Shown one piece after another: positions 1 to 37,070 of a stretch of 37,070 bases of DNA. Both the position numbers and the translations under genes were made by a program. The notes below the pieces were generated by a model. It saw only the letters and a list, made by a program, of their open reading frames with translations. It was not told the origin of the DNA and ran no database searches. This DNA comes from a virus. Location of the stretch: positions 1 to 37,070 of the IMG/VR virus record IMGVR_UViG_3300020201_000005. One strand, given 5' to 3'. Position 1 is the first letter of the stretch. Every line of letters starts with the position of its first letter.

Positions 1-100
1 GCTATAGATAGGAGCATGGATATGCGGCAGGTGAAGCAAGCGGCACGCCGAACTGACGCGCGCTACAGCGTCGATCTGACACAGCGGCGTTCATGGTGTG
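1..100. repeat. Terminal 100-bp direct repeat (left copy)
   Basis: The first 100 bases are identical to the last 100 (36971-37070). An exact 100-base end overlap is what an assembler leaves on a circular contig, giving a circle of 36,970 bp. A true short terminal repeat cannot be excluded. The overlap sits inside a stretch that is also present, identical and inverted, near 22476-22575, so the join itself could be repeat-driven. Confidence 0.95.
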
Positions 101-342
101 TGGACGACGCGCCAACGGAGACGCCACCGGAAACAACGGTCGGGCAAGCGGCGATCACGCAAGACACCATGAATCGGATCGCCGGTGAAGCGCGTGACGC
201 CAGACGCAAGACAGCGTTAGCGTTGTACGATTTGTTGAAGGGATTGGTCGTTGATAACCCCGACGCGCTGAAGGCAATGTTGAAGGCGGCGCGCAACCGT
301 GATGACGCCGACAAATCGGAGCCGCAGAAGGCTGCCGACGCG
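1..342 (+). repeat. Long inverted repeat, arm A (part after the join)
   Basis: Together with 36841-36970 this forms a 472-bp segment that is the reverse complement of 22241-22733 (493 bp). I count 14 substitutions, one 6-bp insertion (tandem AGCGTT near 217) and one 27-bp deletion relative to the other arm. That is about 97% identity over aligned bases. Homology stops at 342 after the shared CGCG, where the sequence jumps to a copy of 1601-1788. The divergence shows that this is a real second copy and not a simple assembly duplication. Confidence 0.9.
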
Positions 343-363
343 GGAAGATCGGGGAATTGCTGA
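22..363 (+). pseudogene. Truncated copy of scaffold gene 5' end, 113 aa
   Basis: This repeats the start of the scaffold gene at 21875-22555, including its ribosome-binding site (AGGAG, 7 nt before ATG at 22), but loses homology after about residue 107. It then ends with a few unrelated residues (GRSGNC) read from a transposase-like fragment in another frame. The frame has stayed open despite several amino-acid changes and a 2-residue insertion. It lies downstream of the strong promoter at 36261-36289, so a truncated scaffold-like peptide could be made. It is either a relic of recombination or a short decoy or assembly modulator, and nothing in the sequence decides between these. Confidence 0.75.
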
Positions 364-551
364 GACGGGAGGGGCTGTGCTACTCGCAACTGGCGAAATG
401 GCGGGGAGAACGGGAAGTGGTCATGCTGGCAGACCGACTGGCGCGGGATCACGCGGCGCTGAAGCGGAAACTGGGACAAGCGGAGGCAATTGTCGCGGAG
501 CAAAAAACGCTGGCACGGCTGTTGGACAGCCGGAAGAGCGACGCGAGATGA
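339..551 (+). pseudogene. Fragment of transposase-like HTH gene
   Basis: Bases 339-526 match 1601-1788 with no indels, that is, the C-terminal IS3 OrfA-like region of the HTH protein at 1007-1837 (core LLRREGLCYS, AKWRGERE). The fragment lacks the first helices and all of the N-terminal domain. Its open frame ends at 551 with six unrelated residues. It is fused at CGCG (339-342) to the scaffold fragment, but in a different frame. No convincing start codon is present (only a TTG at 357), so it is called a pseudogene fragment. Confidence 0.7.
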
Positions 552-566
552 GCGCTTGAGAGAGAT

Positions 567-596
567 AAATGACCCCCTTGGGGGTCATTTTCGTTT
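567..596. terminator. Bidirectional rho-independent terminator
   Basis: AAATGACCCCC (567-577) pairs with GGGGGTCATTT (580-590), a near-perfect long stem, followed by TTTCGTTT on the plus strand and preceded by AAAT on the other side. It can therefore end transcripts from both directions: rightward ones passing the duplicated fragments, and leftward ones from the small membrane gene whose stop codon is at 595-597. Confidence 0.85.
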
Positions 597-705
597 ACGG
601 GCGCGGTCGCTCTGTAGCGCGCCGCATCTCACACCACAACAGATACAGTCCGACGTACAAAGCGCCGACCAGCATCCCCAGCAAAAGCGCCAACACAGTG
701 ATCAT
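595..705 (-). CDS. Small single-pass membrane peptide, 36 aa
   Basis: A 37-codon frame starts at ATG 705 with a purine-rich ribosome-binding site (GAGGTGG about 4-7 nt upstream) and stops with TAA at 597-595, immediately before the bidirectional terminator hairpin. Residues 3-24 form one hydrophobic segment (ITVLALLLGMLVGALYVGLY and following). A short tail ends in a basic stretch (MRRATERPRP), so it probably inserts with the C-terminus inside the cell. No homologue is recognisable at this length. Possible roles are a holin-like or antiholin peptide, a superinfection factor or a small toxin. It is the only gene I see reading leftward here. Its promoter is not obvious. Confidence 0.6.
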   Translation of the reverse strand: MITVLALLLGMLVGALYVGLYLLWCEMRRATERPRP

Positions 706-806
706 GATACCACCTCTATAGCAAAGAGGCGCGCTGGATCACGTTCGGCGCGTTTTTACGCTTGGTCGCACCAGTCGAGACCGACCGCTGATTGCGCAGT
801 TGCTGG

Positions 807-835
807 GCGCATCTGGTAAACTTTTCCAGATGCGC
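807..835. promoter_or_regulatory. Palindrome (operator candidate), copy 1
   Basis: GCGCATCTGG and CCAGATGCGC form perfect 10-bp arms around the 9-bp centre TAAACTTTT. The site ends 26 bp upstream of the -35 box at 861. The same core, CATCTGG-N9-CCAGAT, occurs at 36206-36234 and inside the parB-like gene at 28658-28680. There is no T-run after it, so it is more likely a protein-binding site than a terminator. Confidence 0.6.
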
Positions 836-860
836 AGCTTGGCAACATATAATTTCGGCA

Positions 861-889
861 TTGACACAATGAATACAATCTGCTATACT
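861..889 (+). promoter_or_regulatory. Strong sigma-70 promoter, copy 1
   Basis: TTGACA (861-866), 17-bp spacer, TATACT (884-889), with TGC just before the -10 (extended -10 form). It should start transcription near 896 and drive the HTH fusion gene, PrimPol and the small gene at 2691. It is a duplicate of the promoter at 36261. Confidence 0.85.
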
Positions 890-950
890 TCTTTTATTCA
901 CAGGCAACAAAACCGCGCGTGCGGTAGTCGGTCGAAGAAAGCAAAATAGC

Positions 951-992
951 GCGGCTGCATTTCGCAGCTGCATTTCGCGCCCCTCGTGGCGC
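951..992 (+). promoter_or_regulatory. Leader with 13-bp tandem repeat and hairpin
   Basis: Bases 951-963 and 964-976 are a 13-bp tandem repeat (GCGGCTGCATTTC and GCAGCTGCATTTC). They are followed by a hairpin GCGCC-6nt-GGCGC (977-992) just upstream of the AAGG ribosome-binding site of the gene at 1007. The 17-mer around the hairpin recurs exactly at 30303-30319, also just before a ribosome-binding site. Confidence 0.5.
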
Positions 993-1006
993 AGAAGGTG
1001 TCATCA

Positions 1007-1837
1007 ATGGTTATCCTCAACTTCGAGCTCCCCCTACCCGCACGCGAAAACGAACGCTACGCGCCGGTCGGCAGTGCGCCGTCACGCCCGCAAAATGTGC
1101 GCGTCCTGTTCGACCTGTTCGACCTGGAACAACCAGTCACGCCGCAGCTCCGCCGCCTGCTGGACGAGCTCATATTCTGGCGCAAGAATGGCACCCGGGT
1201 CGGCAAGCTGATCGTCCTGCCATCGCTCAACTACGCGGCGGCGGATGTGCTGGTCGCGGAGTTACACGGTCGCATGGGGGATTTCTCAGCAATCTTGCGT
1301 TTGCGCCCGCGCGATGGCGCGCTGGTCACGGAATATCATGCGGCGGAGACCATCTATACCCAAACAAACACAAAAAAAGGGGCGCTGGTCACGGAATATT
1401 ATGCTGAGGAGATCATCAACCCCGACGCGCCAGTCGGTCTGCCAGCGTTCGTCACCAACGCGCAGCCGCGTGCGACGCACACCGCAGACGACAGCGATAC
1501 CGTCAACAGTCGAGTGAGCAACGTGCAGCCGCGTGCGACGCGGCGGACGCACACCGCAGAGTACAAGCTACAGATTCTCGCCGAGGCGGATGCCTGCCGG
1601 CGCGGGAAGATCGGGGAATTGCTGAGACGGGAGGGGCTGTGCTACTCGCACCTGGCGAAATGGCGGGGAGAACGGGAAGCGGGCACGCTGGCAGACCAAC
1701 TGGCGCGGGAGTACGCGGCGCTGAAGCGGAAACTGAAACAAGCGGATGCAATTATCGAGGCGCAAAAAAATCTGGCACGGCTGTTGGAACGCGATATGGC
1801 GTCTGCGGTCATGGTACGAATGGAGAGTCAATCGTGA
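1007..1837 (+). CDS. Fusion protein with IS3 OrfA-like helix-turn-helix C-terminus, 276 aa
   Basis: The N-terminal ~110 residues are an unrecognised domain (FDLFDLEQPVTPQLRRLLDE). Next comes a linker with two internal duplications (GALVTEYHAAETI and GALVTEYYAEEII, and two QPRAT-HTA blocks). The last ~80 residues resemble the DNA-binding region of IS3-family OrfA: YKLQILAEADAC, KIGELLRREGLCYSHLAKWRGERE, then a leucine-rich coiled coil. No DDE transposase (OrfB) follows and no insertion-sequence ends are visible, so this looks like a captured DNA-binding module. ATG 1007 was preferred to GTG 986 because AAGG lies 9 nt upstream and the hairpin overlaps the earlier start. It is first in an operon with PrimPol (stop overlaps the next start), so a role in replication or its control is inferred. 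Confidence 0.7.
   Translation: MVILNFELPLPARENERYAPVGSAPSRPQNVRVLFDLFDLEQPVTPQLRRLLDELIFWRKNGTRVGKLIVLPSLNYAAADVLVAELHGRMGDFSAILRLRPRDGALVTEYHAAETIYTQTNTKKGALVTEYYAEEIINPDAPVGLPAFVTNAQPRATHTADDSDTVNSRVSNVQPRATRRTHTAEYKLQILAEADACRRGKIGELLRREGLCYSHLAKWRGEREAGTLADQLAREYAALKRKLKQADAIIEAQKNLARLLERDMASAVMVRMESQS
1601..1788 (+). repeat. Parent copy of the 188-bp direct repeat at 339-526
   Basis: This segment encodes the helix-turn-helix and leucine-zipper-like part of the OrfA-like protein. It is repeated in the same orientation at 339-526 with scattered substitutions and no gaps. The copy ends at CTGTTGGA in both places. Confidence 0.9.
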
Positions 1838-2694
1838 TTGCAACACGAGAAATAACAATTGTCGATGCGGCGCTGTGCTATTTGAGCGCTGGCATGTCGG
1901 TAATCCCTGTCAAGGGCAAGGTAGCCACAGTAAATTGGCGTATTTTCATGCTGGAACGCGCAACGGTGGCGCTGGTAGAGGCGTGGCAGCGGCGCGGACT
2001 GCTGACCGGGATCGCTGTCGTGTGCGGTCGTGTGAGCAACAACTTAGTTGTGCTGGATCTCGATGGCGATGATGCGGTGAAGGCATTTCAAAGCCGATTT
2101 GCGCAAACGATATACGCAGATACATGGACAGTCCGATCTGGGTCTGGAAAAGGTATGCATATCTATTGGCGCGTGGCGCAAATGCCTCGAACGCTGCGCG
2201 CTCTGGGCACCACAGTCGGCAACATCGAACTACGCGCCGAAGGCTGCTACGTGGTCGCGCCACCGTCGCCGCACGCGACAGGTGGATCATACAGCGTGTA
2301 CAATCGCGCGCCGATCCGACGCCTGGACAATTGCGCGATTGTGCAGGAATGGTTGCTTGCACATAAGACCGCAAAACAAAATTCATGTCGAGCAACACAT
2401 CCCGCCAATCTCGATATAAAACAAGCGAGTCGATGGGCAGCGGCGGCGCTGGCGGCGGAATGCGCCGGCGTCCGAACGGCGGCGGCGGGGCGAAATAACG
2501 CGCTCAACCGCGCCGCGTTTAAGTTGGGGCAGCTTGTGGCGGCGGGGTATTTGGACCGGGTTACCGTTGAACAAGCGTTGGCGGACGCCGCGGGCGCGCT
2601 CACGGCAACGGACGGAGAGAGAGGGACACGGGCAACCATCCAGAGCGGACTTATTGCGGGGGCGCGCAACCCACGATTGAGAAAAGCAAAATGA
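1834..2694 (+). CDS. Bifunctional primase-polymerase (PrimPol domain), 286 aa
   Basis: Archaeo-eukaryotic-type primase domain of the phage and plasmid prim-pol family, expected to make primers and extend DNA at the fork. Visible motifs are the metal-binding LDLDGDD (about residues 69-75), the SGSGKGMHIYW stretch with its conserved His, and the ELRAEGCYVVAPPS block with the Arg and the PPS turn. A helical C-terminal region (GRNNALNRAAFKLGQLVAAG) resembles the small domain that follows PrimPol in many phages. There is no helicase domain, and DnaB is encoded separately at 32105. It starts with GTG overlapping the previous stop (GTGA), with GGAGAG 7 nt upstream, so it is translationally coupled. 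Confidence 0.88.
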   Translation: MIATREITIVDAALCYLSAGMSVIPVKGKVATVNWRIFMLERATVALVEAWQRRGLLTGIAVVCGRVSNNLVVLDLDGDDAVKAFQSRFAQTIYADTWTVRSGSGKGMHIYWRVAQMPRTLRALGTTVGNIELRAEGCYVVAPPSPHATGGSYSVYNRAPIRRLDNCAIVQEWLLAHKTAKQNSCRATHPANLDIKQASRWAAAALAAECAGVRTAAAGRNNALNRAAFKLGQLVAAGYLDRVTVEQALADAAGALTATDGERGTRATIQSGLIAGARNPRLRKAK

Positions 2695-2909
2695 GCCAGC
2701 CATTGATAGACGTAGAGGTTGACCAGCACGATCAAGACAAGCCGGCGATGATCCAAAAGCCGACGGACGACGAACTGACAGATCTGTTAATAGAACAATG
2801 GTCCGGTCGCTACAAATTTTTGTTCGGCGCATGTCACGCGAACAACACAGCTGACTGGCTGATCCAGCCGCGCACGCCGCCTAGGACGATTTGCGCCCAG
2901 TGCTCATAA
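2691..2909 (+). CDS. Small hypothetical protein, 72 aa
   Basis: The ATG overlaps the PrimPol stop (ATGA), the usual coupling in this genome. The N-terminal half is acidic (EVDQHDQDKP, PTDDELTDLL). The C-terminal half has WSGRYKFLFGACHANN and ends TICAQCS, with Cys and His residues that could bind a metal. The last 76 bp overlap, antisense, the end of the minus-strand SH3b gene, so part of the C-terminus may be incidental. No family is recognised. Confidence 0.5.
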   Translation: MSQPLIDVEVDQHDQDKPAMIQKPTDDELTDLLIEQWSGRYKFLFGACHANNTADWLIQPRTPPRTICAQCS

Positions 2910-3499
2910 GCAAAGGGGATCACGAAAACCTCCGTCTTGCCGAGCAAGCGGAGGATCGGGTTGTTGCCAACCACCGCGGGCACACATCGTATGTTGGTTA
3001 CGTCTCCGTATTTGGGGGTCGCCGTTTTTTTTACCCAACGCGAGTCCGACATCTCCGCCGCCGACGTCGGTAGTGGGTCGAAGTCGGGGAACAGACGCCC
3101 CGCCGCGATCTCGACGCGCATCAACAGCATCAACGCTTCCCAGCGCCATGTCTGCGAGATATAGGCGTGCATTGGGTGCACGGTTTCTCCGAGTTCGAAC
3201 GCATTGACATACGCTTTCCCATCCGTGTCTGGCGCAATGTCGATGTACAGCTGCGGGTTCTGGTTGAGCGTGATCCGCCACCGCGCGGGCAAGCCATGCC
3301 CGCCAACGAAGCCGCCTTGCGCATACCCTTTCCAATTCGATACGGTGTAGTCGATTGCATTGAAAGCGCCCGTACTCATATTGCCCGCCAGCGCGATCAT
3401 TGTGGCGCTCGTCCTATCATGCACATGCAAGCTAGTCGTGCGACCAAATGCCAGGAAATGCTTTCGATAGGCTGCTGCGTATTCCAAAGAGTGGCTCAT
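2834..3499 (-). CDS. SH3b-domain protein, endolysin candidate, 221 aa
   Basis: Last gene of the late operon. The C-terminal ~60 residues match the bacterial SH3 (SH3b) pattern: VTNIRCVPAVVGNNPILRLL, an aromatic HWAQIVL strand and a closing GGVRGWISQSAVL. SH3b domains usually tether hydrolases to peptidoglycan. The N-terminal ~155 residues (LHVHDRTSATMIALAGNMSTG, NQNPQLYIDIAPDTDGKAYVN) match no catalytic family I can name, so a lysis role rests on the SH3b domain and position only. The second of two adjacent ATGs (3499) is chosen because GGGGAG lies 5 nt upstream. It overlaps the stop of the preceding gene. No terminator is visible after it. Confidence 0.7.
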   Translation of the reverse strand: MSHSLEYAAAYRKHFLAFGRTTSLHVHDRTSATMIALAGNMSTGAFNAIDYTVSNWKGYAQGGFVGGHGLPARWRITLNQNPQLYIDIAPDTDGKAYVNAFELGETVHPMHAYISQTWRWEALMLLMRVEIAAGRLFPDFDPLPTSAAEMSDSRWVKKTATPKYGDVTNIRCVPAVVGNNPILRLLGKTEVFVIPFAYEHWAQIVLGGVRGWISQSAVLFA

Positions 3500-3735
3500 C
3501 ATTTCTCCCCTCGCTTACTTTCGTCGTATGCGGCGATCAACGCCGCAATCACGCGCGGATCGCTGCTGCTAGGGTCGTCTCCATCGATTAGCCGCTGCCA
3601 GCACTCATCGCAATAGTAGTCGGTATAGCTTGCGCCGAAGACGATTTGCGGTACGCCACGGGTCGCGCGCTGACCGCATCGGCACAGCGTTCGCAGCGGC
3701 CGCGGAACGCTTAAATCGAAACCATAACGCATCAT
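3499..3735 (-). CDS. Small zinc-ribbon protein, 78 aa
   Basis: Two cysteine pairs, LCRCG near residue 18 and YYCDECW near residue 42, are spaced as in small zinc ribbons. An acidic, Asp-rich C-terminal helix follows. The start at ATG 3735 has GGAG 8 nt upstream, and a TTG two codons earlier is less likely. It overlaps the next gene. Function unknown. It lies between the membrane protein and the SH3b gene. Confidence 0.6.
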   Translation of the reverse strand: MMRYGFDLSVPRPLRTLCRCGQRATRGVPQIVFGASYTDYYCDECWQRLIDGDDPSSSDPRVIAALIAAYDESKRGEK

Positions 3736-3801
3736 CGCCAAGCTCCAGCGTCTGTTTTGACAGCGCGCGCCAACATTGCGTGCGCGCTGCAGCGATGGAG
3801 T

Positions 3802-4344
3802 TTAGCCGCGCGTTAGTTCGACAGCCGCGCGCGCATCCGCTGTAGCGCCAGAAGCATCAAGTCCTCTCGTCTCTGCAACTTTTCCCGCCACCGCTGGCGT
3901 TTGCGACATTTCACGGATGCCGTCAAGGATTTTCTGGACGATGTTCGTCTCGATTTCGGCGCGCACTTGCGCCCACCGTTTTTCATCGTCTGGATCGGGC
4001 GTTGCCTCGAAGAGACTTGTGACAGTATCCAAGCCGTCCTCGGCGCGTGCTGCGATCCAGTCGAGATTGTTCTCGATTAGCGACTTCAGCCATCGCGGTG
4101 CTGAGTTAAACAGTAAAATACCAAGTCCGGCAGCCGTTGCAGCGAACAGGATTACGATCAAGCCGATGAGGTTGATGACTGAATTCGAGACAATCGTCCC
4201 GCCGTCGGGCAGGGGGATGGTCGCGCCGACCGTCGTGACCGTCGGCTCCGGTGTCGCTTCTTGTGCGAACGTCGGCGCGGCGAATGCCAGCGCACCAATG
4301 ATCAGCGCCAGCAGCAGCGCGCCAAACCGATTACGGGTGTTCAT
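3802..4344 (-). CDS. Signal-peptide and transmembrane protein, holin-like candidate, 180 aa
   Basis: Residues 1-27 form a classic signal peptide (basic MNTRNR, hydrophobic core, cleavage after PTFA) followed by an EATPEPT linker typical of secreted proteins in Chloroflexota and some other phyla. A single membrane span covers about residues 56-80 (INLIGLIVILFAATAAGLGI). The rest is a charged helical cytoplasmic or periplasmic tail. It is coupled to the preceding coiled-coil gene by ATGA. Position in the lysis-proximal cluster suggests a holin or membrane-disruption role, but no holin family is recognised. Confidence 0.65.
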   Translation of the reverse strand: MNTRNRFGALLLALIIGALAFAAPTFAQEATPEPTVTTVGATIPLPDGGTIVSNSVINLIGLIVILFAATAAGLGILLFNSAPRWLKSLIENNLDWIAARAEDGLDTVTSLFEATPDPDDEKRWAQVRAEIETNIVQKILDGIREMSQTPAVAGKVAETRGLDASGATADARAAVELTRG

Positions 4345-5081
4345 TTTGCGTCTCCCTCGCGTTGCTTGAGTTGGTTTTCAAGACTGGTAATCCGCGCACG
4401 CAGCGCCGCGAATGCCGTTACAAGTTCGTCAAACGCGGCGGCATCTTCCGCCTGGTCCGCTATCATGGCTGCGATCTGAGTTTTGGCGATTTCAAGTTCT
4501 CGTTCACTCGCATCTTTCTCCGCCCGCGCACGTTCCGCGTCTGCCATATAACGCGCCTTTTCCCCCTGCTCATCCCGTAGCACAGCTTCCACGTCGCTAA
4601 GTCGCGCAACAAAGGATTGCGCTTCCGTCTGTATTTGCAGCATTTGCGCCTTGAACAATTCAGATTCACCTTCCGCCTTCGTTGCGCGCAGTTCGGCATT
4701 TTCTGCTCGTTCCTCGACTGCTGCGGCGCGCACCTCTGCCGCCGCTGCACGTGTTTCCGCCGCTGCCGCGCGTGTTTCCGCCGCTGCCGCGCGTGTTTCC
4801 GCTGCAGCGATGCGTTTACCGAATACCTCGCTTTCGGTTTGCCATTGCGCTCGCGACGTATCGTTATCTCTGCGCTGTTCGTCTACAAAAATTGACAAGC
4901 GCGTGCGCTCGGAATTACTCTTAAGCGCGAGATCTGCGATTGCTGCCTTTATTTTTGCGTCCGCTTCGGTCGCGTTTGCGTCAGCCTTGATGACGTTGCT
5001 GCGTGAGATAATCAGCGCCGCCAGCGCGCCGACGATGCTAAACATAGACACGAGTAACGCGCCGAACTGATCAATCTCCAT
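4341..5081 (-). CDS. Membrane-anchored coiled-coil protein with heptad repeats, 246 aa
   Basis: An N-terminal membrane anchor (about residues 6-27, FGALLVSMFSIVGALAALII) is followed by about 200 residues of charged coiled coil. Residues about 91-132 contain exact seven-residue repeats (AAAETRA three times, then AAAEVRA and AAVEERA), visible in the DNA as 21-bp tandem repeats at about 4723-4812. ATG 5081 has GAGGGG about 6 nt upstream. The shape, one anchor plus a long coiled rod, is reminiscent of spanin-like or holin-accessory proteins, but that is analogy only. The tandem repeats mean length may vary between relatives. Confidence 0.65.
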   Translation of the reverse strand: MEIDQFGALLVSMFSIVGALAALIISRSNVIKADANATEADAKIKAAIADLALKSNSERTRLSIFVDEQRRDNDTSRAQWQTESEVFGKRIAAAETRAAAAETRAAAAETRAAAAEVRAAAVEERAENAELRATKAEGESELFKAQMLQIQTEAQSFVARLSDVEAVLRDEQGEKARYMADAERARAEKDASERELEIAKTQIAAMIADQAEDAAAFDELVTAFAALRARITSLENQLKQREGDAK

Positions 5082-5108
5082 CCTCAACCCCTCTTCTCCC
5101 GGTTCGCC

Positions 5109-5759
5109 TTACTCGCTAACGCGCCAATACAGCCGCGCCAACACATTCACCTTCAACTGGCGAATGTTGTAACAGCCCCAAGCGTGACAATAGCGTTCGT
5201 GGTCGTATGCGCCCGCAAAATCGGGCTGCCACCACGCCCGCGCCGTCGTCGCGTTCACCCAAACATTGACCGTCGCGTCGAACACCTCCCACGCGCCATC
5301 AACATCAACCTCTAGCCATGTATGATTGGTCGTCTCCACTTGCCGCCACGTCAGCCCCAGCGCGCCGTAAATCTCACCCTGTGCCACGACTACCGTACCG
5401 CAGTGCAGCGTCGCCTGTCGCGCAAACGCCAGCGCATCAACAGGATTGTCCGCCTCGTGGTACGGCGCATTGGTAGCGACGATGTACATGCCGCACAGCG
5501 CCAGTATGCGGGTGAGGCTTGTCTCTGCGAAAATTCCAGCAAGCCAATGCTGGTTGAACTCGCAGTACGACGCCACGCTGGTCAGCAATTCGTGATTATC
5601 CCGAACGCCGATGGCAAACACGCGCAGCGGGGGGATCGGCAGCGGCGTGTTCACGTCGGCGGGGAGCGGCGTGCCGTAGATGTGCTGCGACGGGTCGATT
5701 GCGCTTGCGCTCACAAAAGCGAACATCAGCGCGCATACGATAATCACGACTTGTTTCAT
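5109..5759 (-). CDS. Secreted transglutaminase-like cysteine protease, 216 aa
   Basis: It starts with a signal peptide (MKQVVIIVCALMFAFVSASA). The transglutaminase-like fold is recognised from the ordered Cys-His-Asp triad: Cys in TLHCGTVVVAQGEIY, His in TTNHTWLEVDVDGAWEVF, Asp in the following FDATVN. The family cleaves or cross-links peptide bonds, and in a phage lysis region it could act on peptidoglycan peptides or surface proteins after export. ATG 5759 overlaps the stop of the receptor-binding gene (ATGA). An upstream ATG at 5780 would be inside that gene and is not used. Substrate unknown. Confidence 0.75.
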   Translation of the reverse strand: MKQVVIIVCALMFAFVSASAIDPSQHIYGTPLPADVNTPLPIPPLRVFAIGVRDNHELLTSVASYCEFNQHWLAGIFAETSLTRILALCGMYIVATNAPYHEADNPVDALAFARQATLHCGTVVVAQGEIYGALGLTWRQVETTNHTWLEVDVDGAWEVFDATVNVWVNATTARAWWQPDFAGAYDHERYCHAWGCYNIRQLKVNVLARLYWRVSE

Positions 5760-7672
5760 GTCAGCGCCTTCACTGTCCAACCATCGAATGTACAGTTTGC
5801 ATCATCCACATCGCGGTCGTGATAAAACCCGACGCGCGTTCCTGTCAAAAGATCGGCCGGAATGACATACGACAAGATCGGCTTGTCGTCGAGAAAGCAA
5901 TGCAGCAGGTCGCCGCGTACTTGAATTTTCAGCACGACGGGCGTTGAACCTTGAATGTAGTTCTGGATGTTCATCTTCCGCCTGATCCCACCGGTGGTTG
6001 CCGAACTCGCTGAAATCAACTCGATCTCATCGCTGAAAGGCTGTGCGGGTACCATCAACAGCCGCGCCATAACATAGTTGTTGGCATCGATGTAGCGCAC
6101 AGCGATGCCTTGACGAATGATGGCAGTTCCATCTGCAAACGCGGGCGGCGTAACCGTAACCGACGCCTCGACATCCGCCGCGACGTTTTGCGTGGCAAAA
6201 AACGGGGTTAGGTTTGCGCCCGCTACGGATACGGTGTTGCTCTGGATTGTCCATGTCCCCGCGTGTTCCGTCCACGCCCCGCCGAGCGTTGGCGTGTGTG
6301 CGTTCAGTCGCGTTCCGTTGGTGTCGGTGAACGTGTCCGACGCCAACGTTGCCCCTACGGTGAAGATGCGCGGGGCGGGCAAGATTGCGGGCAGCGTCAC
6401 CGTATGCGGCATGATCACCAGATTGTCCCAGAAATGGGTTGACGCCGCGCCGCCCGTCGTCATGAAGCCGACGCCTGTTCCGGTGGTGTTGTAACTGCTG
6501 GCGTCCGTCGCCCAATTCGCCGCCTCGAATACAACGCCGTCAACGGCGACAAGGTACTTGTTTCCATACGCCCAGAGCGTGATGCGATAGGTCGTTCCAT
6601 AGGCGAAGGTGAAAGCGCCAAATGTAACCACGACGTTAGCGTAACTTCCGGTCGCTAACGAGTATTGGTTGATACCGATTTGGTCTCCGCCGCCACTGAA
6701 CGTCCCAACGCATAGAAAGTGAGTCGCCGTGAAGCGAAATGCCAAGCCGCCAAAGCGCGTGCCGCTGGCGGGCATGGTAAAGTCGAATTGGAACATGCCA
6801 TCGGACAGGGTGGGGGTGTTGTTCCGAACGAGTGAGAAGCCGCTCGGCGTCGGCACATAGGCGCGATTGGTCGAAATCCCCCACGTGCCGCGCACCGCCG
6901 TCCATGCCCCGCCCACCGACGTGGTGCTGTTGGCGCGGTCGAAGCGGTCGATGAAATGCGCCATTGCGCCGTCTTGCGCCCACGTCGGTTCATCGTAAAT
7001 GGCGAGTTCGTTAGACGCATGTCCGTTCGGATAGGCGTCCAAATCGCCAAGCGCGCTGTAGTATGGATAAAGCGTTGCCGTTGTATCGGCGTCCTCCCAC
7101 CAGACCACGCGCGCCAACGGATACTGTGGTATGCCGACCTGATCCGTCATGCCGATCCCAATTTGCGTCCCAATCGTGGAGAGCAGCAGCGCCGCCCCGC
7201 GCGAACCAAGCACGATGTAAGCGACGTACTGCGTTGTGCGAGTCGCATAGGTACTCTGATCAATCACCGTCGTGACGCCCGGCGTGATGACGCCAAGACT
7301 GCCCGCGTCGTTCACCCAACCATGTCCTTGGGTGCGCGGATCGGCAAACGACGCTGACGACGCCCATCCAAGCGCAAAGCTGGTTTCCCTGTCTTGGGAG
7401 ATGAAGTCGATTGCCAATGTGCGCCCCGCCACGCGCGCAAAGCCCGTATACACCACTTCGCTGTTGCCCCACGCGACGGACGCGACTTGCGTTCCACCGC
7501 GCAGATAGCCATCGAGTAGTTTCCAGCGCGAGCCGGTGACCGTGCGCCCGCTGCCCGTCGTCAGTGGGTCGGCGCTGCCCGTGAAGCGGTCGAGATACAG
7601 CCCGCCGTCAGCGCGTTTGGAGAGCAGCGTCCGCCAGGTGCCTGTCAGCAGCGCTGCGCCGCGCCGGCTCAT
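5756..7672 (-). CDS. Tail fibre or receptor-binding protein with three jelly-roll-like repeats, 638 aa
   Basis: Three segments share a DRF/DTF start and a GG-W or GS-W turn, with G-TW-I in the second and third: YLDRFTGSADPL near residue 27, FIDRFDRANSTTSVGGAW near 238, and SDTFTDTNGT-GGAWTEHAGTW near 449. This is the pattern of LamG/concanavalin-like beta-sandwich domains found in phage adhesins. The gene lies at the distal end of the tail cluster, just before the lysis-like genes, which fits a receptor-binding protein. The start at 7672 overlaps the previous stop (ATGA). No chaperone or intramolecular protease domain is visible. Confidence 0.7.
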   Translation of the reverse strand: MSRRGAALLTGTWRTLLSKRADGGLYLDRFTGSADPLTTGSGRTVTGSRWKLLDGYLRGGTQVASVAWGNSEVVYTGFARVAGRTLAIDFISQDRETSFALGWASSASFADPRTQGHGWVNDAGSLGVITPGVTTVIDQSTYATRTTQYVAYIVLGSRGAALLLSTIGTQIGIGMTDQVGIPQYPLARVVWWEDADTTATLYPYYSALGDLDAYPNGHASNELAIYDEPTWAQDGAMAHFIDRFDRANSTTSVGGAWTAVRGTWGISTNRAYVPTPSGFSLVRNNTPTLSDGMFQFDFTMPASGTRFGGLAFRFTATHFLCVGTFSGGGDQIGINQYSLATGSYANVVVTFGAFTFAYGTTYRITLWAYGNKYLVAVDGVVFEAANWATDASSYNTTGTGVGFMTTGGAASTHFWDNLVIMPHTVTLPAILPAPRIFTVGATLASDTFTDTNGTRLNAHTPTLGGAWTEHAGTWTIQSNTVSVAGANLTPFFATQNVAADVEASVTVTPPAFADGTAIIRQGIAVRYIDANNYVMARLLMVPAQPFSDEIELISASSATTGGIRRKMNIQNYIQGSTPVVLKIQVRGDLLHCFLDDKPILSYVIPADLLTGTRVGFYHDRDVDDANCTFDGWTVKALT

Positions 7673-8112
7673 CCTAACAAAATCCCGATTTTGAGCAGCA
7701 AATCGGTCGTGCTGGCATACGTCGGCGCGCCGCGCGCCACCAACTGCACATAGAGCGCCCCCGCCGTCACGAACGGCACGCCGCCCGCGCTGACGGACGC
7801 CGTGCCATTATCATTGTAATTGCTGTAGTCGGCGGCGGTGATCGCCACCGTCGCCAACCATGCCGCCGCGAGATCGGCATTGGTTGGATCGAATGCGGCA
7901 TTGTCTGCTGTTGCCGTGAAAGTTGCGTTGAAAAAGACAACATCGATCACGCCGGACTGTTTCGCTTTGTCCACCAAGCCGACATATTGCAGCACGCCGG
8001 ATGGCAGCGAACCGCCAACGCCAAGCGTAATCAGCCCGCCAATGGCGTCGCCAGCGGCATACGCCCCCGCCGTGATCGTCGGCGTGGCTTCAGCCCAAAA
8101 AACATTCGCCAT
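7669..8112 (-). CDS. Virion structural protein, 147 aa
   Basis: Gly/Ala/Thr-rich protein (ITAGAYAAGDAIGGLITL, GVIDVVFFNATFTATADNAAF) with alternating beta-strand character, as in small tail-fibre-base or decoration proteins. It is coupled by ATGA overlap to the receptor-binding gene downstream. No named family is recognised with confidence. A tail-tip or fibre-attachment role is inferred from position. Confidence 0.6.
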   Translation of the reverse strand: MANVFWAEATPTITAGAYAAGDAIGGLITLGVGGSLPSGVLQYVGLVDKAKQSGVIDVVFFNATFTATADNAAFDPTNADLAAAWLATVAITAADYSNYNDNGTASVSAGGVPFVTAGALYVQLVARGAPTYASTTDLLLKIGILLG

Positions 8113-8129
8113 AATTCACCCCCCCCTAC

Positions 8130-8651
8130 CTAAACAGCCTTCGTCAATGTCGCATACAGCCAGTTCGTGCCGTCGGTCGTCGCGAGGTACTCGTTCGTAC
8201 CCGCGCCCGCGTCGTTCAGCAGCCACATGCGCCCGCGCTCGTTCACCGACGGCGCGCCGAACGCAGAGTCCAGTTCCGCGTCCGTCGGCGGGTTGGCGAC
8301 GTTGGCGGTGCTGTAAGTCGCAAACGGCGCGGGCGTCACATCAAGCGCGTTGGTGCCATCGAACAGCAGCAGCAGCACGCGATCCCCCGTCAGCGTTTCG
8401 TCGTCGCCGCTTGTCAGTTTGATATTGCCCGTCCGCCGGACGGTGATGGTGTCGCCCGCGTCGGCTTGCAGCAGCAACAAAAACGGCACGCTTACGCCGG
8501 AAATGGTGTTGATGGTCACGAGATCGTCAGCCGTCCCCGATTGCGCCGCCACCTTGATCGTCGCTTGCGTCGGCGTGAGGACATCGCTCGCCAGCGTGAT
8601 GATAACGGCGCTGTCCAGGAGGAACGCGCCCGATTGAATTGTCCCTGCCAT
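8130..8651 (-). CDS. Tail-distal structural protein, 173 aa
   Basis: Beta-rich sequence (SAVIITLASDVLTPTQATIKV, GDTITVRRTGNIKLTSGDDETL) with a C-terminal NERGRMWLLNDAGAGTNEYLATTDGTNW stretch resembling the short repeat modules of phage tail-fibre and hinge proteins. It lies 17 bp from its downstream neighbour in the tail operon. Function inferred from context. Confidence 0.6.
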   Translation of the reverse strand: MAGTIQSGAFLLDSAVIITLASDVLTPTQATIKVAAQSGTADDLVTINTISGVSVPFLLLLQADAGDTITVRRTGNIKLTSGDDETLTGDRVLLLLFDGTNALDVTPAPFATYSTANVANPPTDAELDSAFGAPSVNERGRMWLLNDAGAGTNEYLATTDGTNWLYATLTKAV

Positions 8652-8652
8652 C

Positions 8653-9561
8653 TCAAATGATCCTCAATGTGCCGTCAACCCGCAGCGCCGAACTGACATA
8701 GACGCCGCCGCGCCACAGTGCGCTTGCGCCCGCTGGCACGGTCACGGTGCTATCGATCAGCGTTTCGACGCCGCCAACCGTGTTCGCGCCGCCAGCGGTA
8801 TGCTGCAGTGCTTCACAGTCGAGTTCCGTCAGCGCAACGGCGCCGTTGCGCAGCTTGACCGCGCCGAAAGCGATATGCAGCTTCCAATTCCACGATACGG
8901 CGAAGATTTGTTCAGCGCGCAGCGGCAGCGCCGTCGATTGACTTGACCCGCTCAGCGCGACAAGACTCGCTGGCACGGTGGTTGGATCGACGCCGTAAAC
9001 ACACCACGCCTGCTGCGCCGCGCTGAGCGGCAGCAACGCGGTAAAATCCACCGATCCACCGAGAAACCAAGCGGGTTTACCGTTGTGGTCGTAGCGACCC
9101 GGCTGCACGTCGATGCGCAGCGTTCCCGCAACGATCTTGCCGTTTAGCTTCAGGCGCAAGCGGTCGTCGGACAGGTACGGCATCGGCGATAGGCGATCAT
9201 GAGCATGTGTGCCGATGGACGCCGCCCCGCCGCCGTGCGCGATCAAGTCTTGCGCCCGCGCCGTCGGCGAATAAATCGCCAGCCGGTTGTTTTCGTCGCG
9301 TCCAACCCACACCTCCAAGTCAGGGATTTCCGCCGCCCGATCACGATGTTTCACCCGCGCGAACGAGTTTCCGCCTTCGGGTCCGAAGCGCACATAGTAC
9401 ACCGTCGGATCGTCCGGTGGTCGGATGACATACGTGCCGCCAATCGACACGCCGAGCCGCCCCGCCAAGCGCGGCGTAGCCGCGGTGTCAGCGCCGCCTC
9501 GTTCGCTGCGTCCGGTGAACAACACCGCTAATTCATCGTACAGCGCCGTCATGTCTGGCAT
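8653..9561 (-). CDS. Tail/baseplate structural protein, 302 aa
   Basis: The N-terminus has a short helical region (MTALYDELAVLFTGR). The rest is beta-rich, with an HAHDRLSPMPYLSDDRL segment and a C-terminal VPAGASALWRGGVYVSSALRVDGTL strand series like those at the end of phage fibre proteins. It sits one base from the large tail-tip gene's stop, so the two are co-translated. Probably part of the tail tip or fibre network. No specific family assigned. Confidence 0.6.
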   Translation of the reverse strand: MPDMTALYDELAVLFTGRSERGGADTAATPRLAGRLGVSIGGTYVIRPPDDPTVYYVRFGPEGGNSFARVKHRDRAAEIPDLEVWVGRDENNRLAIYSPTARAQDLIAHGGGAASIGTHAHDRLSPMPYLSDDRLRLKLNGKIVAGTLRIDVQPGRYDHNGKPAWFLGGSVDFTALLPLSAAQQAWCVYGVDPTTVPASLVALSGSSQSTALPLRAEQIFAVSWNWKLHIAFGAVKLRNGAVALTELDCEALQHTAGGANTVGGVETLIDSTVTVPAGASALWRGGVYVSSALRVDGTLRII

Positions 9562-9562
9562 A

Positions 9563-12500
9563 TCAGCCTCCGCAAATCCCCACCACCGTCCCCGATGTAC
9601 TCAGCGCGCCTTTTTTGTCGTTCACCCTCGAGGCGTCTACCTGCGCGATTGCACCATTGTAGCCAATCAAGTAGGCGAGATTGCGATCGCCAACGTAGAC
9701 GCCTCGATACGGCATCGACGCCGACGGCGCGATGAGCGTTTGCCACGTCGGCGCGCCGGCGGACGCATTGTGCGTCCGAAACACGCCATAGATGCCTCCC
9801 AGCGCGTCCTGTGCGCCGACCAGCGCCAGCGTGTTCGCGTCCACATCGGAGACCGCCATCCGACGCCAGCCGTAACCCTGCGCCTCGACGCCGTAGGATG
9901 TGCCAGCGACGACGGGCGAAATGTCAGTCGCGTTGCGGTACAAGCGATGGTCAAACGTGGAAACGCACACGCTCCATCCGTGATAAACCGTCGTCGCGCC
10001 CGTGTCCTGATACGGCACGACGATGTTGCCAGCCAGCCAATCGCCCGCATCCCACCCGGATTTGACCGCCCACGACGCGCCATAATCGACCGACTCGTAA
10101 ACGACACTCGTCAATCCGGTGCAGGTGCCGGTTGCCGCAAACGCCGTCACCTGCGCATGTCCGGCACGATGCGGATCGAGCCACAAGCCGGGCTTGGGTG
10201 AATTTGTCCCCCCGCCACCGTTATCGTAGAACGCCGTAATCGCAACTTCTGTCCACGTCGTGCCGTTCAACGTGTAGGCGATGCGCACGCCCGTTGCAGG
10301 TTGATAACTGGCGACGATGCCCCAATTCTGGACGCCGCGCTCGAATTGGATTTGGCGGATCGGCACTGGGCTTGACCCATACAGCGCGGTCGCTGTGCCG
10401 AGCGCGGGCGTCCCGAAAATGTCGGTGATGCGCTGCACGCCCGCTGTCGTCACGATCCAGCCGTTGACTGCCGTCCCCGTCCGCAAATACAGCTGCGAAT
10501 AAGCATCGACGGCGAAATCGAGCAGCGTACCGCCCGCCCAATTTGCCAGCGCCGACAGAACTGTCAGCGACCACGTCGGGATGCTGGCGCTAAAATTGCG
10601 CGTGATCGCCATCTGGTTCGACGTCGTGAACATGCCGATTGTTCCCGTACCGCGTCCCAGGGTTTCAGGCGTCCAAGGCGGAAAGTGCGGCGGCACAACA
10701 TCCGGCGGCGGCGTTATCGTAGTCGCTTGCACGTCTACTATTTCGGCAGCGTAGCCGATCGTCGCCAGCGCCAAAGACCACGCGACGGTCTCGCGCCGCG
10801 TTGCCTTGTCAAAGCTGATGCTGATGGATCGTGCGAGGTAGAAATCGCCTAGCATCGACGTGCCGCCGCGAATGGTCGTTTCACCGTACAGCAGCCCGAT
10901 CCGCTCATTCCAAGCAGGCTCAATCGCGTCGAGCAGGTGCAGCAGGTCGATCCGCAGCACAGGTCGCGTCGAGTTCTGCGCGGCGTGGTAGTTTCCGATC
11001 AAGGCGTTTAACACGTCTTGCGGGCCTGACGCGGGCAGGTACTGACCCGGCATGGTAGCGCGCCCCGCGCCGTAGCCCGGCGTCAGGCCCGGCGCGCGCC
11101 CTGCCAGCGCCAGCACACCCGCCCCCGACACCGCACCGCCGTCGCCAACCGTGACTCCAACCGGACGCACAGCCGAGGTTGCGAATTCGAGCGGGCGGGC
11201 ATCGCGCCAATCGACACTCGCCAACGTGAGAGTCGTACCGCGCGCAATGCGGTCCGTTGGCGAACCGATTTTGGTGTCGAGGAATTCCACGTCGCGCCGC
11301 AGCCATAAGCCGTTGAGCGCGTCAGCGCGGACGGATGACAACCGCGCTGACGTCGCCAGATCGCGCACAGTGGACAACACCGAACCGTCTTTGCTGCCAA
11401 TCGTCAGTCCCACGTCGGTCACGCCGGATGGGTAGAAGTTTGCTTGATCCAATACGCCGACGGCGTACACACGCAAATGCCAGTGAACCGCCACGTCTAC
11501 TGACAAGTGGTCCTTCTGGATTTCGTGCCACGCCGTCGGCACGCCCGCCACGCCGGTAAGACCTTGTGGAAACGTGGCATATTGCGCCAGCCACGTCGCC
11601 ACGCCGCCCACCTCGACGATGTAGCGACTGCGACCACCGACGCGCAGCACCAGCGCATCGCGCGTCAGCCAGCCGATGCGTGCGTTCACCATGCACGCGG
11701 GCGCAGGCGTCGCCGTTGCGCCGAAGGTCGTCACCTTCCACAGGCATAATGTTGTGCCGCGCGGTAGCTGCGCGTCGGTGATGGTGCTGTCCCCCCCCCA
11801 AAACTCTAACGCAAACTCCCAGCCGCCGACAGCCTCGGTCCATTCGAGTCGCGTGATATCGAACGTCGTCAGCGGTGGCGTGCCGGCATCGTGCGTCCAC
11901 ACTGGCAGATAGCGCGTGTGCGCCGTGCCGTTCGTGTCGGTCACGGTGAGCGCAATATAACGGAAACCCGCCGGAAAGCGCGCGCTGATGGCGGCGCTCG
12001 TCGTGCTGCCAACCGTGATCGTCCCGTCGCCCACGTCCCACAGATACGCGGCGATGGCTGCGCCCGCTGCCAGCGCCAACGATGTGCCAGCGTGCAGCGT
12101 CACCGTGCGGTACGTCTGCCCAGCGTCTACGAAATCCGCCGGTCGCGCCGGGTTGCCTGCCGCGTCGGAGGTGATGTTGGCGTGCGGCTGGATCGCGTCG
12201 TTTTGGTTGGTGTAGGCGAGATCGTAATCTACAAACATCGTGAACAGATTGTCGAAAGCCGACTCGGCAGCTTCCGCGTGCAGGTACGGCAATCGCTGCC
12301 AGACGCGCCGCTCGCGGCGGACTGTCAGGTGCTGACCAACTTCGACCCGCGCATCGCCCGGCGCAGTCTCTGCAACGTAGATCCTCCCCGCGATTGGCGC
12401 CTTCCGAACGCGCAGCACGCCGACGTCGTTCGCGCCCGCCGCCGTGCCGACATCGATGGTGTAGCCCGGCAGCGCGGCGGCTAGCGTCCCCGCGCCGGAG

Positions 12501-12661
12501 CCAAAATCAAGCGCGTAAATGCCGTTTGTCACCGCGTCTTGAACGACAGCCGTGACGACCGCCGAAAACACCGGCTCGCGCGGCGCGACCGACAGGTAGT
12601 AGCGCGTTGCAGCGCTGCCGCTGCGCATGATCGTTAGATCGCCTGCTGAGATCGCGGTCAT
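9563..12661 (-). CDS. Large tail-tip or central fibre protein with PKD-like and BNR-like segments, 1032 aa
   Basis: The second-longest coding unit of the tail cluster is the tape measure; this gene is the longest. It has an N-terminal domain of about 190 residues, a PKD-like domain (AYLWDVGDGTITVGST, FRYIALTVTDTNG, about residues 180-255), a middle region like tail-associated proteins, and a C-terminal propeller-like region with YESVDYGASW resembling a BNR/Asp-box. Such proteins form the tail tip or host-contact structure of siphoviruses. The start at ATG 12661 is chosen because GGAGGG is 8 nt upstream, and the in-frame ATG at 12679 lies within the terminator of the upstream HNH cassette. Expression must therefore cope with that terminator. 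Confidence 0.75.
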   Translation of the reverse strand: MTAISAGDLTIMRSGSAATRYYLSVAPREPVFSAVVTAVVQDAVTNGIYALDFGSGAGTLAAALPGYTIDVGTAAGANDVGVLRVRKAPIAGRIYVAETAPGDARVEVGQHLTVRRERRVWQRLPYLHAEAAESAFDNLFTMFVDYDLAYTNQNDAIQPHANITSDAAGNPARPADFVDAGQTYRTVTLHAGTSLALAAGAAIAAYLWDVGDGTITVGSTTSAAISARFPAGFRYIALTVTDTNGTAHTRYLPVWTHDAGTPPLTTFDITRLEWTEAVGGWEFALEFWGGDSTITDAQLPRGTTLCLWKVTTFGATATPAPACMVNARIGWLTRDALVLRVGGRSRYIVEVGGVATWLAQYATFPQGLTGVAGVPTAWHEIQKDHLSVDVAVHWHLRVYAVGVLDQANFYPSGVTDVGLTIGSKDGSVLSTVRDLATSARLSSVRADALNGLWLRRDVEFLDTKIGSPTDRIARGTTLTLASVDWRDARPLEFATSAVRPVGVTVGDGGAVSGAGVLALAGRAPGLTPGYGAGRATMPGQYLPASGPQDVLNALIGNYHAAQNSTRPVLRIDLLHLLDAIEPAWNERIGLLYGETTIRGGTSMLGDFYLARSISISFDKATRRETVAWSLALATIGYAAEIVDVQATTITPPPDVVPPHFPPWTPETLGRGTGTIGMFTTSNQMAITRNFSASIPTWSLTVLSALANWAGGTLLDFAVDAYSQLYLRTGTAVNGWIVTTAGVQRITDIFGTPALGTATALYGSSPVPIRQIQFERGVQNWGIVASYQPATGVRIAYTLNGTTWTEVAITAFYDNGGGGTNSPKPGLWLDPHRAGHAQVTAFAATGTCTGLTSVVYESVDYGASWAVKSGWDAGDWLAGNIVVPYQDTGATTVYHGWSVCVSTFDHRLYRNATDISPVVAGTSYGVEAQGYGWRRMAVSDVDANTLALVGAQDALGGIYGVFRTHNASAGAPTWQTLIAPSASMPYRGVYVGDRNLAYLIGYNGAIAQVDASRVNDKKGALSTSGTVVGICGG

Positions 12662-12677
12662 TCGTTTTCCCTCCAAC

Positions 12678-12702
12678 AAAAAACCGCCTCATCGGCGGCT
12701 TT
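12678..12702 (-). terminator. Rho-independent terminator (leftward)
   Basis: Read on the minus strand, GCCGCC, a short loop and GGCGG form a stem directly followed by TTTTTT (A-run at 12678-12683 on the plus strand). It lies about 60 bp after the HNH-like gene and about 20 bp before the start of the large tail-tip gene, so it would attenuate late transcription in the middle of the tail operon. Confidence 0.7.
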
Positions 12703-12759
12703 GAATCAAACGGCTGCTCCAAGCGGCTGGGTCAACCAAGCAAAATTCGCGTGCACGCG

Positions 12760-13239
12760 CTACCGCGCGCGGCGCTTCAGTTCGCCGTAGTAGCGGCGCT
12801 TCTTCGCGTAGTAGAGGCGCCGAAAAGCTGCGGCGAGCTTTTCGGCGTTCGCCGCGTAGTAGCGGCGCTGGTATGCCGCGATCTTTTCGGCGTTCGCCGC
12901 GCGGTAGCTCCGCAGCTTTTCGGCGTGCGCAGCTTGGTAGCTCCGCTGGTATGCGGCGAGCTTTTCGGCGTTCGCCGCGCGGTAGCTACGCTGGTATGCG
13001 GCGATCTTTTCGGCGTTCGCCGCGCGGTAGCTACGCTGGTATGCCGCGGTCTTTTCGGCGTGCGCAGCTTGGTAGCGGCGCATACATGCCTTGCACTGCG
13101 GACGTAATCCGTCGCGCGTGGCTTTGTCACGGCAGAACGCGGACCGCGGTTGCACGCAACCGTCGGGGTTGGCGCAGCCGTCGCGACGCGAACACAGCTT
13201 GAAATTTGGGGGAATCGGGGTATGATCGGAGACGGTCAT
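12760..13239 (-). CDS. HNH/endonuclease-VII-like zinc protein with 15-residue tandem repeats, 159 aa
   Basis: The N-terminus has paired cysteines (LCSRRDGCANPDGC, then LRPQCKACMRRY) and the AFCRDKATRDGL block seen in phage zinc-finger proteins related to recombination endonuclease VII and HNH nucleases. It is followed by at least six copies of a 15-residue repeat (YRAANAEKIAAYQRS), 45 bp each in DNA. The catalytic HNH or endoVII core that often follows is absent, so this may be a DNA-binding remnant or a variant. It has its own extended -10 promoter, hairpin leader and terminator, and interrupts the tail operon like a mobile moron. Confidence 0.7.
   Translation of the reverse strand: MTVSDHTPIPPNFKLCSRRDGCANPDGCVQPRSAFCRDKATRDGLRPQCKACMRRYQAAHAEKTAAYQRSYRAANAEKIAAYQRSYRAANAEKLAAYQRSYQAAHAEKLRSYRAANAEKIAAYQRRYYAANAEKLAAAFRRLYYAKKRRYYGELKRRAR
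12800..13080 (-). repeat. 45-bp tandem repeats inside the HNH-like gene
   Basis: About six imperfect 45-bp units encode Y-R-A-A-N-A-E-K-I-A-A-Y-Q-R-S variants. One unit is shortened (AEKLRSYRAANAEK). Because the unit is a multiple of three, the frame is kept, and copy number is expected to vary. Confidence 0.85.
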
Positions 13240-13263
13240 TGAAAATTACCTTTCACTGGCTAT

Positions 13264-13318
13264 GCAGCTCACCCGCGTTACCGGGTGCGCTGCGCTTTTC
13301 TATCCTTGCATTATAACA
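13264..13318 (-). promoter_or_regulatory. Extended -10 promoter and leader hairpin of the HNH-like cassette
   Basis: On the minus strand TGTTATAAT (-10 at 13315-13310) is a consensus extended -10. The -35 region is weak, as allowed for this class. The transcript leader contains a 12-bp hairpin with one mismatch: GCAGC-T-CACCCG, 6-nt loop, CGGGTG-C-GCTGC (13264-13293). The leader ends at the gene start at 13239, where AAAGG lies about 9 nt upstream of the ATG. Confidence 0.6.
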
Positions 13319-13327
13319 CAAATATCC

Positions 13328-13741
13328 TCAAACCCCCAGGCTGACGCAGTTCCGGAACACAAGCTCGACCTGCCAGAAGCCACCCGCGATCAAAAGCGCA
13401 TCCGATCCGCTGCCCAAATCCACCCAGTAGCCGTAAACGCTGTATCGCTCCCACGGTAGCGCCGCTTTTGCATAGTTACGCGAGCGGATCGTCAGCAGCG
13501 CCATGTCCGCCGTGAAGACGTTCGATTTTAGCCAATCCCATTCGCGCTGAGACAACATCAGTCGCCAGAAGATCGTCGGCAGACCCACGTTGACGCGCGC
13601 GAGGCTGCCATCGATCTCGCTGTCCTGTCTGAAATCGTTCGGTACATCTTTTTCATATCGCGCAAAAAGGCTGCCGCTTAGTTGGAACAACGGAGTCGGC
13701 ACAGCGACAGCGTGTCCGACTGCGATCGCGGGAGCCGTCAT
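13328..13741 (-). CDS. Tail protein downstream of tape measure, 137 aa
   Basis: Small protein with the block LMLSQREWDWLKSNVF followed by TADMALLTIRSRNYAKAALPWERY and a strand-rich end (GFWQVELVFRNCVSLGV). Position directly after the tape measure, coupled by ATGA, is where siphoviruses encode the distal tail or a tail-completion protein. The VELVF ending is typical of virion beta-sandwich subunits. Family not assigned. Confidence 0.6.
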   Translation of the reverse strand: MTAPAIAVGHAVAVPTPLFQLSGSLFARYEKDVPNDFRQDSEIDGSLARVNVGLPTIFWRLMLSQREWDWLKSNVFTADMALLTIRSRNYAKAALPWERYSVYGYWVDLGSGSDALLIAGGFWQVELVFRNCVSLGV

Positions 13742-16047
13742 ACCATTCTCCTTGCGCCCGCGATCATGCCGCGAACGACGCGTTGTTCAACGAGCGCCGC
13801 CAACTCGACAGGATCGGCAGCGGTAAACGTTGCGCCTCGCAAATCGATACTCATCCCCCCGCCCCCGCGCTGCGCGCCGGGCATAAATTCGCTGACGCCG
13901 AAGCCGCGTGGCGCGTTGACCAAAATCGGTGGCGGCGGCGCTGCTGCTGCGAGAAACGACTCGCGCCACGCATTCCAGCGTGTGAGCGACTGGCTCTGCG
14001 CGTTCGATTCGATTGCAAACTTGCCCAACTCGTGCAGCGAATACTGTGTTTCGAGTCTGTTAAGGTGACCTTGCAACTGCCCGACGCGCGTCTGCCAAGC
14101 GCCGTTTTCCTGAGCGTAGCGGTACTGACGATCCTGTTCCTCGCGCTGACGGCGCAGTGCGTAACCGTTGATCGCGTCGGACTGTTCGCGTTGCAGCGCC
14201 GCTTGTGCGTCGGCGCGACGCGTGTTGTAGGCTGCGATCAACTCCTGCTGTTCTTTCGAGAGGTTCGCGCGCAGGTCTGACAGTTCTTTTTCGAAGGATT
14301 TCTCGCGTTCCGCTTCTTGCGTGTTGTAGTTTTCAACTTCCGCGTCCGTCGCTTGCTTCGCGTCACGGATCGCACGCCTTGCGACGGCGAAGTTACGATC
14401 CGCGAAAGCGTCCTGCGTCTGATCCGCGAGGTTCAGCCGAATGTCGCGCAGCTTCTTTTCGTGCGCGGCAATCGACTTTTCACGATCCGCATTGTTCTTT
14501 TCGATGAGTTCAAACTGGTCGGCAGCGGCGTCCGATCCGGCAGCCGTCAAGTCCGCTTGCAACGACACCGCGTCGGCAACTTCCTTGTCGCGAAAGGCCT
14601 GAAGTTTATCCAAATAGGATGCGATGAAATCTTCAAGCTGCCGCTGTTCTTTGCGCGCCGCTTCGATTTCGTCGGTCACGCGCTTACTCAGTCGCTGGGC
14701 GTCCAAATCGCCGATTTGTTCGGCGTATTCGCGCGCGGCTTCGACCGCCGCCGTGCGCGCGTCCTTGATCTCTTGTAGCGCCGCCGTCTCTTTTTCGACA
14801 GCGGCAGCCTCAGCCGCGCGCGCCGCAATGTTCGGCAGCGCAGCGGTCACCAAGTTTTGGATCAGGTCGATTTCATCGAGGCGCGCCTGCATCGCTTCGC
14901 GCGTGACAATATTCTGCGCGATCAAGGATATTGTTCGCGCACGTTCAGACGCGAGGGCGTCCAGCATTGCCCGCGCGCTTTCAGTCGTTGCGCTGTCGAG
15001 TTGCCCCCAAGTGCTAATCATCGTGTTTGCCGATGCCAAGCGCGCGGCGGCAAGTTCGCGTTCTTCAGCTTCCGCATCGACGATGGCGGTTAGGTTGCCT
15101 TCGAGCGCCAAGGTGTAGCGCTGCACAAGGAATTCCTGACTGCTCAGCGATGCTTCCAAATTCTGCGTTTCAACACGAAGTTTTTGCGCGCCACCAAGAT
15201 CGAAAAGGTCAGCGAAGGCGCGACCAGCGCCAGTGACCTCCTCTTCAAACGCTGTCAAAATGGCGCGGTTTTCGGCAATGCGCGCGCGGTTGATTTCGAC
15301 CTCGGTTTGTGCCGTTAGCAATGCCGCTTCAAGCTGGTCGCGCGAACCTGTAACGATCGTTCGATAGTACTGATCTTGCGAAGCGATCAGCATACTGACT
15401 GTTTGCGACGCCTGCCGGTTCGATTCGCTGAACGCTGCAACCCCGACCGCTAGCGCCGCGCTAGCGACCAGCAATCCAATGCTCGCCGCATTCAAACCTG
15501 CAACGAAGTTCTTCACACCTGCCGCCGCGCGGGGGATGTATTCCCCAAGCTGCGTTAAATCTTCACCAAAATTCAGGATTTCGCCCGCCACGCCCGGCAC
15601 TAACGCCCGTAAAGCGCCCATCGACGAAGACAAATCGCCATAGGACTCAGCCAGGTCGCGGTTGACCCCCAAGACTCGTTCTTCGCCGTTTCTCGAACCG
15701 CCGCCTCGACCCGCGGGCGCTGAACCGCCGCCGCGCTGAACCGCCGACAACGCGCGGGCAACCCCGCGTATTTCGTCGTCCGAAGCCCCCAGAAACGCCA
15801 ACTGCTCGTTGACGCTTTCTAGTACCGCGCTGAGACTCTTGCCTTTGGTGATTGCGTCGGTCGCGCCCGCCGTCAGCGCGTCGAATGCCCGGACGCGCGC
15901 AATCTGCGAAAACTCGACGTTCATGCGCTCGGCTGCGGTTTCGACGTCCAACGCACGCTTGCGCGTCGAATCGAGCAGTTGGGTGAGCGCGGCGTTGGCT
16001 TGCGTGGTGTCGGCAGCAACCCGTAGGAGAATGTCTTCGTCTGCCAT
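13738..16047 (-). CDS. Tail tape measure protein, 769 aa
   Basis: Long, mostly alpha-helical and coiled-coil protein rich in Ala, Glu, Gln and Arg, with an N-terminal DILLRVAADTTQANAALTQL typical of tape measures, a hydrophobic segment around residues 190-210 (SIGLLVASAALAVGVAAF) and a C-terminal ALVEQRVVRGMIAGAR. The family sets tail length and threads the tail tube. About 770 residues suggests a tail near 110-120 nm on the usual 0.15 nm per residue scale. ATG 16047 is chosen over the GTG two codons upstream because the purine-rich GGGTGG lies at better spacing. Confidence 0.88.
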   Translation of the reverse strand: MADEDILLRVAADTTQANAALTQLLDSTRKRALDVETAAERMNVEFSQIARVRAFDALTAGATDAITKGKSLSAVLESVNEQLAFLGASDDEIRGVARALSAVQRGGGSAPAGRGGGSRNGEERVLGVNRDLAESYGDLSSSMGALRALVPGVAGEILNFGEDLTQLGEYIPRAAAGVKNFVAGLNAASIGLLVASAALAVGVAAFSESNRQASQTVSMLIASQDQYYRTIVTGSRDQLEAALLTAQTEVEINRARIAENRAILTAFEEEVTGAGRAFADLFDLGGAQKLRVETQNLEASLSSQEFLVQRYTLALEGNLTAIVDAEAEERELAAARLASANTMISTWGQLDSATTESARAMLDALASERARTISLIAQNIVTREAMQARLDEIDLIQNLVTAALPNIAARAAEAAAVEKETAALQEIKDARTAAVEAAREYAEQIGDLDAQRLSKRVTDEIEAARKEQRQLEDFIASYLDKLQAFRDKEVADAVSLQADLTAAGSDAAADQFELIEKNNADREKSIAAHEKKLRDIRLNLADQTQDAFADRNFAVARRAIRDAKQATDAEVENYNTQEAEREKSFEKELSDLRANLSKEQQELIAAYNTRRADAQAALQREQSDAINGYALRRQREEQDRQYRYAQENGAWQTRVGQLQGHLNRLETQYSLHELGKFAIESNAQSQSLTRWNAWRESFLAAAAPPPPILVNAPRGFGVSEFMPGAQRGGGGMSIDLRGATFTAADPVELAALVEQRVVRGMIAGARRMV

Positions 16048-16070
16048 GATCACCCACCCGATCTAAAGCG

Positions 16071-16358
16071 TCACTCGTCAGTTCGCAATCCGTCGCGTTG
16101 AAAATTCAGTAAGGTCAGCATCAACTGAACATCGGTCAGCCAATCGATTGGGTATGCAGCCAAGTCTTCTGGGCGCGCTGGCAGCGGGGCGGTAGATCGT
16201 TCCCAGGCGAGGGCTGCACGAAGAACAAGCGTCGGATCGAAATTGAAGCGCCAGTCAGCCGGTTCGCGGTTGACTGCTACATGCTGATGTTCTGACGCGG
16301 CGTATTCGGCGAGCTGTTGGCGGAGTGCTTTCCGCGCGTTGATGCGCTCCGCAATCAG
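16071..16358 (-). CDS. Second tail assembly chaperone frame, no AUG start, about 95 aa
   Basis: Between the first chaperone-like gene and the tape measure there is an open frame with no ATG, GTG or TTG near its beginning. It encodes AERINARKALRQQLAEYAAS, a middle NREPADWRFNFDPTLVLRAAL and the end DWLTDVQLMLTLLNFQRDGL. It overlaps the upstream stop codon at 16355-16357. This is the place and size of the GT half of a siphovirus tail chaperone pair. The two frames are both open over only about 10 nt and no slippery heptamer is visible, so start at CTG 16358 or ATT 16355 by re-initiation is as likely as frameshifting. The exact start is unresolved. Confidence 0.55.
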   Translation of the reverse strand: MIAERINARKALRQQLAEYAASEHQHVAVNREPADWRFNFDPTLVLRAALAWERSTAPLPARPEDLAAYPIDWLTDVQLMLTLLNFQRDGLRTDE

Positions 16359-16783
16359 TCCGGATCAGGCGCGTCCGTCACCAGCGCATCCGGTAGCAGT
16401 GCGCGCGGCGCGCTGTACTTCTTCATCTCCGTCAGCGCGTTGGAGGTGGCTGTCATCCATGCGCCAATCGACAGGTAGCCTAATTGCAAGCGCCACGCCC
16501 ACAACCGTTCGCCGTCCAGTGCCAACGATGGATCACCCCAGGCGTTCCAAAAACGCAATAATGTGCTGAGTTCGCTTTCGCCCGCGCCCGCCACGTCGAT
16601 GTGGATTGTCATTGCCAACATCGCGGCGAAGTTGCCTGCAGTCGCAATCGCGTTCTCGACACCGCTGGCTTCAGCGTGCGGTTTCAGCGCATCAAACAAA
16701 CGTTTCTCAGCCAGCGCCGTGCCAATCGAGGCATGTGACATTTCGAAAGTTAGCGCGCCGTTCAGCGCCTCGTGGCGTGACAT
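16355..16783 (-). CDS. Tail assembly chaperone-like protein, 142 aa
   Basis: Helical protein (FEMSHASIGTALAEKRLFDAL, LLRFWNAWGDPSLALDGERLW) located immediately before the tape measure, where siphoviruses encode the G-type chaperone that holds the tape measure during tail assembly. ATG 16783 overlaps the previous stop (TAATG), which fixes the start. An upstream in-frame ATG at 16852 lies within the preceding gene. The assignment is by position, size and pairing with the overlapping frame at 16071. Confidence 0.65.
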   Translation of the reverse strand: MSRHEALNGALTFEMSHASIGTALAEKRLFDALKPHAEASGVENAIATAGNFAAMLAMTIHIDVAGAGESELSTLLRFWNAWGDPSLALDGERLWAWRLQLGYLSIGAWMTATSNALTEMKKYSAPRALLPDALVTDAPDPD

Positions 16784-17202
16784 TACTCTCGCCGCCGGCG
16801 CTTCGTATCCAGCGTCAACCCGGCTTCGAGTACGTCGTCTGCCGTTTCCCACGTCTGCGCCGGAAGCGGTGCAGCGTCAAGCCGCCCGCTGTCCGCCGGT
16901 TCGCCGGAGAAGAGACCGCCAGCGGGCGTAGTCGCGTTGGGCGGCGGGTCGTTGAATTCAACGGCGACGTTCGGTTCGGTGTTGTCGCGATCCGCCGCCG
17001 CCACGTCGGGCGTGCCGCCGTAGCGCTGCTTCAGGTCGGTTATCACGCCCACCCACGCCCCGAAAGACGGCTGAACAACAAAATACCCGCCACCGATGTG
17101 GACAGTCGTCGCGCCTGCAACGACTGGCTGACCCGCCAAATCCACGTCCGGTCGCGTTTCGGCGTTTCCGTCCGCTGCATAGCGTCCGATCCGATTCTTC
17201 AT
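16783..17202 (-). CDS. Hypothetical tail-module protein, 139 aa
   Basis: It begins MKNRIGRYAADGN and contains VVAGATTVHIGGGYFVVQPSFGAWVGVITDLKQRYGG, a strand-rich region that may be a small tail or assembly domain. An acidic, Pro-rich linker and basic KRRRRE end follow. ATG 17202 is chosen with GGGAG about 10 nt upstream; a GTG at 17211 would sit almost on the ribosome-binding site. It lies between the tube gene and the chaperone, coupled to the latter. Function unknown. Confidence 0.6.
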   Translation of the reverse strand: MKNRIGRYAADGNAETRPDVDLAGQPVVAGATTVHIGGGYFVVQPSFGAWVGVITDLKQRYGGTPDVAAADRDNTEPNVAVEFNDPPPNATTPAGGLFSGEPADSGRLDAAPLPAQTWETADDVLEAGLTLDTKRRRRE

Positions 17203-17222
17203 CCTTGTCACGCTCCCTTAAC

Positions 17223-18092
17223 TTAAATAGCGACAAATCCGGTTTGATACAGCGCGATGTGGACGTCCGCCGACGCCCCCGCCAAAATGACAACGACACC
17301 CGTCGTCGTGTTGATCGACGTTGGCGCTGCCGCCACGCTATTTTTGGCGATCTGATGATTGGTGATACCCGAGGTCACCGTCGAATATTTCGGGCGATAG
17401 CCCAATATGTATTGCGTCAAAATTCCGTCGGCGACGAACGACGTGAGCGCCATGGGGTGGGCGCTCACTAGCACAAGCATTTCCGCGCGATTATCCTCGA
17501 AAGCCTGGTTTGTGCCGAGCGCGATCCCGGTCGGGAACTTGTTCGTCAGCGACGGGGTAAAGCGAAGCATCGACGCTGACGGGTTTACGCCTCCGTCTTG
17601 CGACAATGCAGGCGTCATCACATCGCCCTGTCCGGCTGGGAACAACAGGGTCATCCAAAGATTGTCCCCGTCTGTTCCCGCCGAGCGCGATTGAAAGCGC
17701 GTGGACAGCATCATGCCGATTGCTGGGGTGTCCGCGCGCATGACATTCGTCCCTGAAATCGTCACGTTCGTGATCGATGTGGTATCAACGTTCGAACCGT
17801 TGACCAACGCGCGCAGCTTGGCGTCGTAGGTCGCCAGACCGACGTCGAATGCGCCAATGTCGCTGACGCCCAACTGCATCGTCCCCAGCAGTCGACCGCC
17901 CCCGCGAAACGATGCGATCTCGCGCTGCACCTGCGGAATGCTAGCCGTGATCCCGTCGCGCACGAGGTAAGCGTGCGTGGTTGTTCCTGCTGCGACATTT
18001 TCGGGATCGGCAACATCCCCGTAGGCTCTGCCTTGATACGCGCGCCACACTTGCAAATATGTAAATGCGGCGACATTGCCCTTCACGGACAT
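17223..18092 (-). CDS. Major tail tube protein, 289 aa
   Basis: Located between the tail terminator-like gene and the chaperones, as expected for the tail tube subunit. It is beta-rich, with blocks such as QLGVSDIGAFDVGLATYDAKL and SITNVTISGTNVMRADTPAIGMM, and a C-terminal ASADVHIALYQTGFVAI. Length 289 fits siphovirus tube proteins. The start overlaps the previous stop (TAATG). The family is inferred from order and fold character. Confidence 0.75.
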   Translation of the reverse strand: MSVKGNVAAFTYLQVWRAYQGRAYGDVADPENVAAGTTTHAYLVRDGITASIPQVQREIASFRGGGRLLGTMQLGVSDIGAFDVGLATYDAKLRALVNGSNVDTTSITNVTISGTNVMRADTPAIGMMLSTRFQSRSAGTDGDNLWMTLLFPAGQGDVMTPALSQDGGVNPSASMLRFTPSLTNKFPTGIALGTNQAFEDNRAEMLVLVSAHPMALTSFVADGILTQYILGYRPKYSTVTSGITNHQIAKNSVAAAPTSINTTTGVVVILAGASADVHIALYQTGFVAI

Positions 18093-18580
18093 TAAGGACT
18101 CCTTGAAACTGATTTCACGAGGATGGTGCTAAAAATATAGCGCACCATCGAATAAACTCGTACTCCGTACGGCGTGAGAACGGCGCCGGTGTCCTGCATA
18201 ACCGTCGTGCCGTAGGCGATGCCATTGTCGTCCTCGTCTTCGAGTCGCGTGCGTGCCTCGAAGAAGTCCGGCACGCTTTCGAGGTACGGGTCGCACGCTT
18301 CAATTGCCGTGCGCTGCTCGTCTACATCGGTCGAATCGCAGACTTCAGACACAAACAGCCACAATTCCCAGTCGCGCGTCACCTTCAGCAGCGTGCCGGT
18401 CGAAATCCGTTCGCGCCGCGCGCCGCGCGCACGGACTTCGACCGCCGGGAACGTGCCATCAGCGATGCCGCAATTGCTCCCCGTCACGACGCGGACGAAC
18501 ACGAGCGGCGTGACCGTCGGGAGCAGCGCGCACAATGCTTCGATCCGCGTGCGTTGTTGCGCTACAGTTGGGACTGACAT
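18092..18580 (-). CDS. Tail terminator-like protein, 162 aa
   Basis: Helix at the N-terminus (TVAQQRTRIEALCALLP) followed by a strand series (LVFVRVVTGSN, DWELWLFVSEVCD) and VRVYSMVRYIFSTI at the end, consistent with the small alpha/beta tail-terminator fold. It sits directly before the tube gene, as in many siphoviruses. Its role would be to cap the growing tube and join it to the head. Confidence 0.6.
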   Translation of the reverse strand: MSVPTVAQQRTRIEALCALLPTVTPLVFVRVVTGSNCGIADGTFPAVEVRARGARRERISTGTLLKVTRDWELWLFVSEVCDSTDVDEQRTAIEACDPYLESVPDFFEARTRLEDEDDNGIAYGTTVMQDTGAVLTPYGVRVYSMVRYIFSTILVKSVSRSP

Positions 18581-18583
18581 TCG

Positions 18584-19096
18584 TCACCCTTTCTTCGCTG
18601 CATCGCGGATCAGCGTCGTAAAGCGCGTGGTGAACGCTTCGGTGTACGACTCCAACCAGAAATCAATCGTCAGCGCGACCGGAAACCAACCCGTATTTTT
18701 GTGAAACCGCTGCTGCGGATCGGGACCCGATCCGCGTCTAATATTGCCTACGACATACGGCGCGTATTTCACGCTGTTGGCAATCGTCATGGCGAAGCCG
18801 TTGCGCTGCTCATCGAGCCGGATGAACCACGACTTCGACAAGCGCTGCGTGCGCTGGTACGGTATGTTTCCTTGCTTGCGCAGCTTTGCCATGACCGCGC
18901 GCCGCTGCTTTTCACTCGTCCACTGGATCGGGCGTTTGACCGGACCAGGTTCATGCGCCAATTCGTTCAGCAATTCGGCGCGTTCGGCGTCGAATACATC
19001 GCGCCCCGCCGCCAACGTCGTTTCGCGCGCGTCTTTGAACAGCGTCGCCAACACATCGAGCCGCTTGGATTGGACAATTACATCAGTCCGGATCAT
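18584..19096 (-). CDS. HK97-gp10-like tail completion/head-tail joining protein, 170 aa
   Basis: The features of this family are visible: an N-terminal helix (RLDVLATLFKDARETTLAAG), then the central QWTSEKQRRAVMAKLRKQG, then YQRTQRLSKSWFIRLDE followed by a strand region ending SVKYAPYVVGNIRRGSGP. The protein joins the tail to the head completion ring. ATG 19096 is chosen, as an upstream ATG at 19141 would overlap the previous gene by 58 bp against 14 bp here, and GGGATGGA is upstream. Confidence 0.7.
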   Translation of the reverse strand: MIRTDVIVQSKRLDVLATLFKDARETTLAAGRDVFDAERAELLNELAHEPGPVKRPIQWTSEKQRRAVMAKLRKQGNIPYQRTQRLSKSWFIRLDEQRNGFAMTIANSVKYAPYVVGNIRRGSGPDPQQRFHKNTGWFPVALTIDFWLESYTEAFTTRFTTLIRDAAKKG

Positions 19097-19454
19097 AGCA
19101 ATCCATCCCGTCTGGACAAGGTTCGTCCAGTCCCAAGTCAATCGCGCCCGCCGTCAACCCGCCCGCGCCGCCGATCCCGCAAATGCCCGCCCAGAAGTCC
19201 ATCAGTTCCTTGATCTGCGTATGCTTCTGGTTGACTTGGATGTTTCCAAGTTCGCCAGAAATCGGCACGAGGTTCACCGTAGCGCCATACCGACTTCGCA
19301 GCGCATACGCCTTCACACAGTCGATGCTGCCGTTGGCGCGCGCCGCGTCGTCGTATAGGGCTTGCAACGTCACGTCGGAGACATCGTAAGGCGAACACGT
19401 GTCACCGATTCCGTCGCGAATCTCTGTCAACTGCGCTACCGTCAGCGTCGCCAT
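19083..19454 (-). CDS. Head-tail connector protein, 123 aa
   Basis: N-terminal all-helical pattern (VAQLTEIRDGIGDTC, VTLQALYDDAARANGS) with Cys residues spread along it (TCSP, IDCVK, GICG, PCPDGMDC). Position between head structural genes and the tail completion gene is that of the gp6-like adaptor. The Cys-rich C-terminus is unusual and may bind metal. Function by context. Confidence 0.6.
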   Translation of the reverse strand: MATLTVAQLTEIRDGIGDTCSPYDVSDVTLQALYDDAARANGSIDCVKAYALRSRYGATVNLVPISGELGNIQVNQKHTQIKELMDFWAGICGIGGAGGLTAGAIDLGLDEPCPDGMDCYDPD

Positions 19455-19457
19455 CGC

Positions 19458-19766
19458 CTATCCTTTCTTCATACCCTTGACCGCTTTGTAGTGCAGCACT
19501 TCATCCGGCATAACGTCTGCGTCCAGTGTCGTTTCACTGGCACGGTCGCGCGCCAGCACCGCCGCGGACGCCGCTAGGCTGAGTTCCTCTAGCCAAGCTG
19601 CCAGCTTGGTCAGCGCTTCAACATGCTGTTCCTCTACCGTGCGCCCGCGCAGATCGTCGAAGCGCAAGGCTGGCGCATTAAGTCGCAGCGTCAACCCCTG
19701 CGACACCGCCAAAATGCGCCGCGTAACCCGTTCCATCGCAATTGCGATGGATTCTTTAGTTGCCAT
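19458..19766 (-). CDS. Hypothetical head-tail protein, 102 aa
   Basis: Short helical protein (VTRRILAVSQGLTLRLNAP, VEALTKLAAWLEELSLAASAA). No family recognised. It lies in line with the head-tail connector genes, with 3-12 bp gaps, so it is probably part of the head completion set or a small assembly factor. Confidence 0.6.
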   Translation of the reverse strand: MATKESIAIAMERVTRRILAVSQGLTLRLNAPALRFDDLRGRTVEEQHVEALTKLAAWLEELSLAASAAVLARDRASETTLDADVMPDEVLHYKAVKGMKKG

Positions 19767-19777
19767 CAGTCGCCTTT

Positions 19778-20329
19778 CTAGACTTTCGTGGCGGCGGCGG
19801 CTGCCGTCGGCAATGCGAACACCACCACCATGCGCGTGCGTCCGGCAGAACCCGCAGCGCCGACGCTGGTCACAATGCCGGCAATCGTGCGCGCGGCGAC
19901 CGCGTAACGCGGTGAAACTTGCGCGTTGGCAATGTATACCCCCGCTTTGCCGCCCGCCAACGCGAACGAGAGGCTTTCGCCAGCCAGTAAATCGGTGGCT
20001 TTCAGATTCACCGCCGTGTAGTACCCGTCGTCATCAGCCACGTCGCCTACCTTCAACGTGGCTGATGTCGTGGTGTCCCAAAGCGCGACACCATTTACAA
20101 CGATGTCGAGAATGGTCGCGCCCGCCGGCACGGTTACCGATCCGGTGTACACTGCCGCGCCCGCGGTTTCGGTAAAGGTGACTTCATGCGCCTCGACCAG
20201 CGATCCCGTCACGCCGTCGAGTTTATTCATCTCACCTGCGGACGGCGTGACCGTCGTTCCACCGATGCCCCATGCGTTGGTGATTTGGAGTTCGCGCGCT
20301 ACTAAAAGCTGTTCGCGTGTTTTTCCCAT
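19778..20329 (-). CDS. Capsid-associated beta-rich protein, 183 aa
   Basis: An N-terminal VTPSAGEMNKLDGVTGSLVEA resembles the hinge motif of phage head-fibre and decoration proteins. Then come strands with GSVTVPAGATILDIVVNGVALW and a C-terminal YAVAARTIAGIVTSVGAAG. It follows the capsid gene by 17 bp. A capsid decoration or head-fibre role is inferred. Confidence 0.65.
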   Translation of the reverse strand: MGKTREQLLVARELQITNAWGIGGTTVTPSAGEMNKLDGVTGSLVEAHEVTFTETAGAAVYTGSVTVPAGATILDIVVNGVALWDTTTSATLKVGDVADDDGYYTAVNLKATDLLAGESLSFALAGGKAGVYIANAQVSPRYAVAARTIAGIVTSVGAAGSAGRTRMVVVFALPTAAAAATKV

Positions 20330-20345
20330 TTTGCTGGCCTCCGCG

Positions 20346-21419
20346 CTAGGAGTAGATCGCCGGAATGCTGTAGCTTCCGCCGGTACCGAGTTCCATTACG
20401 ACGCCGTTGAGGCGATTGCCGACGCCGATGCCGAACCGATGCCGCCAGTGTGACGCCGAGAACGGTGATTCCATATCGGTCGTGACCAACTGCAAGCCAC
20501 GTCCCAATCCCGTCGCGGACGGATCGACGCGCATACGCATCGGCGGCGGTTGGTCGAGGTGGACGCCAACGATGTAGCCAGACGGCATCCAGCGCCACTG
20601 GCTCACCCAAACGCCCGACACACGGCCGATGATCTTGCCCGGCACACCGGGAAGATTGAAAGGCACATCGGTGTTGGTGCCAACGCGAATGAAGCGATCT
20701 TCGACCGCATCGAAGTTGGTCAGCGCCTCGGTTTCAGCCGCCTCGTCAGGATGAATGAAGGCGACGATGTTTTCGCCGCCCGTCATGTCACCGAAATGTT
20801 CATCTAACTCGCCGCGGATCGTCGCGAAAGGGTTGTTCGTGTTGCTGATCGCCGCCGCCGCGTAACCCGATTCGAGGAAGTGGTTCTCGGTCGCATCGGC
20901 TTCGCTGCCCAGCACGGGCGGATAAACGACGGAATCGCCGTTGGCAAGCGGTTGGATCGTAAGCGATCCGCGACGGGGGTCGATGTAGGTGGTTGCCGTG
21001 TTGTTGAACAACCGTTTCAGAATCTCGAACCGGACGGTGTTCGTATTTTGGATGATCACTGTATCAACATGACGCTGCAACTCCGCCGCCGACATGTATG
21101 CCATCGTCACATCATCGCCGACGATCTGTGCGCCGAAATCTTCCAGCGGGTAGGCGACATCCCATGAGCCGCCCGCCTTGACCGCGCCTGATTGCGCCGA
21201 ACCGCCGCGGCGCTGCAGACGTCCGCCGCCGGGCAGCTTGTAGCGCTCCTGCCAGACTTCGATTTCCGCCTCGACAAACACGCGCAGCGCGTCAGCCATG
21301 TCCATGTTCGCCTGCGCCACGTATGCCGTCGCGGCATCGAACACAAGCCGCTGTCCGATATTTTCGATGTACGTAGTTTCCAGATCATCCATCGTGATCG
21401 CGCCAAAAAGCTGTGCCAT
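20346..21419 (-). CDS. Major capsid protein, 357 aa
   Basis: Its size and place, after scaffold and a small decoration-like gene, fit the HK97-fold capsid subunit. Visible stretches include YIENIGQRLVFDAATAYVAQ, a central EILKRLFNNTATTYIDPRRG, the loop SGYIVGVHLDQPPPMRMRVDP and the C-terminal HWRHRFGIGVGNRLNGVVMEL typical of capsid proteins that end in a conserved strand. No lysine-cross-link motif or protease is evident. Assembly with the separate scaffold protein is expected. Confidence 0.85.
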   Translation of the reverse strand: MAQLFGAITMDDLETTYIENIGQRLVFDAATAYVAQANMDMADALRVFVEAEIEVWQERYKLPGGGRLQRRGGSAQSGAVKAGGSWDVAYPLEDFGAQIVGDDVTMAYMSAAELQRHVDTVIIQNTNTVRFEILKRLFNNTATTYIDPRRGSLTIQPLANGDSVVYPPVLGSEADATENHFLESGYAAAAISNTNNPFATIRGELDEHFGDMTGGENIVAFIHPDEAAETEALTNFDAVEDRFIRVGTNTDVPFNLPGVPGKIIGRVSGVWVSQWRWMPSGYIVGVHLDQPPPMRMRVDPSATGLGRGLQLVTTDMESPFSASHWRHRFGIGVGNRLNGVVMELGTGGSYSIPAIYS

Positions 21420-21442
21420 TTTTCAGTTCCCCTCTCTGGCTA

Positions 21443-21862
21443 CTACGCCCACGTGGTCGTCCACTGGACATCGATAAATAAGACCTTCGTCAGGCTGTTG
21501 TCGGACAAGCTGACGATGCGCCCGACGGGGACTGTCATCGTCCCAACGCCATCCCCCAGCGCGCCCGCGGTGTCGCTGAGGTACGCCAGCGCGTTCGCGT
21601 TCAAACCGCTGACGGTGTATCCGAAAACGTGTCCACGGTGCAGGACGCTGACACCTTGTCCCGCGCCACCGCCGCTCAGCGCAATGCCGCGAAACTGCTG
21701 CTTGCCCGCGGCGTTCGCATCTGCGACGCCGATCTTGCCCGTCGTCAGGATATACACTGCTTGACCTTTCGTGATCGTCTCCGTCGCAATGTAATCGTTG
21801 ATGTCAGCTTTGGCCGGAAAGATAACTGCGACCTGTGTCGCCGTCATAACGATGTCTGCCAT
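21443..21862 (-). CDS. Capsid decoration or cement protein (DUF2190-like), 139 aa
   Basis: The pattern ITKGQAVYILTTGKIGVADANAAGKQQFRGIAL, with a Gly-Gly turn and a VSVLHRGHVFGY strand, closely resembles the small beta-barrel cement proteins (DUF2190-like) encoded next to phage capsid genes. Such proteins bind at capsid three-fold or pseudo-three-fold sites to stabilise the shell. Confidence 0.7.
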   Translation of the reverse strand: MADIVMTATQVAVIFPAKADINDYIATETITKGQAVYILTTGKIGVADANAAGKQQFRGIALSGGGAGQGVSVLHRGHVFGYTVSGLNANALAYLSDTAGALGDGVGTMTVPVGRIVSLSDNSLTKVLFIDVQWTTTWA

Positions 21863-21874
21863 GTTTCATCCTTT

Positions 21875-22555
21875 CTAAAACCGAACCAGCCTTTTTGTTT
21901 CCAATCGTGCTGCCGACATGTCACCCGTCGGCGCTTTGCCGACCGCGTTAGATGGTGATCCGACGCCGCCAGCTTTGAAGAAATGCGCGCGAGCCAGTTT
22001 CGCATCGGCAACCAGCGCGTCGATCTTCTTGGCATCCGGCGCGCCGTCGGCGTTCAACGCGGCAGCGTATGCGTCAGCAGCGTATGCCTTAGACCACGCC
22101 ACGACATCCTCAGCCTCGACCGCGCCCGCCCGCGCCGCTGCCGCGCTGACGGCGCTGTGCCGCTTATCCTCAAGCCGCGCCGCGCGTTCGCCGTCAAGCT
22201 GCGCCTTGAGGTCGTCGCGTTCCTTCGTCGCTTTCAGCGTCGCGTCGGCAGCCTTCTGCACCTCCGATTTGTCGGCGTCATCACGGTTGCGCGCCGCCTT
22301 CAACGTTGCCTTCAGCTCGTCGGTGTTATCAACGCTCAATTCCTTCAACAAATCGGACAACGCTGTCTTGCGTCCGGCGTCACGCGCTTCACCGGCGATC
22401 CGATTCATGGTGTCTTGCGTGATCGCCGCTTGCCCGCCCGTTGTTTCCGGTGGCGTCTCCGTTGGCGCTTCGTCCACACACCATGAACGCCGCTGTGTCA
22501 GATCGACGCTGTAGCGCGCGTCAGTTCGGCGTGCCGCTTGCTTCACCTGCCGCAT
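21875..22555 (-). CDS. Capsid scaffold protein, 226 aa
   Basis: Highly charged, mainly helical protein with a coiled-coil centre (SEVQKAADATLKATKERDDL, GERAARLEDKRHSAV) and a basic C-terminal end (SAARLETKRLVRF), as in phage scaffolds that bind the capsid through a basic tail. It lies immediately before the decoration and capsid genes. ATG 22555 is chosen because AGGAG is 7 nt upstream, while in-frame ATGs at 22561 and 22585 are badly spaced. Its 5' third is duplicated, inverted, at the contig ends. Confidence 0.8.
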   Translation of the reverse strand: MRQVKQAARRTDARYSVDLTQRRSWCVDEAPTETPPETTGGQAAITQDTMNRIAGEARDAGRKTALSDLLKELSVDNTDELKATLKAARNRDDADKSEVQKAADATLKATKERDDLKAQLDGERAARLEDKRHSAVSAAAARAGAVEAEDVVAWSKAYAADAYAAALNADGAPDAKKIDALVADAKLARAHFFKAGGVGSPSNAVGKAPTGDMSAARLETKRLVRF

Positions 22556-22733
22556 ATCCATGCTCCTATCTATAGCCGCCGTCAACCGCCGGCGTTGCGT
22601 ATGCCCGCGTGCGGAATTGCACCGCTGTACTTGGCGCGGGGATTGTCTTTCAAAGTTACTCTCCTACCCACAATTCGCTGCACGGCACGCGCGGACGATT
22701 GACGATTTGCCACGAATGCGGACAATTGATGTG
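22241..22733 (-). repeat. Long inverted repeat, arm B (parent copy)
   Basis: This 493-bp segment covers the end of the minor head gene, the spacer with ribosome-binding site, and the first third of the scaffold gene. The other arm is 36841-36970 plus 1-342. About 130 bp around the scaffold start (roughly 36945 to 106 on the other arm) is identical between arms, long enough for homologous recombination and for assembly ambiguity. Confidence 0.9.
22582..22653 (-). CDS. Possible leader peptide before scaffold, 23 aa
   Basis: TTG at 22653 follows an AGGAGAG box by 5 nt, and 23 codons (KDNPRAKYSGAIPHAG after the start) end at TGA 22584-22582. It fills the 100-bp gap between the minor head gene and the scaffold. 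The frame is also open in the inverted copy, with two amino-acid changes. It could be a leader that couples translation or simply a chance frame. Confidence 0.3.
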   Translation of the reverse strand: MKDNPRAKYSGAIPHAGIRNAGG

Positions 22734-23270
22734 TCGCGGGCAAGGAAATTTATCCACGTATTCCTGATTCACGACGCCCGCGGCGAACCGCCGTGAGCAG
22801 TCCGCGCATGACGGCGGCGGACCAGAGAACACGTAACGCAGCAATGCGCTATAGTTCCGGCTGCGAAACTCGCGGCGCGCCGCTTCTGAGGTCGTCACGG
22901 CTGTATTCAGCGCAATCGAGGTGCGTTTCCATGCGCTGCGCTGCCGCGACCACGTATCTAGGTTGGCATAGTAGTATTGTCGATTGCCGCGCGCGTTCGC
23001 GGCATAGAGGCGTTCAATCTGACTTTCCAGATCGCGGTTGTGCGTGCGCGCGATTTGTGCCGCGTCCGAGTCGGACGCGCGGCGTAGTTCCAGTCGCGAA
23101 TCCGCGCCGGGACTGCGCACGGCTTGGTTACAGCCCGCGGTCCGCGCTTCGAGCGTGATCGCCGTCTGCCATGACCGCGTGCGCATGGCATAGATTTCGT
23201 CTGCAAGCGTGCGTATGTCGTCGTCTGCCATGCGATACAACAGCCCCAGCGTTTGCGTCAGTCTACTCAT
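22656..23270 (-). CDS. Minor head/head morphogenesis-like protein, 204 aa
   Basis: Between portal and scaffold, where SPP1 gp7-like minor head proteins lie. The helical N-terminal part (LTQTLGLLYRMADDDIRTLADEIYAM, IERLYAANARGNRQYYYANLDTW) is followed by a C-terminal cysteine-rich region (CADCSRRF, FPCPRHINCPHSW) that could hold a zinc ion, a known trait of some members. ATG 23270 overlaps the previous stop. A longer in-frame start at 23318 would lie inside that gene. Confidence 0.6.
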   Translation of the reverse strand: MSRLTQTLGLLYRMADDDIRTLADEIYAMRTRSWQTAITLEARTAGCNQAVRSPGADSRLELRRASDSDAAQIARTHNRDLESQIERLYAANARGNRQYYYANLDTWSRQRSAWKRTSIALNTAVTTSEAARREFRSRNYSALLRYVFSGPPPSCADCSRRFAAGVVNQEYVDKFPCPRHINCPHSWQIVNRPRVPCSELWVGE

Positions 23271-23568
23271 CGACCAACGCCGACCACTCGTCGTCCGACA
23301 AGGCTTCGAGGCGCGCACGACCGCGCGCTGTCACCAACGCGAACACCGCGCCAACGGCTTGCATCGCCAGCACTGCATCCGCCTGCCGTTCAGGTTCGAG
23401 CGTTTGGAGGATGACCTCTGGCGACTCGCTGCCGGGGTTGGCGGCAGCATTCAGCATCGCGCCGATTTGCGCCGCGCCCACCGCGTCAACCCGCAGCGCC
23501 GTCAACAATTGTTGTAATTGCGTTCGCTGTTGGCGCGACAACGCCGGAAGGTATCTGCGCTTGGTCAT
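23263..23568 (-). CDS. Hypothetical protein, 101 aa
   Basis: Helical protein (LSRQQRTQLQQLLTALRVDA, LEALSDDEWSALVDE) with AGGAA about 7 nt before ATG 23568. The first 83 bp overlap the end of the portal gene in another frame, and the stop overlaps the next start, a tight arrangement typical of real phage genes. No family recognised. A minor head or assembly role is likely from position. Confidence 0.6.
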   Translation of the reverse strand: MTKRRYLPALSRQQRTQLQQLLTALRVDAVGAAQIGAMLNAAANPGSESPEVILQTLEPERQADAVLAMQAVGAVFALVTARGRARLEALSDDEWSALVDE

Positions 23569-25096
23569 TGGCTTGTTCCTCGTCGTTCGTTGGTGTGCCT
23601 AGCAGCGCCTCGACAGCGCCGCGCACGGCGTTGCGCTGTGCCACCTCAGCCGCTTCTTGTGACGCCGTCACCACGTCCTCGATCTCCGCTGCGCTGTAGG
23701 CGAGTTCTTTTAACATCAGGCGTTGGATCGGCGGCGGCTGCCCGCTGACGGACGCCAGCGCCGTCAGGCGCTCTTGCGACGATAAGCTGTCAGCGATTAC
23801 CGGACGATCCAGAACGTGCATGTCGATCTCCCCGCTCGCGTAACTAGCGAGGCTGAACGACTCGAAGCCACGATAGCCGCCGACGCCGCCGACGCTGACT
23901 GCCATTTGCAGCGCGCGCACGAATGCCGCGTCATAGTTGCCGCGCGCCTCTTGTATGCGACCAATCGCGTCGCTGTACGCAGCGCGAATGCCCGGCGCGG
24001 TGAACGACCCGCCTTGTTCGCGGACGCGCTGCAATGCCAGTTCGGGCATGTCGCGTTCCAGTTCCATCAGCATATCCCGAATATTTGCTGATGCGCCGGG
24101 AATGTCGAGTGGGAACACCATGGCGAACGGCTGACTTTCGGCGGGTCCGTAAATCGCTGGCACTTTGTCGCGGTCGTCAGTCGATGCGACGAGTTCGGTG
24201 TTTGCGCGCACGCCGGCGAAATACCAAAGCGCGTTGACCGATTTTCGGACCTGATCATTCAGGATCGACGCGCTATCGTTGATCTCGTCGATTTTGCGCA
24301 GCGCACTATGGAACGCATTGCCGCCCCACTCGAACCCCATGTCCGCGTGCTTCGCCAGTACGAGAGGTACAAAGCCGTATTCGTTCGACCACTCGCTGAC
24401 GAGCGCGCCGCTAGCATCGGCATAATACGCAAAAGGTTTGCCGTCGCGCAAAGTTTGAAACCGCTGGGCGTCGATCATTTCGGTATACGTGTAGCTCTTA
24501 TCCGGCGTCCACGTCATCCGATCCGGGAGCAACACCGACGCTGACGGCGGCGCGGTGATCTCGTATTCGATCACGACCGCCTTTACATCCCCGACGCTGT
24601 TGGTGTCCACTGCCTTGATCTTGCTAGGGTGCAAGACTTCAAGCCGGACTTTTTGCGCCGCGCGATCATCGACCACCTTCAAACCTACATCTCCGTATAG
24701 CGCGCCCTGCCGCACGAACAAAGACTTTTGTTCGGACCAACGCGACCACGTGTATACATTCCGCAGCGCGCCCTGCAAAGCCTTATTGTCGAAGACCAGC
24801 GGTATCGCGCCGCCAGACAGGTGTTCCATGTCGAGGCTGCCGCCATAGACATAGCTGACGAGGAGATCGTTTTGACGCTTGACCGGGTTGTAAATCGCGC
24901 GGATGTGCTTGTACAAGCTTTCAAGGTGCTTGTGCGAGGCTGACGACAACGCCAAGCGCGAATAGACCGTGTTCGCATAATAATGTTCGAACATCTGGTA
25001 TCGCGAAAGCCGAGCACCGTAGGCGTCCCAATTTTCGTCAAGCGCGACGAGCGCGGCTTGATTATATGCCATAATCCCGGCGCGGGCTGCTGTCAT
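23486..25096 (-). CDS. Portal protein, 536 aa
   Basis: Portal proteins form the 12-subunit ring through which DNA enters the head. Seen here are the N-terminal FEHYYANTVYSRLALSSAS region, the wing region VYGGSLDMEHLSGGAIPLVFDNKALQ, the stretch YGDVGLKVVDDRAAQKVRLEVLHP, the portal-type loop EYGFVPLVLAKHADMG and the helical MLMELERDMPELALQRVREQGG. It lies just after the large terminase, as usual. ATG 25096 (GGTGGAG 7 nt upstream) is chosen; a GTG at 25114 with AGGGG upstream is an equal alternative. Confidence 0.85.
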   Translation of the reverse strand: MTAARAGIMAYNQAALVALDENWDAYGARLSRYQMFEHYYANTVYSRLALSSASHKHLESLYKHIRAIYNPVKRQNDLLVSYVYGGSLDMEHLSGGAIPLVFDNKALQGALRNVYTWSRWSEQKSLFVRQGALYGDVGLKVVDDRAAQKVRLEVLHPSKIKAVDTNSVGDVKAVVIEYEITAPPSASVLLPDRMTWTPDKSYTYTEMIDAQRFQTLRDGKPFAYYADASGALVSEWSNEYGFVPLVLAKHADMGFEWGGNAFHSALRKIDEINDSASILNDQVRKSVNALWYFAGVRANTELVASTDDRDKVPAIYGPAESQPFAMVFPLDIPGASANIRDMLMELERDMPELALQRVREQGGSFTAPGIRAAYSDAIGRIQEARGNYDAAFVRALQMAVSVGGVGGYRGFESFSLASYASGEIDMHVLDRPVIADSLSSQERLTALASVSGQPPPIQRLMLKELAYSAAEIEDVVTASQEAAEVAQRNAVRGAVEALLGTPTNDEEQANDQAQIPSGVVAPTANAITTIVDGAAG

Positions 25097-25127
25097 AATC
25101 CGACTCCACCAAGCCACATTGTCACCC

Positions 25128-26573
25128 CTACCCTCTGTAAGCACTCAGCGCATCCGGCGCGCTGGACTGAGTCAACACTCCATCGCCAGCGAGCATGGAA
25201 TACGCGCCGCTGAGTGCATCAACCTGATCGTCATGCGCGGCAGCGGGGAACATGGCAAGTTCGTCGATGAAGGCGCGATTCCATGCGCCGCGGACTAACG
25301 TGACGCGACCTGTGCTGCACCGCGAGGCGACGGGCGCGGCGCGCGTGTACTTGTCGCCATATGGAGCTTTTGCGTCCATCGCGTATGCGCGCATCCGCTT
25401 ATCGCGTAGCAAAAATTGCAATTGGACAATGCCCGCTTTTTCGGCTTCCAACCTTATCGCCACGTTGTATCCATCGATCCGCGCGTTTTGCACAATTGCC
25501 TCGTGCACGTCAGGTAGCTCTTTTTGAGCGCGCCAGACATCTAACACGACGATACGTTCGTCGTCAGTCACGCCGAGCTTGAGCCCGACGCTGAAATCGG
25601 CTCGGCGATCTTCGGTGACTGCCAAATCGTAAAAACGCACAACGGTTCGGCACACAGGCGGCGTATCGACAATCTCAATCGCTGCGGTCGCGAATAGCCC
25701 GCCGCCAGCTGGTTTGGGCGATTGTTGGTACAGCGCCTCCCATTCGAACAAATTTTGTTCGCGTATCTTGCTCAGCGTCGGCAAATCGAATTTATTTATC
25801 CATAGCGGTTCGCCCGCCATGCGCGGATCGTCGGGTTGACGTTCGTCAAGCGCGATCGCGGGCAGACTCAATATTGTCCAGTCACCCGCATTACTACTGT
25901 CCAACAATCGTCCGGCGAGGTCGTCCTTGTGCCAGCGCGTGAGCGTAATTAGTATTCGCGCATCCTTTTCGAGGCGGGTGTAAAACGTCGATGTATACCA
26001 GTCCCACAGCGCATTTCGAAACGTCGCGCTGTTGGCTTCCTTCCTATTTTTTACCGGATCGTCAATGATGCCGAAGTCACACCCCATACCCGTTATTCCA
26101 CCGCCGACGCCGGCGCTTCGGTAAAATCCGCGCCGATTTACGATCTCGAAAATGTCGGAGTTTCGCAGGTACGCGGCTTGTGCCGAACGCCCATTGCTGC
26201 TGAATAGCCGCGTTTGCGGAAACAACGCCGCGTAGGCGTCCGCTCCGATAATTCGCTGTACGTCGCGGTTCATCCGGCTGGCAAGATCGGCGCCATAAGA
26301 ACACGCAATAATGCCAGCGTGTGGTTGTCGGCCCAACACGTACGCTGGGAACCGCCGCGACACCAGTTCGCTTTTTCCGTGTCGCGGCGGCATAAACACC
26401 AACAAGCGACGAATGTCGCCGCTCAGCAACCGATCCAAGTGTCGACATAAAGCAGCATGATGCCAGTTGGCGTCGTAATCCGGTTTCGTAAACTGCGTAA
26501 ACGCCAACATGGATCGACGCGCGTACTCGCGTCCGATTTCGCTGCGAACATCAGTCTTCGAGACTCCGGCCAA
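25128..26573 (-). CDS. terL: Terminase large subunit, 481 aa
   Basis: ATPase-nuclease motor that packages DNA into the prohead. The Walker A is MPPRHGKSE, Walker B is FGIIDDP, followed by the coupling motif ILITLTRWHKDDLAGRLL. The C-terminal nuclease has acidic residues in RFYDLAVTEDRRADFSVG, AEKAG and AHDDQVDALS. No ATG precedes the conserved ARRSMLAFTQFTKPDYDANWHH. I chose TTG 26573 (GAGG 3 nt upstream). GTG 26630 is possible but overlaps the small subunit gene by 80 bp, and ATG 26510 would cut conserved residues. The start is uncertain. Confidence 0.9.
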   Translation of the reverse strand: MAGVSKTDVRSEIGREYARRSMLAFTQFTKPDYDANWHHAALCRHLDRLLSGDIRRLLVFMPPRHGKSELVSRRFPAYVLGRQPHAGIIACSYGADLASRMNRDVQRIIGADAYAALFPQTRLFSSNGRSAQAAYLRNSDIFEIVNRRGFYRSAGVGGGITGMGCDFGIIDDPVKNRKEANSATFRNALWDWYTSTFYTRLEKDARILITLTRWHKDDLAGRLLDSSNAGDWTILSLPAIALDERQPDDPRMAGEPLWINKFDLPTLSKIREQNLFEWEALYQQSPKPAGGGLFATAAIEIVDTPPVCRTVVRFYDLAVTEDRRADFSVGLKLGVTDDERIVVLDVWRAQKELPDVHEAIVQNARIDGYNVAIRLEAEKAGIVQLQFLLRDKRMRAYAMDAKAPYGDKYTRAAPVASRCSTGRVTLVRGAWNRAFIDELAMFPAAAHDDQVDALSGAYSMLAGDGVLTQSSAPDALSAYRG

Positions 26574-26991
26574 GCGCCTCAAGCTGTTCGATGGTGAGGT
26601 CGCTGAAATCGATTTTGAATCCAATCGCACCTCCGTCTCTTCCGCTGAATTCCGTTCTACTCGGCGCGTTCAGCCCCAACAGTTCGATCCGTGCTTTTTC
26701 CGCTTGGATCGCGCGCGAGAAATCTTGCACTTTCATCGACTTCGCAAAGATTCGATCCAAGCGCGCCATTGCTTTACCAAGTTCGTAGCTGCGATCAAAC
26801 CTCGACTCTTGCTTGATCAGATCAGTCGCCTTCTGCAGATAATTATCAATGGCGTCATGCGTCAGCGCCCAGGACTGCACCGTGTCGTCGTTGAGGATGT
26901 CGCGCCGTTTCGCGCTGTTGACGAGGAGCGTGTAAATGTGCGTGACACGCAGTTCGACTTCAGCGTTTGTGGACCGTTTCCGCGCCTCCAT
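26551..26991 (-). CDS. terS: Terminase small subunit, 146 aa
   Basis: Located directly before terL. It is all helical: an N-terminal HTH-like part (RVTHIYTLLVNSAKRRDIL, VQSWALTHDAIDNYLQKATD) followed by an oligomerisation helix (FDRSYELGKAMARLDRIFAK) and a charged end (FSDLTIEQLEALGRSLED). It should recognise the packaging site. ATG 26991 is chosen with AAAGGA about 6 nt upstream. It overlaps the upstream phospholipase-D-like gene by 32 bp. Confidence 0.7.
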   Translation of the reverse strand: MEARKRSTNAEVELRVTHIYTLLVNSAKRRDILNDDTVQSWALTHDAIDNYLQKATDLIKQESRFDRSYELGKAMARLDRIFAKSMKVQDFSRAIQAEKARIELLGLNAPSRTEFSGRDGGAIGFKIDFSDLTIEQLEALGRSLED

Positions 26992-27658
26992 CAAACATCC
27001 TTTCGAAAAACGCGGTCACGAAAAAGGCGTACACGTCCGGCGACGACGTAATTACATATTGCTCACAGCGCGGCTGTGCGCTCAGGTTCGCGCTACCCGT
27101 TATCACGCAGGTTCGGTCGCCTGTCGAATCGGCAATCGCAATACACTTCACATGATTTTTGAACGCGAGAAATCGTGCGCGTGGCGCGTGACGTTGAACG
27201 CCGTCAATCAGCCGATTGCACATCGCAGACTCGCGGGTTTTAAAATATGTATCCGTCACCACCGCCAGCCGCGCCAGCCGGCCATCGTCAAGCATGTCGA
27301 TCATGGACTTGGCGTGCTGTGCATTCATCGTCCACGTGGAGATGTAAGCGACGCACGCTTTGCCGCCCAAAATATCGACAATATGCGGGATGAAGCTGCC
27401 GAAATCGAACGCCTGCAGGTTCACGCCGTGTTTTGTTTCCGCGCCCGCGCCGTTGCCTACGACATACAAATCGACATCCGTCGGCGGCAGCGTTGGGATC
27501 AACTCTGTCAACGCCTGACGTTTTAATCCCGACACGAACTCGCGGCGCGCAACGCGGCGTGCGTACACAAGCGGGCTAGATAATTGTCTGGCGGTCTGGT
27601 AGTCGGGATCGCCAGCCGTACTCGCGGTTGGGGTCAGGTCAAAATCGAAGTCAGACAA
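26960..27658 (-). CDS. Phospholipase-D-superfamily (HKD) protein, 232 aa
   Basis: The HKD-type active-site region is at residues 169-191: HVKCIAIAD (His169, Lys171, Asp177) followed by VITGSANLS (Ser189, Asn191). The Lys-Asp spacing is one residue longer than the usual HxK-x4-D. There is only one motif, so it may work as a dimer, like Nuc-type endonucleases and some defence or anti-defence nucleases. It is the first gene of the late operon, just before terS, hence a role in DNA processing for packaging or in host DNA attack is inferred. Confidence 0.7.
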   Translation of the reverse strand: MSDFDFDLTPTASTAGDPDYQTARQLSSPLVYARRVARREFVSGLKRQALTELIPTLPPTDVDLYVVGNGAGAETKHGVNLQAFDFGSFIPHIVDILGGKACVAYISTWTMNAQHAKSMIDMLDDGRLARLAVVTDTYFKTRESAMCNRLIDGVQRHAPRARFLAFKNHVKCIAIADSTGDRTCVITGSANLSAQPRCEQYVITSSPDVYAFFVTAFFERMFDGGAETVHKR

Positions 27659-27749
27659 TGACCACCTCTCGAAAAAGCATTAAATCCGTCCATTTTAGCG
27701 GGAAAAACAAATCGCCTGACAAGTGCGTGTCGGTCTAACATCCGACGCC

Positions 27750-27860
27750 CAATTGCGCACCGCCTTTAGCCCAACCAGCCCGCGCGAGGCATGGAGCCTC
27801 GCGCGGTGCAAAAGTGGCGAGGAGCAAACACACGTAGGTTCCCCCTCGCTCATGTATATC
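27750..27860 (-). promoter_or_regulatory. Highly structured leader of the late operon
   Basis: A perfect 11-bp stem with a 5-nt loop (CCGCGCGAGGC at 27780-27790 with GCCTCGCGCGG at 27796-27806) competes with a longer-range pairing (GCACCGC near 27757 and GCGGTGC near 27803). A second stem pairs GCGAGG (27818-27823) with CCTCGC (27844-27849). No T-run follows on either strand. It could be an attenuator, antitermination site or small RNA. Confidence 0.5.
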
Positions 27861-27864
27861 TATC

Positions 27865-27892
27865 AGTATAAATTAAAATCGTCCTTTGATAA
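27865..27892 (-). promoter_or_regulatory. Candidate late promoter (leftward)
   Basis: Read on the minus strand, TTATCA (27892-27887), 16-bp spacer, TATACT (27870-27865). It would start near 27858 and produce a leader of about 200 nt containing the hairpins. The -35 match is poor, so it may need a phage activator, for which the sigma-like protein at 35597 is a candidate. Confidence 0.35.
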
Positions 27893-27938
27893 GGTATGCC
27901 TTTTTCGAGACGCCTTAATTGCAGTAAATTGGACCAGT

Positions 27939-27981
27939 GTGTCAATTCGCTGTTGACACGCTGCGCGTGCGCGTGTATGCT
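27939..27981 (+). promoter_or_regulatory. Early rightward promoter with overlapping inverted repeat
   Basis: TTGACA (27953-27958), 17-bp spacer, TATGCT (27976-27981). The inverted repeat GTGTCAA (27939-27945) N7 TTGACAC (27953-27959) overlaps the -35 box and could be a repressor site. The transcript begins near 27988 and the first gene has AAAGGA 6-7 nt before its ATG. It should drive the replication operon. Confidence 0.75.
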
Positions 27982-28015
27982 TTGCTTATCATAATAAATC
28001 ACGAAAGGATGCAAC

Positions 28016-28240
28016 ATGGCGAAGCTAAAAGACATGGCGATTAAATACGGCGAAGCGCTAGAAACGCTCATACCGAGATTGATCGTTCAGGAAGGGTCGA
28101 TCTCGGGCGCGGCCAAGTTGTTGGACGTCTATCCGTCTGCGGTTCGTTTTTGGATGAACCGCAATGGATTCGACATGATCGTTGAGCGTCAATTTCGGCA
28201 AATAGTGACGGTCGTGAAGCGCGAAAGCGCGACGTCATGA
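28016..28240 (+). CDS. Small helix-turn-helix protein, 74 aa
   Basis: First gene of the rightward operon. Residues about 27-50 (GSISGAAKLLDVYPSAVRFWMNRNGF) fit a helix-turn-helix of the type seen in small regulators. It probably binds DNA near its own promoter (inverted repeat at 27939-27959). It is coupled to the ParB-like gene by ATGA. Cro- or transcriptional-regulator-like function is inferred. Confidence 0.7.
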   Translation: MAKLKDMAIKYGEALETLIPRLIVQEGSISGAAKLLDVYPSAVRFWMNRNGFDMIVERQFRQIVTVVKRESATS

Positions 28241-29685
28241 AGATTGTCGATGTCCGGCTTGATGGCGGCACGCAGCCGCGGGGCTGGCTGAACGAAGAGA
28301 CAGTCGCCGGTTACGCCGAAGCCTTAGCGCGCGGTGACATATTCCCGCCCGCGCGCGTGGTCTACGACGGCACGAGCTATTGGCTCATCGATGGCTTCCA
28401 TCGTATCGCCGCGGCGCGTAGATGCGCCTGGACGGACTTCGATTGCTCAGTCGATGCCGGCACGTTGGAAGATGCACAATGGCGCAGCTACAGCGTCAAT
28501 GCTGCGCACGGCTTGCAGCGCAGCAACGAGGATAAGCGTCGCGCCATCCGCGCCGCATTGCTGCATCCGCAAGGCGGCAGCAAGTCCGACCGCGAAATCG
28601 CCACGCACGTCGGTGTCAGCCATCCGACCGTCGCCGTAATCCGCGCAGAGCAGGTCGCATCTGGAAAACTTTACCAGATAGACCCCCACCCCCGTCTCGT
28701 GCGGCGCAACGGCACGGTGTACGCACAAAAAGCCGCCGCGCGCGCGGCATCGCAACCCCCCGCCGATCCGGCGGCGGTCGTGCTGCCAGCGGACGATACG
28801 CTGATCCAAGTGGGTGATTTCGTCTTGACTCGTACAGGTCACGTTGGTCAGCCTGCTAACGACTACGCCGATCCGCCTTTCGACGATGACGTGCAGCCTT
28901 TCGACGATGACGTGCAGCATTTCGACGATCAACCGACCATCGCCGAAATCGCCGAAATCGCCGAAATCGACGGCAAGTCGATGCGCAATTATCTCAAAAC
29001 GCGCGGTATCGGGAACATAAATTGGTGTGTTCGGCATGAACGGAATGGCAACGCCGGAACATACAGCGTCTCGATGTCCATATTTGACACCACGAAAAAA
29101 AATCCGCAGTTGGAAATCGCCGTCGCGTCACTGTCAGCCATCGGCTTCGTCGTCCTCGACTCCGGCATGGACATTCAACCCGGCGCGTCAGCCAATCTCG
29201 GCTTCAACGGCGTCGATACACCGATGATTTGGTTCTGCGAGCCGACCCACCCGCACCGCGCGTACCTGCAAGCCTCAGCCACAGCCGAGCGGCAGCGCCG
29301 CGCCGACCGTGACGCGAAGCCCGAACCGCCGTCGCTCGTCCCCAACGGCAGCGCGAACGTCGTCCACCTCCGTGACGCGAAGCCCGAACCGCCGTCGCTC
29401 GTCCCCAACGGCAGCGCGAACGTCGTCCACCTCCGTGACGAGCCGCCGTCAATTCCGACCGCGCACGCCGTCGCTGACGTGCTGCCAGCGTCGCAATCTG
29501 ACCGCGAGGCGCGGATAATCCGTGCGCGCAACCATATCGATATCGCGGTGGAGGCGCTTGAAGACTTGGCAGATGATGCCCAGTTGGCGATTATCCGAAT
29601 CCGACTCATTCAGGCGCGCGAAGACTGCGTAAAAGAACTGTTGAAAGAGATACCACCTCGGCAATTTGTAAAGGGGATCGAATAA
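28237..29685 (+). CDS. ParB-like DNA-binding protein with repeat-rich linker, 482 aa
   Basis: The N-terminal ParB/Sulfiredoxin domain is recognised from ARGDIFPPARVVYDGTSYWLIDGFHRIAAARR, followed by the HTH KSDREIATHVGVSHPTVAVIR (about residues 115-136). No ParA gene is adjacent. The second half has low-complexity repeats (PFDDDVQ twice, AEI three times, a perfect 21-residue duplication) and an unrelated C-terminal helical domain. Such solo ParB-like phage proteins act as regulators, recombination accessories or segregation factors. A palindrome shared with two promoters lies within its coding sequence at 28658-28680. Confidence 0.75.
   Translation: MKIVDVRLDGGTQPRGWLNEETVAGYAEALARGDIFPPARVVYDGTSYWLIDGFHRIAAARRCAWTDFDCSVDAGTLEDAQWRSYSVNAAHGLQRSNEDKRRAIRAALLHPQGGSKSDREIATHVGVSHPTVAVIRAEQVASGKLYQIDPHPRLVRRNGTVYAQKAAARAASQPPADPAAVVLPADDTLIQVGDFVLTRTGHVGQPANDYADPPFDDDVQPFDDDVQHFDDQPTIAEIAEIAEIDGKSMRNYLKTRGIGNINWCVRHERNGNAGTYSVSMSIFDTTKKNPQLEIAVASLSAIGFVVLDSGMDIQPGASANLGFNGVDTPMIWFCEPTHPHRAYLQASATAERQRRADRDAKPEPPSLVPNGSANVVHLRDAKPEPPSLVPNGSANVVHLRDEPPSIPTAHAVADVLPASQSDREARIIRARNHIDIAVEALEDLADDAQLAIIRIRLIQAREDCVKELLKEIPPRQFVKGIE
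28658..28680. promoter_or_regulatory. Palindrome (operator or parS-like candidate), copy 3, inside parB-like gene
   Basis: CATCTGG-AAAACTTTA-CCAGATA matches the core of the palindromes at 807-835 and 36206-36234 (CATCTGG-N9-CCAGAT, centre AAA-C-TTT). Finding it within the coding region of a ParB-like gene, as parS sites sometimes are, makes that protein the first candidate to bind it. Chance recurrence of a 23-bp near-palindrome three times in 37 kb is unlikely. Confidence 0.55.
28876..28929 (+). repeat. 21-bp tandem repeat in parB-like linker
   Basis: Two exact copies of a 21-bp unit (28876-28896, 28897-28917) plus a partial third encode PFDDDVQ. Nearby, GCCGAAATC is repeated three times at 28942-28968 (AEI). 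Confidence 0.9.
29308..29433 (+). repeat. Perfect 63-bp tandem duplication in parB-like linker
   Basis: Bases 29308-29370 and 29371-29433 are identical, encoding the same 21-residue unit (KPEPPSLVPNGSANVV core) twice. The identity at synonymous sites shows recent duplication. The linker length is probably variable. Confidence 0.95.
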
Positions 29686-30044
29686 TGCCCGTCCGCTCGT
29701 TTCCACTTTCCGAAACGGCAGCGTTGTCCGCCCCCTGCGCGCGCAAACGCTACCAAATGGTCATCCGCGTTGGTGAGAATGTCGCCGCTGAAGATATTGT
29801 AAAAGCCGAAAGCGACCGGCGATCGATCATCGAGGTCATGCTGCTGGATTATGTCGCGGACTGGGAGCGCGAAGGCTATACCGCCGAGCGCGACATCTTT
29901 GGCGTCTGGACGATTTCGCGCCTGCTGTTCCCGCCCGCCAGTCGTTTGCCCCAGCGCGTGCGCAAGTTTCTGCGCCGACCATACGCACAGTCCGAGCTTG
30001 TCCTGCGCGTTTGGATCGATGCCGCGACTGTGAGCGCGAACTGA
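29685..30044 (+). CDS. Hypothetical protein, 119 aa
   Basis: The ATG overlaps the ParB-like stop (TAATG). Mixed alpha/beta (ESDRRSIIEVMLLDYVADWE, SRLPQRVRKFLRRPYAQ). No family recognised. Part of the early operon. Confidence 0.6.
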   Translation: MPVRSFPLSETAALSAPCARKRYQMVIRVGENVAAEDIVKAESDRRSIIEVMLLDYVADWEREGYTAERDIFGVWTISRLLFPPASRLPQRVRKFLRRPYAQSELVLRVWIDAATVSAN

Positions 30045-30292
30045 TGTCGATCTACTCGCTGCACGTTCAAGTTCTTGGCGCGACGGACAGCTCTCTTGGC
30101 GAACGCCTATCCTTTGTCAGCGCGTGGAATCTGGCGCGCGCCCAAGCGGGCTGGCTTGCATACCGCGCCGGCTACGAGCAAGTCGCCGACAGCACGCGCT
30201 TCGACGGCAGCGGCGACTTGCTCCTGAGCAAAGGAATCCCCAACGCCGCTGCGCCCGACTACGTGCGCATCCAGATTAAGCGTGTGCGCTGA
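30044..30292 (+). CDS. Hypothetical protein, 82 aa
   Basis: Starts at ATG 30044 overlapping the previous stop (TGATG). It contains SIYSLHVQVLGATDSSLGER and AWNLARAQAGWLAYRAGYEQ, a compact mixed fold. No family recognised. In-line with the early operon. Confidence 0.55.
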   Translation: MSIYSLHVQVLGATDSSLGERLSFVSAWNLARAQAGWLAYRAGYEQVADSTRFDGSGDLLLSKGIPNAAAPDYVRIQIKRVR

Positions 30293-30302
30293 TGTGCATC
30301 GG

Positions 30303-30319
30303 CGCGCCCCTCGTGGCGC
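30303..30319 (+). promoter_or_regulatory. Hairpin before ribosome-binding site
   Basis: GCGCC-6nt-GGCGC (30304-30319) with the exact 17-mer also present at 976-992. Both copies stand 10-20 nt before a ribosome-binding site, so they may be regulatory or stabilising RNA hairpins. Confidence 0.5.
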
Positions 30320-30335
30320 TCGATAAGGAGGCAAA

Positions 30336-30566
30336 ATGAGACGCTTACGGCAAATGAGCCGCGTGGATGCAGCGGCGGCGCTCGACCACGCCACGCTGTT
30401 GGATGGCCGTCACGAAAGCATCATGACGCTGCCGGATGGACGGCGCGCGATCCGCATGTATGCGTCCGGCGGCGCGCTGGTCGCGGAGGGCGAAGCGGAA
30501 GACTTGGCGTCCGCATTGGAGTTCATCCGCCACGAGTGGGAGCAGCGCGGATTTCAACAGCGTTGA
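30336..30566 (+). CDS. Hypothetical protein, 76 aa
   Basis: Good ribosome-binding site (AAGGAGG 4 nt before ATG). The sequence has a helical N-terminus (MSRVDAAAALDHATLLDG) and EGEAEDLASALEFIRHEWE. It resembles small early-phage proteins of unknown role. Confidence 0.6.
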   Translation: MRRLRQMSRVDAAAALDHATLLDGRHESIMTLPDGRRAIRMYASGGALVAEGEAEDLASALEFIRHEWEQRGFQQR

Positions 30567-30693
30567 TGGTCAAATAGGGAAAAAGAACATGGACCAGCAT
30601 TTTGAAACTGGATGGGTGAAGCTCTGGACAGCATCGGGCGCGTTGGTGACGCTGCCGGTCGCTGCCCGTCAGCGACCGACGCGGAGGATCGAA

Positions 30694-31092
30694 ATGTCGA
30701 AGCAAATCACGATCACGTTGCCCTATCCGCCTTCGGCCAATCGACTGTGGTCGAACGGCGCGAACGGCAGAAAATACAAGACCACAGAGTACTTGTCGTT
30801 TGAATCGAAGGCGCAGCTCGAGATCGCCGGTTTTATCGACAAGACGCTGAGCGGCGATTTATCGGTCACGCTGCGGATCTACCGTCCGCGGCGAACCGGC
30901 GATCTCGACAATCGCGTGAAAGCGACGCTGGACGTTATGCAAGGTATGATCTACAACGACGACTCGCAGATCGTCGAACTGCATTTGTACCGTCTCGACG
31001 ACAAGCTGAATCCACGTGTTGAAGTCAACGTTTGTGAATTGCCGCACGCGCGTGAGATCGTGAGCCTGTCTGGAGTGAAAGGTCGGCGATGA
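30694..31092 (+). CDS. rusA: RusA-like Holliday junction resolvase, 132 aa
   Basis: Dimeric nuclease that cuts four-way DNA junctions. The family signature is clear: YPPSANRLWSNGANGRKYKTT near the N-terminus and the catalytic Asp cluster DLDNRVKATLDVMQGMIYNDDSQIVELHLYRLD. Size matches the family (about 120-140 aa). ATG 30694 is chosen because GGAGG lies 6-7 nt upstream. An in-frame ATG at 30589 would add 35 residues lacking any family features. It is coupled to the initiator gene (4-bp overlap). Confidence 0.88.
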   Translation: MSKQITITLPYPPSANRLWSNGANGRKYKTTEYLSFESKAQLEIAGFIDKTLSGDLSVTLRIYRPRRTGDLDNRVKATLDVMQGMIYNDDSQIVELHLYRLDDKLNPRVEVNVCELPHAREIVSLSGVKGRR

Positions 31093-32108
31093 CCAGCCAT
31101 CTACCAAACTCGTTCCAATATCCGAATGTCTATGTCGATCGTGCTATGGCTTATTTGACCGAGCCGGAGCTGCGCGTCCTGATGTTTACCGTCAGGCATA
31201 TTTTCGGTTGGCAGGATCGCATTGACGCGCGCACTGCCAAGATCAGCCTCAGCATGTACGAAAAAGGTTACGTCTCGAAAAACGGTATGGCTTTTGGAGG
31301 CTGCGGCCTCTCACGACCATCGATCGTCAAGGCGCTGAACAGCCTCGTTGAACTCGGTTTCGTGGAACGCTTTGGTTCGCCAACTGCGAGTGGTCAAAAC
31401 TGGCGCATACCGACCAGCGAACCACGCTGGCAAATCCTCGAATCCCGTGCCGGAACTGGTAAACGCCGTTTACTAGCGCTGGTAAACGGCGTTTACCAGT
31501 CAGACGAAACCCGGTTAACGGCGTTTACTAGCGCTGGTAAACGCCGTTTACCCAAACAAACCCATATACAAACACAAAAAGAGATCAAAGAAGATCAGTC
31601 CGCTAAAGCGGACGCTGCACCTGCGCATTCAAAGAAAAAAAATGAAGCTGCAAGCAAACCGGCGATACCGCTGCTGATCAAAGCGTGGCTCGACGCGCTG
31701 CCCGGCGGCGCCCCTGTGCGTTCGCCGTATGCGAACAAGACGATTCGCGCCGCAGCCGACACACTCGCCCAGCGTGGGATTACCGAAGAGCAGATCGCCC
31801 GCTACACGCGGCAGCTTGCTTCACAAGATTTTTGGCACGCAAAAGTCGTGCCATTTGTATACATGGCTGACAACATCGGCGCATGGTTGGCGGTGCAGCC
31901 GTCATATGCGTCCGCGCCTGCAATCGTCAGCGATACAACCGTCAGCGATACAACCGTCAGCGATACAACCGTCAGCGATACAACCGTCAGCGACGAGGAT
32001 TGGGCGGCATTCGACGCGCTGACGGCGGCAGTGGCGTATGACAAATCGTATGCCAAATCGTTGACATACATTCAGGGATCGCGCGAGCAGCGAGGAGGTG
32101 ACCGATGA
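31089..32108 (+). CDS. Lambda-O-like replication initiator with embedded origin, 339 aa
   Basis: The N-terminal winged-helix domain (YPNVYVDRAMAYLTEPELRVLMFTVRHIFGW, then LSRPSIVKALNSLVELGFVERFG) is typical of phage replication proteins of the lambda O and DnaD-like group. After about residue 120 comes a linker whose DNA holds the iterons, then an A-rich segment, and then a C-terminal helical domain (IRAAADTLAQRGITEEQIARYTRQL). The end includes five VSD repeats (SDTTV) from a tandem repeat. It should bind the iterons and help load DnaB. It is coupled to the DnaB gene (ATGA overlap). Confidence 0.85.
   Translation: MTSHLPNSFQYPNVYVDRAMAYLTEPELRVLMFTVRHIFGWQDRIDARTAKISLSMYEKGYVSKNGMAFGGCGLSRPSIVKALNSLVELGFVERFGSPTASGQNWRIPTSEPRWQILESRAGTGKRRLLALVNGVYQSDETRLTAFTSAGKRRLPKQTHIQTQKEIKEDQSAKADAAPAHSKKKNEAASKPAIPLLIKAWLDALPGGAPVRSPYANKTIRAAADTLAQRGITEEQIARYTRQLASQDFWHAKVVPFVYMADNIGAWLAVQPSYASAPAIVSDTTVSDTTVSDTTVSDTTVSDEDWAAFDALTAAVAYDKSYAKSLTYIQGSREQRGGDR
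31459..31551. other. Replication origin iterons, four 15-bp palindromes
   Basis: GTAAACG-C/G-CGTTTAC sites at 31459-31473, 31482-31496, 31514-31528 (one mismatch) and 31537-31551. Spacing 23, 32 and 23 bp, with TAGCGCTG between pairs 1-2 and 3-4. The arrangement inside the initiator gene, in the linker between its domains, matches lambdoid origins, where O binds iterons in its own gene. The perfect CTGGTAAACGGCGTTTACCAG palindrome around site 2 is given as shape, not as proof of binding. Confidence 0.82.
31552..31660. other. A-rich candidate DNA-unwinding element
   Basis: Directly after the iterons the top strand is poor in G and rich in A (about 31556-31597 and 31630-31660, with an 8-A run). 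A perfect hairpin GTCCGC-TAAA-GCGGAC (31598-31613) lies between. This is the usual layout of an AT-rich strand-opening region next to iterons. The assignment is by analogy. Confidence 0.6.
31926..31993 (+). repeat. 15-bp tandem repeat in initiator gene
   Basis: Four exact copies of GTCAGCGATACAACC at 31926-31985 followed by a partial copy. They encode VSDTT and are probably slippage-prone without frame change. Confidence 0.95.
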
Positions 32109-33511
32109 ACGCGCCGAAATTGACAGTTGTCGAACGTCGTCCGCGGATCAGCGATCCGCGTGTGACCGATGTCAATCGTCAGCCGCCGGAAGTGCGTGCG
32201 CTGGCAAAGCCGGACGTGGAAAAAGCGCTGATCGGCGCGGTGTTCCTCGACGCGACGCAGTACCCGCGCGCGGCGCAAATCGTGCAGGCGGGCGATTTTA
32301 GCGATTTTTGGCACGGCATGATCTGGTACGCATTCGAGAGGGTGACGTGCGCGCGGATGCCGGTTGACCTGATCTCAGTCGCTAACGTGTTGTTGGCACA
32401 ACCGGCTTGTCCAGTCGATACGGATGCAATCGATTTTGTATTGGCAAGTTTCGAGTCGTACTGTCGATCCACGCCTGCCAGCGCATCGGCGTGGGCTGAA
32501 ATCGTGCGCGAAGCGGCGCAGCGCGTCCGGCTGATTCGGGCGTGCGAGGTGGTGATCGGCAGCGCAAAGGATGATCGGCTGTCGCTGGCGGAGGTGACAA
32601 CCGCTGCGTGTCGTGAAGTGGCACGGGCGGCTGACGTGCGCGGTCGGCAGCAGACGGTCGAAGAGGGGTTGCGAGTCTTGATCGAGGACATCGAATTCGT
32701 CCAGTCCGGCGGCGCGCTGCCGCTCATACCGACGACGATACCCGCGCTGGACGGGATGATCGGCGGCTTCGCGCATGGCGAAGTGGCGATCCTCGCTGGC
32801 GACAGCGGTATGGGCAAGACGACACTGATGCTGTCGATGATTTCGAGCCAGCTTGCGCGCGGCTTTCCGGTCACATTATTTAGTATCGAGATGGACATGG
32901 CGGAGGTGTTGGCAGCGCTGGTGGCGATTGATACGGGTATCAGTCGCAAAAAGCTGCGCGCGCGCGCGGTCGGACTGGACGAACTTGAGCTAATCAAGGC
33001 GTCGTATGATCGCCTGCGGTCTATGCCGCTGCGCATCGACACGAGCACGCTGCTTAGACCGTCTGATTTGCGGATGCGCTTGTTGGCGCTGAACCTCGAG
33101 GCGGAGGTGGGGGTCGTGTACGTCGATGGACTTTGGAAGATGTCCGGTGACAGTCGCACCTATCCGGACGGCAAGCGGTCAGAGGTTGCCGAAATTTCGG
33201 CGGCTCTGACCGCGATTGCGAAAGACGAGCAAATCGGCGCGCCGCCGCTGGTGGTCACTCATCAGTATAAGGACGAGCCGCGCAATCGCGGCGACAAGCG
33301 TCCGCTGATGCACGACCTTGCGGATTCTTCGGCGGTTCGCCGGGACGCGCAGCTTGTCTTGGGCTTATACAATGACGTGTACTATCATGCGGGGCGCGGG
33401 CGTCCGGCGGGAAACAGCGAACTGCACCTGTTGAAAATGCGCAATGCCGCGCCGCCGCGTGAATGCGTCGTCCTGCGCTATGAAAGGGAACGCTATGATT
33501 TTGGCAAATGA
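32105..33511 (+). CDS. dnaB: DnaB-like replicative helicase, 468 aa
   Basis: Hexameric 5'-3' helicase that unwinds the fork. The N-terminal DnaB domain (EKALIGAVFLDATQYPRAAQIV) is followed by the RecA-like core: Walker A GDSGMGKTT, Walker B VGVVYVDGLW, the His/Gln switch region VVTHQYKDEPRNRGDKR and the arginine-rich end LRYERERYDFGK. Full length for the family. It follows the initiator with ATGA overlap, as in many phages where the initiator loads it. Confidence 0.95.
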   Translation: MNAPKLTVVERRPRISDPRVTDVNRQPPEVRALAKPDVEKALIGAVFLDATQYPRAAQIVQAGDFSDFWHGMIWYAFERVTCARMPVDLISVANVLLAQPACPVDTDAIDFVLASFESYCRSTPASASAWAEIVREAAQRVRLIRACEVVIGSAKDDRLSLAEVTTAACREVARAADVRGRQQTVEEGLRVLIEDIEFVQSGGALPLIPTTIPALDGMIGGFAHGEVAILAGDSGMGKTTLMLSMISSQLARGFPVTLFSIEMDMAEVLAALVAIDTGISRKKLRARAVGLDELELIKASYDRLRSMPLRIDTSTLLRPSDLRMRLLALNLEAEVGVVYVDGLWKMSGDSRTYPDGKRSEVAEISAALTAIAKDEQIGAPPLVVTHQYKDEPRNRGDKRPLMHDLADSSAVRRDAQLVLGLYNDVYYHAGRGRPAGNSELHLLKMRNAAPPRECVVLRYERERYDFGK

Positions 33512-33878
33512 ATTTGCCGAGATGCTGACCAACCATAAATCCACGTTGCGCGGATATATGGACGAGGCGACGCAATACGGCGTCCGCGCCGACGTGGATC
33601 GCGCGGCGCTGAACCTGACGATCGCGTGGGCAGCGTGCCGACGCGGACAAGTCGATTTCGAAGCAATATACCGCGCGCAGGACGACGCGGACGAAGTGAT
33701 GGACGCTGTGGTCTGCGAACGCTGGCGGCGCGTTTGCGAACGCGAACTTGTTAATGCGCTTGTATTGGAGTTCGGCGAACGCGCCACACGCGAACGTATC
33801 GAAGCTGACACGTTCGAGCCGTGGGAAATCGAACGCGCGCTCGCGTCGGCGCGTGCGCAGTCGGGCGGTGCAGCATGA
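33495..33878 (+). CDS. Hypothetical protein, 127 aa
   Basis: ATG 33495 with AAAGGGA about 5 nt upstream overlaps the DnaB end by 17 bp. It is helical and acidic in parts (FAEMLTNHKSTLRGYMDEATQYG, TREHIEA-like ends with EPWEIERALASARAQ). No family recognised. Perhaps a helicase accessory protein by position. Confidence 0.6.
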   Translation: MILANEFAEMLTNHKSTLRGYMDEATQYGVRADVDRAALNLTIAWAACRRGQVDFEAIYRAQDDADEVMDAVVCERWRRVCERELVNALVLEFGERATRERIEADTFEPWEIERALASARAQSGGAA

Positions 33879-34351
33879 GCGCCGCGCCGCAGCGGATTCC
33901 ACTTGCCGACGCGCATCCGGCTGATCTCGTCGCGGCGTTGCTGCCGCTTTTCGCGCCGCCCGCGCCCGAACCGAGCGTGTCATCGACCATCTACGTGCGT
34001 ATGCCCGCCGCGCGCGCGGCGCAGTTGGCATCCGCACGCCGCCTCGCCGCTGAATTCCGCGCACAAGCTGCCGCCAAGCCGCCAGGCGACCTGCAGCTGG
34101 CAAAGGCGCGGCTGTTCGAAAACGGCGGCTACCAACCGGAAGATATCGTCGAGCACGCCGCAGCGTTGCGCGCCATCGCGCGGGCGCTCCGGCTCATGGC
34201 TGCCGCAGTGTCCGACGAGGATGAGGCATTTACGCAGTCGCTCGTGCCGAGCTACAGCGAGCGCAAATATCTGCGCGCGCAGGCGACACAGAAGATGCGG
34301 GCGGCAAGCACTTGCGCAAGTGCCGCAGCCAGCGAGGACACGGTATCATGA
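33875..34351 (+). CDS. Hypothetical protein, 158 aa
   Basis: Starts by ATGA overlap at 33875. An Ala/Pro-rich N-terminal part is followed by helices (LAAEFRAQAAAKPPGDLQLAK, DIVEHAAALRAIARALRLMAA). No family recognised. Part of the early operon. Confidence 0.55.
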   Translation: MSAAPQRIPLADAHPADLVAALLPLFAPPAPEPSVSSTIYVRMPAARAAQLASARRLAAEFRAQAAAKPPGDLQLAKARLFENGGYQPEDIVEHAAALRAIARALRLMAAAVSDEDEAFTQSLVPSYSERKYLRAQATQKMRAASTCASAAASEDTVS

Positions 34352-35370
34352 CGACGATCACAATCAAAGATTTGTCCGCACAGGTGGACATCGCGCGGAT
34401 CGAGACCGACGCGCGCGTCGTCTGGGAACGGCAATCCATGCGTCGGATGCGTCTAGAACAGTCCGTCGTCCGATTGCTGCCGCTGGCGGTCATTGTCATG
34501 GCGTTGGCATTCTACCTTTTGTCCGCGCCGCACACGGCGCACATACTCGATTTGATCACGCCGGGCTGGGGGTGGGTTGCGCCAGTTGGGTTCGAACTCG
34601 GCGTGATCGGCGTCGCGGCGTTCCGCGAAGCCGGCTATCGTACTTGGCTGACGATCCTGCTGCTTGGCGTCCTGCTCAGCATGGCAACATTGGTCAACGT
34701 GATCGGCGGCTTCATGATGGTGATCGAACGTAGTGCCGCTGCGGATGTCTCGAGTCTGAATTTCGAGGCGCTGCTATCCCAATTTGGCGTGCTGCCCGCT
34801 GCCTACCAAGCCGCGTTGTTCATCGTGATACCGATAGGCGTCACGATCCCGCTTGCCGGCTGGTTAACTGGCGAAATCCTGATCAAGCTGGCAATGGGAA
34901 AGATCGTCTTGCAGCGCGAGGACACCGAAAAACGATGGATGCGTGAATCATCATCTGTCATGCGCAAGGCGCTGCTGCAAGCCGCACTTGCGCTCGGCGC
35001 CGGCGTGACGACGGCAGGCAAATGGTCGGATTCAGTGGCAGGTCAATTATACGCCGACGAAGGACAGTCCTTGCTTGTCCCCGATAGTCCGCGCGTCCTC
35101 TCAGTCCCGCAAGTCCCCGCGCATGTCGCGTCCGTCGTCCCTCAAAAGGACGCAAGCGACATCGAGGACACTGGACAGTCCGTCCCCGACCTCGATAAAG
35201 CCGCGGTGCTGCTGTGGCTGCGCGCGCAGCCCAACGGCATCATGCTGATGACGGCTGAGGACATCTGCCGACGCTACACTTTGGACATCTTCGCCGTCGC
35301 TGATGGTCGTGGGTATAAGACTGTCCAGCGCGCGCGCCGCGAACTGCTGCTAGAGCGCGCGCAGCCATGA
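34348..35370 (+). CDS. Multi-pass membrane protein with winged-helix-like C-terminus, 340 aa
   Basis: Four hydrophobic spans at about residues 41-59, 75-93, 99-126 and 154-178 (LLPLAVIVMALAFYLL, WGWVAPVGFELGVIGVAAF, WLTILLLGVLLSMATLVNVIGG, ALFIVIPIGVTIPLAGW). The C-terminal 60 residues (DLDKAAVLLWLRAQPNGIML, TAEDICRRYTLDIFAVADGR, YKTVQRARRELL) have winged-helix character. Such a layout, membrane anchor plus DNA-binding tail, is rare for phage. It may sense or tether DNA to the membrane. ATG 34348 overlaps the previous stop. Confidence 0.65.
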   Translation: MTTITIKDLSAQVDIARIETDARVVWERQSMRRMRLEQSVVRLLPLAVIVMALAFYLLSAPHTAHILDLITPGWGWVAPVGFELGVIGVAAFREAGYRTWLTILLLGVLLSMATLVNVIGGFMMVIERSAAADVSSLNFEALLSQFGVLPAAYQAALFIVIPIGVTIPLAGWLTGEILIKLAMGKIVLQREDTEKRWMRESSSVMRKALLQAALALGAGVTTAGKWSDSVAGQLYADEGQSLLVPDSPRVLSVPQVPAHVASVVPQKDASDIEDTGQSVPDLDKAAVLLWLRAQPNGIMLMTAEDICRRYTLDIFAVADGRGYKTVQRARRELLLERAQP

Positions 35371-35597
35371 CCGAACGCAAGCCGCAAATGCGTTTCAAGG
35401 TGCTCGCGTACATCCGCACGTACACGACCGCGAATGCTTGCGCGCCGACGCATGACGAGATCGCGCATCATTTTAGGTGTTCGCGCGGTCGTGTCGCAAC
35501 GCTGATTGCGGAACTGCGCTGGTTCGGCTTGCTGGAGCCGGCAACGCGCAAATGGCGCGCGCTGAAGCTCACAAAATACGCCGAGCAAAAATCGTGA
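35367..35597 (+). CDS. LexA-like winged-helix DNA-binding protein, 76 aa
   Basis: RFKVLAYIRTYTTANACAPTHDEIAHHFRCSRGRVATLIAELRWFGLLE resembles the LexA N-terminal winged helix, with no peptidase domain. Small size suggests a regulator that may work as a dimer. The start overlaps the previous stop (ATGA) and its own stop overlaps the next start (TGATG). Confidence 0.75.
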   Translation: MTERKPQMRFKVLAYIRTYTTANACAPTHDEIAHHFRCSRGRVATLIAELRWFGLLEPATRKWRALKLTKYAEQKS

Positions 35598-36190
35598 TGA
35601 AAGTCGAGGAACTGAGCGCAGCCTTTCGCGCAGCCTGCGCGCTGCGTGGCATCGACCTTGAGCGCGGCGCGACGGAGTACCAGGCCTGCAATGCGAAGTC
35701 GGCGCTCCAACGCCGCCGCTACTGGCAGGATCGGGAACGGGAAGGCACGACGCCGGATTGGTGGCATCGGCTCAAAAATGCCAACTCGCGACTGCCGCGA
35801 GATAAATCGTCTGAAAAGGTCAAGGCGCGCTGCTACTATGGCGCGCCAAAGACCAGCCTCGAGAGCATTGCGCTGGAGCGGATTCAGCGCGCCATGTGGA
35901 TGCATTGGCGCGTCCGGCGCTATGGTCGCGCGTGCCTGACACGGCGCGAATACGACGCGCTGGTCGCGTCTGCCGATTTGCGCCGCGAGTCCGATCATAG
36001 CGCCGGGTCGGACAACCAATCGCAGCGCGCGATTGCCAAGCAGCTCGGCATCTCGCAGCCGCGCGTGAGCCAGCTGCTCGCCAACGCCGACCGCGCAATG
36101 CTGTATTTCGAAGAAACCGGCGTCGATGCGCGCTGGATCACGTTCGGCGCGTTTTTACGCTTGGTCGCCCCAGTCGAGACCGACCGCTGA
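35597..36190 (+). CDS. Sigma-region-4-like HTH protein, 197 aa
   Basis: The C-terminal part (LTRREYDALVASADLRRE and QSQRAIAKQLGISQPRVSQLLANADRAM, about residues 117-170) has the ...IAKQLGISQPRVSQLL... helix-turn-helix of sigma-70 region 4 and related factors. The N-terminal helices (about residues 1-100) are not a recognised sigma domain. It may act as a late-gene activator. ATG 35597 overlaps the previous stop. Its last 20 codons are duplicated at 729-790 together with the following promoter. Confidence 0.65.
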   Translation: MKVEELSAAFRAACALRGIDLERGATEYQACNAKSALQRRRYWQDREREGTTPDWWHRLKNANSRLPRDKSSEKVKARCYYGAPKTSLESIALERIQRAMWMHWRVRRYGRACLTRREYDALVASADLRRESDHSAGSDNQSQRAIAKQLGISQPRVSQLLANADRAMLYFEETGVDARWITFGAFLRLVAPVETDR

Positions 36191-36205
36191 TTGCGCAGTT
36201 GCTGG

Positions 36206-36234
36206 GCGCATCTGGTAAACTTTTCCAGATGCGC
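36206..36234. promoter_or_regulatory. Palindrome (operator candidate), copy 2
   Basis: GCGCATCTGG (36206-36215), TAAACTTTT, CCAGATGCGC (36225-36234), identical to the palindrome at 807-835. It begins 15 bp after the stop of the sigma-like gene and ends 26 bp before the -35 box at 36261. It could bind a regulator or, on RNA, act as a hairpin after the gene. The copy inside the parB-like gene favours DNA binding. Confidence 0.6.
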
Positions 36235-36260
36235 AGCTTGGGAACATATAATTTTCGGCA

Positions 36261-36289
36261 TTGACACAACGAATACAATCTGCTATACT
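36261..36289 (+). promoter_or_regulatory. Strong sigma-70 promoter, copy 2
   Basis: TTGACA (36261-36266), 17-bp spacer, TATACT (36284-36289) with TGC before the -10. Start expected near 36296. It drives the two small genes at 36368 and 36698 and then the duplicated scaffold fragment across the join. Confidence 0.85.
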
Positions 36290-36314
36290 TCTTTTATTCA
36301 CAGGCAACAAAACC

Positions 36315-36345
36315 GCGCGTCCGGTGACTGAAACACCGGACGCGC
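36315..36345 (+). promoter_or_regulatory. 12-bp leader hairpin
   Basis: GCGCGTCCGGTG (36315-36326), loop of 7, CACCGGACGCGC (36334-36345): a perfect 12-bp stem about 20 nt after the transcription start and 9 nt before AAGGAG of the gene at 36368. No T-run follows. It may protect the 5' end or attenuate transcription. Confidence 0.6.
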
Positions 36346-36367
36346 AAATAACCAAGGAGATTACATT

Positions 36368-36649
36368 ATGACATTAAATATCTTTGGGGTACACCTCCAA
36401 ATCACCCGCGCAACGAGTTTCGCGCTGCCCATTGGCGCGCTGCCCATTGGCGCTCATGTCACTTTCGTGTCGGTTCGGCGCAATCGCGCCAATGGTCAGC
36501 GCGAGAGCTTGGTGTTTACGGGGAGGGTGGTCGATTGCGACGCCACCCCAGACAGTTGGGGCGACGCCTACGCGCGCGTCGCCTACACAGAGTTCGCCGG
36601 GGCGACGGCGATCATGTGGCTCAACGTAGCCGACCTGACCGAACTCTAA
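36368..36649 (+). CDS. Small beta-rich protein, 93 aa
   Basis: It has a near-consensus ribosome-binding site (AAGGAGATTACATT-ATG). The N-terminus has a 5-residue tandem repeat (ALPIG twice, 15 bp in DNA). The rest is strand-rich (AHVTFVSVRRN, YARVAYTEFAGATAIMWLNV). No family recognised. First gene after the second copy of the strong promoter. Confidence 0.65.
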   Translation: MTLNIFGVHLQITRATSFALPIGALPIGAHVTFVSVRRNRANGQRESLVFTGRVVDCDATPDSWGDAYARVAYTEFAGATAIMWLNVADLTEL

Positions 36650-36658
36650 GCGTCAGCC

Positions 36659-36681
36659 GGGGGCGGCATCGAGTCGCCCCC
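36659..36681 (+). promoter_or_regulatory. Hairpin between the two small genes
   Basis: GGGGGCG (36659-36665), loop of 9, CGCCCCC (36675-36681): a perfect 7-bp stem 9 nt after the stop of the first small gene and a few nt before AAGGA of the next. No T-run follows, so it is not a strong terminator. It may limit coupling between the two genes. Confidence 0.55.
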
Positions 36682-36697
36682 ATACAAGGAAAAACCC

Positions 36698-36883
36698 ATG
36701 AACGCGACCGCAGACCTGACGACCGAAGCCCGCCGCCTGTTCGCTGCGGGCGAAAACGAAGCCGGACGCTACGCGCTGGTCGAGGCGCTGGCGCACTTTA
36801 TGTCCATGTACCAGCGCGGCGCCAGCGCCGCCGACCTCGCCACATCAATTGTCCGCGCGTGCCGTGCAGCGAATTGTGGGTAG
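36698..36883 (+). CDS. Small protein with end replaced by repeat DNA, 61 aa
   Basis: The N-terminal 48 residues (MNATADLTTEARRLFAAGENEA, VEALAHFMSMYQRGASAADL) form a plausible helical protein. Its final residues (SIVRACRAANCG) are encoded by the inverted repeat (from 36841), so the original C-terminus has been lost or replaced. AAGGA lies about 8 nt before the ATG. Function unknown. Confidence 0.5.
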   Translation: MNATADLTTEARRLFAAGENEAGRYALVEALAHFMSMYQRGASAADLATSIVRACRAANCG

Positions 36884-36970
36884 GAGAGTAACTTTGGAAG
36901 ACAATCCCCGCGCCAAGTACAGCGGTGCAATTCCGCACGCGGTCATACGCAACGCCGGCGGTTGACGGCG
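36841..36970 (+). repeat. Long inverted repeat, arm A (part before the join)
   Basis: This copies the end of the minor head gene and the spacer before scaffold (22576-22733, opposite strand). Relative to that copy, 27 bp are missing between two near-identical 12-mers (TCAATTGTCCGC and TCAATCGTCCGC), the signature of slippage or recombination between short direct repeats. Upstream of 36841 the two copies are unrelated. Confidence 0.9.
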
Positions 36971-37070
36971 GCTATAGATAGGAGCATGGATATGCGGCAG
37001 GTGAAGCAAGCGGCACGCCGAACTGACGCGCGCTACAGCGTCGATCTGACACAGCGGCGTTCATGGTGTG
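36971..37070. repeat. Terminal 100-bp direct repeat (right copy)
   Basis: This is identical base for base to positions 1-100. It begins just before the ribosome-binding site and ATG of a truncated scaffold-gene copy, so that gene fragment is read across the contig ends. Confidence 0.95.

Follow-up and report, generated by a model that had tools for sequence, protein, structure and literature searches.

Among the described systems closest to the locus considered here, KorB of plasmid RK2 represses promoters from operators lying 4-10 bp to >1 kb upstream by means of a CTP-dependent clamp, and upstream of promoters its operator, OB, takes either a proximal position (4-10 bp) or a distal one (45 bp to >1 kb) (PMC11790492). 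Regulators of the StrR type also combine a ParB-like N-terminal domain with a helix-turn-helix (HTH; PMC10886168), and one of them, Bbr, regulates itself (PMC6022936). In ParB of C. crescentus, the exchange R173Q makes the protein prefer adenine (PMC7383237). Single cases of sites within partition genes have been described, in repABC systems (PMC9040568). In ParB-like proteins, the choice of nucleotide is not reliably readable from sequence (PMC12704722). ParB-like proteins lacking ParA are widespread, and most of them have no known targets.

One such protein is encoded by the virus record IMGVR_UViG_3300020201_000005, of which positions 1 to 37,070 were analysed; this whole 37,070-bp stretch is termed the window. 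The minus strand carries late phage genes (terminase, portal, capsid), and the plus strand carries early and replication genes, including those for an O-like protein, DnaB helicase, RusA and a Prim-Pol protein. A 100-bp terminal repeat is present at the record ends. These ends are also a mosaic in which the scaffold-gene region and a transposase-like HTH fragment recur in copies of 91-99% identity: 36845-37070 and 1-342 pair with 22241-22702, and 324-526 pairs with 1586-1788; the circular ends of the record are located inside such a mosaic repeat.

The ParB-like gene (28237-29685, plus strand) encodes 482 aa, with a ParB N-terminal fold, an HTH at approximately residues 112-142 and a long variable C-terminal part. 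It matches PHROG 1033, "ParB-like partition protein" (E 1.9e-13). Its fold was predicted with a pLDDT of 85.8, and the best structural match of the model is KorB (Z 12.4, 3.5 Å, 134 residues), followed by Noc and ParB. A profile built from relatives matches ParB structures (E 8e-8), the window protein itself gives no Pfam ParB_N match, and the D-G-F-H-R motif (52-56) shows little or no variation among relatives. As modelled, the protein thus belongs among the ParB-fold DNA-binding proteins in the broad sense, with the ParB N-terminal fold followed by an HTH. The HTH helices, assigned by DSSP on the model, span residues 118-125 and 129-141 (codons 118-141, 28588-28659, plus strand) and include the putative specificity residues R119, S128, H129, P130 and T131, which coevolve with bases of the site described below. 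No AAA_31 match indicative of ParA was found anywhere in the record, while the control was found in 14/14 genomes. Scans with the ParB-like and sigma-like proteins as single queries returned no relatives. Relatives of the ParB-like protein are annotated as "streptomycin biosynthesis regulator," a label that recalls the StrR family, whose members have a helical C-terminal domain behind the ParB-like domain and HTH and activate antibiotic clusters.

In the window, a small HTH-like protein of 74 aa (28016-28240, plus strand; weak HTH match) overlaps the start of the ParB-like gene and was considered a possible, KorA-like partner; the open reading frames upstream of relatives' ParB-like genes include no homologue, and it was rejected as a conserved partner on that ground. 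In four relatives (L101, L109, L236 and L263), the reading frame directly 5ʹ of the ParB-like gene, of ~170 aa, has a sigma-70-type look by eye, which suggests a sigma/ParB-like gene pair. The contig of L104 carries two tandem ParB-like genes (L209; 9882-10694 and 10842-11573), the second with a perfect palindrome of its own variant and the first with a weaker one.

An earlier note on this DNA described a palindrome present in three copies, two of them 26 bp before identical promoters and one inside the parB-like gene. The pattern CATCTGG-N9-CCAGAT was indeed found without mismatch at 810-831, 28658-28679 and 36209-36230, and exactly three copies exist in the window. The full palindromes beside the promoters (807-835 and 36206-36234) are identical, with the sequence GCGCATCTGGTAAACTTTTCCAGATGCGC. 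The copy in the gene (28656-28680) has a 21-bp core at 28659-28679, ATCTGGAAAACTTTACCAGAT, and encodes ASGKLYQI directly after the recognition helix; it agrees at 23/24 bases with the promoter copies when these are read as their reverse complement. Together the sites are described by ATCTGG[T/A]AAA-C-TTT[T/A]CCAGAT, in which one pair is mismatched, A/A or T/T at position -4. With 5 mismatches, the closest other 21-mer in the window is at the level of chance, since the best in eight shuffled windows have 5 to 7.

Although all three sites are real, the two promoter copies are not independent. Both lie within one 200-bp duplication (726-925 and 36125-36325, plus strand; 97% identical, with a 1-nt indel), the first segment of which also holds a 3ʹ fragment of a sigma-like gene, so the palindrome has occurred independently twice rather than three times. 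The two sigma-70-like promoters, TTGACA-17-TATACT, share the same hexamers (861-889, recognised from its sequence, and 36261-36289, which has 11/12 consensus bases and a TG before the -10; both plus strand), while the spacing from palindrome to -35 box is 26 nt for the box at 36261-36266 but 25 nt for that at 861-866. Located 3ʹ of the first promoter is the gene for the Prim-Pol domain protein (1834-2694, plus strand; PF09250, E 2.8e-23), a possible target. Located 3ʹ of the second is a gene for 93 aa without known relatives (36368-36649, plus strand; zero Pfam or PHROG matches), a likely target. A terminator reading of the palindrome was rejected because no T run follows it.

Is the copy within the gene a matter of chance? 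Given the encoded peptide and the codon use of the phage, a match with at most one mismatch has P = 8e-6. Moreover, the codon stretch falls among the rarest 0.5% for codon use, and a like distortion is seen in the iteron region of the O-like gene, which served as a positive control. The in-gene copy is not a chance occurrence. RNA folding at the palindrome is unremarkable (z -1.9), and an RNA hairpin was rejected because the folding score is only this low and the central pairs are complementary too.

Outside the window, the exact sequence is essentially private. The 23-bp version is absent from all GTDB species genomes in an exact-pattern scan, and a scan with the promoter pattern gave no match. 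The exact 21-bp pattern occurs in one further contig of the viral collection, the T4-like L004, which is about what chance would give, the estimated expectation for that collection being 0.3. Three close kin by terminase (L005-L007) stop short of the ParB-like gene. The family feature was therefore revealed only by searching for palindromes at the same position in the gene. Palindromes of 20 or 21 bp with ≥9/10 pairs were scored, the linker zone being the 150 nt after the helix. In the viral set of 72 genes (71 viral relatives and the window), 44 carry such a palindrome, 39 of them inside 150 nt after the HTH, while synonymous shuffles give 1.4 in the linker zone on average and at most 3; all 22 perfect palindromes fall within this zone. 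A cellular set of 76 genes, comprising the window and 75 genes from GTDB genomes of Acidobacteriota, Planctomycetota, Cyanobacteria, Proteobacteria and Chloroflexota, gave the same picture, with 40/76 linker palindromes versus 1.4 in shuffles and 22 perfect ones versus 0.13. Linker palindromes are also present in plasmids of Chlorohelix and Rhodovastum. About 45% of relatives have no clear linker palindrome; the feature is common, not universal. The earlier note would have counted a lack of conservation in relatives outside the duplicated promoter against its reading. Relatives indeed do not share the exact sequence; what they conserve is the presence of a palindrome at this position in the gene, and its specificity covaries with the protein.

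The sequences themselves differ between relatives, as in L137 (TCTATCTGGGGAAATTCCCCAGATAGA), L143 (GGCGACTGCGCAACTTGCGCAGTCGCC) and L103 (ATCTTCGGAAATTCCGAAGAT), around a family half site of [GCA][AT]CT[TG][GC]NRAA flanking a single centre base. Variation at the inner positions is symmetric, also for the central pairs, and the centre is seen in each of the three codon phases. These symmetric changes, the three phases and the unremarkable RNA folding mark the element as a dyad in the DNA, not a feature of the peptide or the RNA. Peptides like EIPQ or EIPK do recur in the linkers of relatives, and one could suppose that the palindrome simply results from a conserved linker peptide and resembles the promoter palindrome by accident. 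This supposition has next to no probability; it is already refuted by the synonymous shuffles, which preserve the peptide and make the palindromes vanish, and it fits neither linker sites that encode different peptides in all three phases nor a window site built from rare codons. A DNA site would instead explain the seemingly conserved EIPQ-like peptides as its shadow.

Further palindromes were seen in ParB-like genes. In L118, L150, L160 and L164, a second class, GTGGAATCNGATTCCAC, encodes VESDST at a linker offset of 67-106. Another phage ParB-like gene (L086, 1975-2020) has two tandem palindromes, ACTAGTCAGACTAGT, farther from the HTH. Planctomycete ParB-like genes (L275, 4600-4790; L281, 122-200 and 5179-5310) hold several near-identical palindromes, ATCATCGGAAATTCCGATGAT, 57-108 bp apart, L281 holding further copies elsewhere.

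The identity of the protein that reads the site is indicated by a sample of 83 non-redundant genes, in which inner bases of the palindrome follow residues of the HTH. Residue 129 is matched with base -5 (H with G in 38/40 genes, E or D with C in 23/23, Q with A in 6/6 and V with T in 3/3), residue 119 with base -6 (R with G in 44/46; N, V or S mostly with T), residue 128 with base -3 (D with G in 23/23; S mostly with A), residue 130 with base -4 (K with G in 21/23) and residue 131 with base -1 (T with A in 52/54; F with C in 15/15). In a plain permutation, which ignores kinship, the z-scores of these pairs are 29, 18, 15, 11 and 17, respectively, and the best column of the N-terminal domain reaches only 6.5 in the same permutation. 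On a tree of residues 1-110, which excludes the HTH, base -5 changed at least 36 times. Among nearest pairs, base -5 differs in 23/26 where residue 129 differs and in 1/15 where it is the same (P 3e-7). Furthermore, rules taken from viral genes, when applied to cellular genes of <70% identity, predicted the base in 22/24, 21/24, 20/25 and 24/27 cases, and in 13/20 at position -4. The codons of the specificity residues lie outside the site, which starts at codon 141.

In the window, R119, S128, H129, P130 and T131 predict G, A, G, T or A, and A, respectively, and these bases are present in 3/3 sites. Because the inner bases follow its recognition residues and those of the window protein predict all three sites, the ParB-like protein almost certainly recognises the palindrome in its own gene and beside the two promoters, as judged from sequence covariation. 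Position 129 aligns with the Arg of "GKARSTV" in Spo0J and, by motif, corresponds to R173 of C. crescentus ParB, where the adenine preference brought by R173Q is paralleled by the pairing of Q129 with A in this family. Of the candidate binders named in the earlier note, the ParB-like protein is strongly supported by this residue tracking in 83 relatives, while LexA-like and sigma-like proteins are unneeded, with nothing that supports them.

The remaining candidate was the replication initiator, on the ground that the half site resembles the edge of the iterons in the O-like gene (31456-31552). The resemblance holds in that CTGGTAAA is common to both and that all seven copies of it in the window lie within palindromes or origin iterons. 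However, the dyad of the iterons exceeds the palindrome in width by 4 bp, and clusters of the genome's own half site were found in none of 27 relatives examined, which leaves the link to the initiator weak. It is very improbable that the O-like initiator, by way of CTGGTAAA tying replication to transcription, or a LexA-like or sigma-like protein binds the sites, since the site bases track the recognition helix of the ParB-like protein and not another gene. A replication link, if there is any, would concern this phage only.

Second palindromes that match the genome's own variant outside the gene were found in 12/78 contigs, many of which are fragments, whereas decoy scans with other genomes' variants matched in 25/4934 (0.5%). 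They are intergenic in the contigs of L103 (at 8296) and L287 (at 7012), as is an 18/19 match at 18703 in that of L107, which stands outside the 78 contigs with an in-gene copy of only 8/10 pairs. Also between genes, the contig of L151 has a tandem pair just 5ʹ of the ATG at 13901, and L252 has a weaker match (15/19) at 8846, 5ʹ of a start codon. In L101, L095 and L291, the second sites are located at gene ends, so not all second sites are promoter sites.

Taken as a whole explanation, the palindrome is very probably the operator of an orphan, KorB-like ParB-type regulator, the protein encoded at 28237-29685. From the directly computed sites, their family-wide place in the gene and the residue-base matching, we infer that a dimer would bind the palindrome with two HTH units, R119, S128, H129, P130 and T131 setting the inner bases of the half site ATCTGG[T/A]AAA. 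One operator would be part of the reading frame of the protein's own gene, in loop codons directly after the recognition helix, and the other, duplicated together with its promoter, 25-26 bp 5ʹ of a strong early-type promoter. An orphan regulator of this kind, most likely KorB-like, would load at dispersed operators, perhaps in the form of a clamp that depends on a nucleotide, CTP or ATP, and would control neighbouring promoters and its own operon by repression or activation. A role of the in-gene site may be autoregulation or loading, and its position would hold site and helix together through transfer or alteration of the gene.

The same reader could instead bind its sites for DNA partition or positioning, as at a parS-like centromere, and not for transcription. 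The ParB fold and the precedent of parS sites inside or beside partition genes (PMC9040568) speak for this, but the record has no ParA, and the sites of the window, L151 and L252 lie just 5ʹ of promoters or start codons, which makes such a role unlikely, but by no means negligible. The probabilities given to rivals do not exclude the KorB-like explanation, as this shared reader illustrates. A mobile or recombination element, either of the REP kind or a point at which C-terminal domains are exchanged, would account for a palindrome placed where the conserved N-terminal half meets variable C-terminal parts, for the duplicated promoter copy and for the small arrays in L275 and L281; the fixed place in orthologues and divergent sequences that follow the recognition helix render this origin highly improbable.

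An in-gene cognate site fixed after the recognition helix is likely, not certainly, new. A 2025 survey of orphan ParB-like fold proteins does not mention palindromes (PMC12704722), and the literature covered, mostly without subscription papers, contains no account of a site that coevolves with a recognition helix from a constant position behind it. It is conceivable, if somewhat less than probable, that the recognition helix and its operator together make up one cassette of ~100 bp, by which this large orphan family carries an in-frame address so that specificity and site move and change together. Phages, plasmids and prophages could then switch specificity often, in keeping with the minimum of 36 changes counted among 83 genes, and label the DNA they own as self, a basis for compatibility groups or immunity. 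A site a few codons from the helix would show how a change of specificity can be survived. The target would be readable from the gene itself, as the palindrome after the HTH, so hundreds of orphan regulators become testable, and the family yields a DNA recognition code with natural replicates.

Compared with known systems, the locus shares features with several. Like ParB-parS and Noc-NBS, it combines the ParB N-terminal fold with an HTH in which the R173-aligned position sets a base (PMC7383237). However, the length of the site differs, parS is nearly constant across bacteria while the sites here vary between relatives, and no ParA is present. The operator is unlike the parS consensus, TGTTNCACGTGAAACA (PMC7022226), and ParA is not encoded with the ParB-like protein, as it would be in ParABS. 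Sites of ParB type also lie inside coding sequences in repABC plasmids, including the 5ʹ end of repB, but those are true partition systems with a RepA partner, and the position of their sites varies instead of being tied to the end of the recognition helix (PMC9040568). VirB of Shigella is likewise a ParB relative that uses CTP, has no partition role and acts on promoters from upstream sites; it differs as an anti-silencer of H-NS, and the accessible parts of the sources mention no in-gene site (PMC10770331, PMC10653881). StrR-type regulators (StrR, Bbr, Dbv4, NovG) resemble the protein in joining a ParB-like domain to an HTH and in binding palindromes 5ʹ of promoters. An N11 spacer separates the two halves of the StrR site, GTTCRACTG-N11-CRGTYGAAC, as it does in ACTG-N11-CAGT sites here, the Bbr/Dbv4 consensus GTCCAR-N17-TTGGAC differs from them, and the portions of this literature that were accessible describe no in-gene operator. 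With sites 25-26 bp 5ʹ of the -35 box, an activator, a distal silencer and a loading site would fit equally well, and StrR-type activation is equally open. The likeness to KorB and OB of RK2 extends to a ParB-type fold with an HTH, to a protein that would be a regulator more than a partition protein and to dispersed operators, which here lie near promoters at 807-835 and 36206-36234, with the additional in-gene copy; by analogy, sites 25-26 bp 5ʹ of the -35 box and one in the regulator's own gene fit a KorB-like regulator. No KorA relative was found, and OB is a 16-bp site, whereas the palindrome here is odd-centred and 21 bp long. Unlike KorB and OB, this family carries a copy of the site in frame in the regulator's own gene, with a specificity that varies from genome to genome.

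Follow-up and report, generated by a model that had tools for sequence, protein, structure and literature searches.

The question raised by this locus is whether part of a phage genome can turn around. In the window, by which we mean the whole 37,070-bp stretch of DNA analyzed here, a segment that spans the two record ends is repeated in inverted orientation among the structural genes. The initial annotation proposed that recombination between these two arms would invert half of the genome and act as a structural switch. We therefore consider how the repeat is built, where its two copies come from, whether relatives of the phage carry it, and what recombination between the arms would do.

The record carries an exact 100-bp terminal direct repeat (36971–37070, plus strand, identical to 1–100), which gives a circle of 36,970 bp. 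BLASTN aligned positions 1–342 with 22576–22241 (E = 3e-153) and positions 36845–37070 with 22702–22477 (E = 3e-110), both in inverted orientation; the E value of 3e-153 excludes a chance origin of the inverted repeat. When the two pieces are joined via the 100-bp terminal repeat into a single 468-column alignment, copy A (36845–36970 plus 1–342) and copy B (22702–22241, minus strand) are identical at 447 of 468 positions (95.5%), with one 6-nt gap. Both analyses confirm the inverted repeat across the record ends. The mismatch-free stretch described earlier, of about 130 bp, is also present: the longest perfect block, hereafter the core, measures 134 bp (36944 through the circular join to 107 in copy A; 22603–22470 in copy B). 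The overall identity, previously put at about 97%, is nearer 96%. At its left edge copy A has a 27-bp deletion relative to copy B, located between two near-identical 12-mers, TCAAT[T/C]GTCCGC. Past this deletion, homology picks up again to about 22733, bearing out the limit originally drawn on the B side. On the circle, the arms are inverted within one molecule and the arcs between them measure about 22 kb and 14 kb, which are not halves of the genome.

Copy B (22241–22733, minus strand) comprises the end of a 220-aa ORF (22656–23318, minus) and the 5′ part of the scaffold gene, and is the ancestral, syntenic copy. The intact ORF (21875–22585, minus; 236 aa as listed, with an ATG-MDMRQ start at 22561) matches the head scaffolding protein family phrog_2303 (E = 1e-6) and lies between the portal side and the major capsid gene. 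The minus-strand order of TerL, portal, 220-aa ORF, scaffold and capsid provides copy B with its standard neighbours, and an intact parental scaffold gene, as expected if copy A is a partial duplicate, is present in its syntenic place.

Copy A lies on the plus strand, where an HTH ORF and the Prim-Pol gene of the replication-side operon flank it. Its left part (36840–36970, plus) extends from the edge bearing the 27-bp deletion, where the junction sequence is GACCTCGCCACATCAATTGTCC, to the circular join. Its right part (1–342, plus) ends where scaffold sequence is fused to a transposase-like fragment, T1. Copy A is thus a truncated second copy with novel junctions, as in a partial duplication: the scaffold part stops near residue 107, the C-terminal half of the protein is missing, and T1 is joined out of frame at the short shared string CTGCCG[A/G]CGCG (CTGCCGRCGCG). 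Within copy A, a truncated scaffold ORF of 115 aa (16–363, plus) matches phrog_2303 weakly (E = 5e-4) and contains a 2-residue insertion relative to copy B.

Further duplications surround copy A. Together with T1 it is flanked by P1 and P2, 200-bp direct repeats that delimit a segment of 1.57 kb. P1 (36125–36325, plus) consists of the 3′ end of the HTH ORF (35477–36190) and a strong sigma-70-like promoter, TTGACA-17-TATACT, at 36261–36289; P2 (726–925, plus) is a second copy, 97% identical, with the same promoter at 861–889. T1 (324–526, plus) is a fragment of an IS3-OrfA-like transposase HTH domain, with 91% identity to T2 (1586–1788, plus), which is the same domain within ORF 986–1837 (HTH_Tnp_1, PF01527). 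These duplications mark the neighbourhood as a duplication-prone stretch. Recombination between P1 and P2 would excise copy A within a deletion of 1,571 bp while sparing the HTH gene, a single promoter and ORF 986–1837, a route at least as available as inversion. ORF 986–1837 itself combines an N-terminal part without assignment with the C-terminal IS3-OrfA-like HTH_Tnp_1 domain, apparently without a catalytic transposase partner, and may represent a captured DNA-binding domain. Between T1 and P2, the minus strand holds a short ORF (590–712) of about 36–40 aa that looks hydrophobic by eye; a plausible RBS accompanies it, and a stem-loop (gacccccttgggggtc) follows.

Two near-identical IMG/VR contigs, recovered from different metagenomes, run across copy B: L004 (27369–20464; 99.1% identity over 6.9 kb) and L005 (27973–21927; 98.7% over 6.1 kb). 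Copy B is kept at about 99% in both, and to the earlier suggestion that relatives be searched for either orientation both give the same answer, the present one. No flipped junction was found among IMG/VR contigs, and a 24-mer from the core occurred in no IMG/VR contig beyond L004, which holds it as copy B. No other IMG/VR contig was found with the left junction of copy A, the promoter or the transposase pattern, and GTDB genomes gave no match to the transposase-domain ORF and none to the core pattern. Inverted repeats of at least 120 bp were absent from 80 loci of TerL relatives (1.0 Mb in total, with L004, L005 and a third contig, L006, among the loci), and two relatives of similar size, G001 and G002, contained none longer than 69 bp over their whole length. 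Conservation of the arms in the lineage was thus not observed, and with their absence from the compared relatives the repeat is, as far as visible, private and of recent origin. A scaffold-protein search in six relatives returned no match but, having had no positive control, is uninformative.

The contig L006 stops exactly 100 nt beyond the point at which copies A and B diverge, a T/C difference beside the 27-bp deletion. As this distance equals the overlap length of the window, it suggests that the left junction of copy A also exists in the L006 sample and stopped the assembler there, assuming a similar k-mer size. In this 99% relative, unrelated DNA (L006:1–1058) replaces the window sequence beyond 27023; by eye it resembles a DNA methyltransferase gene, and reflects either variation between strains or chimerism of the contig.

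Besides the 27-bp deletion and a 6-bp insertion, copy A differs from copy B over the 107 shared codons by 13 nonsynonymous changes and 1 synonymous change, with 76 synonymous sites available. Judged from the sequence, this pattern fits a copy evolving without purifying selection. The scaffold-gene B alleles of other strains show 0 synonymous versus 3 nonsynonymous differences, numbers that are small; since B alleles also vary nonsynonymously, the decay argument for copy A is not clean. The contrast in mismatches between the left and right halves of copy A is weak (Fisher p = 0.07). In the left half, copy A is about as near to the B alleles as the strains are to each other; it shares one allele with its own copy B only and one with L005 only, and one base is common to L004 only. 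This closeness, together with the alleles shared with each, indicates that copy A is young. At codons 29, 82 and 101, all four allele combinations per site pair occur among copy A, its own copy B, L004 and L005, so that either the copies or strains have exchanged sequence or mutations have recurred. Because copy A differs from copy B almost only by nonsynonymous changes, template-directed, A-specific hypermutation of the kind caused by diversity-generating retroelements was considered, and was dropped as the changes also affect bases other than adenine. General hypervariability of the strains was rejected too: synonymous changes dominate most TerL, portal and capsid comparisons, the exception being the TerL of L006 (5 synonymous, 13 nonsynonymous, mostly in one cluster).

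The position of the record ends bears on whether copy A is real. The terminal overlap falls wholly within the perfect core, for which a random break point has a chance of about 0.2% (2 × 35 positions/36,970), so that the inverted repeat itself probably determined where the contig ends. Terminal direct repeats often reflect assembler k-mers, and terminal repeats of k-mer length are common (PMC8116208). In practical terms, the case shows how a gene fragment in inverted orientation can determine where a contig ends and pass for a clean terminal repeat. The window ends 127 and 107 nt into the core, not exactly 100 nt on both sides, and these offsets leave details of the assembler break without explanation. 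As the record ends inside the perfect core, the join within copy A is not independently proven and relies, in place of reads, on how well the two halves fit together and on the coherence of the gene order. Were the closure via copy A wrong, its left and right parts would derive from different copies or strains, with sequence between them perhaps missing. Such an artefact would account for the placement of the overlap and for the observation that copy A is covered by no other IMG/VR contig, including when contigs were sought via Prim-Pol, the HTH ORF and DnaB. It does not sit well with the two parts being consecutive halves of one scaffold fragment, each with its own differences from copy B, nor with the way the genome closes neatly into two operons that converge, copy A being flanked on each side by replication genes (helicase and HTH; Prim-Pol). 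Moreover, L006, from another sample, ends where the left junction would stop assembly. We consider a faulty closure unlikely. Taking copy A as real, its 115-aa ORF could be a functional truncated scaffold, expressed early from P1 as an assembly regulator or decoy: the frame is open downstream of P1 and retains the original RBS and start (TAGGAGCATGGATATG). Yet its changes are nearly all nonsynonymous, it has gained two residues, and it ends in an out-of-frame transposase fragment, making such a role extremely improbable.

The proposed structural switch, in which arm recombination interconverts two isomers at appreciable frequency and brings the flipped scaffold, capsid and tail genes under P1, has its geometry in order. 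The arms are inverted and share the perfect core, the strong promoter at 36261 points at copy A, and recombination would, as stated in the initial annotation, regenerate an intact scaffold gene downstream of it. The phage also encodes a RusA-like resolvase, and the allele combinations at codons 29, 82 and 101 are consistent with exchange between copies or strains. In lambda, RecABCD-dependent inversion between identical inverted repeats reaches a maximum of about 3e-4, is as frequent for repeats that are 4% diverged, and has a minimal homology of about 30 bp (PMC2327257). Copies A and B meet these length and similarity needs, so a low background of flipped molecules would be expected, and rare homologous inversion between the arms is possible. 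The flipped genome would carry the full scaffold gene behind P1, but the late operon would be split, with portal and terminase parted from the capsid and tail genes. Also at odds with a switch are the degenerate state of copy A, which is not a matched arm, the present orientation in both informative relatives, the restriction of the core 24-mer to L004 among other IMG/VR contigs, and the lack of such arms in the related phages compared. No site-specific recombinase was recognized among the ORFs scanned with Pfam and PHROGs, several of which had no match at all; neither a dedicated recombinase nor a crossover site was seen, and general homologous recombination would need neither. Nothing indicates selection or regulation of the flip. 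The inverted geometry of the original reading thus holds, the switch is unsupported, and interconversion at appreciable frequency appears quite improbable. That the population contains two isomers through scaffold-repeat recombination, the late operon driving capsid and tail genes in one and the strong early-side promoter in the other, is very improbable; if true, a gene duplication, and not a dedicated recombinase, would have supplied the means of switching late-gene expression in a phage.

We favour, as the probable explanation, a recent duplication in which part of the scaffold gene was copied in inverted orientation within a rearranged stretch to give copy A, copy B being the working gene, copy A decaying and inversion only a rare by-product. 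About 500 bp from the 5′ region of the scaffold gene would recently have been duplicated in inverted orientation and inserted, presumably by illegitimate, microhomology-type recombination, into that part of the replication-side operon in which the duplicated promoter-region and transposase-like HTH fragments are likewise found. Copy B would have stayed the working scaffold gene, and copy A would gather changes without visible purifying selection and probably lacks function. Inversion or conversion between the arms, or loss of copy A via P1 and P2, would occur as rare by-products only. Against this duplication and decay, the 134-bp perfect core, set in a copy that diverges elsewhere, could mean ongoing exchange with copy B, or collapse by the assembler. 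The feature looks ordinary: homologous recombination could occasionally flip part of the genome, and nothing found shows that it does. It is of interest as an illustration, worked through in detail, of duplication and rearrangement within one stretch of a phage genome.

Known systems allow comparison. The G segment of Mu (Gin) and the C segment of bacteriophage P1 (Cin) switch tail-fibre genes by means of crossover sites that are short, together with an enhancer and a dedicated serine recombinase encoded next to the segment; there, as here, inverted repeats bound a phage segment, but crossover sites, enhancer and recombinase were unrecognized in this phage. Herpesvirus and plastid genomes isomerize by homologous recombination across long inverted repeats that remain identical to each other and persist throughout the lineage, whereas the present repeat is about 0.5 kb, diverging and unseen in relatives. 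Phage genomes are also known to acquire partial gene duplications through illegitimate recombination, likewise with a truncated structural gene copy, a short-homology junction and decay. We see no essential difference from copy A, which happens to be inverted and to lie at the contig ends. In a literature search for phage genome isomers arising via inverted repeats, the lambda work was the sole close match: IS10 or oxa pairs around pL similarly form inverted homologous arms, with 4% divergence (PMC2327257). The lambda arms are, however, engineered or IS copies around a promoter, whereas one of the two arms in this phage is a gene fragment that has decayed, and inversion is unseen.

Several other features of the genome were observed. 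On the minus strand, ARAGORN predicts a tRNA-Ala (ggc) at 7992–8086, possibly a false positive, which overlaps the late-operon ORF 7669–8112. Imperfect 45-bp tandem repeats (12829–13093) lie within ORF 12760–13239 (minus), itself weakly similar to families of phage endonucleases, and a ParB-like ORF (28237–29685) contains an exact 63-bp tandem duplication (29307–29432). Finally, palindromic iterons of the GGTAAACGCCGTTTACC type (31458–31552) are located within an O-like replication initiator ORF (31089–32108), as in lambda-type origins.
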